Source of the DNA: Pseudomonadota bacterium | GTDB taxonomy: Bacteria > Bdellovibrionota_C > UBA2361 > SZUA-149 > DAOLCO01 | DNA: 64,000 nt | NCBI GenBank assembly: GCA_027487795.1 | Contig: JAIYCX010000015.1 | Coordinates: forward strand, 62,001 to 126,000 | Direction of reading: 5' to 3' | Shown here: piece by piece, positions 1 through 64,000 of the stretch | Numbering within the stretch: position 1 is the stretch's first letter | Layout: every line of letters starts with the position of its first letter | The notes under the pieces: generated by a model | The model's input: only the letters and a program-made list of their open reading frames with translations | Databases searched by the model: none | Told to the model about the DNA's origin: nothing | Made by a program: the position numbers and the translations under genes

Positions 1-1932
1 TGAAATTAAGTTAACATTAAGCTCTCTTAAGTCTTTCACTACTATAAAATCTCCATCTAAGTTAGGACTATTAACTCTCATGTGCGGTTCATAGTTAGTG
101 TAGTCTTGGAGATTATTTTTTAAATCGTATTTTAACTCTTCTGTACATTCTCTAGTTAAGGTTCTATTTGGGTCAAGTAGTAAACTTGGATCAAAGTTAG
201 CTTTATAGCTTTTAAGTTGTGGTTTAATGTCTAGATCTATATTAGTTTTTACTAGACTAATTTCTTCTTCAAGTTTTTCTTTATTTTTAGCTTTAACAAG
301 TTCGTCAAGATAACAATGATCTATGTGAGAATAAGCTATTTGTGAATCTGAAGCTGAGATACCAAGCCCACGAATTCTAGAAAAAATCCTAACTCCCCAT
401 GAAGATTTAACAAAGATTAACCCGCGTTCTATGCCGCTTTCTTTTGCTTTTGAAACTAAATCTATTTTCATAGATCCTAGACCAGTGCTGTATTGATGAA
501 AACGGGCTGGAATTGAAATAGTAGCAGAATAAACTAAGCAGGAGATGAATATGGATGTAGAAAAGTGTTTATATTTAACAGGTTTTAATAGTTTGAAAAT
601 ATGTATTGTTTTATCTTCAAAAATATTTGTCGTAAATGAATGTATCGCATATGCACTAAGAGGTACTAAGCCTATTAAACTAGAATATAAAAATCTTGGC
701 CCAAGAAATGAATCTCTATGCCAGTAGAAGAAGTAGAATGCTGGGAAAATTATAGTGATTGCTAGTAATCTTTTAAACCAGAGGTGGGTACTTTTTTGAG
801 TGAATATAAGAACACTAATGGGAAGTAAGGCAGGGATAGGCCATTCAAAAAGATAGTCTTGTAAAAGTTGTAAGTCTACGAGCTCGTTTCTAAGTCCAGT
901 TAATGGGGTATGATGTATTCCCCAGGGAGACATGTGGAAACCTAAGTTATGTCCTGCACCCCAAAGTTTGATGTATCCTGCGAGTAAGTACTCACCGGTA
1001 GTAAGTTTATTATATACTAGAAGAGAGAATACTGAGGGTAGGGCACATAATGCAGAAATAAATATTAGTATTTTATCTTTAATAAAACTAGAAAAAATAG
1101 CAGGAATAAAAACTATTCCGATAACAATAGCATCAAGTGGCCTTACTAAGAGGGTTAGCGATAGAAAAAAAATGAACAAACAAAAGTTTAGTCTTTTATT
1201 TGTTCTTTCATATATTTCAATATTAAATACACTAAGTGTTATGAGTAATAGTGTAGTAGTATGGTTCATATAACTACTACCTAGAAATATAAAGAAGGGG
1301 CAAAATGCTAAGAGTAGTAAAGTAATTTTAGTGACTTCTGAGCCAAATATATTTTTACTAAATCTATATATAAAATAAGAACTAAGCGAAGATATAATAA
1401 CGGGAATTAGCCAAACTTTTTTTATTAAGATTCCAAGTACTAAAAGTAGTGAATGACCGGGAGGATATTGTCCAAACCAGCCGTATCTGCAAGCTCCACA
1501 TCTTCCATTTTCGCTCCAATCATCAAATAGCATATGTTGAGTAACAAAAAATTCATGGATTGGAGGAAGTTTCGCTTTTAATTGACCAAATGAGAAAATC
1601 TGCGCTTGAAAAAGTTGCACTATCGAGTCAATGATAAGTGGTTTGTGTTCAAAAACGTATATTTGGCTACCAATTAGAGAAGAAATTATTATTAGAAAGA
1701 AAAATATATTAGGAATTTTATAGAATAGCCTATTAAGCTTAGAGCCGATCTTATCAAAAAATGAACTTCCGATTAATGCAAGTAATAGCCAGTTAGAAAG
1801 TAAAATAATAGAGATAGATAAAATCCATATCTTAGGAGGAGTACCGCCCTTATAGCCTTTTATTTCACCAAAAATACTTTCCAGCGGAAGAAAGCAAATT
1901 AAAAAAAGAAATAAGCTATATAATTTTAGCAA
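1..1932 (-). CDS. Membrane glycosyltransferase-like protein (GT39/ArnT type), 3' end outside window
   Basis: The minus strand is open from a TTG at 1932 to the window edge (644 codons), so the gene is partial. AAGGA lies about 6 bases before the TTG, which begins 8 bp after the MoxR stop, so the two are probably cotranscribed. The product has many hydrophobic segments over its first ~440 residues and the motif YPPGHSLLL near residue 156, like the PPG-type loop of lipid-dependent membrane glycosyltransferases (ArnT/PMT-like). A long soluble, partly charged C-terminal part follows (from about residue 500). Such proteins move sugars from polyprenyl carriers to lipids or proteins; the substrate cannot be read from sequence. 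Family placement is by motif and topology only. Confidence 0.6.
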   Translation of the reverse strand, partial: MLKLYSLFLFLICFLPLESIFGEIKGYKGGTPPKIWILSISIILLSNWLLLALIGSSFFDKIGSKLNRLFYKIPNIFFFLIIISSLIGSQIYVFEHKPLIIDSIVQLFQAQIFSFGQLKAKLPPIHEFFVTQHMLFDDWSENGRCGACRYGWFGQYPPGHSLLLVLGILIKKVWLIPVIISSLSSYFIYRFSKNIFGSEVTKITLLLLAFCPFFIFLGSSYMNHTTTLLLITLSVFNIEIYERTNKRLNFCLFIFFLSLTLLVRPLDAIVIGIVFIPAIFSSFIKDKILIFISALCALPSVFSLLVYNKLTTGEYLLAGYIKLWGAGHNLGFHMSPWGIHHTPLTGLRNELVDLQLLQDYLFEWPIPALLPISVLIFTQKSTHLWFKRLLAITIIFPAFYFFYWHRDSFLGPRFLYSSLIGLVPLSAYAIHSFTTNIFEDKTIHIFKLLKPVKYKHFSTSIFISCLVYSATISIPARFHQYSTGLGSMKIDLVSKAKESGIERGLIFVKSSWGVRIFSRIRGLGISASDSQIAYSHIDHCYLDELVKAKNKEKLEEEISLVKTNIDLDIKPQLKSYKANFDPSLLLDPNRTLTRECTEELKYDLKNNLQDYTNYEPHMRVNSPNLDGDFIVVKDLRELNVNLIS

Positions 1933-1940
1933 AGCGTTCC

Positions 1941-2933
1941 TTAGTAAGCTCTAACTAATCTCTCTACATGCCCAAGAATAAACTCATTAAAACTACTTAA
2001 TGCCTGACTAGATGAGCTGGACATTCTTACTCTATGAAATAAAACATAAGGAGCTAGGATTTTAAAGTCATCTTCCGTAACGTATTCTCTACCTTGCACT
2101 AGTGCATAAGAAGCTAAGGTTTTCTTAAACATAATAGCAGCTCTTGTAGAAGCTCCATAAGTGAACAGCGGATTCGTTCTAGTTTCTTGAACAAGATCTA
2201 CAATCGCTTTTAGGATTTGATCTTTAATAATTACTGAGTTAGCAAAGTTTCTAACTTTTAGAATATCCTCTTTTGTAACAACTGGGCTAACATCTCTGAC
2301 TAAGGACTGAATTTGCCCTTCATTTTTTAAAATCTCTAATTCACTGTTACTGTCAACATATTTCATCGGAATTTTAAGCAAGAATCTATCAAGTTGAACT
2401 AAAGGAAGAGGGTAGGTACCTGCTAGATCCAGTGGATTTTGAGTTCCGATCACAAAGAAAAAAGCATCTAGCGGGTATGTTTTATTATCTATTGTAACTT
2501 GTCTCTCAGCCATACATTCTAAAAACGCAGCTTGAACTTTTGGCCCAGTACGATTCATTTCATCGGCAAGAACTACGTGCGAGAATATCGGCCCTTGTTC
2601 AAAACGAAAAGTGCTAGATTTAGGATCGAAAATATTTACTCCTAAAACATCAGAGGGAAGTAGATCTGGTGTAAATTGTATTCTTCTAAATGGAGCTAAT
2701 TTAATATCACTACTATTGTAACTATCACTGCTAGAGTCTATTAAGTTGCCTAAGGTTTTAGCTAGTGTAGTCTTCCCGGAGCCCGGATAGTCTTCAAGAA
2801 GAATATGTCCATCTGCAAATAATCCAGTAAGAACTAGATCTATAGTATCGGCCCTACCTCTAATAACTGAAGACAAAGAACTTCTTAATTTACTAATGAT
2901 TTCAGTAGCTTTTCTTCCTGATTCACTATCCAC
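1941..2933 (-). CDS. MoxR-family AAA+ ATPase
   Basis: A 330-residue MoxR-type AAA+ ATPase. Walker A PGSGKTTL is near residues 50-57 and Walker B VVLADE near 120-125, followed by NRTGPKVQAAFLE, sensor GTQNP and the C-terminal lid typical of the family. MoxR ATPases act as chaperones that activate or assemble partner proteins, usually through a von Willebrand (VWA) partner. Here the next gene downstream is a membrane glycosyltransferase-like protein rather than the usual DUF58/VWA gene, which could still lie beyond the window edge. The start is GTG at 2933, preceded by TTGGAG. Confidence 0.9.
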   Translation of the reverse strand: MDSESGRKATEIISKLRSSLSSVIRGRADTIDLVLTGLFADGHILLEDYPGSGKTTLAKTLGNLIDSSSDSYNSSDIKLAPFRRIQFTPDLLPSDVLGVNIFDPKSSTFRFEQGPIFSHVVLADEMNRTGPKVQAAFLECMAERQVTIDNKTYPLDAFFFVIGTQNPLDLAGTYPLPLVQLDRFLLKIPMKYVDSNSELEILKNEGQIQSLVRDVSPVVTKEDILKVRNFANSVIIKDQILKAIVDLVQETRTNPLFTYGASTRAAIMFKKTLASYALVQGREYVTEDDFKILAPYVLFHRVRMSSSSSQALSSFNEFILGHVERLVRAY

Positions 2934-3155
2934 GTCTATACTCCAATTTTAATTTAACCTAGCTTGTACAACAAATAACTAAATTTCGATATAACATATC
3001 TGGAAAAGGAATTTTAGGTTTTTTAGTATTAGATGGGGATCTTAGAGTTTGGATTTAGAACTGTGAGATCCCTATTTATAGCATGTTGCTTTAATAGCTT
3101 CGTAGAATGACTTCTTTAATGGATCTAAGAGAAGTTCATGTGAAAGGGTTTTCGC

Positions 3156-3482
3156 ATGTTGGTTTTGTCAAGGAAGAGTGAAGAAGCTATCTCGATTGGC
3201 TCAGTTGCTAAGATTACTTTTGTTATTAAAGGTAATCGTGTGGCTTGTATTGTTTCGGCTCCTTCTTCGGTTAGTATCCGTCGGGGTGAATTGGGAGCTA
3301 CAAGTAGCAGCAACGCTGGTTCTGATATTACAACTTTGGTACTTTCCAGAAAAGATTCGGAAACCATTGTATTTGATGCGTTAGGGATAACGCTAAAAAT
3401 TTGTAAGATCTCAGGAAACAGAGTCAATGTTGGTATTGATGCGCCTCGCGAGATATCGGTTAAAAGACTTGAATTGATCTAA
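3156..3482 (+). CDS. csrA: Tandem-domain CsrA-like RNA-binding regulator
   Basis: This 108-residue protein contains two CsrA domains in one chain: residues 1-46 (MLVLSRK ... SAPSSVSIRRGE) and 59-108 (TLVLSRK ... IDAPREISVKRLELI), joined by a Ser/Ala-rich linker. CsrA is normally ~60 residues and works as a strand-swapped dimer binding GGA motifs in mRNA leaders. Both halves keep the Leu and Arg equivalent to L4 and R44 of E. coli CsrA (L4/R43 and L63/R104). The first half has lost the usual G-x-x-A-P context and looks diverged; the second half is canonical. It lies 1.75 kb upstream of flagellin genes with GGA-rich leaders, so flagellin control is a natural but unproven inference. Confidence 0.85.
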   Translation: MLVLSRKSEEAISIGSVAKITFVIKGNRVACIVSAPSSVSIRRGELGATSSSNAGSDITTLVLSRKDSETIVFDALGITLKICKISGNRVNVGIDAPREISVKRLELI

Positions 3483-3501
3483 TCATTCGAGTTTGCGTTT
3501 C

Positions 3502-3551
3502 TCTCCGGCTGCTTGCATTCTGAGCTATGCTCATTTTGAAGTGGCCGGAGA
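3502..3551. terminator. Inverted repeat between convergent csrA and PiT genes
   Basis: TCTCCGGC at 3502-3509 pairs perfectly with GCCGGAGA at 3544-3551 across a 34-base loop that itself holds a small palindrome (GAGC/GCTC). It lies between the ends of two convergent genes. There is no clean T-tract, so terminator function is an inference. Confidence 0.35.
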
Positions 3552-3605
3552 TCTTCTTGATTTAATGTTTTTAATTTCTTTTCCTCAATAACATTTAAAA
3601 AGACC

Positions 3606-4673
3606 TTAGTTCAATACCCAAGAAATCAAATACCCAAGTAACATACAAACCGGAATAGTAAATATCCATGCTAGTATCATTCTTCTTACGATACTCCAGT
3701 TTGCATTAGATAAGCTCTTCGCTGTGCCGACTCCTAGAATACAAGATGAAATTACGTGCGTTGTAGAAAGCGGCATTCCAAAGCTGCTAGCTGTTTGAAT
3801 AATAATAGCAGCTGTAGTTTCAGCAGCAAACCCATTAATTGGTTTCAGAAAAACTAGCCTATGACCAAGAGTTTTTATAATTCTCCAACCACCTGCCATA
3901 GTCCCCATGGCCATAGTTAAGGCGCAAATGATTTTTACCCAACTTGCAATAACTAATTTCCCATCAGGGCTTTCATAAGTTTTCAAAAACCAAAGCCATG
4001 AAGGAATATTATTAAGTTCTCCTGAGTTTGTTGCAGCTATTAGACATAAAGTGATTATCCCCATAGTCTTTTGCGCATCGTTTAGCCCATGCGCAAAACC
4101 CATCCAGGCACTTGAGCAAATTTGAAGTTGCTTGAACTTAGTAGAAATTTTCTTTGGTCTAAATCTAGAAATATAAGCATATAAAATCCCCATAACTAGT
4201 AAACTAGCAATCATTCCAATAATTGGTGAGCAGATCATCGGGATTAAAACTTTATATAAAACTCCTCCTTTTTCTCCGCTTTCACTGATAGTAATAAATT
4301 TTATAGCTTCAAAATTATTATTAGCAGCTGATAGAGTAGATCCTATTAGCCCGCCTATTAAAGCATGACTAGAACTTGAAGGTAATCCAAACCACCAAGT
4401 AAGCAGATTCCAAATTATTCCTGCTAATAAACCAGAGCAAATAGTATCTGTTGTAATAAAATTAGTATCAACTAAGCCCTTACCAATAGTTGAAGCAACA
4501 GCAGTACCTGATAATGCACCAAGCAGGTTTGTAGTTGCCGCAAGTAATATCGCTTTTCTTGCACTAAGAACTTTTGTAGCTACAATAGTAGCAATCGCAT
4601 TTGCAGTATCATGAAAGCCATTGATGTACTCAAAAACTAGGGCGATAAATATGACAATCAGAACGTATGACAT
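3606..4673 (-). CDS. pit: PiT-family inorganic phosphate transporter
   Basis: A 355-residue polytopic inner-membrane protein. The N-terminal FEYINGFHDTANAIATIVATK is a PiT (PF01384) repeat signature, and the second copy appears as GFAHGLNDAQKTMGII in the C-terminal half. PiT carriers import metal-phosphate with a cation. No PhoU-like partner (DUF47) is adjacent, unlike many PiT loci. The gene is convergent with csrA and divergent from the first flagellin. Confidence 0.92.
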   Translation of the reverse strand: MSYVLIVIFIALVFEYINGFHDTANAIATIVATKVLSARKAILLAATTNLLGALSGTAVASTIGKGLVDTNFITTDTICSGLLAGIIWNLLTWWFGLPSSSSHALIGGLIGSTLSAANNNFEAIKFITISESGEKGGVLYKVLIPMICSPIIGMIASLLVMGILYAYISRFRPKKISTKFKQLQICSSAWMGFAHGLNDAQKTMGIITLCLIAATNSGELNNIPSWLWFLKTYESPDGKLVIASWVKIICALTMAMGTMAGGWRIIKTLGHRLVFLKPINGFAAETTAAIIIQTASSFGMPLSTTHVISSCILGVGTAKSLSNANWSIVRRMILAWIFTIPVCMLLGYLISWVLN

Positions 4674-4792
4674 TTTATAAACTTTGCCTTATCAGAGTAG
4701 TTTAACGAATTTCTATGTGAAAGTTTGAAAATACTACATCTAAGTAGCTATTATTACTACCAAAAATTAACCAAAAAATATCGTTAATCGAC

Positions 4793-4820
4793 TTAAGTAA
4801 TTGTAATGATTGAACGATAA
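4793..4820 (+). promoter_or_regulatory. Sigma-28-like promoter of flagellin 1
   Basis: TTAAGTAA at 4793-4800 and AACGATAA at 4813-4820, 12 bases apart, resemble the FliA consensus TAAAGTTT-N11-GCCGATAA. The block is conserved upstream of the second flagellin (8622-8649) although surrounding bases diverge. It would give a leader of about 400 bases. A FlgM-like anti-sigma factor is encoded at 26584-26856. Confidence 0.55.
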
Positions 4821-4975
4821 TATGTAGACGAGGGGAGAAGAATCTTACCCCAGGTGAAACTATGGAAAGTTCTTAACGGAATTTTTAATATGGATGTTTT
4901 ATAAAAGGAGAATAGCTTAGGTTGTAAATGTTGTAGTGGTATTAGGGAGGAAGTTAGAGCCCAAGTTAGTTTGTC

Positions 4976-5044
4976 GTTTGAATTGCTAGTAGTTAGTAAA
5001 TTCATTTTAGGTTTTTCTTTTTGGCAAATTTTTTGTCGGTTGGT
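4976..5044 (+). promoter_or_regulatory. 69-base leader block identical in both flagellin genes
   Basis: These 69 bases are identical to 8844-8912 in the second flagellin leader, while flanking leader sequence differs by substitutions and indels. No reading frame supports a protein. It is probably a structured or protein-binding part of the flagellin mRNA leader, or has been homogenised by gene conversion. Confidence 0.5.
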
Positions 5045-5068
5045 ATTCTGTTGTCTTTGTTTGGGGAT

Positions 5069-5217
5069 AAAAAACAGGAAGGATAGGAGGATAGAAGGGG
5101 GGAGTTTAGTTTGTTTCTTTCGGACACGCAACCACTACCTCTCTCGGCCTCACTTTAAGCACTGCTGCCACTTCTTCTTTTTTAATTTCTCCTATCCTCC
5201 TATCCTTCCTGTTTTTT
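5069..5217 (+). promoter_or_regulatory. GGA-rich inverted-repeat leader of flagellin 1
   Basis: A perfect 26-bp inverted repeat (5069-5094 with 5192-5217) encloses a 97-base loop and ends in eight T, only 8 bases before the GGAGG at 5227-5231. The left arm carries GGA at 5077, 5081, 5086 and 5089, another is at 5101, and the ribosome-binding site itself contains one; GGA is the CsrA core motif. The right arm holds CCTCC, which could pair with GGAGG. It could act as an attenuator (stem plus U-run), as a ribosome-site switch, or as CsrA sites. Confidence 0.55.
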
Positions 5218-5235
5218 TTAATATGGGGAGGTGGT

Positions 5236-7089
5236 ATGTCTAGACTAACTATCAACTCCAACATCCCATCCTTAAACGCCCAGCGTAGTTTATCTAACGC
5301 CACTAAGAAACTTGGCGAAAGTTACACTCGTCTTTCTTCTGGCCTACGAATAAATAAAGCATCAGATGATGCTGCGGGATTGTCTATTTCAGAATCTCTA
5401 AAAGCAGACACTCGTTTATTCAATCAAGGAGTAAGAAATCTAAATGATGGATTAAGTGTTTTAAATATTGCAGATGGTGCTTTGGGTGAATTATCAAATA
5501 TAGTAATTCGACTAAACGAACTTGCAGAACAGAGTGCAAACGGCACTTTAGGAAATAAGCAACGTCTTGCTTTAGATCAGGAAGCACAAAGTTTATCTAA
5601 GGAATATAATAGAATTGCGCGTAGTACTGAGTTTAACGGTAGAAAAATATTTAATGGAGATTATGGTGATTTAAGTTTAGTTGCGGGAGGAGGACGTGAG
5701 ACATTGATAGTAGAGGATTTGGGAGGTGCTGTTGGGAGCGGATCTTTCAAATCAAATATCTCATTTACTACAAGTTTTCAATCTTCTGAAACCATAGCTT
5801 CTGATTTAAATAATGACGGTATGCTAGATTTACTAGTAGCAAAAATAGCAAGCCCGGAGATAAATATATTTTTAGGTAATGGTAACGGTACATTTAAGGC
5901 TGTACAAACATTTGCCTCAACTAGCGATATGCAATCAATGACATTGGGAGATTTTAATGGAGATGGAATTTCTGATATAGCTTCTAGTGATAGTACTACA
6001 AATTTTATAAGTATATTTTTTGGAAATAGTAATGGTAGTTTTAAAACAAGGCTATCTTTTGTTACAAATTCTACTTCGTTATCTGTTGATGCTGAAGATT
6101 TTAATGGCGATGGTATTTTAGACTTAGTTTCTGGAAATACTTCTACTAATGCTCTTAGCGTATATTTAGGAAACGGAAATGGGACTTTCAAAGCTAGAAA
6201 CTCACTTGCTACGGGCCCTAACCCAGGTGATGTCAGTATTGGGGATTTTAATGCAGATGGGATTTCAGACTTAGCTTCTATCGATATATTAGTTGGAAGT
6301 ATTAGCGTATATCTTGGTAATGGTAATGGTAGCTTCAAAAGTAGAACGTCTTACGTTAATTCTGGCGACCCATACTCTCTTCGTATAGGGGATTTTAATG
6401 GAGATAGTATTTTAGATTTAGTAACAGCTGATAATACTTCAAATAGCTTGAGTATTTTTATTGGTAATTCGAATGGTACCTTTAATTCAAGACGCTCCTT
6501 TGGAACAATTGATGGTGTAATAACAGTAGAAGTTGGAGACTTTAATGGTGATGGAGTCTCTGATTTGGTGGCAAATGATTCTACTAGTGGTGGAATAGCT
6601 GTATTTTTAGGTAATGGTGATGCTAGTTTTAAAGCATCACAATCATATGCGTATGATGTAACTTACAATCTCGTAGTCGGAGATTTTAATAATGATGGAG
6701 TCTCTGATTTAGTTAGTGCAGATTTTATGAGTGTTGGTATCTTCATAGGTAATTCAAATACTGGTGTAGCTGCATTACAATCTTTCTCACTTAAAACACA
6801 ATCTGCTGCACGCAATTCAATGTCGTATCTCCGAAAAACTTTAGAACGAATCGGAGAACAGCGCGGTCACATCGGTGGTTTTCAGTCTCGTGTAGAATTT
6901 GCAACTAATAATTTACAAACCAGTGCATTATCATATCAAGAAGCAAATTCAAGAATAACAGATATTGATGTAGCAGAAGAATCGTCACGTCTTGCTGCGT
7001 CCCAGATATTACAACAATCAGCAGCAAGTATTTTAGCGCAGGCTAACCAGCAACCGCAACTAGTTTTGAACCTGCTACGGAACCTATAG
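5236..7089 (+). CDS. Flagellin with seven FG-GAP/VCBS beta-propeller blades (paralogue 1)
   Basis: This 617-residue flagellin starts with canonical D0/D1 (about 1-150: SRLTINSNIPSLNAQRSL, LSSGLRINKASDDAAGL, FNGRKIFNGDYG) and ends with canonical D1/D0 (about 515-617: DIDVAEESSRLAASQILQQ, ILAQANQQP). Between them are seven repeats of ~49 residues, each with a Ca-binding DxNxDGxxD loop, at residues 190, 239, 288, 337, 386 (DFNGDSILD, G to S), 435 and 483, alternating with GNxNGxF turns. Seven such blades match a closed integrin-type propeller, predicted to project from the filament surface where D2/D3 normally sit. The ATG at 5236 has GGAGG 4 bases upstream. Confidence 0.93.
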   Translation: MSRLTINSNIPSLNAQRSLSNATKKLGESYTRLSSGLRINKASDDAAGLSISESLKADTRLFNQGVRNLNDGLSVLNIADGALGELSNIVIRLNELAEQSANGTLGNKQRLALDQEAQSLSKEYNRIARSTEFNGRKIFNGDYGDLSLVAGGGRETLIVEDLGGAVGSGSFKSNISFTTSFQSSETIASDLNNDGMLDLLVAKIASPEINIFLGNGNGTFKAVQTFASTSDMQSMTLGDFNGDGISDIASSDSTTNFISIFFGNSNGSFKTRLSFVTNSTSLSVDAEDFNGDGILDLVSGNTSTNALSVYLGNGNGTFKARNSLATGPNPGDVSIGDFNADGISDLASIDILVGSISVYLGNGNGSFKSRTSYVNSGDPYSLRIGDFNGDSILDLVTADNTSNSLSIFIGNSNGTFNSRRSFGTIDGVITVEVGDFNGDGVSDLVANDSTSGGIAVFLGNGDASFKASQSYAYDVTYNLVVGDFNNDGVSDLVSADFMSVGIFIGNSNTGVAALQSFSLKTQSAARNSMSYLRKTLERIGEQRGHIGGFQSRVEFATNNLQTSALSYQEANSRITDIDVAEESSRLAASQILQQSAASILAQANQQPQLVLNLLRNL

Positions 7090-7269
7090 GGCTCTCCGAT
7101 ACATGGGTGGGGATGCGTAGTTGCGGGCTAGGAGGCCAGCAACCCAGCCTAGTGCTCTCCTTACTACGAGAATTGTAGGCTCGCCTAGCAGGGTTTGGGG
7201 TGGAGCGTTGGGCTGGGGCTAGGAGGCCAGCAGCCGCAATTAGTTCTCAACTTACTACGAGAGCTTTAG
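7048..7269 (+). repeat. Three tandem ~90-bp units carrying alternative flagellin C-terminal tails
   Basis: The last 14 codons of flagellin 1 (7048-7089, QQPQLVLNLLRNL then stop) recur at 7137-7178 (QQPSLVLSLLREL, stop) and 7228-7269 (QQPQLVLNLLREL, stop). Spacing is 89 and 91 bp. Spacers are GC-rich and similar to each other, both ending in GGCTAGGAGGC. Base changes among tails are mostly synonymous. The second copy is out of frame with the gene, and neither has a start codon, so they are silent as they stand. They could be recombination donors or the 3' remnants of lost flagellin genes. Confidence 0.8.
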
Positions 7270-7368
7270 GGTAAACATAGCATAAATTATACCCTTCCAT
7301 TTTTATACAATCGATGTTAATAATAGGAAGGGTTTAATTTGTAGATATTTAATTAAAAGTTCTTATTT

Positions 7369-8550
7369 ATGCCACACTTAAGAGAAAGGTTTATTTTAAA
7401 AACTATAGAAAATAAGCTAAAATTCGCACCAGTCTTTTCCCTTCAGGGGGCGAGGCAAACGGGTAAGAGTTATTTAGCAAGAGATGTAATAGCTAAGAGA
7501 GTAAAAAAATCTATTTATCTTACATTTGATCAAAAATCAGTAAGAACATTTGCAACAAAAAGACCCGATACTTTTTTAGAAAATTATGATGACTACAAAC
7601 CAATAATTATTGATGAAGCACAGAAAGTGCCGGATATTTTTGATGCTATAAAGTTTAGAGTTGATCAAAAACGAGTTTCTGGAAAGTTTTTTATTTTAGG
7701 ATCTACGGAGTTTTCCAAATTAACTAATATTAGAGAGTCTTTAACTGGACGAATGAGTAGAGCAAAGTTATACCCTTTAACAATCAGAGAGAGTTTGTCA
7801 AAAAACTCAAGCTCTAGAACCTCAAGTTTCTATCTACAAAATTCTACTGACGTAACTAGAGCAGAGTTTCTGCGTTATCTTGAAAATGGTGGAATGCCAG
7901 GAATATTTACTATTAAGAATAAAACAGAGAAAAATCTACTTTTGCAAGATTGGATATCGTTAACAGTAGATAGAGATGTTCACACATTTGAAAGAAAAAT
8001 TATTAGCTCTGAATTAATCAGAGAAATATTAGAGCAAATAGCTAAGCTAGAGCAGCCTAACTTAAATAATATTGCAAAGGCAATTAAAATTGATACTAGA
8101 AGAATACGCTCCCATCTAGAAGTACTAGAAACCTTATTTGTTATTAACTCATTACCGGCACATAAATCCGGGACAGGAAAAATATTATATTTTATACTGG
8201 ATTGTGCTCTTGCTGCTGTGCTTGGAGCTAGTTTTGAAAAAATAATGTGGACTGCTGTTTTAAATGAACTCTTAGCAAAGAGGAGTTATTTTGATAATAG
8301 TAATTACAAACTTTTTTATTATCGAAATACAAAAGGCAGCATAGTAAATTTTTTAGAAGAGAATGCTAAGGGTGATATTAGTTTACTAAAAATTATTACT
8401 GAAGAAAAATATGATGAGAGAAATCTGGAAATATTATCAGCTTACCAAAAAAAAGTAACAGGTAAGGTTAGTTTATACGCAATTGCACCGTTTGAAAGTT
8501 TAGGTAGTAAGGAACTTGTGAAAATTTATCCTTGGGAAGCTATTGCATAG
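7369..8550 (+). CDS. AAA_14/DUF4143 ATP-binding protein
   Basis: A 393-residue P-loop ATPase of the AAA_14 (PF13173) plus DUF4143 (PF13635) type. Walker A GARQTGKS is near residues 27-34 and Walker B PIIIDEAQKVP near 78-88, then GSTEFSK and LTGRMSRAKLYPLTIRE, which are characteristic of the family. A C-terminal part holds the winged-helix-like and nuclease-fold-like DUF4143 region. These proteins are widespread, mobile and of unknown cellular role. It sits alone between the two flagellin genes, each of which has its own promoter, so a flagellar function is not implied. No strong ribosome-binding site is visible before the ATG. Confidence 0.85.
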   Translation: MPHLRERFILKTIENKLKFAPVFSLQGARQTGKSYLARDVIAKRVKKSIYLTFDQKSVRTFATKRPDTFLENYDDYKPIIIDEAQKVPDIFDAIKFRVDQKRVSGKFFILGSTEFSKLTNIRESLTGRMSRAKLYPLTIRESLSKNSSSRTSSFYLQNSTDVTRAEFLRYLENGGMPGIFTIKNKTEKNLLLQDWISLTVDRDVHTFERKIISSELIREILEQIAKLEQPNLNNIAKAIKIDTRRIRSHLEVLETLFVINSLPAHKSGTGKILYFILDCALAAVLGASFEKIMWTAVLNELLAKRSYFDNSNYKLFYYRNTKGSIVNFLEENAKGDISLLKIITEEKYDERNLEILSAYQKKVTGKVSLYAIAPFESLGSKELVKIYPWEAIA

Positions 8551-8621
8551 TATGAACAAATTCCTACAGTAACCCCTTATTTTTATTGATTAAATATTAA
8601 TCAATAAATCCCTAAAACTAC

Positions 8622-8649
8622 TTAAGTTATTGTAATGATTCAACGATAA
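8622..8649 (+). promoter_or_regulatory. Sigma-28-like promoter of flagellin 2
   Basis: TTAAGTTA at 8622-8629 and AACGATAA at 8642-8649, again 12 bases apart; the same block as at 4793-4820 with a slightly better -35 match. The start codon lies about 750 bases downstream because of leader length plus an inserted element. Confidence 0.55.
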
Positions 8650-8843
8650 TATGTAGACGTAGGGGGAAGTATACTCTGCGTGAAGGAAGTTTCTGCAAGG
8701 TTTCAAGGAGTATAGAAATCTTTGTAATACGGATGTTTTATACAAGGAGATTGGCTTAGGTTAGTTTTGTTGTGGTGGTAAAAATACTAGAAGTAAAATT
8801 TTAGTTGTGCGGTGAGGATGTTTCTTGCCAAAGTTGGTTTGTA

Positions 8844-8912
8844 GTTTGAATTGCTAGTAGTTAGTAAATTCATTTTAGGTTTTTCTTTTTGGCAAATTTT
8901 TTGTCGGTTGGT
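8844..8912 (+). promoter_or_regulatory. Second copy of the invariant 69-base flagellin leader block
   Basis: Identical over 69 bases to 4976-5044. The leader on either side (for example 8656-8840 against 4827-4975) is clearly diverged, which makes this block stand out. Confidence 0.5.
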
Positions 8913-8942
8913 TAAGTGTTGTCTTTGTTTGGGGAGAAAAAG

Positions 8943-9131
8943 CAGGAAGGTTAGGAGGATAGAAGGGGGGGAGTTTAGTTTGTTTCGTTTGGAAGAAGTG
9001 GCAGCAGTGCTTAAAGCGATCAGAGACACAAACATGGCCTGCCACTCGCTCTGGAACATACCCCCTCCCTCACTTTAAGCACTGCTGCCACTTCTTCTTT
9101 TTTAATTTCTCCTATCCTCCTATCCTTCCTG
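8943..9131 (+). promoter_or_regulatory. Nested inverted repeats in the flagellin 2 leader
   Basis: The outer arms 8943-8962 and 9112-9131 (20 bp, one mismatch) correspond to the 26-bp repeat of flagellin 1 and again carry GGA motifs (8945, 8954, 8957, with another at 8970). Inside is a perfect 25-bp inverted repeat, 8992-9016 with 9073-9097, around a 56-base loop. In flagellin 1 only the right inner arm survives (5153-5177). A GGGGAGGAGG ribosome-binding site follows at 9145-9154 but is separated from the start codon by the palindromic element. Confidence 0.6.
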
Positions 9132-9154
9132 TTTTTTTTAATATGGGGAGGAGG

Positions 9155-9407
9155 TTCTGCTCCATCCCAACAACTCAAAGAGCCCTCCGCCGAGCTATGC
9201 AGAATTTATTCTGCGAAGCCCGGAGTGGTGTGGCAAAGGGGAGGGCGTCCTGCTTCGTCCACGCAAAAACGATTACGCAGGATTTGCTTACTTAGATCAG
9301 AACCTGTTCTGCTACGTCCCAACAACTCAAAAACCCCTCCACCTAACTATGCAGAATTTATTCTGCGTAGCCCGGGGTGGTGTGGCAAAGGGGAGGGCGT
9401 AGCAGAA
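9155..9407. repeat. Two GC-rich palindromic elements inserted between RBS and ATG of flagellin 2
   Basis: Copy B spans 9306-9407 with perfect 10-bp ends TTCTGCTACG / CGTAGCAGAA and a central hairpin around GCAGAATTTATTCTGC. Copy A (9155 to about 9260) has the same order but an imperfect right end. A 40-odd-base linker separates them. Compared with flagellin 1, where the ATG follows 4 bases after GGAGG, the pair interrupts the leader precisely at this point; the last base of copy B is the A of the ATG. Copy B carries GGAGG at 9392-9396, 10 bases before the ATG, which can replace the displaced site. Confidence 0.75.
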
Positions 9408-11263
9408 TGTCTAGACTAACAATTAACTCCAACATCCCGTCCCTAAACGCTCAGCGCAGTTTAGCAAATGCTACAAAGAAACTTGGCGATAGCTACACTC
9501 GTCTTTCTTCAGGCCTGCGCATTAACAAAGCCTCAGACGATGCAGCGGGGTTATCAATCTCTGAATCTCTAAAAGCTGACACACGTTTGTTTTACCAAGG
9601 AGTTCGAAACCTAAATGATGGAGTAAGTTTATTAAACATTGCAGATGGTGCTTTAAATGAATTAACTAATATCGTTACAAGATTATCCGAATTAGCAACT
9701 CAAAGCGCAAATGGAACTTTTAGTAACAAGCAAAGACTTGCACTTGATCAAGAAGCGCAGAGTTTATCAAAAGAATATAATAGAATTGCGCGTACAACAT
9801 CCTTTAATGGGCGAAATTTATTTGATGGCGATTTTGGATTATTAAGTCTAGCAGCAGGAGGTGGAAGTGAAAGCTTAATTAGTAGCGGACTTGGAGGTAG
9901 TATCGGTGATGGGACTTTTCAAGCTAGGATAAGTTACGAAACTGTAATAGCTTCGCAATCAATATTATTAGATGATTTTAATGGAGATGGGATAAAAGAT
10001 TTGGTGACAGCAGGTACAAATAGTATTGGTCTAATGATAGGTAATGGAGATGGAAGTTTTAAAACCAACAATACTTTTACAGCTTTAAATTCTGGTACTA
10101 TTGAAGCTGGTGATATTAATGGAGATGGCTTTCTTGATATTGTATCGTCTTTATCAGGATCAAATAGATCTTTTTCATTTTTTTTAGGTAACGGTAATGG
10201 GAGTTTTAAAGCTGAAGTTAGCATAAGGGGACCTAACGATGGAGGGGTCGATATCGAACTCGCTGATTTTAATAATGATGGAAAATTAGATATCTTAGAA
10301 TCCGGTACGACAGGTAATGCTACTGCGACTTTATACCTAGGTAATGGAAATGCAACATTTCAAAGAGGTAACGGTATCGGTAGTGCAGGAGGATCAAATG
10401 GTCGAAAGGTGACAGTAGGAGATTTTAATAATGACGGTATTTTGGATATTATTAATACTCAACAAAATTTTATTGATACATACATGGGTAGAGGAGATGG
10501 TACGTTTACCCGTATTAGCAGCTTTGCTGTCGCATCAAATTCAAATTTTTCAGATACTATATTATCAGACATAAACGATGATGGTATACAGGATTTAGTA
10601 TTTGCAAGTAGTGCCTCGATTGCTATAGCACTAGGTAATAATAACGGAACATTTAGAGTTGTTAATAATTTTTCTAATAGTGGAAATACTTTTGGATTAA
10701 ATATTGGTGATTTCAACGGAGATGGAAAAAAGGATATTGTAGCTTCTGCAAACGGCGGCCCTTTAAATATTCTCATAGGTAACGGTGATGGAAGTTTTTT
10801 ACAAAGAGTATCTTATGCTACCACAACTTCGCCGACTAATGCCATATTAGAAGATTTCAACAAAGATGGCGTTTTAGATTTGCTTCATGGGGATAACTTT
10901 GGTTTTATAAGTGTTTTGTTTGCAAATTCTAATAATGGTATTGGCTCTCTCCAATCATTTTCTTTAAAAACCAAAGCAGATTCTTTGGATGCTATGGATT
11001 ATTTTGAATTTTCTTTGTCAAATCTGTCTAAACAACGCGGTCAGATCGGGGCATTTCAATCTAGATTAGATGTCGCAACTAGTACGCTTCAAACTAGTTC
11101 ACTAAATTATCAAGAAGCAAATAGTAGAATAACAGATATTGACGTAGCAGAAGAATCATCACGCCTTGCTGCGACCCAAATACTACAACAATCTGCCGCA
11201 AGTATTCTAGCTCAAGCTAACCAGCAGCCAAGATTAGTTCTCTCATTGTTGGGGGATTTATGA
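9407..11263 (+). CDS. Flagellin with seven FG-GAP/VCBS beta-propeller blades (paralogue 2)
   Basis: This 618-residue paralogue of the gene at 5236 has nearly the same first ~145 and last ~90 residues but a strongly diverged centre. Its seven Ca-loop motifs start at residues 190 (DFNGDGIKD), 236 (DINGDGFLD), 287, 339, 388 (DINDDGIQD), 435 and 483, again alternating with GNGxGxF turns, so the seven-blade count is preserved. The C-terminus reads NQQPRLVLSLLGDL. The ATG at 9407 is chosen because MSRLTINSN aligns with flagellin 1; an in-frame GTG at 9377 would add ten residues read from the palindromic element. Expression may be altered by that insertion. Confidence 0.92.
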   Translation: MSRLTINSNIPSLNAQRSLANATKKLGDSYTRLSSGLRINKASDDAAGLSISESLKADTRLFYQGVRNLNDGVSLLNIADGALNELTNIVTRLSELATQSANGTFSNKQRLALDQEAQSLSKEYNRIARTTSFNGRNLFDGDFGLLSLAAGGGSESLISSGLGGSIGDGTFQARISYETVIASQSILLDDFNGDGIKDLVTAGTNSIGLMIGNGDGSFKTNNTFTALNSGTIEAGDINGDGFLDIVSSLSGSNRSFSFFLGNGNGSFKAEVSIRGPNDGGVDIELADFNNDGKLDILESGTTGNATATLYLGNGNATFQRGNGIGSAGGSNGRKVTVGDFNNDGILDIINTQQNFIDTYMGRGDGTFTRISSFAVASNSNFSDTILSDINDDGIQDLVFASSASIAIALGNNNGTFRVVNNFSNSGNTFGLNIGDFNGDGKKDIVASANGGPLNILIGNGDGSFLQRVSYATTTSPTNAILEDFNKDGVLDLLHGDNFGFISVLFANSNNGIGSLQSFSLKTKADSLDAMDYFEFSLSNLSKQRGQIGAFQSRLDVATSTLQTSSLNYQEANSRITDIDVAEESSRLAATQILQQSAASILAQANQQPRLVLSLLGDL

Positions 11264-11286
11264 TGATGGTTTTTTCCAAAATCAAA

Positions 11287-12153
11287 CTACTTCTGACACT
11301 TCTCACAATAAAAAGTACTTCTACTACCTTGTGTAATCTTTAAAATTAAACTTTCACACTTCCTGCACTTTTCACCTTCTCTACTATATACATAAAGTTC
11401 ATTCTGGTATTGCCCTGTTTCACCGTTCGAACTTTGAAAATCTGAAAAGGTTGTTCCGCCTTTTTCTATGGCTTTAGTTAGTACTTGTTTTATGTAACGA
11501 CAAACTAAGTTAGTTTCATTCTTACTTAAACTACTCCACGCTCTTTCAGGATGTATTTTTGCAAGAAATAAAATCTCAGAGGCGTAGATATTACCAATAC
11601 CAACAATTCTAGCTTGATTTAAAAGGAAGGATTTTACATTTTGTTTTATTTTAGAAGTGTTTTGATGTAGGTAAGAATTTAAGTTCTCATCAAGAGCATC
11701 AATAGAGTTAATCGCTAACTCTGGTTTTTTATCAAAATATTCCACAGTTCCAAATCTTCTAGGATCAAAGAAATAGAGTGTGCCGCCTTTGCAATTTATT
11801 AAAAACCTGACATGTTTATATTTATTATCTTGAGTGAGTCTAATAACTTTGTGTTCAAGATAAGCTTCTCCTTTTTGTATCTCGTCTATTAGTGAATGTT
11901 GTTTGGAGTTTTTTACAAATATTAGCCTACCTGTCATTCTTAGGTGAATAAGTAGGTATAAGTTATCTACTTTAATTAAAACTTGTTTCCCTAGCCTAGT
12001 AACAAGGGATATTTTTTTATTTTCTAGTGAGGATAAATGATGATTTAGTGATTTAAGTTTAGGGTCATAGATAATAATCTTATTTATGACCCTGGATTTT
12101 AAATCCTTTTGTAAGCCTCTACAGACTGTTTCTACTTCTGGTAGCTCTGGCAT
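11287..12153 (-). CDS. mutM: Formamidopyrimidine-DNA glycosylase
   Basis: A 288-residue Fpg/MutM. The mature N-terminus PELPEVE supplies the catalytic Pro and Glu, with LGKQVLIKV and HLRMTGRL near residues 53-75 and the NIYASEILF helix-two-turn-helix segment. A C-terminal zinc finger, CRKCESL...FYCEKC, is at about residues 264-286. It excises oxidised purines such as 8-oxoguanine. It is tail-to-tail with flagellin 2, with only 23 bases between stops. Confidence 0.96.
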   Translation of the reverse strand: MPELPEVETVCRGLQKDLKSRVINKIIIYDPKLKSLNHHLSSLENKKISLVTRLGKQVLIKVDNLYLLIHLRMTGRLIFVKNSKQHSLIDEIQKGEAYLEHKVIRLTQDNKYKHVRFLINCKGGTLYFFDPRRFGTVEYFDKKPELAINSIDALDENLNSYLHQNTSKIKQNVKSFLLNQARIVGIGNIYASEILFLAKIHPERAWSSLSKNETNLVCRYIKQVLTKAIEKGGTTFSDFQSSNGETGQYQNELYVYSREGEKCRKCESLILKITQGSRSTFYCEKCQK

Positions 12154-12174
12154 TTATTATACAGATATAATTTA

Positions 12175-12588
12175 CTAACAATGCTCATTGAATGCAGTCT
12201 TAAGCTTTTCAGAAATTTCTGCAGCTGAGTAACCTTCAATATCTCTTCTTTGAAGCATGAATACTACTTCGCCGTCTTTTAAAAGTGCTGCAGAAGGAGA
12301 AGATGGCGGATAGCCTAGAAAATAACTTCTTGCTTTTTCTGTTGCTTCTTTATCTTGTCCTGCAAAAACTGTTGTTACTTTTGTAGGTTTTTTGTCATTC
12401 TGAAGTGCGAGCTTAACGCCTGGTCTTGCAGCTCCTGCGGCGCACCCACAAACTGAATTCACTACTACTAGAACTGTACCTTCTTTTTTAGATAGTACTT
12501 CATCTACTTCAGACGCTGTAGTAAGCTCAGTTACTCCAAGTGAAGTAAGTTCATCTCTCATCGGTTGAACTAATGCTGGATTATACAT
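12175..12588 (-). CDS. Bacilliredoxin, BrxA/BrxB family
   Basis: A 137-residue protein with the family's active-site CGC motif in VNSVCGCAAGAARPG (about residues 44-58) and the YPPSSPSAALLKDGEVVFMLQRRDIEG region typical of YphP/YqiW. Bacilliredoxins remove bacillithiol or related thiols from proteins. Whether this organism makes bacillithiol cannot be told from the window. It lies just upstream of mutM on the same strand, 22 bp away, so an oxidative-damage pair is plausible. Confidence 0.92.
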   Translation of the reverse strand: MYNPALVQPMRDELTSLGVTELTTASEVDEVLSKKEGTVLVVVNSVCGCAAGAARPGVKLALQNDKKPTKVTTVFAGQDKEATEKARSYFLGYPPSSPSAALLKDGEVVFMLQRRDIEGYSAAEISEKLKTAFNEHC

Positions 12589-12656
12589 GTTCTCTTATTT
12601 CCTTAGTGCTGTTTAATTATTATAATTGATCGTAATATATTATTTTTCAGTTTTAA

Positions 12657-13712
12657 ATGACAGCTATACAAGTTAATAATCTAGTAAAATCCTATCGATC
12701 TCAGAATAAACGAGCAGGATTTACAGGCGCAGTTAAGGACTTAATTAGCCCTAATTATTCATCAGTTGAAGCGGTAAAGGGGATTTCCTTCTCAGTCAAG
12801 GAGGGTGAATGTGTTGGCTTTATCGGACCTAATGGTGCTGGGAAGTCTACAACGATAAAAATACTTACCGGAATATTAAAGCCAACTTCGGGTACTGTTC
12901 AAGTTATTGGATTTGATCCCTATAAGGATAGAAATGCATATTGCCAAAATATCGGTGTAGTTTTTGGTCAAAGAACACAGCTTTGGTGGGATATTGCAGT
13001 AAGAGAATCTTTTGAACTTTTAAGAAGAATTTATAAAGTTTCCCAAGACGACTTTGATAGAGTAGCTGGAAAGCTTATTAAATCATTTGAAGTTGAAGAG
13101 CTCTTATCTGTACCAGTTAGAAAACTAAGCCTTGGTCAGAGGATGAAATGCGATTTAGTCGCTAGTTTAATTCATTCACCTAAAATTTTATTTTTAGATG
13201 AGCCTACTATTGGTCTTGATACAATTGCTAAAGCTGCAATTAGGGAAATATTAAGAACTTTAAATAAAGATTGTGGTACTACTATATTGTTAACTACTCA
13301 TGATCTTCCAGAGATAGAAGAATTATGTGAGCGAATAGTAGTAATAGATACTGGAAAAGTAATTTATGACGGCTCGCTTTTAGAAGTTTCAAAATTATAT
13401 GGATCAGTAAGGACTTTAATATTAGAAATTTCTGATAGTCTTAATAAGACTGATAACGACGAAAATGAAAAAGTTAAATTTTTTAATTATCTAAAAAGAC
13501 AGCAGGGAATTATAGAAGTTAGGCCAATAATGACAGGCATATCACTAAAACTTATAGAAGTTGACTATAATAGAAATGAAATTACTACACCAAAGTTAAT
13601 TGAAACTTTTGAGAGTACATTTAATATTAAAGATATTTCTTTGAGAGATTCAAATATAGAACAGATTATTACTAGAATGTATCAACAGTCTACGAATAAT
13701 AAAAGTGTCTAA
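12657..13712 (+). CDS. ABC-2 type exporter ATP-binding protein (COG4586-like)
   Basis: A 351-residue ATPase with Walker A GPNGAGKST (about 56-64), signature LSLGQRMKCDL, Walker B KILFLDEPTIGLD and switch TTHD. The insertion between the first strands (KRAGFTGAVKDLISPNYSSVEAVKG) and the ~100-residue C-terminal tail are typical of the COG4586 subfamily, which is always paired with two distinct permeases. The next gene begins 8 bases before this stop. The exported substrate is unknown; related systems are sometimes annotated as viologen exporters. Confidence 0.9.
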   Translation: MTAIQVNNLVKSYRSQNKRAGFTGAVKDLISPNYSSVEAVKGISFSVKEGECVGFIGPNGAGKSTTIKILTGILKPTSGTVQVIGFDPYKDRNAYCQNIGVVFGQRTQLWWDIAVRESFELLRRIYKVSQDDFDRVAGKLIKSFEVEELLSVPVRKLSLGQRMKCDLVASLIHSPKILFLDEPTIGLDTIAKAAIREILRTLNKDCGTTILLTTHDLPEIEELCERIVVIDTGKVIYDGSLLEVSKLYGSVRTLILEISDSLNKTDNDENEKVKFFNYLKRQQGIIEVRPIMTGISLKLIEVDYNRNEITTPKLIETFESTFNIKDISLRDSNIEQIITRMYQQSTNNKSV

Positions 13713-14532
13713 TCTCTCTCCATATCTAGCCTCTATTCGTTTAGCATTTTTAAAAATGCTCGCGTATCGCCTTCGTTATTTTACTGGAATTATAACCTAC
13801 TTTTTGTTTGTTTCTGTTCATTACTTCATATGGCAAGCAATTTATAAGAATGGTTCTGGTTCTAATATTATAAATAATGATTTTACCATTAAAGGTTTTA
13901 ACTTCTCTGAGATGGTGACCTATGTCGCGATAGCTTGGATAGCTAGAAGTTTATATTTCTCAGATATTGATGAGGAAATAGCAGAGCATGTTCGTACAGG
14001 GCAGATTAGCACATATTTACTAAGGCCAGTTAAATTTCATTATATGATGTTAGCAGAAGCGTTTGGTGGGATGTTATTCAGATTATTCTTTTTTACTATT
14101 CCTATTTCACTTGTCTTACTGTCAGTATACCCAGTTCTTTTACCAAAAGATATTTTGGCAGGAGTTTTATTCTTTTTTTCTATCCTAGTTAGTTTTTTTA
14201 TCTTTGCTGAAATAAATTTCTTACTTGGGTTACTTTGCTTTAGATTAAAATCAGTTGAAGGACTAACTAGAGCTAAATATTTTTTTATTCAGCTATTTTC
14301 TGGATTGTTGTTGCCAATTGCATTTCTTCCAAGTTACTTAAGACAAATTTTTGAAGTACTACCGTTTAGACTTATAGCAGGTACTCCTTTAGATATATAT
14401 CTAGGGCATATTAGTGGTACTTCTTTAATATCTACTTTTCTTTTTATGCTTTTTTGGTGTTGTTTTTTATTTTTTCTAAGTGAGTACTACTGGAAAAAAG
14501 CTTTTCAGCATCTTTCTATACAAGGAGGGTAA
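13705..14532 (+). CDS. ABC-2 type permease 1 (COG4587-like)
   Basis: A 275-residue integral membrane protein with about six hydrophobic segments, starting at a GTG that overlaps the ATPase gene by 8 bp. The segment HVRTGQISTYLLRPVKFHYMML is characteristic of this permease family. It is predicted to form a heteromeric channel with the following permease. Confidence 0.88.
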   Translation: MSNLSPYLASIRLAFLKMLAYRLRYFTGIITYFLFVSVHYFIWQAIYKNGSGSNIINNDFTIKGFNFSEMVTYVAIAWIARSLYFSDIDEEIAEHVRTGQISTYLLRPVKFHYMMLAEAFGGMLFRLFFFTIPISLVLLSVYPVLLPKDILAGVLFFFSILVSFFIFAEINFLLGLLCFRLKSVEGLTRAKYFFIQLFSGLLLPIAFLPSYLRQIFEVLPFRLIAGTPLDIYLGHISGTSLISTFLFMLFWCCFLFFLSEYYWKKAFQHLSIQGG

Positions 14533-15317
14533 TGAGCATTTATTGGTATTATTTTTTACAGTTCATTCGTAGTAAAGCGGAGTATCGTTTTGATTTTCTA
14601 ATTGGAATTCTTACGCATCTGTTGATAGCATCCTTTGGTCTATTATTTGTTGTATTCTTAGTTGATGGAAAAGTGATTACGGGAATAGGGGACTGGAGTA
14701 GGGATCAGATACTTTTTATATATGGTTACTCCATGCTCCCGCTATCACTTTTTAATGCTGTATCTTCTAATTTATACCGATTTGGAGATAAATACGTAAA
14801 CGGAGGTCAGTTTGATCGGGTATTGCTTCGTCCACTTAGTACTGTAGGTCAGATTATTTTCGAGTCTTTTAATTTAGAAGCTGTAGGAACTTTTATTTTA
14901 GGAATAGTGATTATTACAAACACGGCGAGTAGTCTTCATTTGAGTTTTTCACTCTTAGATTATCTTTGGGCAATAATTAGTATTTTTAGCGGTGCTTTAA
15001 TACTAATAAGTATTTTTATTATACTAGCTGCGCTATCGTTTTTCTATGATGATAAACTTGGTATCGGTGCTCCTGTCTATAGTTTGATTACTTTTGGCAG
15101 GTATCCAGTGACGATTTTTAATAAGCCAATTCAGATAATACTTAGCTTTGTGATACCTTTTGCTTTTGTGACTTTTTATCCTGCTACTTATTTTCTAAGA
15201 AGAGAGGAATTTGCGTTTTATTGCTTCTTAACACCCGTGATAGCTTTGATTACTCTTTTGATTTCTCTTCTAGTTTGGAGAAAAGGAGTTTCTCTTTATA
15301 CTTCAAGCGGTTTTTAA
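14532..15317 (+). CDS. ABC-2 type permease 2 (COG3694/DUF990-like)
   Basis: A 261-residue integral membrane protein whose ATG shares its A with the preceding stop (TAATG), indicating translational coupling. The YVNGGQFDRVLLRPLSTVGQ segment parallels the first permease's TGQISTYLLRPV, supporting two paralogous halves of one exporter. Together, 12657-15317 form a compact three-gene operon. Confidence 0.88.
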   Translation: MSIYWYYFLQFIRSKAEYRFDFLIGILTHLLIASFGLLFVVFLVDGKVITGIGDWSRDQILFIYGYSMLPLSLFNAVSSNLYRFGDKYVNGGQFDRVLLRPLSTVGQIIFESFNLEAVGTFILGIVIITNTASSLHLSFSLLDYLWAIISIFSGALILISIFIILAALSFFYDDKLGIGAPVYSLITFGRYPVTIFNKPIQIILSFVIPFAFVTFYPATYFLRREEFAFYCFLTPVIALITLLISLLVWRKGVSLYTSSGF

Positions 15318-15334
15318 CGAGCAATAGCTCTGTA

Positions 15335-15985
15335 TTAGTGAGCACTAGCTCCTTTTGATCTAGAAGCTGGAAACATTTTTCTAACTCTATCAATTCTACC
15401 AACTAAATCAGTTCTAATTTTTTTATAAGGTACAGTTTCGTGAACATCTGTTAGTATTAGTGAAGTTAAGGCATCATCAGCTGTTCTTAAATCATCTAAT
15501 AAATTTACATAAGCATAGTGAACTTCTTCTACGTCTTTACTCGTCGAGTGAATGCCTACCTTCTTTAATCTACCACTAAGTGAGGAAACAAGACTTTCTA
15601 AGCTAATTAATTCTCTAAAGCCTTCTGGTCTCATGGTCCCTGTCAGTTTCCTTAGATCTACTTTAATTTGTGCAATTTCTTCTTCAATGCTGGATAAAGT
15701 ATCTATTAGTTTTACAGATTCTTTCTTTATCTCATGTTTCATTTGTAATTTAGATTTTTCACCAGAGAAGAATGAGTACAAAAATGATAGAAAATTATAT
15801 AAAACAAACATTCCGATAACGGAACCAACTATTACTTGTTGATAGAATTCTAGTTTGGTCAGAAATAACTCAGAGTATTCTTGTGCTAAGTATGCTACCC
15901 CTATAAGAGCTCCTAAGGCTAAAATATTTATTTTACCTGTTTCGTTCTTATCATTTACTAGTTTTCTATCTGTTCTAATTCTCAT
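15335..15985 (-). CDS. Membrane protein with coiled-coil cytosolic part, unknown function
   Basis: A 216-residue protein. Two hydrophobic segments (about 18-36 and 48-70) are followed by a charged, helix-rich region with heptad character (KKESVKLIDTLSSIEEEIAQIKVDLRKL) and a basic C-terminus. I recognise no family. It is convergent with the exporter operon. Confidence 0.6.
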   Translation of the reverse strand: MRIRTDRKLVNDKNETGKINILALGALIGVAYLAQEYSELFLTKLEFYQQVIVGSVIGMFVLYNFLSFLYSFFSGEKSKLQMKHEIKKESVKLIDTLSSIEEEIAQIKVDLRKLTGTMRPEGFRELISLESLVSSLSGRLKKVGIHSTSKDVEEVHYAYVNLLDDLRTADDALTSLILTDVHETVPYKKIRTDLVGRIDRVRKMFPASRSKGASAH

Positions 15986-16209
15986 TTTAGTCTCAATCTA
16001 AAAGTGTGTTAAAAAACCTTACCCTTACTAGTCATTATAATTTTTACTTTTGCTTCAAAATTATATAAAACAACTATAAACAATAAGGGTATTAATTTTA
16101 GCTAGTTAGAGGTCGAGCAAAAAAACATTGCTAGATCATGAGCCTTTTTTTAAAAAATTTGTAATACTACTCTAGTTGAAATCTTACATTTTTAAGGTAT
16201 TGGGGTAAT

Positions 16210-16632
16210 TTGAGTAATAACTTAGCTTATAAAGAAGAAGAAAATTTCTTAATTCCAGACTTAAGCCCTAGCTATGTGGCATTAAGCTCCCAAGTTATTA
16301 GAACTCCTAATGAAATTCTTAAAACTAAGAATAATGCTTATCCTTATCTTCTGTTATTTAGCTTAATTTGCCTAGATGGCTTCCTTACTTACTTAGGTGT
16401 TGCTCAGTATGGTACCGAAGTAGAAGGTAACTATTATCTTAGAGAATTTATGGAAATTATAGGAGCAGAATCTGGTTTACTTTTAGTTAAGGCTAGTTCT
16501 TTCATTCTGCTAACATTACTTTGGACATTAAGAAATAAAATAAATTGGTTAACTAAAGCAGTTTGCGGAATGTCAGTAGTATATTTTGCTTTTGCGGTCC
16601 TTCCTTGGACCTATCTTTTAGTATTTATTTAA
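16210..16632 (+). CDS. Small membrane protein, DUF5658-like
   Basis: A 140-residue protein starting at TTG after TTGGGGTAA. The N-terminal 45 residues are polar; then three hydrophobic segments follow. The pattern LICLDGFLTYLGVAQYGTEVEGNYYLREFM followed by LLLVKASSF resembles DUF5658 (D-x-x-x-T-x... E-x-N ... K). Function is unknown. It overlaps the efp stop by 4 bp tail-to-tail. Confidence 0.55.
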   Translation: MSNNLAYKEEENFLIPDLSPSYVALSSQVIRTPNEILKTKNNAYPYLLLFSLICLDGFLTYLGVAQYGTEVEGNYYLREFMEIIGAESGLLLVKASSFILLTLLWTLRNKINWLTKAVCGMSVVYFAFAVLPWTYLLVFI

Positions 16633-17186
16633 TCGGCTCTACTCAGATACACACCTTCTTCCGTATCCACATTCACGCGGTCACCAACTTTTACAAAAGC
16701 AGGAACATTTACACTTAGTCCAGTATCACATAAAGCTGGCTTTGGTGAGTTACTAGCTGTAGCACCTTTTAGTTCTGGTTGAGTTTCTACAATAGTAAGT
16801 ACTACTGTTTTTGGAATTTCAATCCCAATTGGGATATCATTATAAGTAGAAATTTGAACCGCCATTTCTTCTTTAATATAATACTTGTTATCGCCAACTA
16901 GATCTTCATTTAAACAAAGTTGATCATAGTTTTCGGAATTCATAAAATTGAAACCAGACTCGTCTTTATAAAGAAAAGTAGCATTAAAAGAAAATACATC
17001 AGCCTCTGGAATATCTTCAGTAGAGCTAAATCTATCTTCGCACTGGTTACCAGTCATGATATTTCTTAAGCGCACTTGTACAAATGCTCTTAAATTTCCT
17101 GGAGTTCTATGTTGGAAGCTCATTACTACGTGCGGAGCACCTTTGTAGTCGATTACTTTTCCTTTTCTTATTTCTTTGGCTTTCAT
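16629..17186 (-). CDS. efp: Elongation factor P
   Basis: A 185-residue EF-P with the KOW-like N domain, OB domains II and III, and the C-terminal signature PKPALCDTGLSVNVPAFVKVGDRVNVDTEEGVYLSR. EF-P rescues ribosomes stalled at polyproline. The domain I loop reads HRTPGNLRAF: the residue matching Lys34 of the E. coli PGKG tip is Asn31, with an Arg two positions later. The loop therefore cannot carry a beta-lysyl modification at that residue. A YeiP/EfpL-like assignment is less likely from overall similarity. Confidence 0.93.
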   Translation of the reverse strand: MKAKEIRKGKVIDYKGAPHVVMSFQHRTPGNLRAFVQVRLRNIMTGNQCEDRFSSTEDIPEADVFSFNATFLYKDESGFNFMNSENYDQLCLNEDLVGDNKYYIKEEMAVQISTYNDIPIGIEIPKTVVLTIVETQPELKGATASNSPKPALCDTGLSVNVPAFVKVGDRVNVDTEEGVYLSRAD

Positions 17187-17253
17187 AACTTAACTGGTGT
17201 TTTATGTTCATTTATAGACTATAAGCAATGTAGATTAAAAAAAATGCAGAGTT

Positions 17254-17913
17254 ATGTCAAAATTTGAAGCAGTTATTTTCGATATGGATGGTACTATCAT
17301 CGATAGTGAGGTTTTTGCTTATGGTGTCTGGAAGGCAGGACTAGCTAGTTTCGGATTTGAGTTAAAAAAAGAAGTATTTACTCAGATGGTCGGACGTAGT
17401 GCCCAAGCCTCTAATTTAGTATTAGCCAGTCATTTTCCTACCTTAGATCCGATTTTACTTAGAAAAAAGGTTAGGGAATTAGAGCCTGCTGCCTATGAAA
17501 GTAATCCGATAACTGAAAAAAATGGCGCTACTCAGATTTTAAATTATTTAAAAGATAATAAGAATATTAAAATAGGACTTGCGACATCTACTGAAAAATC
17601 CAGAGCTGAAGCCAGATTAAGTAGGTTAAATTTAATTCATTATTTTGACGAAATGGTCTTTGGTGACCAAGTTACTAACCATAAGCCAGATCCTGAAATT
17701 TATCTAACAGTAGCAACACGATTAGGTGTGAGTATAGAAAATTGTTTAATAGTTGAAGACTCTGAGCCTGGAGTAGCAGGGGCACTTAGTAGTAAGGCAA
17801 AAGTTATTTGGATCAGAGATATGTTAGATATTTCTTCTGAACTAAAACAAGGAATATATTTAGAACTTAATTCTCTTCATGAAATTAAAAGTTTATTTTC
17901 TGAAGAAAATTAG
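17254..17913 (+). CDS. HAD-superfamily phosphatase/phosphomutase, beta-PGM-like
   Basis: A 219-residue HAD hydrolase (subfamily IA) with motif I FDMDGTIIDSE (about 9-19), motif II LATST, motif III lysine in NHKPDPEIY and motif IV VEDSEPGVAGA. The helical cap lies between motifs I and II. The family includes beta-phosphoglucomutases and sugar-phosphate phosphatases; the substrate is not determined. Its last 21 bases overlap the convergent lipoprotein gene. Confidence 0.88.
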   Translation: MSKFEAVIFDMDGTIIDSEVFAYGVWKAGLASFGFELKKEVFTQMVGRSAQASNLVLASHFPTLDPILLRKKVRELEPAAYESNPITEKNGATQILNYLKDNKNIKIGLATSTEKSRAEARLSRLNLIHYFDEMVFGDQVTNHKPDPEIYLTVATRLGVSIENCLIVEDSEPGVAGALSSKAKVIWIRDMLDISSELKQGIYLELNSLHEIKSLFSEEN

Positions 17914-18420
17914 AATTTCGCCAACATAGATTCCGTACTTAGTCATAACAGCTTTATTTATTAAAGTTGATCCGTCACTTTGTAGAAACATCCAGTCGTT
18001 GAAATTTATATCTATATCTTTCCCATCAACTGGAACCTTTAGTGAATATTTCCAGTTTAAAGCGTGTCCTTTACTTATGCCGACAGCTGAGCCATTAACA
18101 TCTTTTGCTGTGCCTTCATAATTATCTTCACTAGTTTTAGTTATCGTCCAAACACGCTCTTCTTTCTTTCCGTCGCTATATGTAAATTGCTCATCGAGAA
18201 CTAGTATATTTTCTTTTGTCTTGGTGCCATTTAGCTTTACATTGAATTGTTTAATTGGCACTCCTGATCTATCAAGCACTATACCCCAAGCCTCAGTTGC
18301 TCCTGCGAAATATTCTTCTAGTACGAATTTAGGATTACTATCTGGAATGTCTTTAATGTTGACAGAACTGCAACTATTTAAAAATAGCAGGCAGATAAAT
18401 ATTTTTAATAATATTTTCAT
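17893..18420 (-). CDS. DUF3833-like lipoprotein
   Basis: A 175-residue protein with a lipoprotein signal ending in LFLNSC and then a DUF3833-like pattern: YFAGATEAWGIVLDRSGVPIKQF, LDEQFTYSDGKKEERVW, LNWKYSLKVPVDG and the NFNDWMFLQSDG segment. Probably lipid-anchored in the envelope; no biochemical function is known. Confidence 0.8.
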   Translation of the reverse strand: MKILLKIFICLLFLNSCSSVNIKDIPDSNPKFVLEEYFAGATEAWGIVLDRSGVPIKQFNVKLNGTKTKENILVLDEQFTYSDGKKEERVWTITKTSEDNYEGTAKDVNGSAVGISKGHALNWKYSLKVPVDGKDIDINFNDWMFLQSDGSTLINKAVMTKYGIYVGEILIFFRK

Positions 18421-18472
18421 TGATTATAATTCCATATTACTTATAGTTAAAAACGATTCCAGTTCTCAGACC

Positions 18473-19588
18473 TTACTGGAACTCTGCTCCGCCAAGTAAA
18501 TAAAGTCCTAAGCTACCTATTATTACATTACCTGCCCAAGCTCCAAGTATGACAGGAATCATGCCTGCACCTGCAAATGAGCAAAGTAGTGCATGGGTTA
18601 TATAATAACTAAAACCAATTGAGACGCCATAAATAAAGCTTTTAGTTAACGCACCACTTCTAGAGCTAGCCAGTGAGAATGGTAAAGCAAGCATTCCCGC
18701 AACAATACAAACAAAAGGAAATGAAATTTTAGACATTAAGTCTACCTCATACTTTCGAGTAGGAACTGATTCTAATTTTAGTTTTTTAATGTATTTTTTA
18801 AGTTCGAAATAACCAAATGAATCAGCAGGTCGTTGTAAATTATATAAATCCTGAGGAGTTTTACTAGATTCAAGTGGAATTCTTGTAAACGCAGATATAT
18901 TTAATTTTTTATCACCTTCTTCCTCAGGTGCAATTTCAATAGCGGACTCTAAGTTCCACCCAATATAGCTTGAATCATGCCATTCACCTTTTTTTGCATC
19001 TACTCTTCTCAGTAGTTCAAATTGGTCTGAGAAATTTAATAATGTAACGCCGTTAATAGTTTTTTCTTTAGTATTATAAAAATCAATATTTAAAAAAGAG
19101 TTACCTTCTCTGATCCAGAAATTTGTACGATCTAATTTCCCTGTTAAATGTTTTTGTTTAATCTCAAATTGAAATATTTCTTCTACCCTTTCAGTTGCTT
19201 TTGGAACTAACAGTTCCCCGTTTAAAAACATTATTAGTGAGAGTATAATAGTGCTTTTGAAGATCGGAGAGTATATCCTTAGTACGCTCATTCCACATGC
19301 TCTCATCGCTGTAATCTCACTTTTTTGTGATAACCTTCCTATACTAATTAGGACTGCTATTAAGGTAGCAATGGGGAGCATTAATTGAAGAATAAGGGGG
19401 ATTTTTAATAATAAATAAAACAGCGCGGTTCCTAAAGGGGTACTGTATGAGATAAATACTTTTATTCTCTCAAAGGTATCAAAGACTAAAAATAAACCAG
19501 TTGAAGCAAGTACGCATAGAAATAAAACTGAAAAAAACTCAGAGAGTATGTATTTGTCTAATATATAACTTGATCTAATCAGCTTCAT
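18473..19588 (-). CDS. lptG: LPS export permease LptG
   Basis: A 371-residue YjgP/YjgQ-family permease: three N-terminal membrane segments, a periplasmic beta-jellyroll-like domain (about 130-265) and three C-terminal segments. LptF and LptG with LptB extract LPS from the inner membrane and pass it to LptC/LptA/LptD. It follows lptF by 3 bp. Assignment as LptG rather than LptF rests on gene order. Confidence 0.88.
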   Translation of the reverse strand: MKLIRSSYILDKYILSEFFSVLFLCVLASTGLFLVFDTFERIKVFISYSTPLGTALFYLLLKIPLILQLMLPIATLIAVLISIGRLSQKSEITAMRACGMSVLRIYSPIFKSTIILSLIMFLNGELLVPKATERVEEIFQFEIKQKHLTGKLDRTNFWIREGNSFLNIDFYNTKEKTINGVTLLNFSDQFELLRRVDAKKGEWHDSSYIGWNLESAIEIAPEEEGDKKLNISAFTRIPLESSKTPQDLYNLQRPADSFGYFELKKYIKKLKLESVPTRKYEVDLMSKISFPFVCIVAGMLALPFSLASSRSGALTKSFIYGVSIGFSYYITHALLCSFAGAGMIPVILGAWAGNVIIGSLGLYLLGGAEFQ

Positions 19589-19591
19589 TTT

Positions 19592-20848
19592 TTATTTCCT
19601 CTTAAGGATTAATTTATCAGAGATAAATGAAGTTATCTTATTAAAAAAAACATAAATCTTCTTTAATGATTTTGTATTGTTGAACATTTCTAGTGCCGAG
19701 GAATATTTTTCTGAACTAATTTGTCTAAATAGAAAAATACCTAAAATAAAAAACACTAAATTAGGAAGCCACATATATAATTCAATAAGTTTACCTGATT
19801 CTTCGGAGATCGCAGTCACTACAGCAAAAAGAATATAATAGGATAAAATAATAATTATACCTGTGACAAAGCTTAGAGTGGGTCCCCACTTACTATTTCC
19901 TCTACTTGGTTGGATACCTAGAGCTAGAGCCAAAATAGCAACGGAAATACAACATGCTGGAAGTACAATTCTTCGTTGTAGTTCTACTCTTAATCTAGAA
20001 TAGTGTAATTGTTTTACTTCTGGATCGTTTCTAGAGATTTTTTCTTTAACTATTGCTATTTCAGAAACCAGTTCATTGGTCGACATTTCTACTGTTTTTT
20101 TTCTGGCAAGAGCTTCGTTTGAATCTTCAAGTTCAGATTCTGATATTGTTATCGCATTTCTGGAATATGTTGTTTCTGAGAGATTGCCGCCGCTGCCTTC
20201 ATGCATGCTTCCTTCAAATAGTTCAAATTTTACTTGTCTACTTTCTTCAAAACTTCTTAGCTTTGCATTTTGCGCAAAAAATAATTTAGGATTTTCTGCG
20301 TCCCTTTGGTCACTTATTAAAACATCTTTTAATAAGCCTCCATTATCTTGAATCTCTCTTGCATATATTGTCAGCGGGCCTATTTTGTTAAATGTTCCAG
20401 CTACAAGGCCAGTACTAACTTGTGCTGTCGCTAGTCTGAATAATCCCAACCCTAAGTTATAATTAGCCCATGGCCTAACTACTAATGATATAAACAAAGC
20501 TGAGAGGGTTATAAGAACACCGAATATCCCGACCGGAATGAGGATTTTTTTTAGACTTAATCCTACAGATCTTAGAACTACAAGTTCGCTATCCGCTGAT
20601 AATCTACCAAGCGCTACAATTATTGCTAGGAGACAAGCCATCGGGAGCGCCATCTCTAAAAACTGAGGAATGACGAAAGAAAATAGTTTTAAAATTTCAA
20701 ATATCGAAGCAGTCTTTTTAACTATGAGTTCAACTAATGCTAAACTTTTTGCGAGAAACAGTAGCCCCGTAAAGACAAATAATATGATAATAAAGGGAGT
20801 AAATAACTCCCTAAATATGTACTGATAAAGTATTGGGACTTTTTTCAG
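19592..20848 (-). CDS. lptF: LPS export permease LptF with non-standard start codon
   Basis: A YjgP/YjgQ-family permease. The first ATG (20653) would delete the first membrane segment and half of the next. Upstream the same frame is open to 20869 and encodes the expected N-terminus (KKVPILYQYIFRELFTPF, then VIPQFLEMALPM), yet contains no ATG, GTG or TTG. CTG at 20848 gives a natural 418-residue protein beginning MKKVP; CTG 20857, ATT 20863 and ATA 20869 are alternatives. No clear ribosome-binding site precedes any of them. It lies 38 bp downstream of rpsU, so translation may depend on coupling. Confidence 0.8.
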   Translation of the reverse strand: MKKVPILYQYIFRELFTPFIIILFVFTGLLFLAKSLALVELIVKKTASIFEILKLFSFVIPQFLEMALPMACLLAIIVALGRLSADSELVVLRSVGLSLKKILIPVGIFGVLITLSALFISLVVRPWANYNLGLGLFRLATAQVSTGLVAGTFNKIGPLTIYAREIQDNGGLLKDVLISDQRDAENPKLFFAQNAKLRSFEESRQVKFELFEGSMHEGSGGNLSETTYSRNAITISESELEDSNEALARKKTVEMSTNELVSEIAIVKEKISRNDPEVKQLHYSRLRVELQRRIVLPACCISVAILALALGIQPSRGNSKWGPTLSFVTGIIIILSYYILFAVVTAISEESGKLIELYMWLPNLVFFILGIFLFRQISSEKYSSALEMFNNTKSLKKIYVFFNKITSFISDKLILKRK

Positions 20849-20886
20849 ATGGGGCAGGGTAATTAGTATTTAGATATAAGTGTAAC

Positions 20887-21087
20887 TTAAGGTACTAACT
20901 TTCTTGGAGCTGCTTCTTTACGTCTCTTCTTAACAGACTCTTTATCTTTTCTTTTTTTCTTTTCAGACGGCTTTTCGTAAAATCTTCTAGCCTTAAGTTC
21001 TCTAAATACGCCCTCACGGATTAGTTTCCGTTTAAGAACTCTCATTGCTTTTTCTAGGTTGTTGCCGCCAACTGTAATTTCGATCAT
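20887..21087 (-). CDS. rpsU: Ribosomal protein bS21
   Basis: A 66-residue basic protein with the bS21 core EITVGGNNLEKAMRVLKRKLIREGVFRELKARRFYEKPSEK followed by a Lys/Arg tail. It heads an apparent rpsU-lptF-lptG operon. Confidence 0.95.
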   Translation of the reverse strand: MIEITVGGNNLEKAMRVLKRKLIREGVFRELKARRFYEKPSEKKKRKDKESVKKRRKEAAPRKLVP

Positions 21088-21387
21088 GTAATCTGCCTGA
21101 CCTTAAATCTATATAACTAAAGTGTTAATTTAATAAAAAGAGTTATAAAATTTTATACTCCCCCCTTCGAAAAAAACTTCGAAGTGGCGGCTTATTACTA
21201 GAATAATTAGAAATAAGCAAAGAGCTAGTGCAATAAACTTTGATATTACATATGAGTCTTATTTATAGCTTTTTATTGATATGCCCATTTACCTTTTACT
21301 ATATAGTGGTCTATATTACGGACTCCTTTTTTACATTGCTTAAAGTGCAATGATTATAAATACTTAACCGAATTTCATGTTGTTTTA
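21088..21387. other. Intergenic region upstream of rpsU and an unknown gene
   Basis: About 300 AT-rich bases between divergent genes, presumably holding both promoters. Small palindromes are visible: TTCGAA repeated either side of an A-run near 21168-21183, and CATTGC/GCAATG near 21336-21353. I see no RNA gene or ORF in it. Confidence 0.4.
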
Positions 21388-21771
21388 ATGGAAAATAATT
21401 CTTTAAAAGAAGCCTTTGCTTTAATAGATCTACTAGATTTTACTATGGAAAGCGCTATTTCTTCACAGATACAGCTGTCCTCTAGTAACGGTCATCATAA
21501 TAGATCTATTCCTTTTTTAGGAATGAGATCTATTTTAAATTCACTTAGATCTGAACTAATAAATATTAATAAGTCAGTAGGGATCTCAGAACATACTCCT
21601 ATTAACGACATGCAAACAATTCCTGCTGCTCAAGTGACGACAGCGACTCAGGTTTCTCAGGCTATGCAGTCTTCTCAAATGTCACAGGCCCCTGTCAGAG
21701 TTAAAACAATTCCCCAAGAAGCTAGAGGTCGTGTTCGGGAGCTCGTTGGATATTCTGAACTAGAAGAGTAG
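21388..21771 (+). CDS. Hypothetical protein
   Basis: A 127-residue protein with a helical N-terminal half (NNSLKEAFALIDLLDFTMESAI...SILNSLRSELININKSV) and a Gln/Ser/Ala-rich low-complexity linker (about 75-102), ending RVRELVGYSELEE. There is no signal peptide or membrane segment. I recognise no family. It precedes the TPR lipoprotein gene by ~100 bp and may share its transcript. Confidence 0.5.
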   Translation: MENNSLKEAFALIDLLDFTMESAISSQIQLSSSNGHHNRSIPFLGMRSILNSLRSELININKSVGISEHTPINDMQTIPAAQVTTATQVSQAMQSSQMSQAPVRVKTIPQEARGRVRELVGYSELEE

Positions 21772-21871
21772 TACTCGCATCTAAAGACTTAAATTAAAAA
21801 GTTTCCTAGTTCTTCACAATTAAGTAGAACTATGTAGGAAAATGTTACTCTTATAAAACTTATTGAAGACT

Positions 21872-23632
21872 ATGTATCGTCTTATTTACACTCTAACTAT
21901 ATTACTTTTATCTTCTTGTTCTAGCCTTTCTTCGGGATTATTTTCAGGTTCTCCAGTTATGAGCCGTTCTGATCATGAAAGTTCTAAGGATGATGTCATT
22001 CTAAATGATCCTGATGCTGCCAGAGCTCGTTATCTATTTTTAGAATCAGAATTAAACGCAGCTCAAGAATCTCCTGAGGAAAATTTATTAAAGTTAGAAG
22101 AGGCAAATAGACTAACGCAGGAGAAGTCTCCTACGATATTAAAAAAACTTTGTCAGGTTTATATTAGACTTGGAAAACTTCAGGAAGCATCACTAGTAGC
22201 TGATAAGGCATTATTGTTAAGTCCAGATTCACTAGAGTTACTTAAGTTAAAAGCTTCAACACTAGCTGCTTCTAGTCGAATCACAGAGGCTGTTGATGTA
22301 TATGAACAAATAATAGTTAAATCTGAAAAAGATGATGAAGAGCCTTATTTACTTTTATCTGGTCTTTTTTTACAGCAGGGCAAATCTGATAAGGCAATAG
22401 AAGTATTAACAAGGCTATCACATAAGAATAAAAATAGTTTTATTGCTCGCTACTACCTAGGAAAACTATATGCTTCCGTCGGTAATTACTCAAAAGCAAA
22501 AGTAGTATTAGAAGAAGCTTTGTTGATTAACCAATCAGAGCAGATTGAGTACGATTATATAAAGGTTTTAGCCTTAAATAAGGAAGTAGATAAGGCTTTA
22601 GCTCGTGCTAAATCATTAGTAGATAAAAATCCACAAAGTGCCAAAGGCCGAGAGTTATTAGGTGAGTTATTATTAGGTTCTCAGAAAGTTAATCAAGCAC
22701 TTCAAGTTTTTGAAGAAGCAAAAAACTTAGGCGAAGATCCTGTTAGCTTAAGATTTAAAGTTGCGTTATTAAAACTTCAAAATAGAGATTATATAGGAGC
22801 AGAGTCAGAATTAGCATTACTAGTCTCGCAGCATCCGACAAATTACGAAGCTAGGTACTATCTAGCGACTGCACTTGCATCTCAAGATAAAATTAAAGAA
22901 GCAATCGTAGAATTAAAAAGTATACCTAAGACGCATTCTTTACATAAAAGATCCTATGGGTTTGCGGCATATTTACTGAGACAGACTGGGGATACTAACG
23001 GAGCGCTTAATTTAATTCAAGAAGCATTAGAAGAAGATCCTCGTGATATCGAACTGCTAGGTTATAAAGCTTCTATATTAAAAGATTTTAGTGAGAAAGA
23101 TGACTCTAAATCATCAGAGTTAATTGTAACATTAAATGAAATGATTGCTGTGCAGCCAGAAAATGATCAATTTTTATTTAACTTAGCTACTGCCTTAGAT
23201 GAAAATGGACAGCGAGCTGAGGCTAAGAAAAAAATAGAAGAAGCGATTAGCAAGAATCCTAAAAATGTAAATGCCTTAAATTATCTTGGATATACTTTAG
23301 CTGAAGAAGGGGAAGATTTACAAAGAGCGGAGCAGCTTATTGTAAAGGCTTTAGAATTGGAACCAGATAACGGTTATTTTTTAGATAGCTTAGGTTGGGT
23401 TTACTATAAGAGGGGAGAGTATCTCAAAGCTGAGGTTGAGCTCAGAAAAGCAGTTGAAAAAGTTCCTACTGATGGAGTTATATTAGAACATTTAGGTCGT
23501 ATATTATTAAAACTTGGGAAGAAAGAAGAAGCTATACAAATTCTTAAAAAGGCTCTTCAGCACTTAGAGTTAGATGACAAATTGAAGGATGAAGCAAAGC
23601 AAGTTTCTGATTTATTGAGTGAGCTTGAGTAG
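21872..23632 (+). CDS. TPR-repeat lipoprotein
   Basis: About 586 residues. ATG 21872 places a lipoprotein signal at the N-terminus (MYRLIYTLTILLLSSCSS); a TTG three codons earlier is possible. From about residue 60 to the end the protein is tetratricopeptide repeats, with clear units such as ALNYLGYTLAEEGEDLQRAEQLIVKALELEPDN. TPR lipoproteins usually scaffold envelope complexes. The next gene, also a lipoprotein, starts 22 bp downstream. Confidence 0.85.
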   Translation: MYRLIYTLTILLLSSCSSLSSGLFSGSPVMSRSDHESSKDDVILNDPDAARARYLFLESELNAAQESPEENLLKLEEANRLTQEKSPTILKKLCQVYIRLGKLQEASLVADKALLLSPDSLELLKLKASTLAASSRITEAVDVYEQIIVKSEKDDEEPYLLLSGLFLQQGKSDKAIEVLTRLSHKNKNSFIARYYLGKLYASVGNYSKAKVVLEEALLINQSEQIEYDYIKVLALNKEVDKALARAKSLVDKNPQSAKGRELLGELLLGSQKVNQALQVFEEAKNLGEDPVSLRFKVALLKLQNRDYIGAESELALLVSQHPTNYEARYYLATALASQDKIKEAIVELKSIPKTHSLHKRSYGFAAYLLRQTGDTNGALNLIQEALEEDPRDIELLGYKASILKDFSEKDDSKSSELIVTLNEMIAVQPENDQFLFNLATALDENGQRAEAKKKIEEAISKNPKNVNALNYLGYTLAEEGEDLQRAEQLIVKALELEPDNGYFLDSLGWVYYKRGEYLKAEVELRKAVEKVPTDGVILEHLGRILLKLGKKEEAIQILKKALQHLELDDKLKDEAKQVSDLLSELE

Positions 23633-23654
23633 GGCATAAGGAAATCTTAATTAA

Positions 23655-24458
23655 GTGAAAAGAATAGGAATTATATTTTTAATAATATTTTTTTCATCAT
23701 GTTCTTCAACTAAAGATATATCTTTAGAAGACTACGCAAAGGGGAGTTTTGCTACTACCATAGGTCGCCCTGAATTGGCCTCTGTTATAGAGAATACAAA
23801 ACTTCAGAATAAAAGTTTTAGTCTGAAACATTCAGTAACTTTATCATACCTAGGTACCGAAAGAAGGTTTGAGCAAATATTTATTTTTAAGAAAGAACAA
23901 AATGCTTTTCGCATTTCATGGTTTGCACCTAATTATATCAGTACACTTTATACAGCTGTAAGTGACCCAGTTGAGTCTTCCGCATTAGACCAAGTTAATA
24001 AGATTTTTTTTACTGCTAGTGAAGGTAATCGAATACTTTTACCCGAATTTTTTAAAACTAAAATTTATTTTGATATTTTTAAATATGTCTTCTTTGGTCT
24101 TACTAAAGAAAATTTAGAGGTATTTAGTAATGCTAATTCTAGTTTTTATACTGATTCAAAAGGAACATTAGTTATCGCTAATGAGAATAATGGAAGCATC
24201 TCAAAGCTTTTAATTAATGAAAAAACTTTTGAAGTTACTAAAGCGAGTATCTCTGATGGTACAAATAGCGTGCTTTTTGAGGTTATATTAAGAGAAAGTA
24301 ATAATTTACCTAAGCAAATTAGACTTAGTAGCTCAGAATCTGACCTAGAATTCATTTTTAATAAAACCAGCGACTTAGAGTACCTAACTAGTAAGCAAGG
24401 GGCTGAATCTTTGAAATTAAATAGCCCTGATGCTTTTAGGCAGATTATTTTAGATTAA
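23655..24458 (+). CDS. LolB/DUF4292-like lipoprotein
   Basis: A 267-residue protein starting at GTG with AAGGA upstream. A lipoprotein signal ends in FFSSCSS. The rest is beta-strand rich, with RFEQIFIFKKEQNAFRISWFAP resembling the LolB/DUF4292 fold of outer-membrane lipid- or lipoprotein-handling proteins. Family placement is tentative. It is probably cotranscribed with the TPR lipoprotein. Confidence 0.55.
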   Translation: MKRIGIIFLIIFFSSCSSTKDISLEDYAKGSFATTIGRPELASVIENTKLQNKSFSLKHSVTLSYLGTERRFEQIFIFKKEQNAFRISWFAPNYISTLYTAVSDPVESSALDQVNKIFFTASEGNRILLPEFFKTKIYFDIFKYVFFGLTKENLEVFSNANSSFYTDSKGTLVIANENNGSISKLLINEKTFEVTKASISDGTNSVLFEVILRESNNLPKQIRLSSSESDLEFIFNKTSDLEYLTSKQGAESLKLNSPDAFRQIILD

Positions 24459-24495
24459 AAAGCATTCATTAATTTAGTAATTCCATAACATTAAT

Positions 24496-24942
24496 ATGTT
24501 AGCGATTAATTCACCGAGATATACCCCAAGTTCGAGTTCGGGCCCAAGCTTGCCTCCAAGTCCTGCGCCTAGTGCCGCTCACAGTTCTTCTTATTCCGAA
24601 TTGAGTATGCCAAGTGTCAGTGTTAGTTCTGCTAATACTGCTGCAATGTTAGCTAACTCAAACATGATGGCCCAAGTTCAGAACGAAGTGCAGCAAGCAC
24701 AAGGTCGAAAGCATCATGACGATTTAATCCTACCGAAAGCTTCATTAGAAGGTAAGCAAGAGGGTGGTCATTCAGCGGAAGGAAAGTTATCCTCATTAGC
24801 AGGAGGAGATCAGTCAGGCCCTATTCATGTTTCTACAGTTTGGCAAGAAGCTAAGAATGGCCCATTTAAAAGAGCTTTTCAATTTATAGCTATGGTAATT
24901 GGAAGTTTGTTTGGATTATCTAAAACCCCACAAAAATCTTAA
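24496..24942 (+). CDS. Hypothetical Ser/Pro-rich protein with C-terminal hydrophobic segment
   Basis: A 148-residue protein. The first ~50 residues are Ser/Pro-rich low complexity, the middle is polar and one hydrophobic segment (FQFIAMVIGSLFGL) sits near the C-terminus, suggesting a tail anchor. It has no recognised domain. It overlaps the murJ stop by 4 bp tail-to-tail. Confidence 0.45.
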   Translation: MLAINSPRYTPSSSSGPSLPPSPAPSAAHSSSYSELSMPSVSVSSANTAAMLANSNMMAQVQNEVQQAQGRKHHDDLILPKASLEGKQEGGHSAEGKLSSLAGGDQSGPIHVSTVWQEAKNGPFKRAFQFIAMVIGSLFGLSKTPQKS

Positions 24943-26528
24943 GCTTTAAATCTTTTTTTAAATTTCTTAAAATTGAACTCCCGAAAACCAAACCAGTAAG
25001 TTACTCCTAGATAACTTAGGGAGAATATTAAACAGTTAATTACTATATTTGAAATTAACTGTTTGGATAAAAAACATAATACGCTTGCAATAACTCCCGA
25101 TAATATTAATCTAATGATTTTAGAAAAATAACTTGGGAACTCTCCCATTCTGCTATGTGATGAGAATTTAATTATTGTAAATTCAATCCAACTACTAATT
25201 CCCGAAGCTAATGCAATACCTAATACTAGGTATCTTTGTCCAATTAGTTCCTGCTCAGTATCAAATAAAATAGGGAATAGATGAAAGCAAAAAAACAGGG
25301 ATAAAATTAAACTTGAAACTACTCTAATAACAGATATCTTAGTAACTAATTTATGATATTGTAACGAATAGAGTGCCGAGGAGTAAAGTCTAGATAGGCA
25401 ACTTGGTATAAGTCCAATGCTTAACATGATCAGGGTTAGCCAAACTAATTGAGTCTCTTCATGCTTAAATTGTTTGCTAGAAAAAACTAACCATATAACT
25501 TCCTGTCCTAAGATTATAAAAGCAAAGATTGTAGGAATTACGAAGAATAAAATTCGTTCTGTATTAGCTACTATTTTTAAAGCCAGAGTGTTTTTCCTAT
25601 CAATAGCATTGTTACTAGAAGCACTAATGCTAGACATTGATGGAAGCTCTGCTGCCGCTATCGACATACCAAAAACGCTAAAAGGAAGAAGAAAAAGAGC
25701 TTGTGCATATGATAAAATAGACAAGGAGCCAACTGCTAAAAAACTAGCAATAATTGTATCCAAGTAAGCAGATACTTGCACTACGCCTCTTGAAAATATT
25801 ACAGGAACTATGTTTTTTAAAACTTCGGACGTCGAAGTCGAAGTAGTTGTAAGAAAATTCTTAATGCTAGTAAGGGATAGAGTTTTTGGAAGTTGAACTA
25901 GTAACTGTGCAGAAGATCCTAAAAGGAAAGCATAAGAGAGGTATTTTACTAATGATAGGTCGCTTACTTTGCCTCCAAAATATACTAAGCATGAAATTAG
26001 CATAAAGTTCCAAGCCAAAGGAGCAGAGTATGATAAGGCAAAGTAACTATGAGAGTTTAAAATACTCAAGCACCAAGCTGATATTACTAGTAGGGCAGTA
26101 CCTGGGAATATTATTTGAAGTAGTTCTGCTAAGGTTTGTTTGTTATCTTCGGGAAATCCTGGGGCCAATATAGAAACAAAGTATTCAGGAAAAGTCATTC
26201 CTATGCATAAGATAAAAGTTAAAAGATAAAGTAATAGTCTTAGAGTGTGAAGTGCTAGTTTCTTTTCTTCATGTGAATTATCACTTAGATTTTCTTGCTC
26301 TGATTGTTCTACTCTGAGTTTTTGATAGCTTGGGATAAAAGCAGCGGAAAGTACTCCTTCACCGAGAAGATTCTGTAGGAAGTTTGGAATTCTGATTGCT
26401 GCTCTAAAAATATCAGCAAGACCGCTTGCACCAAGATACCTAGCCAATAATATTTCCCTAAGCAGGCCAGCTAGCCTGCTTAAGATAATGCATATACCAA
26501 TAATGTAAGAGTTAATTTTACCACTCAT
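24939..26528 (-). CDS. murJ: Lipid II flippase MurJ
   Basis: A 529-residue polytopic protein of the MOP superfamily with ~14 hydrophobic segments. The N-terminal SRLAGLLREILLARYLGASGLADIFRAAIRIPNFLQNLLGEGVLSAAFIPSY region is diagnostic for MurJ/MviN. It flips lipid-linked peptidoglycan precursors across the inner membrane. Confidence 0.95.
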   Translation of the reverse strand: MSGKINSYIIGICIILSRLAGLLREILLARYLGASGLADIFRAAIRIPNFLQNLLGEGVLSAAFIPSYQKLRVEQSEQENLSDNSHEEKKLALHTLRLLLYLLTFILCIGMTFPEYFVSILAPGFPEDNKQTLAELLQIIFPGTALLVISAWCLSILNSHSYFALSYSAPLAWNFMLISCLVYFGGKVSDLSLVKYLSYAFLLGSSAQLLVQLPKTLSLTSIKNFLTTTSTSTSEVLKNIVPVIFSRGVVQVSAYLDTIIASFLAVGSLSILSYAQALFLLPFSVFGMSIAAAELPSMSSISASSNNAIDRKNTLALKIVANTERILFFVIPTIFAFIILGQEVIWLVFSSKQFKHEETQLVWLTLIMLSIGLIPSCLSRLYSSALYSLQYHKLVTKISVIRVVSSLILSLFFCFHLFPILFDTEQELIGQRYLVLGIALASGISSWIEFTIIKFSSHSRMGEFPSYFSKIIRLILSGVIASVLCFLSKQLISNIVINCLIFSLSYLGVTYWFGFREFNFKKFKKRFKA

Positions 26529-26583
26529 TAAGTAAGGGTAAAACTATAAATACTTTTTAGGAAGGGGTGATTTTAAATAAAGA

Positions 26584-26856
26584 TTATTTTAAATCATCTT
26601 CACTAAAGTTTTTCATTAGTGCCACTGCTACATCTCTTTGGTCTACTTTATAGCTACCAGCAGCTAGGGACTCTTTTATTCTCTTCATTTTTCTAGCTCT
26701 TTCCGCTACCACTTCTAATTTTAAGGTAGTAAGGCTTCTTGGTCTTCTATAGTTAGTACTATTTTTTTCAGTACTATTTATTGCTGTACTGTTTGTGTGG
26801 TTTGGTACTAATCTTACTAGTTCTTCTGTTAATGCTCTTACCATAGTATTTCTCAT
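26584..26856 (-). CDS. flgM: FlgM-like anti-sigma-28 factor
   Basis: A 90-residue protein with a polar, disordered-looking N-terminal half and a C-terminal FlgM pattern: ERARKMKRIKESLAAGSYKVDQRDVAVALMKNF, matching the helix-G-x-Y-x-V-D-helix core of the family (PF04316). FlgM holds FliA inactive until it is exported through the completed hook. This matches the sigma-28-like promoters at both flagellins in the window. Start could be the first or the fifth codon (both ATG). Confidence 0.72.
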   Translation of the reverse strand: MRNTMVRALTEELVRLVPNHTNSTAINSTEKNSTNYRRPRSLTTLKLEVVAERARKMKRIKESLAAGSYKVDQRDVAVALMKNFSEDDLK

Positions 26857-27096
26857 TATTAATTACTGCTGTTAATTCTCGAAGTCTGATTCGTTCATTT
26901 TTGAACTATTTATTAACGATCAAGCCTCTTAATGAAGAGTAACGGCAGGAGTAGCAGAAAACTTTAGCTTTTTTTCTACTGAAGTTATACAAAAATGTAC
27001 AAAAAATTCAGGAGTGTTATTAGGCACTTACGAGTGAAGCGGATTTGCGCCACCTAAGTGACTGATTTTGTTTTAGATTAAAAACAATCGAAGAGG

Positions 27097-27128
27097 ATTT
27101 AAGACGTACATTTTTGTACGTCTTAAAT
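27097..27128. terminator. Perfect 14-bp hairpin downstream of pgk
   Basis: ATTTAAGACGTACA and its exact complement flank a TTTT loop, 16 bases past the pgk stop on the minus strand. A short T-rich stretch follows. Probably an intrinsic terminator for pgk. Confidence 0.6.
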
Positions 27129-27144
27129 TTGTATAGGATTGAGG

Positions 27145-28320
27145 TTAACTCAGAGCTTTAATGGCCGGAAGCTCTTTCCCTTCTAACATCTCAAGAAATG
27201 CTCCACCTGCTGTGGATACGAAATCCATCTTATCAAAAGCATTCTTATGGCTAAGAGCGAGATCGGTGTCCCCACCTCCAACTACAGTTAGACCTTTAGT
27301 CTCACACATTGCGTCTACTATATCATAGGTCCCTTTTGAGAACTCTGGAGTTTCAAAAGCGCCCATTGGTCCATTCCAAACTATAGTACTAGCTTTTAAG
27401 ATTCTTTCTGAAAAAAGAGCAATTGATTTTGGCCCAATATCAAGAGCCATCATATCTTTTGGAATTGAATCTATATTACAGATACTAGTAGTAGCCCCAG
27501 CTGCAAGTTTGTCTGAAATAACAACATCTACAGGAAGTACTAGTTCTTTATCATTTTCTTTGAACCATGTAGCGGTTTCTACAGCCACACTAATTAAATC
27601 TGGTTCACATAATGATTTTCCTACTTCCATACCCATAGCTGCAAAAAAAGTATTTGCCATTGCTCCGCCAACTATTACAGAGTCTGCTACTTTACCAACA
27701 TTTTTTATAGCTTTTATTTTTGTAGAAACTTTTGCTCCTCCAAATACAGCTAGAAAAGGTCTTTTTGGTGATTTGCATGATCTGTTGAAGTATTCAACCT
27801 CATCTCTTAAAGTTAGACCCGCTGCTTTTTCTTTTACAAACTTAGTTATACCTTCTGTACTAGCATGTGCTCTGTGAGCAGTTGCAAAAGCATTATTTAT
27901 ATAAACATCACAAAGACTAGCTAAGCTTTCTGAGAATTTAGGATCATTATTTTCTTCTTCATTGTAAAACCTGACGTTTTCTAAAACTAAGACATCTGAA
28001 CTCTTAAGTTTTGAGATTTCAGTTTTTACTGTATCGCCAATGCAGTCATTTACAAAAGCTACTGGCTTATGTAGTAGCTGGCTGATTCTTTCCGAAATTG
28101 GTTTAAGACTTAGGCTAGGAGTTACTTTGCCCTTAGGTCTACCCATGTGACCTAGTATGATAACTTTAGCTTCTTTTTCAATTGCGTATTTAATGGTTTC
28201 TATAGCTGAGACTATTCTGTGGTCGTCTGCAATTTCGCCTGCTTCATTCATTGGTACGTCTAGGTCGCAGCGAATTAAAACTTTTTTGCCTGCAAGTGAT
28301 AGGTCTTCTATGCTTTTCAT
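27145..28320 (-). CDS. pgk: Phosphoglycerate kinase
   Basis: A 391-residue PGK with N-terminal KVLIRCDLDVPMN, ENVRFYNEEENNDPKFSESLA, FGGAKVSTKIKAI, the C-domain WNGPMGAFETPEF and VVGGGDTDLAL motifs. It makes ATP from 1,3-bisphosphoglycerate in glycolysis. It lies 52 bp downstream of the NIF3 gene and may share its transcript. No gapdh gene is adjacent. Confidence 0.97.
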   Translation of the reverse strand: MKSIEDLSLAGKKVLIRCDLDVPMNEAGEIADDHRIVSAIETIKYAIEKEAKVIILGHMGRPKGKVTPSLSLKPISERISQLLHKPVAFVNDCIGDTVKTEISKLKSSDVLVLENVRFYNEEENNDPKFSESLASLCDVYINNAFATAHRAHASTEGITKFVKEKAAGLTLRDEVEYFNRSCKSPKRPFLAVFGGAKVSTKIKAIKNVGKVADSVIVGGAMANTFFAAMGMEVGKSLCEPDLISVAVETATWFKENDKELVLPVDVVISDKLAAGATTSICNIDSIPKDMMALDIGPKSIALFSERILKASTIVWNGPMGAFETPEFSKGTYDIVDAMCETKGLTVVGGGDTDLALSHKNAFDKMDFVSTAGGAFLEMLEGKELPAIKALS

Positions 28321-28372
28321 TTATTATGATGCCTTATTAATTTTTCTAAATGCTTCTAAATTATGTCAGACA

Positions 28373-29140
28373 CTATACCCCGGTAGGCTCATCAATAAAA
28401 GTGTAGTCTAGTTTAAATTTTTTCGCTAAAAATTCTGAAATAGCTCTGACACCAAATGTTTCAGTTGCATAGTGACCCGCAAAAATAGCGTTTAAATTAT
28501 TTTCTTTTGCAAAGTGATACGCAAATTGTCTGGGTTCTCCAGTAATAAAAGTATCAAAGTCCTCATGTTTAAATCTATAAAAAATATCTGCGGCAGCACC
28601 GCTCACAACACAAACTTTTTGCGGTTTTTTTGGTCCAAAATTATAAATTAAAGGAGATTCAAGACCACCTGGTACATCACTAAGAATTTCTGCCATATCA
28701 ACTAAGCTTAGTTTCTTAGAATTTACTCCTTTCCATCCTATTGTTGATCTACCCATTTGAGCTGCTGGTTTAAGTGAGCTCAGCTTTAATAAGTCTTTGG
28801 CTATTATTATATTGTTTCCAAATTTTTTATGCCCATCTAAGGGTAGATGAATACCGATTAGATTTATTTTATTATCGTAAAGTATTTTAACCTTTCTTCC
28901 AAAAGTGTCAGTTAAGGGAGCAGGGGCTCCCCAGAGTAAACCATGGTGGCAGATTATTAAGTCTACTTTTTCTGAAGCCGCAGTGAGAGCTGTTGATTCT
29001 GCAAAATCTACGGTTGCTCCAATTTTTGATACTGTATCCTTGGCTTCTACTTGTAGGCCATTAACTGATGAATCATCGTAGTCCCAATAATTAAATTCAG
29101 CACTAAGTAGGTCGCAAATCTCGCTTATTTTTATTTTCAT
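28373..29140 (-). CDS. NIF3-like dinuclear metal-centre protein
   Basis: A 255-residue NIF3/YbgI family protein (often misnamed GTP cyclohydrolase I type 2). The HHG metal motif (ICHHGLLWG), HLPLDGH and the C-terminal HYATETFGVRAISEFL provide the conserved metal ligands. The molecular role is unknown; members form toroidal hexamers. Confidence 0.92.
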   Translation of the reverse strand: MKIKISEICDLLSAEFNYWDYDDSSVNGLQVEAKDTVSKIGATVDFAESTALTAASEKVDLIICHHGLLWGAPAPLTDTFGRKVKILYDNKINLIGIHLPLDGHKKFGNNIIIAKDLLKLSSLKPAAQMGRSTIGWKGVNSKKLSLVDMAEILSDVPGGLESPLIYNFGPKKPQKVCVVSGAAADIFYRFKHEDFDTFITGEPRQFAYHFAKENNLNAIFAGHYATETFGVRAISEFLAKKFKLDYTFIDEPTGV

Positions 29141-29202
29141 ATTATTATAATGTATTAAGTAACAATATCTTGATGACTTGAGTTATTTAGCAAAGACTAA
29201 TA

Positions 29203-29243
29203 GAAGGTGTCGAGTTTAGCTAGAGCTAAATTCGACATTCTTC
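29203..29243. promoter_or_regulatory. Long hairpin in the divergent NIF3/accD intergenic region
   Basis: An 18-to-19-bp near-perfect stem (TGTCGA-TTTAGC against GCTAAA-TCGACA with single mismatches) around a TAGA loop lies 86 bp before accD, between two divergent promoters. It could be an operator or an accD leader element. Evidence is the palindrome only. Confidence 0.4.
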
Positions 29244-29328
29244 AATATTGGGCTATTAATATTCGGTAATGTTAAGGCACTTATATTGATTAAAGTTTTA
29301 AATTGAATACTATTTTGGGATTATTTAT

Positions 29329-30180
29329 ATGTGTGCATGGTTCTCTATAAGTAAGGCTCCTAAGGCTAATGCCGAGGATACTGATAAATTAGAAATACCA
29401 GGAGGACTCTGGACTAAATGTAAGAGTTGTTCCGAGATAGTTTATACAAAGGAACTAGAGAGAAATTTTAAAGTTTGTCCTAAGTGTGGATATCACTTTA
29501 GGTTAAATGCTGCAGAGAGAATAAATCTACTTTGTGATGCTGCACAGTTTGAAGAGTTTGATATTCAATTAAGATCAAATGATCCTCTTACATTTAAAGA
29601 TTCTTCTAAATATAAAGATCGTATAAAAAAAGCAGAAAAGTCTGGTTCGTATGAGGCTTTAAGATCAGGAATAGGAAAAATTAATGGCGAAAAAGTAGGC
29701 CTAGGTGTTTTTGATTTTACTTATATTGGCGGGAGTATGGGTGTCGTAGTTGGTGAAAAACTATGCAGAATAATTGAAAGATCAACCACTCTTGGTATTC
29801 CAGTAATTATTATTTCTTCCTCCGGAGGAGCTAGAATGCAAGAGGGTATCTATTCTCTTATGCAAATGGCAAAAGTTACTGCTGCATTAGTTCGGCATGC
29901 AGAAAGAGGTTTACCTTATATTTCACTTTTAACAGATCCTACAACAGGTGGAGTCGCTGCTTCATTTGCTATGAAGGGAGATCTAAATATCGCAGAACCT
30001 GGTGCCTTAATAGGTTTTGCAGGTCCAAGAGTTATTGAACAGACTATTAGAAGTAAATTACCAGAAGGTTTTCAGAGATCCGAATTCTTATTAAATCATG
30101 GTGTTGTTGATATGATCATTCATAGAAGTGAACTTAAGCAAAAACTTTCGGAACTTCTTGGCCTGATGATGAAACATTAA
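29329..30180 (+). CDS. accD: Acetyl-CoA carboxylase carboxyltransferase subunit beta
   Basis: A 283-residue AccD with the four-Cys zinc ribbon CKSCSEIVYTKEL...VCPKCGYHF (about 32-57) and the carboxyltransferase motifs SSSGGARMQEG and DPTTGGVAASFAM. With AccA it transfers carboxyl to acetyl-CoA in fatty-acid synthesis. accA is not in the window. The lptD gene follows about 100 bp later. Confidence 0.97.
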   Translation: MCAWFSISKAPKANAEDTDKLEIPGGLWTKCKSCSEIVYTKELERNFKVCPKCGYHFRLNAAERINLLCDAAQFEEFDIQLRSNDPLTFKDSSKYKDRIKKAEKSGSYEALRSGIGKINGEKVGLGVFDFTYIGGSMGVVVGEKLCRIIERSTTLGIPVIIISSSGGARMQEGIYSLMQMAKVTAALVRHAERGLPYISLLTDPTTGGVAASFAMKGDLNIAEPGALIGFAGPRVIEQTIRSKLPEGFQRSEFLLNHGVVDMIIHRSELKQKLSELLGLMMKH

Positions 30181-30277
30181 TTTTCACTAGAGACATTATG
30201 CTTAGTTTAAGTTATTTAAAGCATGATTATGAAATAATTTGATAGTGAAAATACATAAATACTTTTTTTAATTCTTA

Positions 30278-32830
30278 GTGCGAACTTTACGACTCAGCTT
30301 AACTTTTACATTTATTTTAACTCTTATTTTCGACTGTGCTCAACTTGCAGCTCAAGTTGAAACTCCTGATAGGAGATTTTTATTTGATGAAGATAGAGTT
30401 AGGAAAATTAAGACCCAAAAAAGAAAAAAAGAATTAGCTGCGAAAAGAAAACAAGCAGCGACCTCTAAAGTTTCAAAAAATTCAGATTTGCCATTTGATA
30501 TTTCGGCTTCAACAATAGATTTTGATACTACCGGTAGTATTCTTACAGCTGCTGGAAATGTTATTATTTCTTATTCATCTTTGATTGCAGAGGCTTCTGA
30601 AATTAAAGTTAATACAAAAACAAATGAGGCTTCATTAAGTAAGGATGTTCGAATTACGGATATCGATGCTAATATGACTGCTAAGCAGGCATATATGAAT
30701 CTTGATTCTGGAGTTGGTAAGTTAGAAGATGTATCTTTGTTTTTTACTGATGGTAACTACCGAGTGCAAGCAAGAGAAGTTGAGAAGCTTAAGGGTGAGG
30801 AGTATCAATTAAAAGATGCAGTACTTACTACTTGTAATTGTCCTGAAGGAGAAGACTGTAGACCTTGGAGCTTGTCAACTGGAGAGTCTAGAATTGAGAG
30901 AAATGGATATGGTCAAGCTTGGAACTCTTCTTTACGTGTATATGATGTACCAGTTTTTTATCTTCCTTATATTTATTTCCCTGCAAAATCTGAAAGACAG
31001 TCTGGGCTATTACCAGTGACTTTCGGTCCTAGTAGAAGAACAGGTTTCGCTCTACAAGTACCTTATTTTTGGGCGATTAGTGATTCTGCAGACGCTACTA
31101 TTACAGGATTATATGAATCGAAAGTTAGAACAGGTATGGATGTAGAAGTTAGAAAACTATTTTTAGGTAATAATACCTTACAAATGGGTGCAGTATATTT
31201 AGATGAGTCTCAAAGAAAAGGTCGAGCCTTGGGAACTAACGTCACAGGTTTTACGGATGCTGACAGAGATACTCAAAGATTCGCAGGTTACTATAATCAA
31301 AATTGGAATGGAAAAGTAGGCTTCCAACCATTTCAATTTATCGCAGATGGACACTTTGTCAGTGATGATCTAATACCTAGAGAATATCAAAGAGATGAGA
31401 TTGCAGAGCAAGATGCAAGATTTGTTACTTCTACTGCTGTAATAAGAACACCTATATTAGATAAATATAGTTTGGACTTATCTACCGAGTACAATCAGTC
31501 AATATTTACTTCTGACAAATTAGTCTTTCAGCGTTTCCCTGAATTGTCATTAACTGGTTTAGATTCATTTCGGCCTTTTGGTGAATCTAAGTACGGACTA
31601 AGAACAATTTTTTCACATTCAGTTAATTCAACTAATTTTGTTAGAGAGCAGGATTATGGCGGTTCAAGACATGAAATTTATGAGCAAGCTAAAGTACCAT
31701 TCTTTTTTGGTAATTATTTAGACGGGTCTATAGACGGTGGACTAAGAGCAAGTTCTTATCAATTATCTACAGCAGATATTTCTGATATAAATGTTCCAGG
31801 CAGCGGATTAAATACTGATTTATTACCAAACAGTTCTACTCGAATATTACCAACTGCGGGTGCCCAGATTGGAACTACATTTGAGAAAGTTTTCCCAGTA
31901 GAGGAAGGAAACTTATTTAAATATATTAGTGAACTAGGTTCTATAGGCAGATCGCAGGAGTTAACTCGAGTTAAGCATACGATAGAACCAGGAGTTCGAT
32001 ATTTGTATGTGCCCGATGTCGATCAAAGTGAGAATCCTCAGTTTGATGCGCAGGATAGGTTAGCGCAAAGAAATTTAGTTACTTATTCATTAACCCAAAG
32101 ATTTTTTGGGCGTTATCAGGGTAGAAATAAATACTTATATGGAGTTGAGGAAGCAGCTCCCCGTCCTGATAATATTGGTGGTTTGAAGTCAGAAGGACCT
32201 TTGAATGAAGCAGTTCAGTTTGGAGTTGATCCTGATGTAAGTAGTGGATACACTGCCCCTCAAAGAGGAGATGCATCTGAGCTATTAGCACTGAAGCTGT
32301 CTCAAAGTTATAGTTTGCTAGATCCTGCTGAATTAGGCGCCCCTAACAATTCAAAGCTCTCTGATGCTAATATTGACGTAGCATTATATCCAAATGAATA
32401 TATAAGATTAAGAACAAGAACCGATTTTAACACGGAAGCAAATAATTTTAGCTCTTATTTATTAGAAGGTCAGCTCAGTAATAGCAGAGGTGATTTAATC
32501 AGAAGTCGTATGCGTTTCGTTGATGGAAATGGATCACAGCAACTACTTCGTCAGTTAGAATCAGGTTTTGAATTAAGATTAACAGAGAGACTTAAGTTTG
32601 GATATTACGGGCGATATGATGATGTAATAAATGATTTTATTGAACAAAGAGGTGGGGTTAGAATTAACAGCGCCTGTAACTGTTGGATGTTTGATGTAAT
32701 GGTTATTGATCAATTAAACCCTGATAATACTAGACTTTCTTTCAATATCACGCTCATGGGCTTAGGAGAATTAGGGAATACTTTATTTCAGAATGTATCA
32801 AGAGAGAATGCAATTACTCCCGGTCAATAA
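30278..32830 (+). CDS. lptD: LPS-assembly outer-membrane protein LptD
   Basis: An 850-residue protein starting at GTG. It has a signal peptide (about 1-26), a lysine-rich linker, an LptA-like jellyroll (about 75-180: FDTTGSILTAAGNVIISY) and a C-terminal beta-barrel. Cysteines at 186, 188 and 194 (CNCPEGEDC) and the C-terminal CNC pair would supply the inter-domain disulfides typical of LptD. It inserts LPS into the outer leaflet with LptE. Its presence with lptF and lptG shows a full LPS-type outer membrane. Confidence 0.93.
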   Translation: MRTLRLSLTFTFILTLIFDCAQLAAQVETPDRRFLFDEDRVRKIKTQKRKKELAAKRKQAATSKVSKNSDLPFDISASTIDFDTTGSILTAAGNVIISYSSLIAEASEIKVNTKTNEASLSKDVRITDIDANMTAKQAYMNLDSGVGKLEDVSLFFTDGNYRVQAREVEKLKGEEYQLKDAVLTTCNCPEGEDCRPWSLSTGESRIERNGYGQAWNSSLRVYDVPVFYLPYIYFPAKSERQSGLLPVTFGPSRRTGFALQVPYFWAISDSADATITGLYESKVRTGMDVEVRKLFLGNNTLQMGAVYLDESQRKGRALGTNVTGFTDADRDTQRFAGYYNQNWNGKVGFQPFQFIADGHFVSDDLIPREYQRDEIAEQDARFVTSTAVIRTPILDKYSLDLSTEYNQSIFTSDKLVFQRFPELSLTGLDSFRPFGESKYGLRTIFSHSVNSTNFVREQDYGGSRHEIYEQAKVPFFFGNYLDGSIDGGLRASSYQLSTADISDINVPGSGLNTDLLPNSSTRILPTAGAQIGTTFEKVFPVEEGNLFKYISELGSIGRSQELTRVKHTIEPGVRYLYVPDVDQSENPQFDAQDRLAQRNLVTYSLTQRFFGRYQGRNKYLYGVEEAAPRPDNIGGLKSEGPLNEAVQFGVDPDVSSGYTAPQRGDASELLALKLSQSYSLLDPAELGAPNNSKLSDANIDVALYPNEYIRLRTRTDFNTEANNFSSYLLEGQLSNSRGDLIRSRMRFVDGNGSQQLLRQLESGFELRLTERLKFGYYGRYDDVINDFIEQRGGVRINSACNCWMFDVMVIDQLNPDNTRLSFNITLMGLGELGNTLFQNVSRENAITPGQ

Positions 32831-32935
32831 AAAGATTTGGTCATTGAAGACATGAAAATTTGATCTGAGAGCTTGGACAGTGTAGTTTTCAATCCAATGA
32901 AAATCTTAATTTAATATTATCTATTATATAAATAT

Positions 32936-33676
32936 ATGGCATTAAAAGGTATAATATTAGCTGGTGGACTAGGCTCAAGACTATCTCCTTGCACCTTAGT
33001 TACTAACAAGCATCTCCTTCCGGTTTATGATCAACCGATGATTCATTATCCAATTAGAACTCTTCTGAAAGCTGGAATAGAAGATATTTTAATCGTAACT
33101 GGTGGACATTTCGCAGGTGACTTTCTAAAGTTATTAAAAAATGGAAATAGTTTTGGCTTAAAGCATATGAACTACACTTATCAAGAAGGAGAAGGTGGAA
33201 TCGCAGCTGCTCTCTCTTTAGCAGAGCACTTTGTAGCAGGTGATAAAATGTGCGTAATACTTGGTGATAATATTATTGAAGGTAATATTAGAGATGCTGC
33301 GCAAGATTTTGAAAGCCAAAAGTCAGGGGCGAAAATACTTTTAAAAGAAGTTGAGGATCCAACCAGATTTGGAGTAGCAGAGATAAAAGAAGGTAAAATA
33401 GTTAGAATTATTGAAAAACCAAAATCACCTCCAAGTAACATGGCTGTGACTGGAATATATTTTTACGATGCAAGTGTATTCAACTTTATTAATACTCTAA
33501 AGCCTTCTCAGCGAGGAGAGTTAGAAATAACTGATGTTAACAATATGTACCTTGAAAGAGGTGATTTAACTCACTCTGAATTAAAGGGCTGGTGGACTGA
33601 TGCAGGGACTTTTGAATCATTAAGAAAAGCATCAAATCTAGTAGCGGAAACTGGTGCTAACAAGGATTTTATTTAA
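32936..33676 (+). CDS. rmlA: Glucose-1-phosphate thymidylyltransferase, short form
   Basis: A 246-residue nucleotidyltransferase with KGIILAGGLGSRLSPCT and NKHLLPVYDQPMIHYPI, then GDNII, IEKPKSPPSNMAVTGIYFYD and GWWTDAGTFESL. It lacks the ~45-residue C-terminal extension of the long RmlA form. It makes dTDP-glucose, the first step to dTDP-rhamnose, and heads a six-gene co-oriented sugar cluster. Confidence 0.92.
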   Translation: MALKGIILAGGLGSRLSPCTLVTNKHLLPVYDQPMIHYPIRTLLKAGIEDILIVTGGHFAGDFLKLLKNGNSFGLKHMNYTYQEGEGGIAAALSLAEHFVAGDKMCVILGDNIIEGNIRDAAQDFESQKSGAKILLKEVEDPTRFGVAEIKEGKIVRIIEKPKSPPSNMAVTGIYFYDASVFNFINTLKPSQRGELEITDVNNMYLERGDLTHSELKGWWTDAGTFESLRKASNLVAETGANKDFI

Positions 33677-33677
33677 A

Positions 33678-34745
33678 ATGTCCAAACAGAAGAATGTTAA
33701 AAAAATTCTAGTTACTGGCGGAGCTGGTTTTATTGGGTCAAATTTTACTCGTTGGATGCTATCATCTGATTGTCCATCAAATAATAAATACGAAATAGTA
33801 GTTTTAGATGCCTTAACTTATGCGGGTAATTTAGGTAATCTAAAAGGTCTTGAATCTACTAATAGTTTTGAATTTGTTAAGGGAGATATTAGGGATGAAG
33901 TACTAATAAATAATCTTTTAAAAGCAGGGGAGATTTCTGCCATAGTTCACTTTGCAGCAGAGAGTCATGTAGATCGATCTATCGTAGATCCATTATCTTT
34001 TGTTAGGACGAATGTAGAGGGTACTCAGGTACTGTTACATGCCGCAAGAATGAATAAACTAGAAAAGTTCATTCATATTTCAACTGATGAAGTTTATGGA
34101 TCTTTAGGCCCGACAGGCAGTTTTGTTGAAACAACTCCTCTTGATCCTAGTAGCGCATATTCAGCTAGTAAGGCAGCTTCAGATTTATTAGCATTAGCTG
34201 CTTACAGAACTCATGGTCAGCATGTATGTGTAACAAGATGTACAAATAATTATGGACCTTATCAATTTCCGGAGAAATTAATACCACTTTTTATTAATAA
34301 TGCTCTAAACGATAAGCCACTACCTTTGTATGGTAATGGGAAGAATATAAGAAGCTGGTTGTATGTAGATGATCATTCAGATGCTATTCTTAGAGTTTTA
34401 GAGAATGGTAGAGCTGGAGAAGTCTACAATATCGGTGGCTCAAGTAGCGCAGAGATTGAAAATAAAGATGTAACAGTAAAAATTCTAAAAGAGTTAGGAA
34501 AACCTAGCACGCTTATCAGACACGTCGAAGATAGACTTGGTCACGATTTACGTTACTCAGTAGACTATACTAAAATTAAGCAAGAATTAGGATGGGAGCC
34601 AAAGGTATCATTTGATGATGGCATAAAGAAAACGATTGCTTGGTACTTAGCAAATAATGATTGGTCTAAGTCAGTATTGTCTGGTGAATATTTAAATTTC
34701 TATGACTTAAATTACTCTGCACGTTTGAAGAAAGCAGCTAACTAG
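33678..34745 (+). CDS. rmlB: dTDP-glucose 4,6-dehydratase
   Basis: About 355 residues with Rossmann motif TGGAGFIGSNFTRWML, HFAAESHVDRS, the Thr-Asp-Glu catalytic triad in STDEVYG, and YSASKAASD. ATG 33678 is chosen because it follows the rmlA stop by one base; an upstream TTG/ATG option would overlap rmlA. It converts dTDP-glucose to the 4-keto-6-deoxy intermediate. Confidence 0.95.
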   Translation: MSKQKNVKKILVTGGAGFIGSNFTRWMLSSDCPSNNKYEIVVLDALTYAGNLGNLKGLESTNSFEFVKGDIRDEVLINNLLKAGEISAIVHFAAESHVDRSIVDPLSFVRTNVEGTQVLLHAARMNKLEKFIHISTDEVYGSLGPTGSFVETTPLDPSSAYSASKAASDLLALAAYRTHGQHVCVTRCTNNYGPYQFPEKLIPLFINNALNDKPLPLYGNGKNIRSWLYVDDHSDAILRVLENGRAGEVYNIGGSSSAEIENKDVTVKILKELGKPSTLIRHVEDRLGHDLRYSVDYTKIKQELGWEPKVSFDDGIKKTIAWYLANNDWSKSVLSGEYLNFYDLNYSARLKKAAN

Positions 34746-34755
34746 GAATTATTTA

Positions 34756-35691
34756 GTGAGCGAAAAAGTAATATCACAAATTAGTTCTGGCTCTGACTAT
34801 AATGGACTTAGTAAAAGAATAGCTATCTTTGGAGCTACTGGCATGCTTGGTAGTTCTTTAGTAGAGGAAGCTGAAAAAAATAGTCTACAAATAATAAGGG
34901 TATCAAATACTAGAGGCGATTTAAAGAAATATGCCAAAGTTGATATTACTAATCCAGATTCTATATCATTTTTTATTAATGAGTGGAAACCGGAAATTAT
35001 TATAAATTGTTCTGCTTACACTAATGTTGATCAGGCTGAGATTAGTTATGATCAGGCATTCTTAGTAAACTCTATCGGACCAAAGAATTTAGCGAAAGCT
35101 TGCAAGGAAAACGGAATATATTTAATTCATATTTCAACAGATTATGTCTTTGGAGGTAGCAGAGTTCAATATGAGTCAGAGCCCTTTACTGAAACTGAAC
35201 TAACACATCCTGTTGGAATTTATGGTTATAGTAAGTATTTCGGAGAGCAGTTAATAAAAGAAATACATGCAGAAAATTCTTTAATTATCAGAACAAGCTG
35301 GTTACATGGCCCACACGGAAAGAATTTTATAGATACAATAGTAAATGCTTCATCTCAAAAGCCAGAACTAAGAGTCGTGAATGATCAAGTTGGGAGTTTG
35401 ACTTATACCGGTTGGCTTACAAAAACCATATATAAATTAATTGATAATAACCTAACTGGAGTTGTACATGCATCTGCCTCTGATGAGTGTAGTTGGTTTG
35501 ATGCTGCTAGTTATGTAGTTAGTAAAGTAGGGAATAATTGTAAGATATTTCCACAATCAACTGAAGAATCTGGAAGACCTGCACCAAGGCCTGCTTATTC
35601 GAAGTTAGCGGTTACTTCTTTGGAATTTATTTTACAAGAAAGTATTCCGACTTGGAAAGACATGATAGATCTTCATTTGAATAAAGAATGA
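34756..35691 (+). CDS. rmlD: dTDP-4-dehydrorhamnose reductase
   Basis: A 311-residue SDR-type reductase starting at GTG, with IFGATGMLGSSLVEE, NCSAYTNVDQAE, STDYVFGG and the YGYSKYFGEQ catalytic Tyr-Lys. It makes dTDP-L-rhamnose from the 3,5-epimerised intermediate. The epimerase gene rmlC, normally in the same operon, is not here. The next gene overlaps by 4 bp (ATGA). Confidence 0.93.
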   Translation: MSEKVISQISSGSDYNGLSKRIAIFGATGMLGSSLVEEAEKNSLQIIRVSNTRGDLKKYAKVDITNPDSISFFINEWKPEIIINCSAYTNVDQAEISYDQAFLVNSIGPKNLAKACKENGIYLIHISTDYVFGGSRVQYESEPFTETELTHPVGIYGYSKYFGEQLIKEIHAENSLIIRTSWLHGPHGKNFIDTIVNASSQKPELRVVNDQVGSLTYTGWLTKTIYKLIDNNLTGVVHASASDECSWFDAASYVVSKVGNNCKIFPQSTEESGRPAPRPAYSKLAVTSLEFILQESIPTWKDMIDLHLNKE

Positions 35692-36890
35692 CTAAATTAA
35701 GTATTAAAAATAAACTTAGACCAACTAATAACTGTGTTGCTGTAGTTATGGCGGGTGGCTCTGGAACTAGATTTTGGCCATTAAGTAGATCAGGTCGACC
35801 GAAACAATATTTACCTTTAGGTGATAAGGGTAAAAGTTTATTAAAAGAATCTCTTGATCGTTTGATTCCTTTGATAGGTGAAAACGCATCTTTGATAGTT
35901 ACTGCATCTAATCAGGTAGATTTAGCAAGAAGACATGCTGTAGATACTGTTATAATTCCAGAGGCAATAGCTAGAAATACGGCAGCTTGCCTTGGTCTTG
36001 CAGCTCACATAGTTTTAAAAGTCTTAGGTGATATACCTATGATTTCAACACCTGCAGATCATTTAATAAAAGACGATAAAGAGCTATTAAATGTTTTTAA
36101 TAAGGCATGTACTTTAGCAGAAACGGAAGACGTATTAGTCACTATTGGAATAAAACCTACATATCCTGAAACAGGTTATGGCTATATAAAGCGTGGTGAT
36201 GTTTATAAAGGAAATAATAATAAACTTTCCGGTGCTTTTTCAGTAAAACAGTTTGTAGAAAAACCAGATAAAGAGACAGCCAGTACTTATGTTGAGTCTG
36301 GAAGCTTTTATTGGAATAGTGGTATGTTTGTATGGAGACCAAGTGTACTAATTCAAGAAATAGCTAAGTATCTTCCGTTAGTTAATTCAATAACAGAACA
36401 ATGTGCCGATATTTTAATTGAAGAAGATTTGAATCTATCTGAGGAATCATCCAAGAAACTTTTAGAACTATATAGTAGCTTAGAATCTGTTTCTATCGAC
36501 CAAGGTATTTTAGAGGAAGCTGAAAATGTAGTTGTGTTTCCTGGTTATGGCTTCCAATGGAGTGATGTCGGTTCTTGGTCTTCTTGGACAGACTCCGTCG
36601 CAGATAGTTTAGCAGATGGTTATGGTAATGTTTTTTTATCTGATGTTTTAAGCATTAGCTCAAAAGGTTGTTCGGTTATAACAGAACAAGACTTCTTCGC
36701 TAAGGAACATGATGTTGAAAAAAGTGATGGTACTGTTCGCTCATCTAAAACTATTGCTTTAGTAGGTATGGAAGATGTTATCGTAGTAGATACGGGAGAT
36801 TGTTTACTTATATGTAAAAAAGAAGAGTCGCAAAAGGTAAAACAAATTGTTGATTTACTGAGAGAAAAAAAGAAAGTTCATTTAATTTGA
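35688..36890 (+). CDS. manC: Mannose-1-phosphate guanylyltransferase
   Basis: A 400-residue GDP-mannose pyrophosphorylase with VVMAGGSGTRFWPLSRSGRPKQYL, the TPADH substrate segment, QFVEKPD and FYWNSGMFVWRP. It lacks the fused C-terminal phosphomannose isomerase cupin of bifunctional ManC/AlgA. It supplies GDP-mannose to the following gmd. It is translationally coupled to rmlD through the ATGA overlap. Confidence 0.92.
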   Translation: MTKLSIKNKLRPTNNCVAVVMAGGSGTRFWPLSRSGRPKQYLPLGDKGKSLLKESLDRLIPLIGENASLIVTASNQVDLARRHAVDTVIIPEAIARNTAACLGLAAHIVLKVLGDIPMISTPADHLIKDDKELLNVFNKACTLAETEDVLVTIGIKPTYPETGYGYIKRGDVYKGNNNKLSGAFSVKQFVEKPDKETASTYVESGSFYWNSGMFVWRPSVLIQEIAKYLPLVNSITEQCADILIEEDLNLSEESSKKLLELYSSLESVSIDQGILEEAENVVVFPGYGFQWSDVGSWSSWTDSVADSLADGYGNVFLSDVLSISSKGCSVITEQDFFAKEHDVEKSDGTVRSSKTIALVGMEDVIVVDTGDCLLICKKEESQKVKQIVDLLREKKKVHLI

Positions 36891-36930
36891 TATTTATAAT
36901 TTGGTATAGGTAATTTATTTAGGTACAATT

Positions 36931-37893
36931 ATGGCAAAGACAGCATTAATCACAGGTGTTACGGGTCAAGATGGATCGTATCTTGCAGAGTTTCTTTTAA
37001 CAAAAGGTTATAGAGTCGTTGGGATGGTGAGAAGATCTAGTTCCGAGAATTTCGAGAGAATAGATCATTTAAGAGATAAGATTGAACTAAGACAGGGTGA
37101 TTTATTAGATCAGCTGTCTTTAATAACTCTTATCGAAGATATTAAGCCTGATGAAATATATAACTTAGCTGCACAGAGTTTTGTTCCTACTAGTTGGGAG
37201 CAACCTTCATTGACAGGAGAGTTTACTGCACTAGGGGTAACTAAGGTTCTTGAAGCTATTAGATTAGTTAATCCTAAAATAAGAATGTATCAAGCTTCTA
37301 GTTCTGAAATGTATGGTAGAGTACGTGAAGTACCACAAAATGAATTAACTCCATTTTATCCTAGATCACCATATGGAGTAGCAAAATGTTACGGACATTA
37401 TATCACGGTAAATTACAGAGAAAGCTATGATATGTTTGCAGTCTCTGGAATCTTATTTAATCACGAATCGCCTAGAAGAGGTCTAGAGTTTGTTACTAGA
37501 AAAGTTACTGATGGAGTAGCACGCATAAAGCTTGGTTTATCTAAAGAACTTAGGATGGGTAATTTAGACGCTAGAAGAGATTGGGGTTTTGCAGGTGATT
37601 ATGTAAAAGCAATGTGGCTAATGCTTCAACAAGAAGTTCCGGATGATTATGTAATTGCAACTGGAGTTGATTATTCAGTTAAAGATTTAGTTGAAAAAGC
37701 ATTTAATGCTGTGAATTTAGACTATAAAGATTATGTTGTAACTGATCCTAAGTTTATTCGTCCTGCTGAAGTTGATCTTTTAATTGGAAATCCTGAAAAG
37801 GCAAAAAAGAATCTAGGCTGGCATACAGAAGTAGATTTTGATTCTTTAGTTAAAATGATGGTTGATGCAGATTGTCAAAGATTGGCTAAATAA
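36931..37893 (+). CDS. gmd: GDP-mannose 4,6-dehydratase
   Basis: A 320-residue SDR-family dehydratase with [16 protein letters not shown], the RRSS NADP motif, NLAAQSFV, catalytic SSEMYG and [11 protein letters not shown], and [15 protein letters not shown]. It makes GDP-4-keto-6-deoxy-mannose. It is paired with the reductase downstream, giving a route to GDP-D-rhamnose. Confidence 0.95.
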
Positions 37894-37921
37894 TTTCAAA
37901 AATAAAAAATTACAGGAATAA

Positions 37922-38887
37922 ATGAGAGCATTAATTACAGGTGGAGTAGGGTTTGTTGGACTTCATTTGTCTAGACATCTAGCAGATTGTAGAGATGATG
38001 TAGCAGTTACTTATTTACCAAATCAAAAAGGTAGTAGTGAATTAGAACAACGACTATCTTTGCTTCCCAAAACAGCCCAAGCTGTATCTGTTGATGTTAC
38101 TAAGAAGGAAGAATTAGCTCAGCTTATTGCCCTAATGCAACCTGATGTAGTTTATCATTTAGCAGCGATTACTTTTGTACCAGAGGCTGAAAAATCAATA
38201 AACTTAGTTTTGGATGTTAATGCTTTTGGTACTAAAAATTTAATTGATGCTATTATAGCAAGCTCACCAAAGACAAAATTAGTTTTTGTTAGCTCTTCAG
38301 AGGTTTACGGAATTCCAAGACCATCGTCCTTGCCTCTATCAGAAGTAGCCGAGATGAGACCTATTTCTTCTTACGGTGTAAGTAAGGCTTTAGCCGAGCA
38401 TTTCATAGTGCAAGCTTGCTATAGTTCTGGATTAGATGCCGTCATCGCCAGACCGTTTCCACATGTCGGACCATATCAAGAAGAAAGATATTCTTTGTCT
38501 GGATTTGCAAAGCAAATAGTAGAAATTAAAAGAGGGAAAAGACAAGCAGTATTAGAAGTTGGTGATTTAAGCGTCAAGAGAGATTTCTCAGATGTATCAG
38601 ATATCGTTCGCGGTTACAGAGACTTATGCTTAAATGGAAGATCGGCAGAGGCTTATAATTTATGTCGAAATGAATCCTATGTTCTATTAGACCTTGTTAC
38701 TAAAATGCTTAGTTTGCATAATGTAACAGCAGAAATAAAAGAAATGCCTGAAAGAATGAGAACAATCGATATTCCTGAACATATTGGTAGTAACCAAAAA
38801 GCATTAAAAGATTTAGGTTGGAAGCCGAGGGTCGAGCTTGATAATATGTTAGTTGGATTGCTTAGTTATTGGGAGGAAAATATTTAG
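37922..38887 (+). CDS. rmd: GDP-4-dehydro-6-deoxy-D-mannose reductase
   Basis: A 321-residue SDR protein with TGGVGFVGLHLSRHL, YHLAAITFVPEAE, SSSEVYG and YGVSKALAEH. The RPFPHVGPYQ segment and its position after gmd favour Rmd (GDP-D-rhamnose) over GDP-fucose synthase. The product sugar could decorate LPS, capsule or flagellin. Confidence 0.85.
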   Translation: MRALITGGVGFVGLHLSRHLADCRDDVAVTYLPNQKGSSELEQRLSLLPKTAQAVSVDVTKKEELAQLIALMQPDVVYHLAAITFVPEAEKSINLVLDVNAFGTKNLIDAIIASSPKTKLVFVSSSEVYGIPRPSSLPLSEVAEMRPISSYGVSKALAEHFIVQACYSSGLDAVIARPFPHVGPYQEERYSLSGFAKQIVEIKRGKRQAVLEVGDLSVKRDFSDVSDIVRGYRDLCLNGRSAEAYNLCRNESYVLLDLVTKMLSLHNVTAEIKEMPERMRTIDIPEHIGSNQKALKDLGWKPRVELDNMLVGLLSYWEENI

Positions 38888-38889
38888 CA

Positions 38890-40194
38890 ATGTCTAATCC
38901 TAATGCTTCTACTCAAATATCCAAAGCTTCAGAGAGTTTTATTCAGTCTTTGAAAGATGCTGATATTAACTTAAAGTCTAAACTTAGAGTTGTGAAGAGG
39001 GGAGTATTCATACCTGAAGATCAAGTAGAGGTTGTTATTAAGTTATTTTCTGAATGGCTTATTAAGAACAAGGTGAGTATAAAATCCGATGATAAAATTA
39101 CTCTAAGAATTTTCTCTGTTGATAATCCTCCTTTATATTATTTGCCAGAAGGTAATTATTGTTTGTCAGGATTTCTAGCACCTTTCGAAGGTGAGATCTT
39201 AGATCAAATTTCAGTTAAAAAAAGTATGTCAGCTCTCATTGATGCGAGTACATACATACATCCTAAGGATCCTTTTTTATTAAGCTCTAAGAATTTTAGA
39301 GTTAAGTCAAGTCCTCAGTTTGGTACGGCTTATGAGCTAATTGATAAAGATAATAAAACATTTTTATTTAAAGAAGCCGCACTGAAATTAACACTCTCAT
39401 TATTAAAAGAATCCAAAAAATTTTCAAATGACTATCCAGAATTGATGACTTCGATGCGGGATAGTATAGCTCCAATAATCAAGCTTTTATCGATATCTAA
39501 ACTAGTAGCAGATAAGAAGAAAATTTTTGTTCCAGATCGGTATAAGACAGGAAAATTTCACTTTAGACTAATCTCTAATTTGGTTTTTGTAACAAGCGAA
39601 ACTAATGAAGTTTTATTTGCTTATGAGTTACGTGGAAAAAATTTCCTAGAATTATTAGATCAGGAACTAAATTACATCAGAAATACTTTAAATAAAAAAT
39701 ATCTTGATATTTTTGAGGTGTATTCCAATAGCCGGGATATTTCGGGTTCAGTAAAAATAAAAGGAAAGCCAGTTTCTATAGAAAAAAGAGCTTTGAACGA
39801 GCTTGTTCAAAATGCAACAATTTCCAAATGGCTGCGAGGTAAGCTAGGAGATAGGTTTTCTTTATCAGATGTGATCTTAGCGATATCTTCTGCTCTTAAA
39901 TTTGCAGACTGGGTAGATGTTTCTAAATTAGGAGAGAATCCTGACCCTAGAGCTAAGCCTAAGCTTGAATTAAAGTACACTCCTTGGACATTTTCTACTG
40001 TTACCATTTACGATAAGGGAGCTGGGCAAAAAAAAGGTAGGGAAGGAAATAGGCGCCCTAATAGGAATGAAGGAAGTCGTACTAAAATAATACGATTTGT
40101 TGAGGGAACAGCTGGTTTCGGAAGAAGATTTGGTTCGACAGCTAAAGGGGCCATGCATAAGTCTCCCAAGGCACCGCAAGCTCCTAAAGCTTAA
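38890..40194 (+). CDS. Hypothetical protein with basic C-terminal tail
   Basis: About 434 residues, start at ATG 38890 (GGGAGG 13 bases before; an in-frame TTG at 38869 overlaps rmd). There is no signal peptide or clear membrane segment. The body mixes alpha and beta, and the last ~55 residues are Lys/Arg/Gly-rich and look disordered (GQKKGREGNRRPNRNEGSRTK). I recognise no family. Position at the end of the sugar cluster suggests cotranscription but not function. Confidence 0.5.
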   Translation: MSNPNASTQISKASESFIQSLKDADINLKSKLRVVKRGVFIPEDQVEVVIKLFSEWLIKNKVSIKSDDKITLRIFSVDNPPLYYLPEGNYCLSGFLAPFEGEILDQISVKKSMSALIDASTYIHPKDPFLLSSKNFRVKSSPQFGTAYELIDKDNKTFLFKEAALKLTLSLLKESKKFSNDYPELMTSMRDSIAPIIKLLSISKLVADKKKIFVPDRYKTGKFHFRLISNLVFVTSETNEVLFAYELRGKNFLELLDQELNYIRNTLNKKYLDIFEVYSNSRDISGSVKIKGKPVSIEKRALNELVQNATISKWLRGKLGDRFSLSDVILAISSALKFADWVDVSKLGENPDPRAKPKLELKYTPWTFSTVTIYDKGAGQKKGREGNRRPNRNEGSRTKIIRFVEGTAGFGRRFGSTAKGAMHKSPKAPQAPKA

Positions 40195-40321
40195 AATTTA
40201 TATTAATTATCTTTAAAAGAACTTGCTTTTTTCTCTGATTTAATGTTTTTTACGCGCCAGATAACAGGTTAATTTTGCAGGCTAGTTAATTACTAGTTGT
40301 GCATATTCCGGCTATAAATTT

Positions 40322-40405
40322 GGTGGGATGCCCGAGTGGCTAAAGGGGACGGGCTGTAAACCCGTTGCGCTACGCGCTACATAAGTTCGAATCTTATTCC
40401 CACCA
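40322..40405 (+). tRNA. tRNA-Tyr (GTA)
   Basis: An 84-base class II tRNA. Acceptor GGTGGGA pairs with TCCCACC, anticodon GTA is at 40356-40358, a long variable arm follows and the T-arm contains GTTCGAAT. Discriminator A is at 40405; CCA is not encoded. Confidence 0.95.
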
Positions 40406-40450
40406 TACCTTTTTAGGTTTTTGTGTTATATAGTTTTAACCAATCTTTAT

Positions 40451-40610
40451 GCGGGAGTAGCGTTACTGAAGTATGAGGGATTGGTAGAGCGTCAGCCTTC
40501 CAAGCTGAAGGGTTGAGTGTAGCATGCGCTAGTATGCTGTTCACTCAATAGGGATACTAGGGAAATGCGATTCGATGAGCATTTCGTCCTCGACCCGGGT
40601 TCGAGTCGAG
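40451..40610 (+). pseudogene. Disrupted tRNA-Gly copy with hairpin insertions
   Basis: The region repeats the upstream flank (TAGTTTTAACCAATCTT) and body of the intact tRNA-Gly at 40653. It has the 5' acceptor strand GCGGGAG, a D-arm broken by a ~19-base insertion, and an intact anticodon arm (CAGCCTTCCAAGCTG). An ~80-base insertion follows in place of the variable loop, then a T-arm-like GGGTTCGAGTC. The 3' acceptor strand is missing. The large insertion holds two hairpins (TTGAGTG/CACTCAA and GAAATGC/GCATTTC). It cannot fold as a normal tRNA. Confidence 0.75.
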
Positions 40611-40652
40611 TTGATAACATCGAAGTTTTATAATAGTTTTAACCAATCTTAT

Positions 40653-40728
40653 GCGGGAGTAGCTCAGTTGGTAGAGCATCAGCCTTCCAAGCTGAGGGTC
40701 GCGGGTTCGAGTCTCGTCTCCCGCTCCA
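40653..40728 (+). tRNA. tRNA-Gly (TCC)
   Basis: A 76-base tRNA with encoded CCA (40726-40728). Acceptor GCGGGAG pairs with CTCCCGC, anticodon TCC at 40686-40688, T-loop GGTTCGAGTC. It is the intact version of the disrupted copy just upstream. Confidence 0.96.
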
Positions 40729-40779
40729 TTTTGAAAAAAATGGTAGCGTACTTATTTTTTCTATAATAGTTTTCCCCTT

Positions 40780-40791
40780 CGCCCACGTGGC
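40780..40791 (+). repeat. Orphan 5' fragment of tRNA-Thr
   Basis: CGCCCACGTGGC repeats the first bases of the tRNA-Thr at 40809 plus one upstream base, then diverges. It is probably the residue of a tandem duplication. Confidence 0.5.
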
Positions 40792-40808
40792 GCGTTGTTT
40801 TATTTTTC

Positions 40809-40883
<75 letters not shown>

Positions 40884-40930
40884 GATTCCAGATTTGGCAA
40901 ATTTAGTCAGTACGGAATATTTCTCCGCTC

Positions 40931-40954
40931 CTCACGTACTATATGTACGCTCCG
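40931..40954. repeat. Small repeated hairpin, copy 1
   Basis: CTCACGTACTATATGTACGCTCCG recurs with four substitutions at 43123-43146. Both contain a GTAC...GTAC palindrome and lie in intergenic DNA after transcription units (the tRNA cluster and the thiolase gene). Possibly a terminator-linked repeat. Confidence 0.4.
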
Positions 40955-41036
40955 TTGCTCAAAATTTCCATCCTAACTAACTTTACTCAAATCTAAAATC
41001 TGGTTTTGTACAGCATTTTCTTGAAACACTAAATCA

Positions 41037-41489
41037 TTACAAATAAACAATCACTGAAGCCCTTCTATCCTCAGGTGACTTCACACTCTTCACAACGCTA
41101 GTCTCACTAATAATCCTTTCAATTTCTTTCTTTAAAATCCCTTCACCGTGCCCATGAATAATTTCTATTATTCTAATATCACTAATAACACTTGAACTAA
41201 TAAAATTAAGTACAGCCTCCTTTGCTTGAGCTTTGGTCATTCCGTGAAGATCTAGACTGGGAATTTTTGTTACTGACTTGGTCTTTTTTTTATCATTAAT
41301 ATTCTTTATTTTTGAATCAGTAACTTTAGTTTGTTCCGTAAGTTCTATTTTGTCAGAGCTAACTGTAAATATTTTACCTTCGATATCAACCTGAATTTTT
41401 TTTGAATTTTTACTCGCATCACTAATGATAAACCCTTTAGAGGGAGTACCTTTAATTCTTACAAAATCACCTTGTTTGAATTCGGACAT
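41037..41489 (-). CDS. Small Smr-domain protein (MutS2 C-terminal-like)
   Basis: A 150-residue protein. An N-terminal KOW/SH3-like segment (QGDFVRIKGTPSKGFI) and basic linker precede an Smr domain (about 78-150) with LDLHGMTKAQAKEAV and IIHGHGEGILKKEI, the conserved DLHG and HGxG motifs of this putative nuclease fold. It resembles the last third of MutS2 without the MutS ATPase core, so it is either a stand-alone protein or a relic of MutS2. Confidence 0.85.
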   Translation of the reverse strand: MSEFKQGDFVRIKGTPSKGFIISDASKNSKKIQVDIEGKIFTVSSDKIELTEQTKVTDSKIKNINDKKKTKSVTKIPSLDLHGMTKAQAKEAVLNFISSSVISDIRIIEIIHGHGEGILKKEIERIISETSVVKSVKSPEDRRASVIVYL

Positions 41490-41589
41490 GAGGGAAATTA
41501 AAAAACGTCTTTAGTATTAATCCTAACTATATTTACTTATTAAAAAAAAGACTATTAAAATTCAAGTATCGGCAACTTAAAGGGTATGC

Positions 41590-41741
41590 TCTGCGTCGTC
41601 CCAACAAACCAAAGCCCCTCCGCCGGACTATGCAGAATTCATTCTGCGTCGTCCCAACAAACCAAAGCCCCTCCGCCGGACTATGCAGAATTCATTCTGC
41701 GTAGCCGGGGGTGGAGTAGTGGGAGGATGGGCGAAGCAGAA
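41590..41741. repeat. GC-rich palindromic element with internal 53-bp tandem duplication
   Basis: The left half (from TCTGCGTCGTCCC) is present twice in tandem with a period of 53 bp (41590 and 41643). The central hairpin CTATGCAGAAT/ATTCTGCGTAG and the right arm, ending in GCGAAGCAGAA at 41741, follow. Order and end sequences match the elements at 9155-9407 and 63881-63980. It lies ~70 bp upstream of the thiolase gene and stands out by its high GC. Confidence 0.7.
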
Positions 41742-41812
41742 GAAATTCTTAGTGCGCGAACCCACACCATATAGTATTATATAAAGATATAATTACAGCT
41801 AAAAATCTTCAT

Positions 41813-43069
41813 ATGATCAGTCAAAAAGTCGCAATTGTTGGTGGTGTTAGAACACCTTTTGTCAAAGCGGGAACTGCTTACGCTTCTCTCTCATTTCAGG
41901 AACTCAGCGCAATAGTGTTGAAGGAGCTAGTTAGTAAGTATAATGTCGACATGGTAGATCTTGGTGAAGTTATTTGGGGGAATGTTTTATTAGATCCTAG
42001 AACTCCAAATTGGGCTAGGGAAATTGCTTTTAAAGCAAATTTACCAAAGCATGTTTATGCTTATTCAGTTTCTAATAATTGTATCTCAGGCATGGTTTCT
42101 ATGAGTTGTGCTTTTGATAGAATTAGTGCTGGTCGCACAAATTCTGCAATTGCTGGTGGTGCAGAGTCTATGTCTAATCCAGTTTTGTTATTCAGTGATA
42201 ATGCAACAAAAGTTTTTCTAAAAGCATTTGCTGAGAAAACAGCAGGCGGCAGACTAAAAGAATTTCTTAAATTAAGACCTAAGGATTTTTTCCCAGTTCC
42301 TCCTTCTGTAAAGGAACCATCTACAGGGTTAACAATGGGTCAGCATATGGAGCTTACTGCTCAGGAGCTTGGTGTTGCGAGGGAGAAACAAGATGAAGTT
42401 TCATATCTAAGTCATACTAGAGCATTTGAAGCTGAGAAAGATGGAAGATTAAATGAGTTTAATGTTCCTGTGCTTGGAGTAAAAAAAGATTTAATAGTGC
42501 GTGGAGATACTTCTAAAGAAAAGCTAGCTACATTAAGACCAGTCTTTGACCGCTCAGAAAAGGGAACTATTACAGCTGGAAATGCTAGCGCTCTTACTGA
42601 TGGAGCAGCTGCTGTGTTTATGATGTCAGAGGAACTGGCAAGAAAGCAGGGCAGGGAGATTTATTGTTATATTAAAGATTATGAGTATGCAGCTATTGAT
42701 CCTAAGGATGGTTTACTTATGGCACCAGCTGTAGCAGTGCCACGATTGCTCAAGAGAAATGGTTTGACGCTAGCTGATTTTGATTTAATAGAAATACATG
42801 AAGCATTTGGTGCCCAAGTTGTTGCTAATGCTATGGCATGGGAGAAGGGACTTAAGGAAGAAGCAGTAGGGCAGCTTGATTATTCTAAGGTAAATGTTTT
42901 AGGTGGATCTATTGCGATAGGCCATCCATTCTCTGCTACTTGTGGTCGGATAGCTCTACATCTAGGGGCTGAAATGAAGCGCAGAGGTAGTAAGCTTGGG
43001 CTAATAAGTATTTGTGCTGCCGGTGGAATGGCGGGAGCTATGATACTAGAGAGAGATACAATCCACTAA
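41813..43069 (+). CDS. Acetyl-CoA C-acyltransferase (thiolase)
   Basis: A 418-residue thiolase with the acyl-enzyme Cys in SVSNNCISGMVS (about residue 90), His in IHEAFGAQV, GGSIAIGHPFSATCGR and the second catalytic Cys in SICAAGGMAGAMILE. Its length and insertion pattern resemble FadI-type 3-ketoacyl-CoA thiolases of beta-oxidation. No fadJ-like partner is adjacent. Confidence 0.92.
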   Translation: MISQKVAIVGGVRTPFVKAGTAYASLSFQELSAIVLKELVSKYNVDMVDLGEVIWGNVLLDPRTPNWAREIAFKANLPKHVYAYSVSNNCISGMVSMSCAFDRISAGRTNSAIAGGAESMSNPVLLFSDNATKVFLKAFAEKTAGGRLKEFLKLRPKDFFPVPPSVKEPSTGLTMGQHMELTAQELGVAREKQDEVSYLSHTRAFEAEKDGRLNEFNVPVLGVKKDLIVRGDTSKEKLATLRPVFDRSEKGTITAGNASALTDGAAAVFMMSEELARKQGREIYCYIKDYEYAAIDPKDGLLMAPAVAVPRLLKRNGLTLADFDLIEIHEAFGAQVVANAMAWEKGLKEEAVGQLDYSKVNVLGGSIAIGHPFSATCGRIALHLGAEMKRRGSKLGLISICAAGGMAGAMILERDTIH

Positions 43070-43109
43070 TGGTAAGCATTCATAATTTTCCGCACTCTTC
43101 GTTTTCTGA

Positions 43110-43159
43110 GCGGCTAAAAATGCTCATGTACTAAGTGTACACTCCGCTTTTTAGCCACT
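43110..43159. repeat. Hairpin downstream of the thiolase gene, contains repeat copy 2
   Basis: GGCTAAAAA and TTTTTAGCC flank a core (43123-43146) homologous to the repeat at 40931. It starts 40 bp after the thiolase stop and is a plausible terminator on either strand. The rest of 43160-43340 is AT-rich with nothing further that I can identify. Confidence 0.45.
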
Positions 43160-43341
43160 TAGAAAGCCTTAATTGCGGAACAATTCTGAACGCTTACTTT
43201 AAATATAAATTATAACTACCTGAAATAAATAAACTTTTCCTAAACTAGACTAAATTACTGTTTTTTAGTTATGTTTCCTACTTTTTTTAAGGTAGATTGT
43301 CTATTAATTTACTTAATATAATACGGGTAGAAGTTTAAGCT

Positions 43342-43398
43342 CGTGTCACCTATAAATATTATTTTATAGGCGACACGCCAGCACAACTGGTTGTTGGC
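43342..43398. promoter_or_regulatory. Two adjacent hairpins and inverted-repeat end upstream of the 697-residue orphan gene
   Basis: The first stem pairs 43342-43356 with 43363-43377 (14 of 15 bases). The second pairs GCCA..ACAAC with GTTGT..TGGC over 43377-43398. The 11-mer ACACGCCAGCA at 43373-43383 recurs exactly inverted at 45585-45595, after the gene. It could be a cassette boundary, operator or leader structure. Confidence 0.5.
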
Positions 43399-43440
43399 GC
43401 ATGTCCGCCTAATGTTTTTTTGTTGTTTCTCTGTTCCCCT

Positions 43441-45513
43441 ATGAAAGTTGGAACCATGGTTAAGAAATTGCAGTCGGTAAATTGTTTGTTTCTCTTTGCA
43501 GATAGAACAAGACTTTGGGGGATAAAATTGGACGGTGAAATTGTACGTCCACCAAATGAAGTATGCTCATTTACAATGCATTCTGTCTTTGGGTTGTTTC
43601 CTGAGAAAGAGGAAATTAATCCTTTACATAGTTACTACTATATACCTTTTGAGATGATTACAAAGGCAGAGATAGAGAAGCTTCAGTCTCAATATCGGGT
43701 ATTTGTAACAGACACAGCAGGTTGGTTTCTAAGAGTTGAACAGGAAAAGTTTATCCCAATTGAACTCACAAACGGGACATTCTATTTGCATAATGGAGAC
43801 ATTATCGGATGTAAAAAAGTTCCTGTAGTGAAGTTTGAAAACGGAAAGCCTGTGCAAAGCGAGGAAATAGCCTACCATGACTTTGATAGAATGATCTTGA
43901 TTCGAGATGGTCAAGGTAGCAAATACGCTAATCTTAGCCGAGTCTCCAATCTTGTCATTGTTGATAAGCAGGATACTAAAGACGAAGTATTCTTTCGAGA
44001 TAATGATACTAGCTTTAGAGGTAATGACAGTATTAACTTCGGTAATCTAGATGACCAAGACTCTTTGACGATGATTGTTTCATCTGAACCCTTTGTTATA
44101 ACTCGCTCCGGTGATGCGCTTAAAGTTTATGAACCGCATGATGCTTGGATGATTCATCAACCAGGAGGTAGTACTAATGGTCAAGGCGTTGAACAAAAAG
44201 CATTTCCAATAAGGATTGCAATTGGACCAAATGCCTATGCTGCAACTACATTAAACTTAAATTTGAAAGGCCGCGGCGGGAGATTCGCTAGGTTTTCCCA
44301 TATTTTTTCTGTTGGTGATTGTTCTATTAGTCAAGATCTTCTTGTTGATCCAAAAAATGCAGTTTTATTTTTCGATCCAGAATATCCTAATCCTGAACCT
44401 CGTTATAAAGGTGACTTTGTAACAAAGGATTTTGTGTGTCCTATGCATAATATAAAAACAGTTGGTTTAGGTTATTGTCTAATTAGACATCTTAAACCAG
44501 AGCATTCACTTGAGATAACTGTATCATCTTATCGAAGAAGACATCGTAGCATGTTCTTTACTAGGGATTCTGATGGCAGTGAGCCATTATTTAAACCTAA
44601 TACAAAACATAAAGCTATGATTGTAACATTTGATCATGAAGGTAAACCTTCTGGAAATCTGCTCAATGTCGGATATCAGAATGGATTTTTGGTATTTGGT
44701 GGTGTCGTAATTGCGAGTGATCTAGCTCCTGAGGATATCGTAAACAAAGGTCTTTTGATTCTTGATTATCGAGATAATTGGGATAGTCCAGGTTCTTGCG
44801 ATTCTCTGTCGATTTCTACTAGAAACTTTTCAGGTAAAAGTCTGAAGGCTAAAGATGGATTTTCTCTTAACGTTTTGGATGCAGGTGGCATATCTTGTCT
44901 CAGAATCCATAGTCTTATTGATAAAAATCCTAAGCTTCATTTTCAGTCATTTCACAGGAAAATACTTCATAGGCACTTGAGTGTCGGTTTGCCTACTGCA
45001 AAGACAGCTTTTACTAGGCAACTTTCTAGTCTTGATAGTTTGAAGAGATGCACTACTTTAACTGATCGGTCTCCGATTTTTATAATAGAAGAACATCTGA
45101 TAGTTGGAGGGTTTGTGACTCATGTCGGCTCTTCTATTAAAGAATCAGATCTGTGGAGTGGTACGTTAGTTTGTTTACTTCCTGAAGTTTTAGATTTTGA
45201 ATTTGATCCAGAGTCAACCGAAGCTATCGCTGACGTTAATGCGAATTCAAGATCAAAGGTCTTATTGAAGCGCTCTGATGTCGTGCTTTGTTTACTTGAG
45301 GAAGATACTGGTTTAAAAACTACTATCGGTTCTAGTGAACTAAATAAAGCTCCTCTAGAAATCATTCGTAGGAAAAATTGGATTTTTGCTTACGTGCCAA
45401 AAACTCAAAGGAGAATTGAAGCACCTAATCAAAATTCTCAAATTCCACCTGGATATTATTTCACAGAGGTAAATAAAAACGGAGATATTACTCTGAGACG
45501 AATTCAAAATTAA
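43441..45513 (+). CDS. Large orphan protein of unknown function
   Basis: About 690 residues; ATG 43441 is chosen, with ATG 43456 also possible and a TTG at 43420. There is no signal peptide or membrane segment, and the sequence appears beta-rich with many Asp/Gly turns. Short similar phrases (LVIVDKQD, LLILDYRDN, FVITRSGDAL, VVIASDL) hint at repeated beta modules but no repeat is regular. I recognise no family. Arginine CGN and C/G-ending codons look commoner than in neighbours, and the gene stands alone between inverted repeats, suggesting acquisition. Confidence 0.6.
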   Translation: MKVGTMVKKLQSVNCLFLFADRTRLWGIKLDGEIVRPPNEVCSFTMHSVFGLFPEKEEINPLHSYYYIPFEMITKAEIEKLQSQYRVFVTDTAGWFLRVEQEKFIPIELTNGTFYLHNGDIIGCKKVPVVKFENGKPVQSEEIAYHDFDRMILIRDGQGSKYANLSRVSNLVIVDKQDTKDEVFFRDNDTSFRGNDSINFGNLDDQDSLTMIVSSEPFVITRSGDALKVYEPHDAWMIHQPGGSTNGQGVEQKAFPIRIAIGPNAYAATTLNLNLKGRGGRFARFSHIFSVGDCSISQDLLVDPKNAVLFFDPEYPNPEPRYKGDFVTKDFVCPMHNIKTVGLGYCLIRHLKPEHSLEITVSSYRRRHRSMFFTRDSDGSEPLFKPNTKHKAMIVTFDHEGKPSGNLLNVGYQNGFLVFGGVVIASDLAPEDIVNKGLLILDYRDNWDSPGSCDSLSISTRNFSGKSLKAKDGFSLNVLDAGGISCLRIHSLIDKNPKLHFQSFHRKILHRHLSVGLPTAKTAFTRQLSSLDSLKRCTTLTDRSPIFIIEEHLIVGGFVTHVGSSIKESDLWSGTLVCLLPEVLDFEFDPESTEAIADVNANSRSKVLLKRSDVVLCLLEEDTGLKTTIGSSELNKAPLEIIRRKNWIFAYVPKTQRRIEAPNQNSQIPPGYYFTEVNKNGDITLRRIQN

Positions 45514-45537
45514 TATTTTCGTTTTGTATAATTAATC

Positions 45538-45595
45538 AGGTTGACCCATAATCTAAATGGGTCAACCTAAATAGGGTTTATAATTGCTGGCGTGT
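45538..45595. terminator. Strong hairpin and inverted-repeat end downstream of the orphan gene
   Basis: AGGTTGACCCAT and its exact complement (12 bp) flank a 7-base loop at 45538-45568, 25 bases past the stop. There is no long T-tract. TGCTGGCGTGT at 45585-45595 is the exact inverse of 43373-43383. Confidence 0.55.
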
Positions 45596-45622
45596 TATGC
45601 TTTTCTTTAAACAAATGCCGAA

Positions 45623-46084
45623 CTAACTCATCGGATGAAGCCCAGTTTTGAATCTTCTTAACTTAGTATCTAACTCTTCTCTAAAATTTATTTTTGGGTA
45701 CTTTGCTAATAGCTGATCTAATTCGTAGTACTGTCGTTGTGGCTCAAAGAAAATATGGATTATAAAATCTGAATAGTCCATGATGATCCATTCACCTGTG
45801 CTATAACCTTCAATTTTGTCTGGATGTACTAGGCCATTAAATAGCCCGCTTAAAATTTTATCTGCAATACCTTTTACGTGCCTAACTGAAGTTCCACTTA
45901 TAATTAGGATCCTTTCGGCTATGTTGTATGATTCACTGAGGTTAAAAACTACGGGATCTAAGGCTTTTTGATCTAGTGCTTTTTCTAGAGCTGCTTCTAC
46001 GAGCTGGTCTAGGGATATATTTTTAGTAATTGGCTGAATATCTTTATTTACAATACTCTTACTTCGACATTTTGAAGCTCTCAA
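45623..46084 (-). CDS. rsfS: Ribosomal silencing factor RsfS
   Basis: A 153-residue RsfS/Iojap protein with core DPVVFNLSESYNIAERILIISGTSVRHVKGIAD and GEWIIMDYSDFIIHIFFEPQRQYYELDQLLAKYP. It binds uL14 and blocks subunit joining in starvation. An N-terminal extension of ~30 residues is basic and variable. It lies downstream of obgE, as in many bacteria, but nadD is absent. Confidence 0.93.
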   Translation of the reverse strand: MRASKCRSKSIVNKDIQPITKNISLDQLVEAALEKALDQKALDPVVFNLSESYNIAERILIISGTSVRHVKGIADKILSGLFNGLVHPDKIEGYSTGEWIIMDYSDFIIHIFFEPQRQYYELDQLLAKYPKINFREELDTKLRRFKTGLHPMS

Positions 46085-46222
46085 GTCACCTCTAGGTAAT
46101 TAGTTGTTCTATTCTTATTTTACATCTTAGCATAATATTCTTCAATCATTTTGATGAAAGTATTTTATCTTTTGATGCAATTACAGCTAGAATAGTCGTT
46201 ATTAGCTAAGCTATTTAGATAC

Positions 46223-47323
46223 TTAGGACTTAAGCGATCTAATAGTTTTCCACATTATTTCTGTAGCATCTGGTAAGCCATCCTCAGTAACTGAACTTAA
46301 AAGACAAATATTTTTAGTATTACCTTCTTTTATAAGTTTTGATACTTCATTATAAATTTCTCTGACTTCATTAAGATCTGACTTCGTGAATATGATAAGA
46401 GAAGGATAATGTGTCAGCTCTTCTGAAAATTCTCTTAGTTCTTTTTTCAAAAGTTCTAGCTGTTCAATTGTTTCTCTAATAACAATTTCTCTAGCTTCTT
46501 TAATCTCTTTTGCAAGAACTTCTTTTTCAGAATCTGTCTCTAGGCCTTCTAGTAATGAAACTAAATTCCCATAATTTTTAGACTGTGTAATATCGACTAC
46601 GAAACCAAGTCCTTTAGTCCTCTCAATATGTTTAAGAAAAGTTAGCCCAAGTCCTTTTCCCTCGTGAGCACCTTCTATGATTCCTGGAATATCTGCTACA
46701 ACAAATTTTCTATTATCAGATAAAAACACAACACCTAAATTCGGCGCTAGGGTAGTGAATGGATAGTCCGCTATCTTAGGAGTAGCTTTGGATATCGACG
46801 ATATTAAACTAGACTTCCCAGCATTAGGTAATCCAACAAGTCCAAGATCTGCGACACTTTTTAATACTAGTCTATAAGTTCTTTCTTCTCCAGCTATTCC
46901 TGGCTGAGAAAAGTCTGGCGCTTGTTTCGTCGCGCTTTTAAAGTGAGTATTTCCTTTTCCACCTCTTCCGCCTCTTGCCGCGATCCATCTCATCTGAGGA
47001 GCGCTGAGATCTGCTATTAATTTTTCTTCAAAGAAAATTTGTGTACCAACAGGAATTTTTAAAACTATTGTTTCTCCGGATTTCCCTTCTTTTTGGTTCT
47101 CTGCACCAGGTTCGCCGTCATGACCTTTTAAGTGAGGATTGTATACGTAGTCTATTAATGTATTTAGATTCGGGTCTGCTTCAAAAATAATAGCACCGCC
47201 ATCTCCACCATCTCCACCATCTGGTCCACCAGTTGGCATAAACTTTTCTCTACGCCAGTGAACTATACCAGCTCCACCATCTCCAGCTTTTACGTATATA
47301 GTGGCTTCATCAATGAATTTCAT
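46223..47323 (-). CDS. obgE: GTPase Obg/CgtA
   Basis: A 366-residue Obg GTPase: glycine-rich Obg fold (about 1-158: AGDGGAGIVHWRREKFMPTGG), then the G domain with G1 GLPNAGKSSLI, G3 DIPGIIEGAHEGKGLG, G4 FTKSDL and G5-like SSV. It has no C-terminal OCT domain. It takes part in 50S assembly. It is preceded by a terminator that separates it from rplU-rpmA. Confidence 0.96.
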   Translation of the reverse strand: MKFIDEATIYVKAGDGGAGIVHWRREKFMPTGGPDGGDGGDGGAIIFEADPNLNTLIDYVYNPHLKGHDGEPGAENQKEGKSGETIVLKIPVGTQIFFEEKLIADLSAPQMRWIAARGGRGGKGNTHFKSATKQAPDFSQPGIAGEERTYRLVLKSVADLGLVGLPNAGKSSLISSISKATPKIADYPFTTLAPNLGVVFLSDNRKFVVADIPGIIEGAHEGKGLGLTFLKHIERTKGLGFVVDITQSKNYGNLVSLLEGLETDSEKEVLAKEIKEAREIVIRETIEQLELLKKELREFSEELTHYPSLIIFTKSDLNEVREIYNEVSKLIKEGNTKNICLLSSVTEDGLPDATEIMWKTIRSLKS

Positions 47324-47353
47324 TTTAAAGTTTTCTCAAAAGTATTTACATAA

Positions 47354-47397
47354 ACAAAAGCCCCATTCCATCATTTAACTGAAAGAATAGGGCTTAT
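47354..47397 (-). terminator. Intrinsic terminator after rplU-rpmA
   Basis: On the minus strand AAGCCCTATTC pairs with GAATGGGGCTT (one mismatch) around a ~16-base loop, followed by TTTGTTT. It lies ~65 bases after the rpmA stop. Confidence 0.65.
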
Positions 47398-47460
47398 AAA
47401 GATAGGACTTATACATTAAGCCTATATTATAGAAAACTAATTAAATTATTTAACTAGTTA

Positions 47461-47727
47461 TTAAGCTACTTGTGCTTGAGGTAGAATACTAACTATTTGT
47501 CTATCCCCAGTTGTGCGTCTGAAGTTAACTGTACCTTCAGCTAGTGCAAAAAGTGTACAATCTCTTCCCATACCAACATTAGTGCCAGGATGAAATTTAG
47601 TTCCATTTTGTCTAACAAGAATATTTCCTGCTTTTACAACTTGTCCACCAAACTTTTTAAGTCCTAGTCTTTGACTTCTAGAGTCTCTTCCGTTTTTAGT
47701 AGATCCGCCTGCTTTTTTGTGAGCCAT
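47461..47727 (-). CDS. rpmA: Ribosomal protein bL27
   Basis: An 88-residue L27 beginning [23 protein letters not shown], with [18 protein letters not shown]. The N-terminus starts directly with the mature form, so no prepeptide of the Firmicutes type is present. It is 56 bp downstream of rplU. Confidence 0.97.
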
Positions 47728-47783
47728 GATTTAATACCTAAATAAATTTATATTAACTTAATTGAGTAAGTAGTAATTAAAAA

Positions 47784-48185
47784 TTACGCTTCTATTGATG
47801 TAACTTTTAATCTAGTTAGGTCTTGTCTGTGACCTTTCTTCCACTCTTTACCTCTACGTCTGATCTTTTTGTAGCTGATAAGCTTAGGACCTCTAGTATG
47901 TCTCATGATTTCTACCTTAACGGCAGCACCACTTACTAATGGTTGTCCTACTTTAGTATCGCCTTTATCGCTGATTAAAAGTACATCAGAAAGAGACACA
48001 GTTTCTCCAACTTCACCTTCTATTCTATTAACTTCAAACTCTACCCCTTCGCTAAGAAGAAATTGTCTTCCGCTAGTTTTTACTATAGCAACCTTAGTTG
48101 CTAATAAGTCTGTACCTAAGTTATCGTTAGTACTTAAATTTTCTGCAGTCTCTGTTTTAGATCCGCTTGTTGTGGACTCGCTCAT
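47784..48185 (-). CDS. rplU: Ribosomal protein bL21 with N-terminal extension
   Basis: A 133-residue protein. The L21 core starts near residue 30 (KVAIVKTSGRQFLLSEGVEFEVNRI) and ends in the basic HTRGPKLISYKKIRRRGKEWKKGHRQ segment. The first ~29 residues are an acidic Ser/Thr-rich extension absent from the usual ~103-residue form. No later ATG fits the core start, so the extension is probably real. Confidence 0.93.
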   Translation of the reverse strand: MSESTTSGSKTETAENLSTNDNLGTDLLATKVAIVKTSGRQFLLSEGVEFEVNRIEGEVGETVSLSDVLLISDKGDTKVGQPLVSGAAVKVEIMRHTRGPKLISYKKIRRRGKEWKKGHRQDLTRLKVTSIEA

Positions 48186-48403
48186 AAACGTTTAATCTCT
48201 TAAAGATGTTCAAATAATGATTATTGTGTGACTCTTTTGCTATAAAAATCATTCTATTTCAAGACCCTGGGCGACTAAAGTCATCAAATCTAGAATAATT
48301 GTCATAAGAAATGTGCAATAATTGGCTAAAACTTTGATTTTAGCTGGAATAAAACAACTTATATATGGATATATCTCGGAAGTTTGAGATAGCATAAGTA
48401 CCT

Positions 48404-49414
48404 ATGAAGTTTAGATTAATAGCTAAAATATTAAGACCTTTAGTTGCTTTTAAAAGAAAATTAACCTCCATTTTCAGTTATATTAGCACCTGTCTTTTAT
48501 GGGTTCGGCTCTGGCATGGTCTACCTGTAACGGCTTGGCTTAAGGCAGCTAATTTTTATAAACAAGGTAATTTTCAAGCTGCTGCCAGATATTATAGAGA
48601 AGGACTAGCAAAATACCCAAGTCATCCAGCTAGTTACTCGGCACGTTGTGATCTAAGCGTTTGCTTAGAAAAGTTAGGATACTTTGAAGAGGCGATAGAA
48701 GAAGCTTCTTTCGTTATATCTTTAAGATATCCACTTAAGGATTGTTATATAATAAAGTCCAAACTTTTATCCTATAGAGGAGAAGAAGTTCTAGCGACTG
48801 AAATATTAAAAATTAGTTTAAGCGTTTTTGTGCAGGATAACGAATTAAAAAGTAAGTTTATTATTCAAGCGCTTAGATCGAAGTCACATGAGAAAGATAT
48901 GTTAGCTTGTGTGCAAGAATTAAGATTTTTAAAGAATACTATAAACATAAATTCAGAAGATTTAGTCTATATAGAAACGGCCCTTGGTGCTTATGAAATA
49001 GATAGAGGAGATGCTGTCCTTGGAGACTCTTTCTTAGGGCGAGCACTTTCAACAGGAGAAGCTCCTTATGAGGCTTATTTTATAAGAGGCAGACAGTTTA
49101 GATTATATAGTAAGAGTATTCAGGCAAGGGAAATGTTAAGAAGAGCTTCAGCTTTTGAACCAAGAGATCCTCTTCCATTTATTGAGCTTTCATTATCTTA
49201 TCTAGACTTGGGAGAGGAACAGGATATAGAATGGGCAGTACAGGCTGCTGAAACTGCATGTAAATTATCTTTTTGGAAAAATCCTGAAGCTCTACAAGTT
49301 TTAATTGATGCTCATTCAGCTAATAGACAAATCGAAAGAGCCGCGATCTTTTCTGAACTTTTAGAAAGACTAATGCCAGAGAATGATATTTTAAATATCG
49401 GGAATCTGAAATAG
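48404..49414 (+). CDS. TPR-like protein with N-terminal hydrophobic segment
   Basis: A 336-residue protein. A basic N-terminus with a hydrophobic stretch (about 20-45) is followed by helical repeats of TPR type (WLKAANFYKQGNFQAAARYYREGLAKYPSHPASY; MLRRASAFEPRDPLPFIELSLSYLDLG). Probably membrane-attached scaffold; no specific function is recognised. Confidence 0.65.
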   Translation: MKFRLIAKILRPLVAFKRKLTSIFSYISTCLLWVRLWHGLPVTAWLKAANFYKQGNFQAAARYYREGLAKYPSHPASYSARCDLSVCLEKLGYFEEAIEEASFVISLRYPLKDCYIIKSKLLSYRGEEVLATEILKISLSVFVQDNELKSKFIIQALRSKSHEKDMLACVQELRFLKNTININSEDLVYIETALGAYEIDRGDAVLGDSFLGRALSTGEAPYEAYFIRGRQFRLYSKSIQAREMLRRASAFEPRDPLPFIELSLSYLDLGEEQDIEWAVQAAETACKLSFWKNPEALQVLIDAHSANRQIERAAIFSELLERLMPENDILNIGNLK

Positions 49415-49421
49415 TTATTGC

Positions 49422-50069
49422 TTATTTTTTGCTTGACTGTAATGCACCCCAGCAAGCTGACCCTAGTATATCTGCTGCCTGACTAGGTGTGCCGGAAGTA
49501 TGTCCATCTAACCAATCCCTGACATAACTCAAAGGAACTCCAAATACTATTGTCCAAAGAATATCAGCTCTAACTGCTGAGATCTCTTTTTTTCTAATAG
49601 CACCTTTAATTGCCTTAGTAAGTTTTCTACCTAACAAGTCAAAGCCAACTGTAGTCGGTACTCCAACTTTTCCTGTTAGGAACTCGTTATGTCTAGCAAG
49701 CCAAAGATATTGAGATAGGGTAGGGTGAGTTTCTGCAAACATTAGAAATGTCTTAACCATTGATCTAATGTTTTTCTCTAGATTGTCACTGTCGTTAATT
49801 GAAAGACTGAGCGCCTCTCTGAACTGATTAATTCCATCAAAGTATAATGAAGAAGCGATTTCTTCTTTATTAAGAAAATGATGATATATAGAGCCTACGC
49901 TACACTTAGATTTCTTGCTGATATCAGGAACATTTGTATTAAAATATCCTTGCTCAACAAAAAGATCTAGCGCGGCAGTTAATATTCTAGATCTAGGATG
50001 AATTCCACTTGAGTCTTTTGAGTCTGCAGAATCACCTAGATCAGATGAACTATTTATATCTTTAGTCAT
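49422..50069 (-). CDS. TetR-family transcriptional regulator
   Basis: A 215-residue regulator. The TetR DNA-binding region is at about 28-75 (ILTAALDLFVEQGYFNTNVPDISKKSKCSVGSIYHHFLNKEEIA), and the C-terminal ligand domain is AcrR-like. Target and ligand are unknown. It lies 32 bp downstream of the IHF/HU gene. Confidence 0.92.
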   Translation of the reverse strand: MTKDINSSSDLGDSADSKDSSGIHPRSRILTAALDLFVEQGYFNTNVPDISKKSKCSVGSIYHHFLNKEEIASSLYFDGINQFREALSLSINDSDNLEKNIRSMVKTFLMFAETHPTLSQYLWLARHNEFLTGKVGVPTTVGFDLLGRKLTKAIKGAIRKKEISAVRADILWTIVFGVPLSYVRDWLDGHTSGTPSQAADILGSACWGALQSSKK

Positions 50070-50101
50070 TTTTTACTACGCCGCTTAACTGCTATTTTAA
50101 A

Positions 50102-50440
50102 TTAATCAAACTCGTTTTCAGCATCCTCTGGACTTACTTCTTCACCATTTAGTTCCTTTCTGAAAATTTGACTAGATTTAAATTTAACAACTTTTCTAGC
50201 TGCTAAAGTAATCTTATCTCCAGTGGAAGGATTTCTTCCTGGTCTAGAATGTTTTTCTTTAACCTCAAATACACCAAAGCCAGATATCATTAATTTAGAA
50301 TCTGCTACCAGACCCTCTTTCATTATTTCTATCCAGTCTTCAACGATTTGTGTCGCCTTTTGCTTATCGATCGGTAGTTGTTCATAAATTGAATCAACTA
50401 GATCGGCTTTAGTTAAGCATCCGTTTTTTGCAGTACCCAT
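50102..50440 (-). CDS. ihfA: HU/IHF-family DNA-bending protein, IHF-alpha-like
   Basis: A 112-residue DNA-binding protein with LTKADLVDSIYEQLPIDKQKATQIVEDWIEIMKEGL, ISGFGVFEVKEK and the arm HSRPGRNPSTGDKITLAARKVVKFK. The RxGRNPxTG arm binds the minor groove. IHF-alpha is preferred over HU because of sequence around the arm, but the split is not certain. An acidic tail (SPEDAENEFD) is additional. Confidence 0.85.
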   Translation of the reverse strand: MGTAKNGCLTKADLVDSIYEQLPIDKQKATQIVEDWIEIMKEGLVADSKLMISGFGVFEVKEKHSRPGRNPSTGDKITLAARKVVKFKSSQIFRKELNGEEVSPEDAENEFD

Positions 50441-50572
50441 TGGTCTTTTTACTCTCTAAAAAGATTTTAGTTATTAAATCCAACCAACTATCTAGAACGC
50501 TTTTTCTTTACTCTCCGGTACTGCAAGGAGGTAAGAATAGTAAGTTCAATAATAATTCCTGGATCTTACACG

Positions 50573-50611
50573 TAGATTCTATCTAAGTCACTATAAATTA
50601 TATAGAATCTA
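50573..50611 (-). terminator. Hairpin downstream of thiC
   Basis: TAGATTCTAT at 50573-50582 pairs perfectly with ATAGAATCTA at 50602-50611, 30 bases beyond the thiC stop. No T-run follows, so it may be a 3'-end stabiliser or weak terminator. Confidence 0.4.
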
Positions 50612-50640
50612 GAGTAAGCAAATTATTTGATGCAAGGAAG

Positions 50641-52518
<1,878 letters not shown>

Positions 52519-52583
52519 TTAAATTTAGTTAGAATTGCCTGTTATACTATCTTATTTTTAGGCATATAGGAATTATTAGATAA

Positions 52584-52623
52584 CAAAAAAAGCCGTGACA
52601 GAAATTAATCTATTCAGCGGCTT
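52584..52623 (-). terminator. Intrinsic terminator downstream of the orphan gene at 52719-53459
   Basis: On the minus strand AAGCCG and CGGCTT close a stem-loop followed by seven T. It lies ~95 bases after the orphan gene's stop and before thiC, separating the two transcripts. Confidence 0.6.
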
Positions 52624-52718
52624 ATGTCCCTTCAACCAACCTTTATACTCATAACGTAAATAACAGCCCTGAGTATTGAACCTTTTCTTTAGGTAGAGTG
52701 TAATGGGACGGTATGTAA

Positions 52719-53459
52719 CTAAAGTAACTTATTGATTAGTTCACAAATCTCAATCGATTTTTCATTAACAATTTTTGACAAAAACATTTCAAAATTCAAG
52801 TGACCACTTTGTTTTGCGATTGCACGAAGTACTTCTTCCACTTCCATTGGTTTTGAATTTAAAACTTTTGTCCAATAGCTGGTAATTGATTCTTGTTCAG
52901 GAGTACTAAAGCCTATTTTGGCGTTCACAAATCTGAGCTTCGACGGTCTTATATCCAAGTATGATTCAACTATTTTTTTAGAATCTCCAGTATCTGGAGT
53001 TATCCAAAAATCATATGCTTCTTGTGATAAGGCAGCTAAGAAATTTCGATAGTTGAGATGGTCTAAGCTAAAACAAGCTCTTAAATCAGCTAGTAAGAGA
53101 TGATCCTTTAGTTTACTGGAACTACTAAATTGTAAAAAACATTCCCTTTCAAAACATATTTTAATTACTTGTTTTTCTTGCGCCATCGATACTTTTCTAT
53201 ATATCTGCGAAGTCGTACTTTGTAATACTCTTAACTGGATTAATTTATAATTACCCTGCAACATGTCCCCAAGATCAGCCATTGTTAAGCTTAATTCATC
53301 TGCGATTAACCTCTTGACAAATTTTTCATTGATCACATTTGCAGAAATAGATTTGTTTCTTGCACTAATTGCAGCAAACATTGCAAAGTAAGCAATATGG
53401 ACATCTCTGAGAATATCTTTACTTTGATTCTTAACTCGTACTTTTTGAATTGTACTCAT
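52719..53459 (-). CDS. Orphan cytosolic protein of unknown function
   Basis: About 246 residues from ATG 53459, chosen because AAAGG lies 7 bases upstream; an ATG 12 codons earlier would add a Cys/Phe-rich stretch without such a site. The product is helical, lacks signal or membrane segments, and starts STIQKVRVKNQSKDILRDVHIAYFAMFAA. I recognise no family. It stands next to another orphan gene (53809) in divergent orientation, between thiC and an exporter operon. Confidence 0.55.
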   Translation of the reverse strand: MSTIQKVRVKNQSKDILRDVHIAYFAMFAAISARNKSISANVINEKFVKRLIADELSLTMADLGDMLQGNYKLIQLRVLQSTTSQIYRKVSMAQEKQVIKICFERECFLQFSSSSKLKDHLLLADLRACFSLDHLNYRNFLAALSQEAYDFWITPDTGDSKKIVESYLDIRPSKLRFVNAKIGFSTPEQESITSYWTKVLNSKPMEVEEVLRAIAKQSGHLNFEMFLSKIVNEKSIEICELINKLL

Positions 53460-53808
53460 GGAAAACCTTTCGCAAAACAAAAAATGACACTCCACCGATA
53501 ATATATAAATAGAACTATTTTTATATTATCAATGGGGCAGAACCCTTCTACCCAAATTAAATTTAAGCAATAATTAAGCTAGCGCCAAATAATATCAATA
53601 CCTTAGAATACTTAGTCATGTTAAACTGTCGGGAATGGGACAATATTTATATTCATTGTTTTTTAAACTGAGAAAATTAAAAAAATAATTCTTTGCCATT
53701 TAGTAAGGAATTGTAATATCAAAGGGTAGTTCTTTAAAATCACTTTATAGTGAAAATTATCTGGGATTTCTAACAGGGTTTTTTCTTTTTTATGAAAGGA
53801 ACGGGAAG
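53460..53808. other. Intergenic region between two divergent orphan genes
   Basis: AT-rich. A long imperfect palindrome (GATAATAT...ATTATC) is at about 53497-53531 and a small hairpin TCACT/AGTGA near 53744-53757. GGGATTTCT at 53763-53771 recurs exactly inverted at 54680-54688. Presumably it holds both promoters. Confidence 0.4.
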
Positions 53809-54654
53809 ATGCGTTTTCCCCGCTACAGTGCATTCATTTGCACATGCTTCGGGCTAATTCCGCGAATGACCAGATTGCAGCTTCGCTGTATCTTTTCGTT
53901 CGGAATTCCCTTGGCTCTTTTAGTAGTGTTTTTTGTATTGCACTATTATTTGTTGTTTTGTGATGAAATATCTTTGGGCATTTTGTCCACTTTGACTGGT
54001 ATGGAATTACTTTACGCTTGGAATCCATGCGTAGGAGGTTATAGTTCTTACACCAGTCAGGCTGCCAAAGATCTTGCTTTGCTAACTAAAGATAAAATAT
54101 TCGGTTATTTTATTGTTAGTACAAGCAGAGTTCACTTTTGGATCTTTCAAGGTATACCATTAGTCTTGCTAGTGGTTTTAACAATACTTCGAATAATTTT
54201 TCGTTACTATTTTATCGATTGTCCTTGGTGTTGGCAGACTGGCATAGCTTTGAAAGCTGTTTGGCTTGATCTAATGGGTACTACTATTGTCGTCTGGATT
54301 TTGAATAATTGGCGAGATGAAAGTAATGCTCTTAAGATGCTAAATAAAGCTCAGGACAGTGAGAAGAAAAGGAAAATGCTAACTCAAAAACAAAAGAGTT
54401 GTATTTTTTTATTCATTTTGCCTTTCTTGATGGTACTTGCGGTTTCAACATTGTTTCTTTGGGCTGAACTTAATTCATGGTCAAAACCTACTTTAAATAA
54501 ACTTTCCTGTATCGAAGATTCTCTCTTCATATTAGGACAATGTATTGGCTTTGGCACATGGGTTCATCAGAACTGGAATCGTGAGCGACAAATTGCTAAG
54601 TTGTCTCGTCGTAGACGAAGGATGTCATACACGGAACACGCTGAGCAAACATGA
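53809..54654 (+). CDS. Orphan multi-pass membrane protein
   Basis: A 281-residue protein with about five hydrophobic segments (about 28-50, 110-135, 145-162, 198-222, 232-250) and a basic cytosolic tail (RRRRRMSYTEHAEQT). GGAACGGGAAG directly precedes the ATG. I recognise no family. Two similar hydrophobic stretches, FGIPLALLVVFFVL and QGIPLVLLVVLTIL, suggest an internal duplication. Codon use looks richer in CGN arginine than core genes. Confidence 0.6.
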   Translation: MRFPRYSAFICTCFGLIPRMTRLQLRCIFSFGIPLALLVVFFVLHYYLLFCDEISLGILSTLTGMELLYAWNPCVGGYSSYTSQAAKDLALLTKDKIFGYFIVSTSRVHFWIFQGIPLVLLVVLTILRIIFRYYFIDCPWCWQTGIALKAVWLDLMGTTIVVWILNNWRDESNALKMLNKAQDSEKKRKMLTQKQKSCIFLFILPFLMVLAVSTLFLWAELNSWSKPTLNKLSCIEDSLFILGQCIGFGTWVHQNWNRERQIAKLSRRRRRMSYTEHAEQT

Positions 54655-54699
54655 TAGGACAGGGGTTTTTTGAAAAATAGAAATCCCTTCCTCTTTAAT

Positions 54700-55398
54700 T
54701 TACGTAGAAACTAAAGTCCCATCAACTAAATTTATAGAATAATTACTCGCATGAGCGAAAGTATTATCGTGAGTAACTGAAACAATTGTTCTTTGATGAT
54801 CTTTGGCAAGAGTTTTAAAAATTTCAATTACATTTGCAGTAGCCTTAGAGTCAAGATTTCCAGTTGGCTCATCTGCAAAGATAATAGCTGGATTATTTGC
54901 TAAGGCTCTTGCAATGGCGACTCTTTGGCTTTGACCCCCTGATAACTGTTTAGGTATTTTATTTAGTTCATTTTTTAATCCAAGTGACTCTAATAGTTCT
55001 TTTGCTCTACTTTTAATTTCTGCTTCATGCAGCAGTCCTAACCTTTTCATAGGTAACATTACATTTTCAAGTGCTGTAAATTCAGGAAGTAAAAAGTGAA
55101 ACTGAAAGACGAATCCGATTTTCGAATTTCTGATATCTGATTTTTCATTCTCTGATAAAACTGTCATCTCTTTACCATCAATAATTAAAGAGCCTGTAGT
55201 CGGGTTATCAAGTAGACCTAAAATATAAAGCAGGGAAGACTTCCCAGATCCAGAAGGCCCAGTTATGGTAACAAACTGTCCACGTTTAATATCCAAATTT
55301 ATAGAGTGTATTAATGTTACAGGTACTTCTCCATCAAGCACTCTGGATAAGTTTTTAGTAGATATAATAATATCATTTTTTTCTAAATCTGATGCCAA
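54700..55398 (-). CDS. ABC exporter ATP-binding protein, LolD/MacB/DevA-like
   Basis: A 232-residue ATPase with Walker A GPSGSGKSSLL, signature LSGGQSQRVAIARAL, Walker B IIFADEPTGNLD and VTHD. It is the last gene of a three-gene exporter operon (56668-57666 adaptor, 55402-56655 permease), with only 3 bp separating it from the permease. Systems of this design move lipids, peptides or macrolides out through TolC-like channels. Confidence 0.9.
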   Translation of the reverse strand: MASDLEKNDIIISTKNLSRVLDGEVPVTLIHSINLDIKRGQFVTITGPSGSGKSSLLYILGLLDNPTTGSLIIDGKEMTVLSENEKSDIRNSKIGFVFQFHFLLPEFTALENVMLPMKRLGLLHEAEIKSRAKELLESLGLKNELNKIPKQLSGGQSQRVAIARALANNPAIIFADEPTGNLDSKATANVIEIFKTLAKDHQRTIVSVTHDNTFAHASNYSINLVDGTLVST

Positions 55399-55401
55399 AG
55401 T

Positions 55402-56655
55402 TTACGCTGCGCCCCCTCTGAGAATATCCACTGGTTTAACAGCTCCAGCTTTTCTTGCAGGTAAATAAGCAGCTAGTATTGAAGCCGTCATCGCAAAAGT
55501 TATTGCTACTAAAAATTGAGTAATCCCCCAATCAATTGGCATTTGTATTATTTGTGTTCCGCCTGGTGGTTTGAATTTGATTTGCATAAGTGAGTACATA
55601 AACGCAATACCGAGTGGAACACCAATCATACAACCTGCTACTCCTAACATAATGCCTTGAGTAAGAAATATTATCCTAATTTCTTTAGCATAAAATCCCA
55701 TTGATTTTAGGATTGCTATATCTCGATATTTCTCCATCACAACTGTTGAGATAACATTATATATTCCAAACGCAGCTACTATCAGTACCGCACTAACTAC
55801 TGTGTACATGATCTTATTTCTAATTGCGATTGTATTTATGAGATCTTCAGAGGACTCTTGCCAGGATAAATTTTTGTAAGCAACTTGGTCTTCAGTTTCT
55901 TTAGCAAATACTCTTGCATTGTATGGGTTAGATAGTTTTATGATTATAGAGTTAGCTTTATTAGGTCTATTAACTAATGATTGTACTCTTTTTAAATGAA
56001 GAAATGATTGGTTTATATCATAACTAGATCTACCAGTTCTAAAAATTCCAACGATCTTAAATATTCTAGTAGTACCAGTGGAAGCTGTTATAGAAATGCT
56101 ATTACCAAGTTTTAATTTTAAAGTTCTTGCTAGCTCGCCCCCGATAATAATTCCATCTGGGTAACCTATTAGATCATCAATACTACCTTCGACCATATTC
56201 TGCTCAATTGTGGTGACTTTTAGTATATCTTCAGGAATCATACCATTTAATGTAATCGGAGAATCTTTCCCGGCATAATTAACTAAACCTTGTCCAATTA
56301 GAACCTGTGAAACTTTAATTCCAGGATCTTTAACTTTTAGAAAGTCAATAATTTTTTCAAAACCTCGAATCCCTCTGGTCTCTGTTACTGGACGTGTGTT
56401 GGAGATTTCAATAGCTGCGTTTGAGGGATACATTGCTTCAAGCGGTTGAACTCTAGGATCTCTAAATTCATCTGAGATAGTAATATGTGGCGAATTATCA
56501 ACTAGTCTTTTTAGAAAATCATTCTCTGAACCTTTCATCATTGAAGATATAGCTATAAAAAAACCAGTGCCCAAAACAATACCAACAAGAGAAACTAAAC
56601 TTTGTCTTTTTCTAAATACTAATTGCCTAACAGCAATATTAATTAAAAGTCTCAT
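55402..56655 (-). CDS. ABC exporter permease, FtsX/MacB-DevC type
   Basis: A 417-residue permease with one N-terminal membrane segment (VSLVGIVLGTGFFIAISSM), a large periplasmic MacB_PCD domain (about 45-270) and three C-terminal segments of the FtsX fold (YNVISTVVMEKYRDIAILKSMGF; ILAAYLPARKAGAVKPVDILRGG). MacB-type permeases work mechanically with a periplasmic adaptor, encoded 12 bp upstream. Confidence 0.9.
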   Translation of the reverse strand: MRLLINIAVRQLVFRKRQSLVSLVGIVLGTGFFIAISSMMKGSENDFLKRLVDNSPHITISDEFRDPRVQPLEAMYPSNAAIEISNTRPVTETRGIRGFEKIIDFLKVKDPGIKVSQVLIGQGLVNYAGKDSPITLNGMIPEDILKVTTIEQNMVEGSIDDLIGYPDGIIIGGELARTLKLKLGNSISITASTGTTRIFKIVGIFRTGRSSYDINQSFLHLKRVQSLVNRPNKANSIIIKLSNPYNARVFAKETEDQVAYKNLSWQESSEDLINTIAIRNKIMYTVVSAVLIVAAFGIYNVISTVVMEKYRDIAILKSMGFYAKEIRIIFLTQGIMLGVAGCMIGVPLGIAFMYSLMQIKFKPPGGTQIIQMPIDWGITQFLVAITFAMTASILAAYLPARKAGAVKPVDILRGGAA

Positions 56656-56667
56656 TTTATTGCGTTT

Positions 56668-57666
56668 TTATTTTGTTTTAATGCTATTAGTTGGAAATGC
56701 TTCATCAATAAGTTTTTGGTCTATCTTTACTAAGATAGTATCGTTTTCACTTAAACCATCTAGTATTTCAAATTTTTCAGCTCCCTTAGCGCCTACCGTT
56801 ACTTTTCTCTTATTAGTTTTTCCATTTTCAATAATCCAGACATGATCTTTTATTACCGAGGTTGAGGGGACGAGTAGGGCATTTGTAGATTCTCTAATGA
56901 CGATATTATTTTCTACTGTCATTCCTATTAATAATGGATTATCTTCTGTAAAACTGATCCTAACTCTATAACTTCTACTGGTCGGATCTCCCTTAGGAGT
57001 AATACTTTCTACAGTTCCATTAAAAATTTTACCGCTAAATGCATCAGATCTAATTAAGACTTTTTGACCAACAATGACTTTAGAAATATCTTCTTCGTCT
57101 ACTTCTGCTGATATTCTTATCTCACCACTTGCTATCCAAAAAACTGCTTGATTTGCTTGTATAAGCTGACCAATCTCACCATCCCGCTTTATTAAGCGAC
57201 CTGGACTTAAAGATTTAAGACTCATATAATCTACTTCAGTTTTAGCAGCCTCTATAGCAGATTTTAAAGCCAGAAGTTCAGATTCTATTCTTTGAAAGTT
57301 TTCAATAGAGGTCGCTTTATTCTTTATTAAATATTTTTGTCTATCGAGCTCTTGTTTTAAATATTTACTATTAGCTTCTAATTCTTTTACTTTACTTACT
57401 AAATGATTATCTTCAAGCTTACCGAGTATTTGATTTTCACTAACTTCTTGACCTTCATCTGCTAAAATAGAAGTTAATTTACCAGAGCTTCTAGGGGAGA
57501 CTGGATACATAACTGTGCTTTCAACATTACCTGATGCAAAAACTGCTTCTACACTTGGACCTCTTGTTGGCTTTGCCGTTTCAAGTTTTTTATTAAAGTA
57601 AAAATATTTAAGTAAAATACCTAAAGCTACTAAAATTAATATTATGTATATTGTTTTTTTTGTCAT
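56668..57666 (-). CDS. Periplasmic adaptor (HlyD/DevB-like)
   Basis: A 332-residue membrane-fusion protein with an N-terminal anchor (YIILILVALGILLKYFYF), a biotinyl-lipoyl-like half motif (SPRSSGKLTSILADEGQEVSENQILGKLED), a short alpha-hairpin (about 95-150), the second lipoyl half and beta-barrel. It links the inner-membrane exporter to an outer-membrane channel; no TolC gene is adjacent. Confidence 0.88.
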   Translation of the reverse strand: MTKKTIYIILILVALGILLKYFYFNKKLETAKPTRGPSVEAVFASGNVESTVMYPVSPRSSGKLTSILADEGQEVSENQILGKLEDNHLVSKVKELEANSKYLKQELDRQKYLIKNKATSIENFQRIESELLALKSAIEAAKTEVDYMSLKSLSPGRLIKRDGEIGQLIQANQAVFWIASGEIRISAEVDEEDISKVIVGQKVLIRSDAFSGKIFNGTVESITPKGDPTSRSYRVRISFTEDNPLLIGMTVENNIVIRESTNALLVPSTSVIKDHVWIIENGKTNKRKVTVGAKGAEKFEILDGLSENDTILVKIDQKLIDEAFPTNSIKTK

Positions 57667-57712
57667 AAAAAGGCTTCAAGTTTACAGTGGTTCAAATAAA
57701 CGGTCTAAAATA

Positions 57713-57742
57713 AAAAAGGGCCCAACTTGTGAGCCCTTTTTA
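57713..57742 (-). terminator. Intrinsic terminator after the DUF1579 gene
   Basis: AAAAAAGGGC and GCCCTTTTT frame an 11-base loop, with A- and T-runs on both sides, so it can work on either strand. It lies 16 bases past the DUF1579 stop. Confidence 0.7.
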
Positions 57743-57757
57743 TAGAGTTTTTAGAAA

Positions 57758-58375
57758 CTATTTCTTTCTTTTATATGCTATTTCCATCATTTTAAACTCT
57801 TTTCCACTCATATCAGGACCATACATTTCAAAAACATATTCATTTTTATTTATGAATTTAGAAACTGATCTACCCTTAGTAGTGCTTCCAGATACTGGGC
57901 ATGAGAACTGGGTACCCATTTCTAATGAACTACTAGCTTGATTAAAACTTCCTTCTGAGCTCATCATGCTAGTACCCATATTATCTAACCAAACAGAAAC
58001 GTAAGCTTTCTTTGCTTTGTCGTAACCGATTAATCCAAATCCTTCGTAAGGTAGATTTAACCATTTCCCGCGATATTTTTCCTGAATAAATCTTTTGCCT
58101 AATATTAAAGTATGACTTGCACTTCCTTTACTAACTTCTGGCTTAGAATCTGGAGTCATCCAAAATTTACTACTAGTTGACCATTCACCCACTAACATCT
58201 CTAGTTGTTTGTGCTCGGCTCCTGGTGTCATTGCTTCATGAGCTAACTTCATCATCTCATCTTGTGATAAAGTTGGTGCAGCTGCTTTAGTCTCAGGTTG
58301 TATCGGAGTAATTGTGTGAGTTGTGCAAGCGGACACTAACACTGAGGTTAGAGAGATTAAAATTATTTTTTTCAT
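57758..58375 (-). CDS. DUF1579 lipoprotein
   Basis: A 205-residue protein with lipoprotein signal KKIILISLTSVLVSAC and a DUF1579 domain: LEMLVGEWSTSSKFWMTPDSKPEVSKGSA, GKRFIQEKYRGKWLNLPYEGFGLIGYDKAKKAYVSVWLDNMGT. It is predicted to be a small envelope beta-barrel/lipocalin-like protein of unknown role. Confidence 0.88.
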   Translation of the reverse strand: MKKIILISLTSVLVSACTTHTITPIQPETKAAAPTLSQDEMMKLAHEAMTPGAEHKQLEMLVGEWSTSSKFWMTPDSKPEVSKGSASHTLILGKRFIQEKYRGKWLNLPYEGFGLIGYDKAKKAYVSVWLDNMGTSMMSSEGSFNQASSSLEMGTQFSCPVSGSTTKGRSVSKFINKNEYVFEMYGPDMSGKEFKMMEIAYKRKK

Positions 58376-58425
58376 AAATAAATCCTTAAATTAATTCTAG
58401 GTTACATTAACACAATTAAACAACA

Positions 58426-59160
58426 TTAGTAACTTATCTCAAAGGTCACATTTGCTCTAATAGCTTGCTCTCCTGCCTCTATAGGGGTAGAGGCTCCAAC
58501 ATCAGCCATTTCAGAAAATTCTGACATAGAGACATTTACTGGTCTAGGGTAGTTAGTTTCAGTATTATTTACTTGAATATTAATAATCTCTTTAATAGAG
58601 AATCCTAAATTTTCAAGTACGACACTAGCTTGCTCTTTAGCATCTGTGTTCGCTTTTCTGATAGCACTTTTTCTAGCTTCATTTATTTCAATTTCTGATG
58701 CAGAAAATATTATGCTATCAATTTGAGTTGCCCCAGCCTTAACGACTTCATCCATAATTGCACCTGTCTCTTGAACAGGAACTTGGAAGCTAACTCTATT
58801 ACTAGCTTGATAGCCAATCATTTTTTGAGCACCATTAGTATACTGATAACGTGGATTTAAATTAAATCCAGTTGTTTGAAGTTTATCAACCTGTTTTGAT
58901 TTTAAAAATGTGGTAACTGAATTTGATCTTTTAGAAACTTCTTTTTGAACTTCATTAGCGGTTGCACCTTGTGCCTCAACCCCAATTTGAATTTGCGCTA
59001 AAGAAGATGGAATCTTTTCTACACCTGTTCCGCTAACTGTGAGTTTTCTGATTTGATAATTAGAGTTTGGCCGATCTTCTGTTTTTACTTGGGCTATGGC
59101 GCTGTTAGAAACAGTTAGGATAATTAATAATAGGAATATAATTTGAGTGTTTTTTTTCAT
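58426..59160 (-). CDS. SIMPL-domain (DUF541) periplasmic protein
   Basis: A 244-residue protein with a signal peptide (about 1-23) and a SIMPL domain: LTVSGTGVEKIPSSLAQIQIGVEAQGATANEVQKEVSKRSN, YQASNRVSFQV, and ARKSAIRKANTDAKEQASVVLENLGF. Members are periplasmic or surface proteins sometimes linked to stress tolerance. It is 50 bp upstream of the DUF1579 gene in the same orientation. Confidence 0.9.
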   Translation of the reverse strand: MKKNTQIIFLLLIILTVSNSAIAQVKTEDRPNSNYQIRKLTVSGTGVEKIPSSLAQIQIGVEAQGATANEVQKEVSKRSNSVTTFLKSKQVDKLQTTGFNLNPRYQYTNGAQKMIGYQASNRVSFQVPVQETGAIMDEVVKAGATQIDSIIFSASEIEINEARKSAIRKANTDAKEQASVVLENLGFSIKEIINIQVNNTETNYPRPVNVSMSEFSEMADVGASTPIEAGEQAIRANVTFEISY

Positions 59161-59218
59161 AAATGCATAATGCCAAATAACTAAAAGCTTAGGAAATTAA
59201 AAATAGTCTAAAAAAACA

Positions 59219-59277
59219 GTTAGGCGTGTTAACTTTTGGTCAATAACTGGGGTAGCTAATTTCATACTACCCCAGTT
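59219..59277. repeat. Inverted-repeat end plus hairpin downstream of the G6PDH-like gene
   Basis: GTTAGGCGTGTT at 59219-59230 is the exact inverse of 60881-60892 on the other side of the gene. Next to it, AACTGGGGTAG (59245-59255) pairs perfectly with CTACCCCAGTT (59267-59277), 34 bases past the stop on the minus strand, probably the gene's terminator. Confidence 0.6.
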
Positions 59278-59310
59278 GTTAAATAACCTTTTAAAGGAGT
59301 CTTAAGCTGA

Positions 59311-60852
59311 CTACTGCATAAACTCTGGTAAGCTGCCAAAATTATACACATGAAGCAATTTCCGTTGATTCCTAGGTCTTTCTATGTCTCTTGCTACACC
59401 GTCCTCAAACTCTGCAAAAATTGGTTCAACAACTCTCCAAAGTTCAATTAAAACTTCAGGACTGAGAAAATCAAGCCAATGATTTGTCATCGCTGAGTAC
59501 AAAAGTTTAGAATATGGCCTAAAGCCTGTTCCGGATTCTCGCCTTGACTGAACAGCTGTCGTTACTTTTTGGCACCTTAAGTCAATCTGTGAAGATCGAA
59601 TAACATGCTCCATAACAACACCATTATCTTCAATTTGATTTCCAATTCTTTTGTGAAGTATGAATCTGCAGTAGGTACTTGCTTGAGAAGCAGAGACAGA
59701 GGGTGGCTTTAGTTCTAAAGTTATCTCTGTATGCTTTTCAGGTAGTCCTTTGCCAGTTTGAATATAAAAAGGCACTCCTGCTAATGGACCTTGTGCAAAT
59801 ACTACTTTACAACTAAAAGCCGTGGGAACTTTTTTATATTCAGGATTATTAGAAAGTTTGCTAAAACCTTGAATGCTAGTTCCTGAGTCATCTGCAAAAT
59901 ACCCATCATCATATTGTCCCCAGTGACAATCCGTTATCTTAATATCTTTGAGCCAATGGAGTTGGGTAGCTTTCACGTAGTCTCTATCAGCATTACTTTG
60001 AAGTGACTCTGTCGGCTGCGCCATCCATAAAGCCAAAGTTAGCAAGTGCGTAAGAAACATATCTGACCCAGCACCGCAGCGCATAGCAAAATAAGTTTGA
60101 TGTCTATTTGATAAATCATCAGGTTCGTAAGCCGTGATTGTTACAGAACTAACAATTTTTTTGTTATAAACCAGATTGAAGATTGGATCTTCTCTGCGCA
60201 TTAGTGAAAGCTGAAGAACTGCCTCTTTAGTTCTGTAATGATCGACAGGATAAATTTTCTTACCAAAAGATTCTCCAGCTTGAGAGAAAAGTGCTTCACA
60301 ACTTGAAGCATTATGACCAAAAGGTTTCTCCATTATGAGAATATTATTCCCACTTCTAGTGAATCCTGAGTCCTTTATTCCTTTCAAAATATCCGGAACT
60401 ATATTTGGTGGTGTCGATAGAAGAAATGCTCTGTTTGGACCAGAGTCTGTTCCTAATTGTTCATCACAGAAATCTTTGATTCCATACCACGAGTTTTGAT
60501 CTTGTGCATTTGCACTGTAGAAGAAAAATCTATCAAGAAAGTTTTGATCTACGTGCGCAGGGTTATCCTGAGAGCCTTTCTTTGCAACTGATTTATGAAC
60601 AAGTGCATGATAATCTTTTAGATCTGTGCTCCTTCCGGCATTGTTAGGCAAATTAATGCCTCTCGCAATACCTAAGAAACGTGTTCCGTTAGGAAGGAAT
60701 CCTTTTGTATGTAGCTCTGCAAGGGAAGGAAAGACTTCTTTAGTGCACCAATTTCCCGCACCGCCTGGACAAATAATACTCCAACTACTCGATAGAAAGC
60801 TTTTTGAAATCCCACTAGGTATTGTTGGGCTAACTAAAGTCAATTGACTCAT
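59311..60852 (-). CDS. zwf: Divergent glucose-6-phosphate dehydrogenase-like protein
   Basis: A 513-residue G6PDH homologue. EKPFG (175-179) and VDHYRTKE (203-210) align with the active-site EKPFG and DHYLGKE, so the catalytic His-Lys region is kept with substitutions. RFMLHK-like strands and the C-terminal fold region also fit. The N-terminal NAD(P) fingerprint GASGDLA is replaced by GGAGNWCTKEVFPSL, so cofactor use is uncertain. Neither pgl nor gnd is nearby. The gene is solitary and flanked by 12-bp inverted repeats with hairpins, suggesting acquisition. Confidence 0.72.
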   Translation of the reverse strand: MSQLTLVSPTIPSGISKSFLSSSWSIICPGGAGNWCTKEVFPSLAELHTKGFLPNGTRFLGIARGINLPNNAGRSTDLKDYHALVHKSVAKKGSQDNPAHVDQNFLDRFFFYSANAQDQNSWYGIKDFCDEQLGTDSGPNRAFLLSTPPNIVPDILKGIKDSGFTRSGNNILIMEKPFGHNASSCEALFSQAGESFGKKIYPVDHYRTKEAVLQLSLMRREDPIFNLVYNKKIVSSVTITAYEPDDLSNRHQTYFAMRCGAGSDMFLTHLLTLALWMAQPTESLQSNADRDYVKATQLHWLKDIKITDCHWGQYDDGYFADDSGTSIQGFSKLSNNPEYKKVPTAFSCKVVFAQGPLAGVPFYIQTGKGLPEKHTEITLELKPPSVSASQASTYCRFILHKRIGNQIEDNGVVMEHVIRSSQIDLRCQKVTTAVQSRRESGTGFRPYSKLLYSAMTNHWLDFLSPEVLIELWRVVEPIFAEFEDGVARDIERPRNQRKLLHVYNFGSLPEFMQ

Positions 60853-60880
60853 CTCTGTACTCCTTACTTAAAACCTTAAA

Positions 60881-60923
60881 AACACGCCTAACCGTCAATT
60901 TTATACAGATAAAACTGACGGTT
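60881..60923. repeat. Inverted-repeat end and long hairpin upstream of the G6PDH-like gene
   Basis: AACACGCCTAAC at 60881-60892 overlaps a stem in which CTAACCGTCA and TTTTAT pair with ATAAAA and TGACGGTTAG, with one unpaired base on each side. On the minus strand a T-run follows, so it may also terminate the murF operon. Its GCCTAAC...GTTAG ends recall integron attC core sites but the far end is not canonical. Confidence 0.5.
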
Positions 60924-60992
60924 AGTTATTACTACTTCTTCCCGAGATATAAATTAAATTAATGCTATCATTAGTTTGAAACTTAAAAAAGT

Positions 60993-62594
60993 CTAGAATT
61001 TCTCTCTAAATTCATGTAGGTCTGGTAGGTCGTTTTCTAGAAGTAACACGTCATTATCTTTTCTAATACTTTGATAATAACTCAGCGCTTCATCTCTAGT
61101 TTCAAAATACATAAATTTCGAACTATCAAGACCGCCTTCTTGTAAACCTGACATTAGAGATTTTTTATTCAGTTGATTAACAACTAAAACTAAGTCACAA
61201 ATTTTTGCAGCTTTCATTGCTATTTTCTTATTTTCTTCATCTCTTAAGTGACCTAGCTCTATCATTCCCGGTGTTACTAAAATTTTCCTTTCGCCTGGTA
61301 TATCGCGAAGAACTTCTAGTGCGTATTCAAAGCCAATTGGATTTGAATTATAAGCATCATTGATTTGCACAAATGATCCGTAGTCTTTTACTTCAAGGCG
61401 ATTCGATACCGCTGCGATGTCTCTAATAATAGCAAGCACCAGTTCTGGCTTCGCCCCAAGTGCACATGCCATAGTAAAAGTCGCTGCAATATTAGAAAGC
61501 GCACTACGACCATGCATTTTCGTAAAACCTTGATAACTAATTCCTTCTCTAGTAATTGTAAATTCAGTACCATGTTTAAGATATTTCCAATCACTAATCA
61601 CAGTATCAAGATGACCTTTTTCAGTATCTAATCCATAAATATAAGTGTTCTCTTTTTTATGCTCAGTAGCCATCTTTCTAGCACCAGCATTGTCACCATT
61701 AACTACTAAAATTCCATTACTAGGGACCGCCTGTGCCAGTTCACTTTTAGCTTTATAAACAGCTTCCTCGCTACCAAATCTCTCTAAATGAACTAGATGG
61801 ACTGCGGTTACAATTGCAGCATTTATTGGAGTTAAATCACAAAGTCTTTTAATTGAGCCGATATGATAAGCCCCCATTTCAATCACTGCATACTTGTCAT
61901 AATTCGTTAGACGTTCTCTAATCTCACGAGTTATTCCCATTGGAGTATTCACCCCTTGTTGCGGAAAAAATGTAGGCCCTAGTGACATAGATAACACATC
62001 ACCAAGAAGATTTTTAACACTAGTTTTCCCGAAGCTACCTGTTACCCCTATACTGTAGGGATTAATATCTAAGAATTTTTTATGAGCTTCGCTCTTAAGT
62101 TTATTTTGTAAATTATTTTCAGCAGGTTTTAGAAGCAATACACTAGATACTAAAATGAATGGAACGAGCTGACAATAAAGTATCATAAAATAAATACTTG
62201 TAGTTATCCCTGCTAGGACAGAGCCTAAAATAATCATCATTCCAAAAAAGAAAGAAAGATCAAAAATTTTAGTAGCACGTTCAGTAAGAACTAATTTCTT
62301 TTTGCCAGCATCTCTTGGATCTTCTTCAAAAAGCCCTAGCATCGCGAAGAACCCAGCCTGAGCGAGTATTACAATGTTAGCAAATGAAGAGTCAGGTATT
62401 AATAAGGGTGCTAGTCCTAATAACGAAACTATAACTCCTCTGGTATCAAAAGCATTATTTTCTAATATCCAGCTAATGAATCTTTTTGGATTATACTCTT
62501 CTTGTTGAAGATATCTTAGATAGCGCAGCGCTCTTTTTCTTAAAAAAACTATTAGCCCAAGAGCTAAGATAATATGTAAATATGTGGTATCCAT
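60993..62594 (-). CDS. Membrane-anchored MurF-like Mur ligase
   Basis: A 533-residue protein. The first ~165 residues hold about five hydrophobic segments; the rest is a Mur ligase with P-loop GVTGSFGKTSVKNLL, EMGAYHIGSIKRLCDL, TAVHLVHLERFGSEE, NDAYNSNPIGFEYALEVL and TPGMIELG. These match MurF (UDP-MurNAc-tripeptide:D-Ala-D-Ala ligase) in order, but the usual MurF N-terminal UDP-binding domain is replaced by the membrane part. Substrate may differ from classical MurF. It overlaps no gene; the alpha/beta hydrolase is 26 bp upstream. Confidence 0.8.
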   Translation of the reverse strand: MDTTYLHIILALGLIVFLRKRALRYLRYLQQEEYNPKRFISWILENNAFDTRGVIVSLLGLAPLLIPDSSFANIVILAQAGFFAMLGLFEEDPRDAGKKKLVLTERATKIFDLSFFFGMMIILGSVLAGITTSIYFMILYCQLVPFILVSSVLLLKPAENNLQNKLKSEAHKKFLDINPYSIGVTGSFGKTSVKNLLGDVLSMSLGPTFFPQQGVNTPMGITREIRERLTNYDKYAVIEMGAYHIGSIKRLCDLTPINAAIVTAVHLVHLERFGSEEAVYKAKSELAQAVPSNGILVVNGDNAGARKMATEHKKENTYIYGLDTEKGHLDTVISDWKYLKHGTEFTITREGISYQGFTKMHGRSALSNIAATFTMACALGAKPELVLAIIRDIAAVSNRLEVKDYGSFVQINDAYNSNPIGFEYALEVLRDIPGERKILVTPGMIELGHLRDEENKKIAMKAAKICDLVLVVNQLNKKSLMSGLQEGGLDSSKFMYFETRDEALSYYQSIRKDNDVLLLENDLPDLHEFREKF

Positions 62595-62620
62595 TTAATT
62601 CCCAGAATTATTTATAGAAT

Positions 62621-63382
62621 TTATTTTAGAAGAAATTTTTTAATATACATACTAACTAGTCCAGATCCTCCCCCTAAGAAAGGATAATGTCCTTGATGGG
62701 GGATTAAAATCAATTCAGAATTCTTTATTAATTTATTCATAATATGAGCTACTTCCTTAGGGCTTTCATCGTCATCCTCTCCCCATATTAGCAAGGTCTT
62801 ATTTTGAATTTGAGCTAATTCCGAGTGAAGTTCCTCGTTAATAGTTTTTACAAACGTCTTAGTCATAGGACCAGCATTTAAATAGTCTCTAGAGGCGAAT
62901 GTCGGAATGTACCAGTTTTTATATACATACTGACCTGCACGAGTGTTTCCAAATCTAATAAAGTTACGAAGAAATTTGAGAAACAAAAATTTAAAGCGTT
63001 TTTTTAAAGATGGAGTAGGGCGTATTCCAGATGCACCAATTAAAACAAGTTTATCTACATATTCTGGATATTCTGAAGTGAATTTTATTAAAGTCTTTCC
63101 CCCAAAGCTATGTCCCACGAAGTTAGCTTTCTTTATATTATTCTGATCTAGGAAATTTTTTAAACAAGCTGAGAAATCTTTCATCCCCCAAATTTCTTCA
63201 GGAACTGGACTTTGTCCGTGACCAGGCAGATCTAGCGAAATAACCTCACTAAAATTAGCTAATAACTGCGATAGGGGCTCGATAACACTTATAGAATTGC
63301 TCCAACCGTGAATAACTATGATTTTATTCCCTATACCATTAGAGTCGTTCTTATATGTTTTGCTATGTAAATTAATGTTCAA
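62621..63382 (-). CDS. Alpha/beta hydrolase
   Basis: A 253-residue alpha/beta hydrolase with oxyanion-hole HGWSNS, LDLPGHGQSP, nucleophile elbow GHSFGG (about residue 95), Asp in WGEDDDE and the catalytic His in PHQGHYP. It has no signal peptide. It forms a two-gene unit with the membrane Mur ligase; the pairing suggests a shared envelope substrate, which is inference. Confidence 0.88.
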   Translation of the reverse strand: MNINLHSKTYKNDSNGIGNKIIVIHGWSNSISVIEPLSQLLANFSEVISLDLPGHGQSPVPEEIWGMKDFSACLKNFLDQNNIKKANFVGHSFGGKTLIKFTSEYPEYVDKLVLIGASGIRPTPSLKKRFKFLFLKFLRNFIRFGNTRAGQYVYKNWYIPTFASRDYLNAGPMTKTFVKTINEELHSELAQIQNKTLLIWGEDDDESPKEVAHIMNKLIKNSELILIPHQGHYPFLGGGSGLVSMYIKKFLLK

Positions 63383-63521
63383 GGCTACAAATTCAAATTT
63401 ATTTTCATTAAAACATTGAAATCTTATACTATAATTTGTTACATGGCTTGACTAAATGCATCTAAATTCTTACCTATATGGTATATTATGAAGGAAGCAT
63501 TATCTTTATAATAGGTTTTAC

Positions 63522-63880
63522 GGGGGTGACTTTGGTTTCGACGTGTATATTGTCTTATTTGACTGCGTGTCTCGGGTGCCGCTGGCCGAGTTAGTAAGTG
63601 GCAAAAAAGTAATCGCAAACGACACGGATTACGCACCTGTTGCACTAGCCGCTTAAGCTGGTGTACCCTTTTAATGACCTCGTCCCAGGGTCTTTAAAAG
63701 GAAATTTTGGGACTAGGATTTTAGGCGTGTTTGGCGTTTAAAGTCCGAAACAATTCCAGACTAGCTTTTAACATCGCGATTGAGGGATAAGTTAAGAGCG
63801 AAATAAAATACTCAATCTACACATCGTAGATGTCAAAGAGTTCAGATACACGGACGGGGGTTCGATTCCCCCCATCTCCA
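63522..63880 (+). ncRNA. ssrA: tmRNA
   Basis: A one-piece tmRNA. The 5' end GGGGGTGACTTTGGTTTCGACG and 3' GGGGGTTCGATTCCCCCCATCTCCA form the tRNA-like domain. The resume codon GCA at 63615 opens a tag reading ANDTDYAPVALAA, ending at TAA 63654-63656. The discriminator A is 63880; CCA is not encoded, since a palindromic element begins at the next base. tmRNA with SmpB frees stalled ribosomes and marks products for proteolysis. Confidence 0.95.
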
Positions 63881-63980
63881 CTCTGCGTCGCCCCAGCAAC
63901 CAACCCGCGACCCGCCTGGCTATGCAGAGTGGAATTCTGCGAAGTCTGGAAGGGTAGGGAGGAGAGGGGACGAAGCAGAA
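63881..63980. repeat. GC-rich palindromic element abutting the tmRNA 3' end
   Basis: The element runs from CTCTGCGTCGCCCC to GGGGACGAAGCAGAA with the central hairpin CTATGCAGAGT...ATTCTGCGAAG, the same layout as at 9306-9407 and 41590-41741. Its left end directly follows the tmRNA discriminator base, where CCA might otherwise be encoded. Confidence 0.7.
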
Positions 63981-64000
63981 GCCCTTTATTAAAAATTATA

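Follow-up and report, generated by a model that had tools for sequence, protein, structure and literature searches.

A gene encoding two CsrA domains in one chain: most likely a rare natural counterpart of the engineered single-chain CsrA

Ordinary members of the CsrA family are homodimers with chains of about 60 to 75 amino acids, and a protein in which two such units follow each other raises the question of whether a single chain can form by itself what is otherwise built from two. The window considered here, the whole stretch of 64,000 nucleotides that was analyzed, encodes such a protein on its + strand (3156..3482). We regard it as most likely the natural equivalent, and a rare one, of a single-chain CsrA known otherwise, according to the open-access literature, only as a laboratory construct. 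Specifically, with a probability of roughly two in three, the halves of this CsrA would pair with each other, present two sites of the GGA type, exchange no subunits with other CsrAs and be blind to FliW.

The gene, which runs from ATG to TAA, specifies 108 residues plus a stop, with the sequence MLVLSRKSEEAISIGSVAKITFVIKGNRVACIVSAPSSVSIRRGEL - GATSSSNAGSDI - TTLVLSRKDSETIVFDALGITLKICKISGNRVNVGIDAPREISVKRLELI. These parts correspond to a first CsrA domain (residues 1-46; 3156..3293), a flexible linker (residues 47-58; 3294..3329) and a second CsrA domain (residues 59-108; 3330..3479), all on the + strand. A search of Pfam matched PF02599 to two stretches of the protein (E 1.2e-25, 89.6 bits against a cut-off of 27), the better being residues 61-107, and in a genome search each half separately exceeded the cut-off, with 44.4 and 49.3 bits; this double match is far beyond chance. 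The NCBIfam csrA equivalog is matched as well (75.3 bits against a cut-off of 70.1). An alignment with E. coli CsrA reveals that both halves have L4, R6, R44 and E46 (E. coli numbering), as L4/R6/R43/E45 and L63/R65/R104/E106, and that both have also kept K/R7 (K7 and K66), V/I42 (I41 and V102), A36 and P37. Thus, a preliminary description of this DNA, which had proposed two CsrA domains in one chain with the RNA-contact Leu and Arg retained in each, was correct on both counts. It had also singled out the first half as diverged. This is so in β4-β5, where G33, R31 and the D-A-P-R/K-E loop are lost, but the second half has diverged too, most strongly in its β2-β3 core. With the CsrA/RsmA family (PF02599, TIGR00202), the protein shares the domain profile, five strands per domain and the residues L4/R6/R44/E46; it differs in having two domains per chain and no C-terminal helix. 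Since both domains lie in one open frame, it is not a homodimer of two separate chains. The gene is a real one, and it adds a new variant architecture to a known family.

The gene forms a unit by itself, flanked by genes for a MoxR-type ATPase and a phosphate transporter, both on the opposite strand. A likely Shine-Dalgarno sequence, AAAGGG (3143..3148, +), is located 7 nt 5' of the ATG. A 9-bp hairpin (3137-3158) carries this sequence in its loop and the start codon in its stem, an arrangement by which the gene might control itself; the fold of 3110-3190 has a z of -2.4, but that of 3060-3200 only one of -0.5, the longer segment folding otherwise. A strong hairpin 3' of the stop codon (3502..3551, +; -31.4 kcal/mol, z -4.2), which has no T-run directly after it, is a possible transcription end or processing point.

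In the CsrA dimer, β1 and β5 of each chain pair with β2-4 of its partner, and an RNA site consists of β1 from one chain and β5 from the other, L4 and R44 being critical (PMC7652899). If the halves of one chain paired as the two chains of an ordinary dimer do, β1 and β5 of each half would lie against β2-4 of the other, generating two composite RNA sites, A (β1 of half 1 with β5 of half 2) and B (β1 of half 2 with β5 of half 1). AlphaFold2 predicts a CsrA fold consistent with such a closed pseudo-dimer. Given an alignment of 54 single CsrAs, all of them on half 2 (MAFFT placed every single CsrA there), the program returned a model with a pLDDT of 81.3 and a pTM of 0.73, containing five strands per half and all ten in CsrA order. 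Half 1 in this same model has block means of pLDDT 83-94 for residues 1-40. The predicted strands comprise residues 2-7, 11-14, 18-25, 28-36 and 41-43 in the first half and 58-65, 70-73, 78-86, 89-95 and 102-105 in the second, and only three residues, 74-76, are helical. Confidence is high in both halves and low only at the chain end and the linker (pLDDT below 50 at residues 46-54). Consequently, a failure of the two halves to form a CsrA fold together, which the preliminary description had named as evidence against its idea, is not what the model suggests. In the absence of an alignment, the prediction was poor (pLDDT 66.7, pTM 0.55).

Structure comparisons point in the same direction. The second half of the model aligns with the CsrA chain 1vpz_B over 51 residues at 1.9 Å (Z 4.9), and with CsrA chains generally over about 50 residues at 1.9-2.2 Å; because a Z near 5 is also reached by unrelated beta-sandwiches, these alignments serve as supporting evidence only. 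The top PDB match found by Foldseek is RsmN (4kji; probability 1.00, 38% identity), and it spans model residues 1-108, as would be expected if β1 of half 1 and β5 of half 2 share the same half of the fold. The pairing between halves is a reading of secondary structure, confidence and structure alignments taken together. RsmN and RsmF carry a helical insertion between strands β2 and β3. These proteins (PDB 4KJI, 4K59), the best Foldseek matches in the PDB, resemble the tandem protein in having a rearranged CsrA-family fold, but theirs is one CsrA unit of ~70 aa with an insertion between strands, and it still forms a two-chain dimer; no helical insertion of this type was found in the tandem CsrA, whose alignment insertions are of at most 1 residue.

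A closer precedent is an engineered protein, Re-CsrA, constructed as CsrA(1-44)-GGGGSGGGGS-CsrA, with a joint of ten residues between R44 and M1 (PMC5864733). It acts like a CsrA dimer, binding CesT with equal affinity, and its crystal structure has been solved (PDB 5Z38) (PMC5864733); 5Z38 was also recovered by a sequence search with the tandem protein. In both proteins, a first CsrA is cut after β5 and is followed by a flexible linker and a second CsrA. However, the tandem protein is natural, it joins two unlike domains rather than two copies, and its second domain also lacks the helix. Its linker consists of small residues, and the span between the R44 equivalent of half 1 (R43) and the M1 equivalent of half 2 (T60) is 16 residues. 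As 10 suffice in the working Re-CsrA, a span of this length is enough to allow a pseudo-dimer. The span, the model in which both halves fold and the Re-CsrA precedent together argue well for the pseudo-dimer that had been proposed for this chain.

The two composite sites would not be identical. For scoring, site A was taken as β1 of half 1 with β4-5 of half 2, and site B as β1 of half 2 with β4-5 of half 1. The fairer of two reference sets comprises 41 sequences, of which nearly all are single CsrAs from the same class; measured against it, the sites score 42.4 bits (A) and 34.7 bits (B), the family having a mean of 49.8 and an sd of 7.7. In a larger set, which the search seeds had skewed toward GIDAPRE sequences, the values are 50.1 and 29.1, with a family mean of 61.5. 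Site A consequently fits the family better than site B, with a margin of 8 to 21 bits that varies with the reference set, yet both are within the family range when the fairer set is used, with site B at the 7th percentile. Judged by these scores, each site appears capable of function, B to a lesser degree. The asymmetry put forward at the outset is thus borne out in part, as a modest inequality between the sequences of the two sites. GGA-type sites in mRNA leaders would be bound by both, site B probably being the weaker or having a different preference, and the protein would act like CsrA, as a translational repressor or an RNA stabilizer.

The strongest competing explanation carries this inequality further. 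In that model, the protein is in effect a one-site CsrA, with RNA bound by site A alone and site B having a structural role; single GGA sites would be occupied but no two of them bridged, and the protein might be a weak competitor of the resident CsrAs. The scores lean this way (42-50 bits for site A against the family, 29-35 for site B), and an extreme case exists in a second tandem protein, one of 101 residues with two CsrA stretches, encoded at L116:907-1209 in another genome of the class (G031). Like the window protein, it has two CsrA domains in one short chain and a retained site A, with LVLARK in its first half and VPIVRAE in its second. It is, however, far more diverged: β5 of half 1 and β1 of half 2 run together, so that the halves share or nearly share one strand, contact residues including R44 of half 1 are lost, and the site scores are 42.0 for A and -22.1 for B. 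Site B of the window protein, in contrast, retains L4, R6, K7, I/V42, R44 and E46 and stays within the family range. We therefore consider the one-site model unlikely, though it is the alternative that fares best.

The halves could also swap with halves of other chains, either copies of the same protein or resident CsrAs, leading to larger or mixed assemblies. CsrA is an obligate strand-swapped dimer (PMC7652899), and the same genome contains three further, ordinary csrA genes (88-89 bits to PF02599), one of which (L002:1501-1887) adjoins fliW (L002:1951-2394). Nevertheless, for each half the tether keeps its partner at a very high local concentration. In addition, Re-CsrA, despite its shorter tether, gave defined 2:2 complexes with CesT and no aggregates (PMC5864733). 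Such swapping is accordingly improbable, clearly more so than a one-site protein. In the favored reading, that of a closed single-chain CsrA, subunit exchange with the three resident CsrAs is not expected, because the halves are tethered.

A further consequence concerns control by antagonists. FliW binds the CsrA helix after β5, at V/I51 and N55 as defined in Campylobacter (PMC7829508), and the binding of CesT needs the same C-terminal helix (PMC5864733). In the tandem protein, this helix is replaced by GATSSSNAGSDI in the first half, and the second half ends at residue 108, four after its R44 equivalent. I51 and N55 are present after β5 in two of the resident CsrAs (L002 and L001). Unlike these two, the tandem CsrA would be expected to be blind to FliW, since the helix is absent. 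The suggestion that it might hold one RNA together with a FliW-like antagonist is consequently not supported: with the helix bearing V/I51 and N55 missing from both halves, a FliW- or CesT-type antagonist site was rejected. What might be gained by the fusion is freedom from mixing with paralogues, dimer formation independent of concentration and release from the FliW brake. The protein would then be a CsrA that should function alongside the resident CsrAs, neither mixing with them nor being switched off by FliW.

Two flagellin genes follow on the strand of the csrA gene, 1.8 and 5.9 kb downstream of it, and 5' of both are inverted repeats AAAAAACAGGAAGGATAGGAGGATAGAAG with several GGA motifs each (5069-5217 and 8937-9137). 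Their leaders were considered as special CsrA targets and rejected: the GGA-rich repeat is a dispersed one, occurring at 59 sites genome-wide, some of them near contig ends, and the csrA gene itself sits between two genes of opposite strand. Given these 59 sites, no flagellin-specific CsrA site, and no target, can be claimed. The flagellins themselves (5236-7089 and 9407-11263) have a variable middle built from FG-GAP repeats, of the beta-propeller type. After the stop codon of the first, two partial copies of its C-terminal coding tail (7125-7179 and 7216-7270) are found, as if they were remnants, or cassettes for swapping the flagellin end.

A survey of tandem PF02599 architectures, as had been recommended, indicates that the arrangement is rare. 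Searches at the level of class and of phylum return the same 46 genomes, most of which have one to three single csrA genes. Among these genomes there is no orthologue of the tandem CsrA, and G031 encodes a second tandem. Its neighbors are unlike those of the window gene, it has no sequence match to the window protein taken in full, and its relatives within the class are single CsrAs only. With differing neighbors and no linking relative in the class, the two tandems probably arose separately, keeping the same site. A tandem profile (A1), which gives the window protein 6e-32 and single CsrAs of its own phylum 1.8e-16 or weaker, detected no tandem at E 1e-18 in 1,583 sampled genomes of four other phyla (392, 398, 395 and 398). 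In these searches, up to 12 candidates per genome entered the scoring, and a tandem diverged to the degree of the one in G031 would escape detection, so the samples are not proof of absence. All of the 80 CsrA loci examined from named genomes are single, as are the CsrAs of five viral contigs; a phage search yielded single CsrA-like matches only, in Vibrio phages, and plasmids yielded none. In the open-access literature, tandem, double or fused CsrA is represented only by the engineered protein and an unrelated mention of a fusion protein.

As to the origin of the halves, a tree of 47 columns leaves it undecided, with half 1 on a long branch (1.69). In pairwise score, half 1 is closest to a csrA of the same order, while half 2 is closest to CsrAs having an xPxLGhT β2-β3 loop, from Planctomycetota and a viral contig. 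There are hints in these sequences that the tandem is a fusion of two different csrA genes. Domain 2 has its nearest relative, at 57% identity, in the csrA on the viral contig (L174:1459-1749; MTLVLSRKKNERIVLPALGVTIVV...).

The long branch and the lack of an orthologue in the class would also suit a decaying paralogue without function. However, the frame is open, the Shine-Dalgarno sequence is properly spaced, and neither half lacks a critical contact residue; decay would have no reason to spare such residues first, and we regard it as quite improbable, even more so than swapping. Finally, an assembly or sequencing error joining two adjacent csrA genes, a concern from the start, is scarcely credible. 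The genome is a draft of 3.2 Mb in 71 contigs with many dispersed repeats, but the gene is free of repeats and sits over 60 kb into a long contig. Its frame is unbroken, and ACT stands where half 2 would have its M1 codon. The linker is of a typical flexible kind; it holds no ATG preceded by a Shine-Dalgarno sequence, and around the junction there is no stop codon with which a separate gene could end.

A broader hypothesis, which we advance tentatively and rate at somewhat less than even odds, is that a covalently closed CsrA with two unequal sites, not exchanging subunits and escaping FliW, has arisen two or more times within one small phylum and is drifting toward a single working site, always that formed by β1 of the first half and β5 of the second. 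Work on one-site versus two-site binding by CsrA has so far used engineered heterodimers and a single-chain protein made by engineering. Because a natural single chain would permit the mutation of one site at a time, it could be asked directly why CsrA normally retains two identical sites. The tandem also illustrates a route from a symmetric dimer to an asymmetric monomer.

Other unusual CsrA genes were encountered in the course of these searches. In two Pirellulales-type genomes (Rubripirellula and Adhaeretor), a CsrA domain lies N-terminal to a response-regulator receiver domain (PF02599 + PF00072; L036:6061-6816 and L037:5998-6792), a fusion that would permit a phosphorylation-controlled CsrA. 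In the same class as the tandem, a frame of 196 aa (L117:4278-4865) is possibly another degenerate CsrA variant; of the CsrA domain, no more than the final part is recognizable in it.

Follow-up and report, generated by a model that had tools for sequence, protein, structure and literature searches.

Two flagellin genes in the window (the whole 64,000-nucleotide stretch that was analyzed) carry calcium-loop repeats where the variable D2/D3 domains are expected. This raises the question of whether their products are true flagellins, whether the repeats close into a propeller, and what such a domain would do on a filament. The coordinates of both genes, named F1 and F2, and of their leaders are listed in Table 1.

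Table 1. Features of F1, F2 and their leaders, with positions in the window
Feature	Position	Strand	Remark
-24/-12 (sigma-54-like) element TGGCAAATTTTTTGTC, F1 leader	5022..5037	+	
F1 leader hairpin, 29-nt arms 5069-5097 / 5189-5217	5069..5217	+	RNA fold -59.8 kcal/mol, z -3.7
F1, propeller flagellin	5236..7089	+	617 aa; uninterrupted ORF
F1 D0/D1 N-terminal half, residues 1-164	5236..5727	+	Flagellin_N at residues 6-142
F1 predicted seven-bladed FG-GAP propeller, residues 165-510	5728..6765	+	FG-GAP_3 4.6e-57; Foldseek LGI1 EPTP 5y2z
F1 C-terminal D1/D0, residues 511-617, plus stop	6766..7089	+	Flagellin_C at 532-614
-24/-12 element of the TGGCAAATTTTTTGTC type, F2 leader	8890..8905	+	
F2 leader hairpin, arms 8937-8965 / 9109-9137	8937..9137	+	
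Palindromic repeat insert, two 95-nt copies, TTCTGC...GCAGAA	9154..9406	+	
F2, propeller flagellin	9407..11263	+	618 aa from ATG; uninterrupted ORF
F2 D0/D1 N-terminal half, residues 1-164	9407..9898	+	Flagellin_N at 6-142
F2 predicted seven-bladed FG-GAP propeller, residues 165-510	9899..10936	+	FG-GAP_3 5.2e-47; PDB phmmer; Foldseek
F2 C-terminal D1/D0 plus stop	10937..11263	+	Flagellin_C at 535-615

The initial annotation had assigned normal D0/D1 ends to both proteins, and the Pfam searches bore this out. Flagellin_N (E = 8.6e-37 in F1 and 7.7e-40 in F2) and Flagellin_C (E = 6.6e-21 and 2.1e-21) flank the repeats, far above the Pfam cut-offs, and FG-GAP_3 scored 190.9 and 158.7 bits in the two window proteins against a cut-off of 26.9. 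F1 and F2 reached 200-214 bits with the best flagellin model and 93-97 bits with FlgL (cut-off 127). An identity as hook-associated FlgL was therefore ruled out, since the FlgL score lies under its cut-off and flagellin models fit better. Pfam detected no peptidase domain in either protein, so neither is a flagellinolysin. A chimera, or the gene-splitting frame error of which the initial annotation had warned, was ruled out as well: both genes are unbroken and lie inside a 127-kb contig. The F1 model contains helices at residues 10-35, 37-101 and 107-130 and a hairpin at 146-160; in both proteins the propeller is inserted at the canonical point, after the D1 hairpin. F1 and F2 are well supported as flagellins with D2/D3 replaced by a predicted seven-bladed FG-GAP propeller.

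To examine the fold by structure prediction, as the initial annotation had proposed, AlphaFold2 models of both proteins were built from a 36-sequence alignment, and both were closed-propeller-like. The mean pLDDT was 83.6 for F1 and 81.4 for F2, with most propeller blocks at 80-93. The D0 ends were of low confidence, which is common in flagellin monomers. In Foldseek searches, D0/D1 matched flagellins and the insert matched seven-bladed propellers, namely a KICSTOR chain that we take to be ITFG2, LGI1, BBS1, BBS9, lectins and CRTAC1. The TMt to the LGI1 EPTP domain was 0.81 over 347 columns for F1 (5y2z) and 0.76 for F2; BBS1 and BBS9 gave 0.74-0.75 with F1, and the PVL/PAL lectins 0.54-0.57. 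Searching the PDB by phmmer with the F2 insert returned CRTAC1 (E = 7.5e-7) and PVL lectin (E = 2.5e-4); the propeller-lectin model of NCBIfam matched only a related protein (L098), far below its cut-off. Each blade ends in a GDGTF motif, and in 10/10 paralogues of this genome one further copy precedes blade 1; the strand there would become the outermost one of blade 7 and so close the ring in the usual velcro manner. The closed ring is accordingly a prediction whose closure rests on superpositions and the velcro motif. The earlier proposal of a closed seven-bladed propeller agrees with the domain matches, the models, the Foldseek results, and the repeat number and Ca2+ ligands seen across the phylum.

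All seven of the DxNxDGxxD repeats attributed to each protein were located, at residues 190, 239, 288, 337, 386, 435 and 483 in F1 and at 190, 236, 287, 339, 388, 435 and 483 in F2, giving a spacing of 46-52 residues. Counting the repeats in 76 distinct homologues gave 70 proteins in which all seven loops are canonical, 5 in which one of the seven repeats has a decayed loop, and 1 with six repeats. The six-repeat protein (L014) is a paralogue from the window's own genome and lies on a 3.7-kb contig, so assembly collapse is possible. Over 36 proteins, the three loop Asp residues at each of the seven sites are invariant (one at at least 90%). Given these near-invariant triads within the Dx[DN]xDG motif, the propeller loops very likely bind Ca2+.

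Blades of the same protein resemble one another more closely than they resemble blades of other paralogues (0/500 shuffles), reaching 71% identity in one paralogue (L019), and blade position is not kept between paralogues. This pattern suggests that blades turn over through within-gene duplication or recombination with the count staying at seven, and a count held despite turnover fits selection for a closed ring. Recent whole-propeller swapping or gene conversion between paralogues found no support: synonymous divergence was 0.61 in the N half versus 0.64 in the propeller, and was lower only in the first ~60 codons.

The window's genome (3.2 Mb, 71 contigs, 91% complete, 3% contaminated) contains 20 Flagellin_N ORFs. 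The initial annotation knew two flagellins of this type, both of which are real, but the genome holds ten complete propeller flagellins, including the one with six repeats. The remaining ORFs are four ordinary flagellins of ~290 aa (of these, one is truncated where its contig stops), one flagellin with a PD40-type propeller, which is a second, unrelated propeller class, three flagellins of ~440 aa with another insert, one FlgL and one 268-aa flagellin-like protein. An orphan C-terminal fragment (L027) is also present. Across the ten paralogues, identity is 89% in the N-terminal part, 43% in the propeller and 79% in the C-terminal part, and the median dN/dS is 0.056, 0.44 and 0.12, respectively. 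These values make the propeller the diversifying, yet still constrained, part. Its dN/dS is that of relaxed purifying, not positive, selection, with synonymous sites near saturation.

The leaders of F1 and F2 share a -24/-12 element, which we take to resemble the sigma-54 consensus and which recurs with further flagellins of the genome, both those with propellers and those with inserts. The F1 hairpin stands directly upstream of the SD (GGGGAGGTGG) and ATG. In F2, the palindromic repeat insert separates the ancestral SD from the ATG. The listed F2 ORF starts at GTG 9377, adding 10 residues within this insert; a GGGGAGGG motif lies upstream of ATG 9407, which is the preferred start, and the GTG is less likely. 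A tandem CsrA gene is located at 3156-3482. CsrA control of the leaders was considered and dropped, as most leaders in the propeller-flagellin family show no enrichment of ANGGA motifs.

The distribution was analyzed with a full-length profile (E 1e-80) in the uncultured Bdellovibrionota-like phylum, whose genomes covered here fall into a single class of 46 genomes and 31 genera. Propeller flagellins occur in 19 of the genomes and 17 of the genera; members with names are UBA2409, SZUA-149, LJ_bin-2050, SSF28, Co_bin.265 and HKST-UBA bins, several of which yielded hits identical to those of the phylum's genomes. We take the group to be, probably, the GTDB class UBA2361 (Bdellovibrionota_B or _C). 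Published work is consistent with this placement (PMC13200544, PMC11080526). Up to 23 profile matches were found in one genome (G020), a few matches overall being fragments or, like the giant protein of the window's genome, proteins with propellers only, and tandem arrays of at least four propeller-flagellin genes exist (L032). No intact flagellin-propeller-flagellin protein was found in ~720 genomes of other phyla (~337 + ~387; E 1e-75), where the three candidates scored per genome were only propeller proteins lacking flagellin ends, nor was one found in plasmids or phages. As far as tested, propeller flagellins thus seem restricted to one phylum.

A D0/D1 tree of 107 flagellins under four labels placed the ordinary flagellins in one clade (support 1.0), and the labels require 5 changes, compared to ~29 when shuffled. 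The ten propeller flagellins of the window's genome are monophyletic (0.98), adjoined by its own PD40 and other-insert flagellins. The simplest reading is that a propeller was fused to a flagellin long ago inside the phylum, that the family then expanded separately in different lineages, and that the middle domain was replaced from time to time.

The giant protein of the window's genome is 4585 aa long and contains ~80 FG-GAP repeats; its N-terminus is related to the D1 part of flagellin. This N-terminus reached a Pfam E of 0.002, below the cut-off, and an hhalign probability of 89% (E 2.5e-6); its C-terminus gave no match to the flagellin profile. Relatives across the phylum range from 372 to 3898 aa, several sharing a related C-terminus, and some score better for Flagellin_N (2.6e-9 in L102). 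These proteins could be adhesins exported through the flagellum, or they could be associated with the filament.

The predicted fold and its location are well supported; for the function of the propeller flagellins, a ligand-binding or adhesive coat is plausible and is the leading hypothesis. The chain would be exported unfolded under low cytosolic Ca2+, and the propeller would fold with bound Ca2+ once it had reached the tip of the filament outside the cell. Thousands of copies would then coat the filament, showing diversified lectin- or integrin-like faces, with paralogues differing in specificity. Ligand binding is put first because propellers of this class frequently have ligands and because it is in the propeller that the paralogues diverge; integrin alpha, PVL lectin and PilY1 all contain calcium blades (PMC3123361). 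For this explanation as a whole, in which the filament would act, beyond its role in swimming, as an organelle for high-avidity adhesion or ligand binding, we put the chances at about even. Against it, a purely structural role is known for many propellers of the FG-GAP type. The flagellum of Bdellovibrio is sheathed, and if this filament were sheathed too, the propellers would be hidden and ligand binding unlikely. Coexisting ordinary flagellins may make up most of the filament. In magnetotactic Bdellovibrionota, a flagellum 53 nm thick is reported (PMC13200544). An extended version, in which lineage-specific sets of up to ~20 Ca2+-folded propeller flagellins per genome with distinct ligands, together with flagellin-related giants of many tandem propellers and up to 4585 aa that are exported or displayed by the same flagellar route, would capture prey, hosts or particles across the phylum, is doubtful.

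A mechanical role is possible, though less probable: neighboring propellers would pack into a Ca2+-stabilized outer layer that stiffens or thickens the filament or tunes supercoiling, and no ligand would be involved. Giant flagellins do thicken filaments (PMC6248924), and outer-domain dimerization is reported to modulate motility in other bacteria (PMC8931119). Within the propeller, conservation is highest at the Ca ligands, and a propeller width of ~5 nm would roughly fit the subunit spacing at that radius. However, ten paralogues whose propellers are 43% identical are more than a purely structural coat would require. That divergence could instead serve to change the surface of the filament as a defense against phages that target flagella, predators or immunity, with binding irrelevant. 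Ends that are conserved around a variable middle, families of many copies such as the one in G020, blade turnover, and the PD40 or other inserts that replace the middle domain on related ends are in line with such variation, but ring size and Ca sites are strictly conserved, no evidence of switching was found, and the similar synonymous divergence along most of the gene argues against recent cassette swapping; we regard this explanation as unlikely. Least probable is that the genes are silent or encode secreted adhesins that use the flagellar export route. Insertion elements in leaders, such as the one between the F2 SD and ATG, and the orphan fragment L027 would fit it, but D0/D1 shows strong conservation, with a dN/dS of 0.056 in the N-terminal part, the promoter-like element is shared, and the window genes have no stops.

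The propeller flagellins can be compared to several known systems. PVL/PAL-type fungal lectins (2bwr, 4up4, 5mb4) are likewise seven-bladed calcium-blade propellers, but they are free lectins and not flagellin-borne. Integrin alpha, CRTAC1 and ITFG2 share the FG-GAP seven-bladed ring, integrin alpha also the DxNxDG calcium loops, whereas they are animal proteins of unrelated architectures. Sialidases are six-bladed propellers. A survey by Eckhard et al. counts 61 types of domain within the variable regions of flagellins, including vWFA and sialidase, and its printed top-ten domain table includes Sialidase but not FG-GAP (PMC5595980). The proteolytic flagellins, or flagellinolysins, described in the same paper also hold a folded functional domain inside the hypervariable region, although theirs is a metallopeptidase, unlike the propeller (PMC5595980). 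PilY1 of type IV pili is a Ca2+-binding seven-bladed propeller on a motility or adhesion filament, but it is pilus-associated and not a polymerizing subunit, with one Ca site listed (PMC3123361). Giant flagellins of marine gammaproteobacteria have an enlarged surface domain too, in their case with a thicker filament; however, they exceed 1000 aa, lack a recognized enzyme domain, and have no described propeller (PMC6248924). No paper on a flagellin with FG-GAP/VCBS or beta-propeller was found in the literature searched, and within it the initial impression that no propeller flagellin had been described holds.

The predicted calcium-binding seven-bladed propeller, the fold of the integrin alpha head and of some lectins, joins the domains carried by flagellins, and propeller flagellins form multicopy, lineage-specific families across an uncultured phylum. 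Their architecture suggests that Ca2+-triggered folding may be what allows a large closed ring to be exported through the narrow flagellar channel. Furthermore, they are expressible proteins for testing the filament as an adhesive organelle. If the proposed display is true, the filament would be a dense ligand-binding or interlocking surface.

Flagellins whose middle part differs from the seven-loop FG-GAP pattern were identified among the loci of this genome and its phylum relatives (L-numbered in the table). At L021 and L077, the place of the FG-GAP propeller is occupied by a PD40/WD40-like propeller of ~54-residue repeats, and the L077 copy is broken by a stop codon. No convincing Pfam match was found for the insert of the flagellins at L019, L022, and L023. 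The flagellins at L051, L057, L058, and L061 (~470–480 aa) carry fewer FG-GAP-like loops (3 detected) at wider spacing, possibly forming another type of surface domain. The orphan fragment at L027 is perhaps a pseudogene or cassette.

The giant FG-GAP protein belongs to a family of 372–4585 aa found across the phylum, in which the N-terminus is flagellin-D1-like and the D0 N-terminal stretch is absent. Members contain up to about 80 FG-GAP repeats, and some have other propeller-like domains instead.

Features in the window and at related loci (L)
Feature	Position	Strand	Remark
Giant FG-GAP protein	L026:2209-15963	-	relatives at L090-L102, L106
PD40/WD40-like propeller flagellin	L021:8526-10586	+	
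Second copy	L077:2408-4483		
Other-insert flagellin	L019:2590-3924	-	~440 aa
Other-insert flagellin	L022:7275-8597	-	~440 aa
Other-insert flagellin	L023:1689-3014	+	~440 aa
Flagellin, sparse FG-GAP-like loops	L051:2270-3709	-	
Flagellins, sparse FG-GAP-like loops	L057:3977-5419; L058:3980-5398; L061:3983-5389		
Orphan flagellin C-terminal fragment	L027:5694-5999		102-aa open frame
Tandem CsrA gene	window 3156-3482	+	two CsrA domains, single 108-aa protein
Leader hairpins	window 5069-5217 (F1), 8937-9137 (F2)		29-nt arms
Extra copies of last ~13 codons of F1	window 7125-7179, 7216-7270		3' of F1 stop
Palindromic REP/MITE-like repeat	window 9154-9406, 41589-41741, 63968-63980		TTCTGC...GCAGAA

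The propeller flagellin genes F1 and F2 share a conserved leader that contains a sigma-54-like element and the long hairpin, which terminates in a U-run immediately 5' of the SD. The arrangement resembles a terminator or attenuator sited upstream of the start codon.

Downstream of F1, the two extra C-terminal copies read QQPSLVLSLLREL and QQPQLVLNLLREL, each followed by a stop codon, and lie inside a repeat unit of approximately 91 nt. This repeat seems to insert at the 3' end of F1, re-creating its C-terminus.

At F2, a REP/MITE-like repeat separates the SD from the ATG, and similar inserts also precede other flagellins in the genome. The 3' end of the F2 repeat, 5' of the ATG, is GGGGAGGG; because the insert supplies this sequence itself, F2 translation could survive the insertion.

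Follow-up and report, generated by a model that had tools for sequence, protein, structure and literature searches.

Why should a flagellin gene be followed, behind its own stop codon, by two more copies of its last codons? The question is raised by a 64,000-nucleotide stretch of bacterial DNA (the window), which belongs to a 3.2-Mb genome in 71 contigs. The host is an uncultured bacterium; when its proteins were searched, Bdellovibrionales and further delta-type MAGs came out as the best named relatives, at 35-45% identity. The original prediction interpreted the copies as silent cassettes, kept under selection and available for recombination into the gene. Exchange of tails among the paralogs in the past is supported by the analysis presented here. 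The extra tails themselves are most likely stranded, decaying 3' ends and not maintained silent cassettes.

Layout of the tail repeat behind flagellin 1

Three tails spaced at about 90 bp, each closed by TAG, had been described at flagellin 1 (fla1). Sequence and translation agree with this description, and its coordinates and translations are correct (Table 1). The "last 14 codons" are correct with the stop counted (13 residues and the stop). The C-terminus of fla1 thus recurs twice 3' of the stop codon, with start-to-start spacings of 89 and 91 bp. The units of the two orphan tails have 55 nt in common at 78% identity. Both spacers are 63-69% G+C, as against 35% for the window, and AT-rich sequence follows orphan tail 2. 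When the 236-bp stretch was searched against its own 3.2-Mb genome, only flagellin 3' ends matched at E<1e-3, so the repeat is not a chance resemblance.

Table 1. Coordinates of the fla1 tail repeat, its potential hairpin arms and the neighbouring flagellin gene in the window
Feature	Position	Strand	Description	Basis
Flagellin 1 (fla1)	5236..7089	+	617 aa; Flagellin_N, FG-GAP repeats, Flagellin_C	Pfam PF00669, PF13517, PF00700
Hairpin 5' arm, unit 1	7047..7062	+	coding	
fla1 working tail	7048..7089	+	QQPQLVLNLLRNL + TAG; A type	translation
Spacer 1	7090..7135	+	GC-rich, 46 nt, 63% G+C; terminates in GGGCTAGGAGG	
Hairpin 3' arm, unit 1	7118..7132	+	in spacer 1	
Hairpin 5' arm, unit 2	7136..7151	+	in orphan tail 1	
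Orphan tail 1	7137..7178	+	QQPSLVLSLLREL + TAG; S type; nearest working tail C49	
Spacer 2	7179..7226	+	GC-rich, 48 nt, 69% G+C	
Hairpin 3' arm, unit 2	7209..7223	+	in spacer 2	
Orphan tail 2	7228..7269	+	QQPQLVLNLLREL + TAG; nearest working tail C46	
Flagellin 2 (fla2)	9407..11263	+	B-type tail QQPRLVLSLLGDL; without spacer or orphan	

The FG-GAP repeats of fla1 sit between its N- and C-terminal flagellin domains. They form the variable middle of both fla1 and fla2, and the same kind is present in related families. Many FG-GAP stretches resembling this insert are also found in a 4585-residue open frame on contig C60 (about 68600-81200). An AAA_14/DUF4143 ATPase gene (window 7369-8550) comes directly behind the orphan tails, and by eye C3 and C22 may be followed by genes of similar appearance. 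Near the flagellin genes a 108-aa protein (window 3156-3482) contains two CsrA stretches in tandem. Inverted repeats of about 30 bp (AAAACAGGAAGGATAGGAGGATAG ... CTATCCTCCTATCCTTCCTGTTTTTT; window 5071-5222 and 8945-9139) occur in flagellin leaders and behind B-type tails. They are GGA-rich with a T run and have 87 matches genome-wide, some away from flagellins; terminator- or CsrA-like roles are conceivable. A 53-bp G+C-rich tandem repeat (window 41590-41702, also 9150-9410) has similar sequence in the fla2 leader. Rfam gave no match at gathering score over window positions 4900-11400.

Orphan tails and spacers at other flagellin loci

In this genome 15 flagellin ends belong to the tail family, and there are shorter, ordinary flagellins besides. 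The working tail types are A (QQPQLVL[NS]LLRDL and near variants), S (QQPSLVLSLLRDL) and B (QQPRLVL[SA]LLGDL). Some flagellins are in tandem (fla1 and fla2 in the window, two on C71). The search for further loci with orphan tails, proposed in the original prediction, found them behind the stop of three other paralogs: C34 (QQTRLVLLLLGDL), C49 (KQPQLVLNLLRDL, without a stop) and C17 (QQPRLVLSLLRDL). A fifth paralog, C3, has the GC-rich spacer and no orphan tail. All orphan tails begin at the same base. In searches of the genome the whole spacer was found only after flagellin tails, in the same place at five loci. Pattern searches with the two spacer arms returned these orphan and spacer loci as close matches; the left arm also matches 12 nt behind C7, perhaps by chance.

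The arrangements are related between loci. C17 and C34 have an entire A-spacer-B block in common (86% over 150 bp), and C3, with its spacer and no orphan, could represent the donor state of tail plus spacer. The orphan 1-spacer 2-orphan 2 segment of fla1 matches the working tail-spacer-orphan segment of C49 at 82%, and spacer 2 is 95% identical to the C49 spacer in ungapped columns. The third tail of fla1 is nearest to C46, an A type without a spacer. The simplest reading is a resident end in front of which two additions would have been placed later.

Outside this genome the arrangement was not recovered. A scan for a second tail within 500 bp, which picks up all five orphans in the genome itself, gave no convincing case at 146 flagellin 3' ends of other genomes, a count that includes some overlapping loci. 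In DNA searches the spacer turned up in none of 15 genomes from the order or 46 from the class; one genome (G015) gave a single 19-bp match, outside the spacer. Literature searches returned no match for orphan flagellin tails.

Past exchange of tails and the present state of the orphans

Some genes have a tail type that does not fit the body, and C17 is the clearest of these. Its body is closest to C28, with identities of 0.80 in the N-terminal part and 0.82 in the C-terminal part. The tail of C28 is of B type, and the working tail of C17 is of A type (0.92 to C46, 0.54 to C28). Body and gene end therefore have different closest paralogs. The orphan of C17 and the flank and repeat downstream are of B type, as in the relatives of the body; the discordant tail, with a spacer of about 46 bp, precedes this tail. 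In C17 the orphan is thus of the type of the body's relatives and the working tail is the newcomer, which is the reverse of a stored alternative.

A max-chi2 mosaic test of C17, in which C28 was combined in turn with each of six A-tail genes as the parental pair, gave values of 47-69 (0/2000 permutations in each case); the test was confined to C17, which was picked as the clearest case, and the values are uncorrected for that choice. The break lies upstream of CCAGCA, at a distance of 20-45 codons from the stop. This position indicates an A-type gene as the source of the tail together with some 6 to 30 of the preceding codons. A break that reaches upstream argues for homologous exchange and not for a crossover fixed at CCAGCA. 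Recombination had been proposed as able to swap tails, and for the past the discordance and mosaic break in C17 bear this out.

Are the orphans maintained? The original prediction held that differences among the copies are mostly synonymous. This is correct by count, since between the orphans and their nearest working tails 12 codons differ synonymously and 7 non-synonymously, the missing stop being one of the 7. However, working tails show 39 synonymous versus 10 non-synonymous differences, against a neutral single-step expectation of 1 to 3, and the non-synonymous share in orphans is about double theirs. Residues unique to one tail number 1.2 per orphan and 0.27 per working tail (permutation p=0.008), a comparison of small numbers in which the tails are related to each other. 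Signs of decay include the C49 orphan without a stop and a P to T change in the C34 orphan. These counts and the excess of unique residues suggest that the orphans had a working past and are under weaker constraint now. Their synonymous differences are explained by that long past as working gene ends.

Explanations and comparable systems

The finding of more unusual residues than in working tails, together with one lost stop, speaks against tails kept as silent cassettes. That the orphans are a reserve kept up so that recombination can renew the expressed C-terminus is in our judgement very unlikely. The direct repeats of about 91 bp, with their common CCAGCA and GGCTAGGAGG blocks, could recombine, and tails did move between genes in the past; but there are only one or two orphans per locus, the alternatives they offer are conservative and the arrangement was not found in the relatives searched. 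A different account takes each orphan as what deletion of the body left of a full tandem flagellin gene, with the old intergenic region surviving as the spacer; no exchange of tails would have been involved. Tandem flagellins do exist, the spacers end in AGGAGG, which resembles a ribosome site, and C34, with an A-clade body, a B-type orphan and a B-type flank, fits the fusion of two neighbours. Deletion by itself, however, leaves the C17 mosaic and the identical orphan starts unexplained, and no intact gene with such a leader was found in the genome. We consider this account unlikely. The spacer as the leader of a lost flagellin gene was rejected, there being no significant match to flagellin leaders beyond the other spacers and the C34/C7 arm match.

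Spacers tend to end in sequence that can pair with the first bases of their own tails. The energy of such own pairing is -19.8 kcal/mol for the A type (fla1, C17) and -30.5 kcal/mol for the S type (orphan 1). Cross-pairing gives -13.5 to -16.4 kcal/mol for A tails (fla1, C17) with the orphan 1 spacer and -12.3 to -15.0 kcal/mol for the S tail with A spacers. Against shuffled spacers the p values are 0.011 (fla1), 0.03 (C17), 0.001 (orphan 1), 0.06 (C3), 0.12 (C49) and 0.37 (C34). When A and S units are aligned, the two S rows share three adjacent compensated pairs and one of these rows has a fourth, the C49 spacer being imperfectly aligned. This covariation counts once, because it is essentially one evolutionary change; it may reflect selection on a hairpin, template switching at a quasipalindrome, or chance where the sequence is rich in G. 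A gapped-alignment test of the complementarity was weak (p 0.04-0.47), and whole-unit folding (z +0.9 to -2.1) is unconvincing alone.

Three readings build on this complementarity. Tail codons and spacer might form a 3' mRNA hairpin with a role in stability or regulation, the orphans being duplications of that element. Compensated pairs between A- and S-type units and own pairing that is mostly stronger than swapped pairing are in its favour, yet folding energies of whole units are ordinary, the pairing in C34 does not exceed that of shuffled sequence, the stem is missing from paralogs whose 3' ends differ, and template switching could yield the same covariation; we find it scarcely probable. 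Tail plus spacer might instead be a mobile hairpin, with a coding 5' arm and a 3' arm behind the stop, by which a recombinase or repair process pastes a new C-terminus before the old one with the frame kept. This is a very doubtful proposal; if true, exchange driven by the hairpin would be a new way of replacing a protein's C-terminus. In its integron-like or otherwise hairpin-dependent cassette form, tail, stop and spacer would fold as single-stranded DNA and a recombinase would insert the unit before resident tails. The units do end roughly at the feet of the hairpin, the arms covary, and the genome has both a true integron integrase (TIGR02249, 437.8 bits against a cut-off of 265; contig C66) and six Y1 transposase-like matches. 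However, RYYYAAC is in no spacer and GTTRRRY in one only, internally and away from the junction; the visible attC-like sites of the genome are, by eye on C66, of the ordinary kind; the C17 break lies upstream of the junction; no spacer-like repeat is near the Y1 genes, save one single-mismatch arm match; and the units are never found outside flagellins. This form is highly improbable.

Known element classes were rejected as well. An integron cassette proper was set aside because, with IntI present, the spacers are without paired attC R'' (RYYYAAC) and R' (GTTRRRY) boxes. The integrase on C66 (L201:1321-2409) has a divergent short cassette array of its own with ordinary attC-like sites. For a diversity-generating retroelement, the only reverse transcriptase found (RVT_1) has a group II intron maturase domain. 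REP/RAYT palindromes were also discarded: Y1 proteins are present, and the spacer occurs only after flagellin tails, with one single-mismatch arm match near Y1.

The extra tails are probably scars of recombination within a large mosaic flagellin family. The conserved CCAGCA would be the point at which a 3' end and its flank were placed before, or fused with, a 3' end already resident. Gene conversion could have done this by switching back at that short stretch of homology; alternatively, a neighbouring flagellin gene could have lost its body by deletion. From there the tail-spacer-tail arrangement would have been spread among the paralogs, and re-sorted, by ordinary homologous recombination. 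Lying behind stop codons and lacking a start codon, the stranded tails would decay, and fla1 would record two rounds of scar formation. C34 breaks the rule that the orphan is the gene's own former tail; its mismatch of body and orphan calls for gene fusion by deletion or replacement of the whole body. Given this exception, the first event may have been a deletion between neighbours, with later spread by exchange. The identical start base of the orphans and the complementarity of spacer to own tail start are not predicted by a plain scar, and no source for the spacer was found. The assembly is a draft with several flagellin loci at contig ends, and chimeric assembly is possible at C17, C34 or C49; fla1 is deep inside its contig.

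Read as recombination scars, the tails matter in two respects. An old gene end kept beside the new one is a readable record of reshuffling in a very large flagellin family, and the retention of both ends sometimes reveals in which direction the exchange went. Orphan gene ends can also mimic silent-cassette systems, which is a warning.

Multiple flagellins are known from the related group, where Bdellovibrio has the paralog set fliC1-6 (PMC2791853). The paralogs described here are more numerous and many carry FG-GAP repeats. Silent-cassette antigenic variation operates at pilS of Neisseria. It is also the function of vls in Borrelia (PMC2632889). The orphan tails are like both in being start-less partial copies of a surface-protein gene beside the expressed copy. 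They differ in comprising only 13 residues of the C-terminal helix, in one or two decaying copies per locus, with no sign of directed conversion. Integron cassettes (IntI/attC) are similar as short units with a palindrome-like end placed before an older one, in a host that has IntI; here, however, paired R''/R' boxes are missing from the unit ends, the units contain no gene of their own, and there is no array outside flagellins. In Campylobacter, ectopic gene conversion and recombination occur among the paralogous flagellin genes flaA and flaB. The likeness lies in homologous exchange of paralogs in conserved terminal coding regions, which yields mosaic genes. A difference from flaA and flaB is that several of the loci described here also retain stranded additional 3' ends beyond the stop codon, together with a distinctive spacer.
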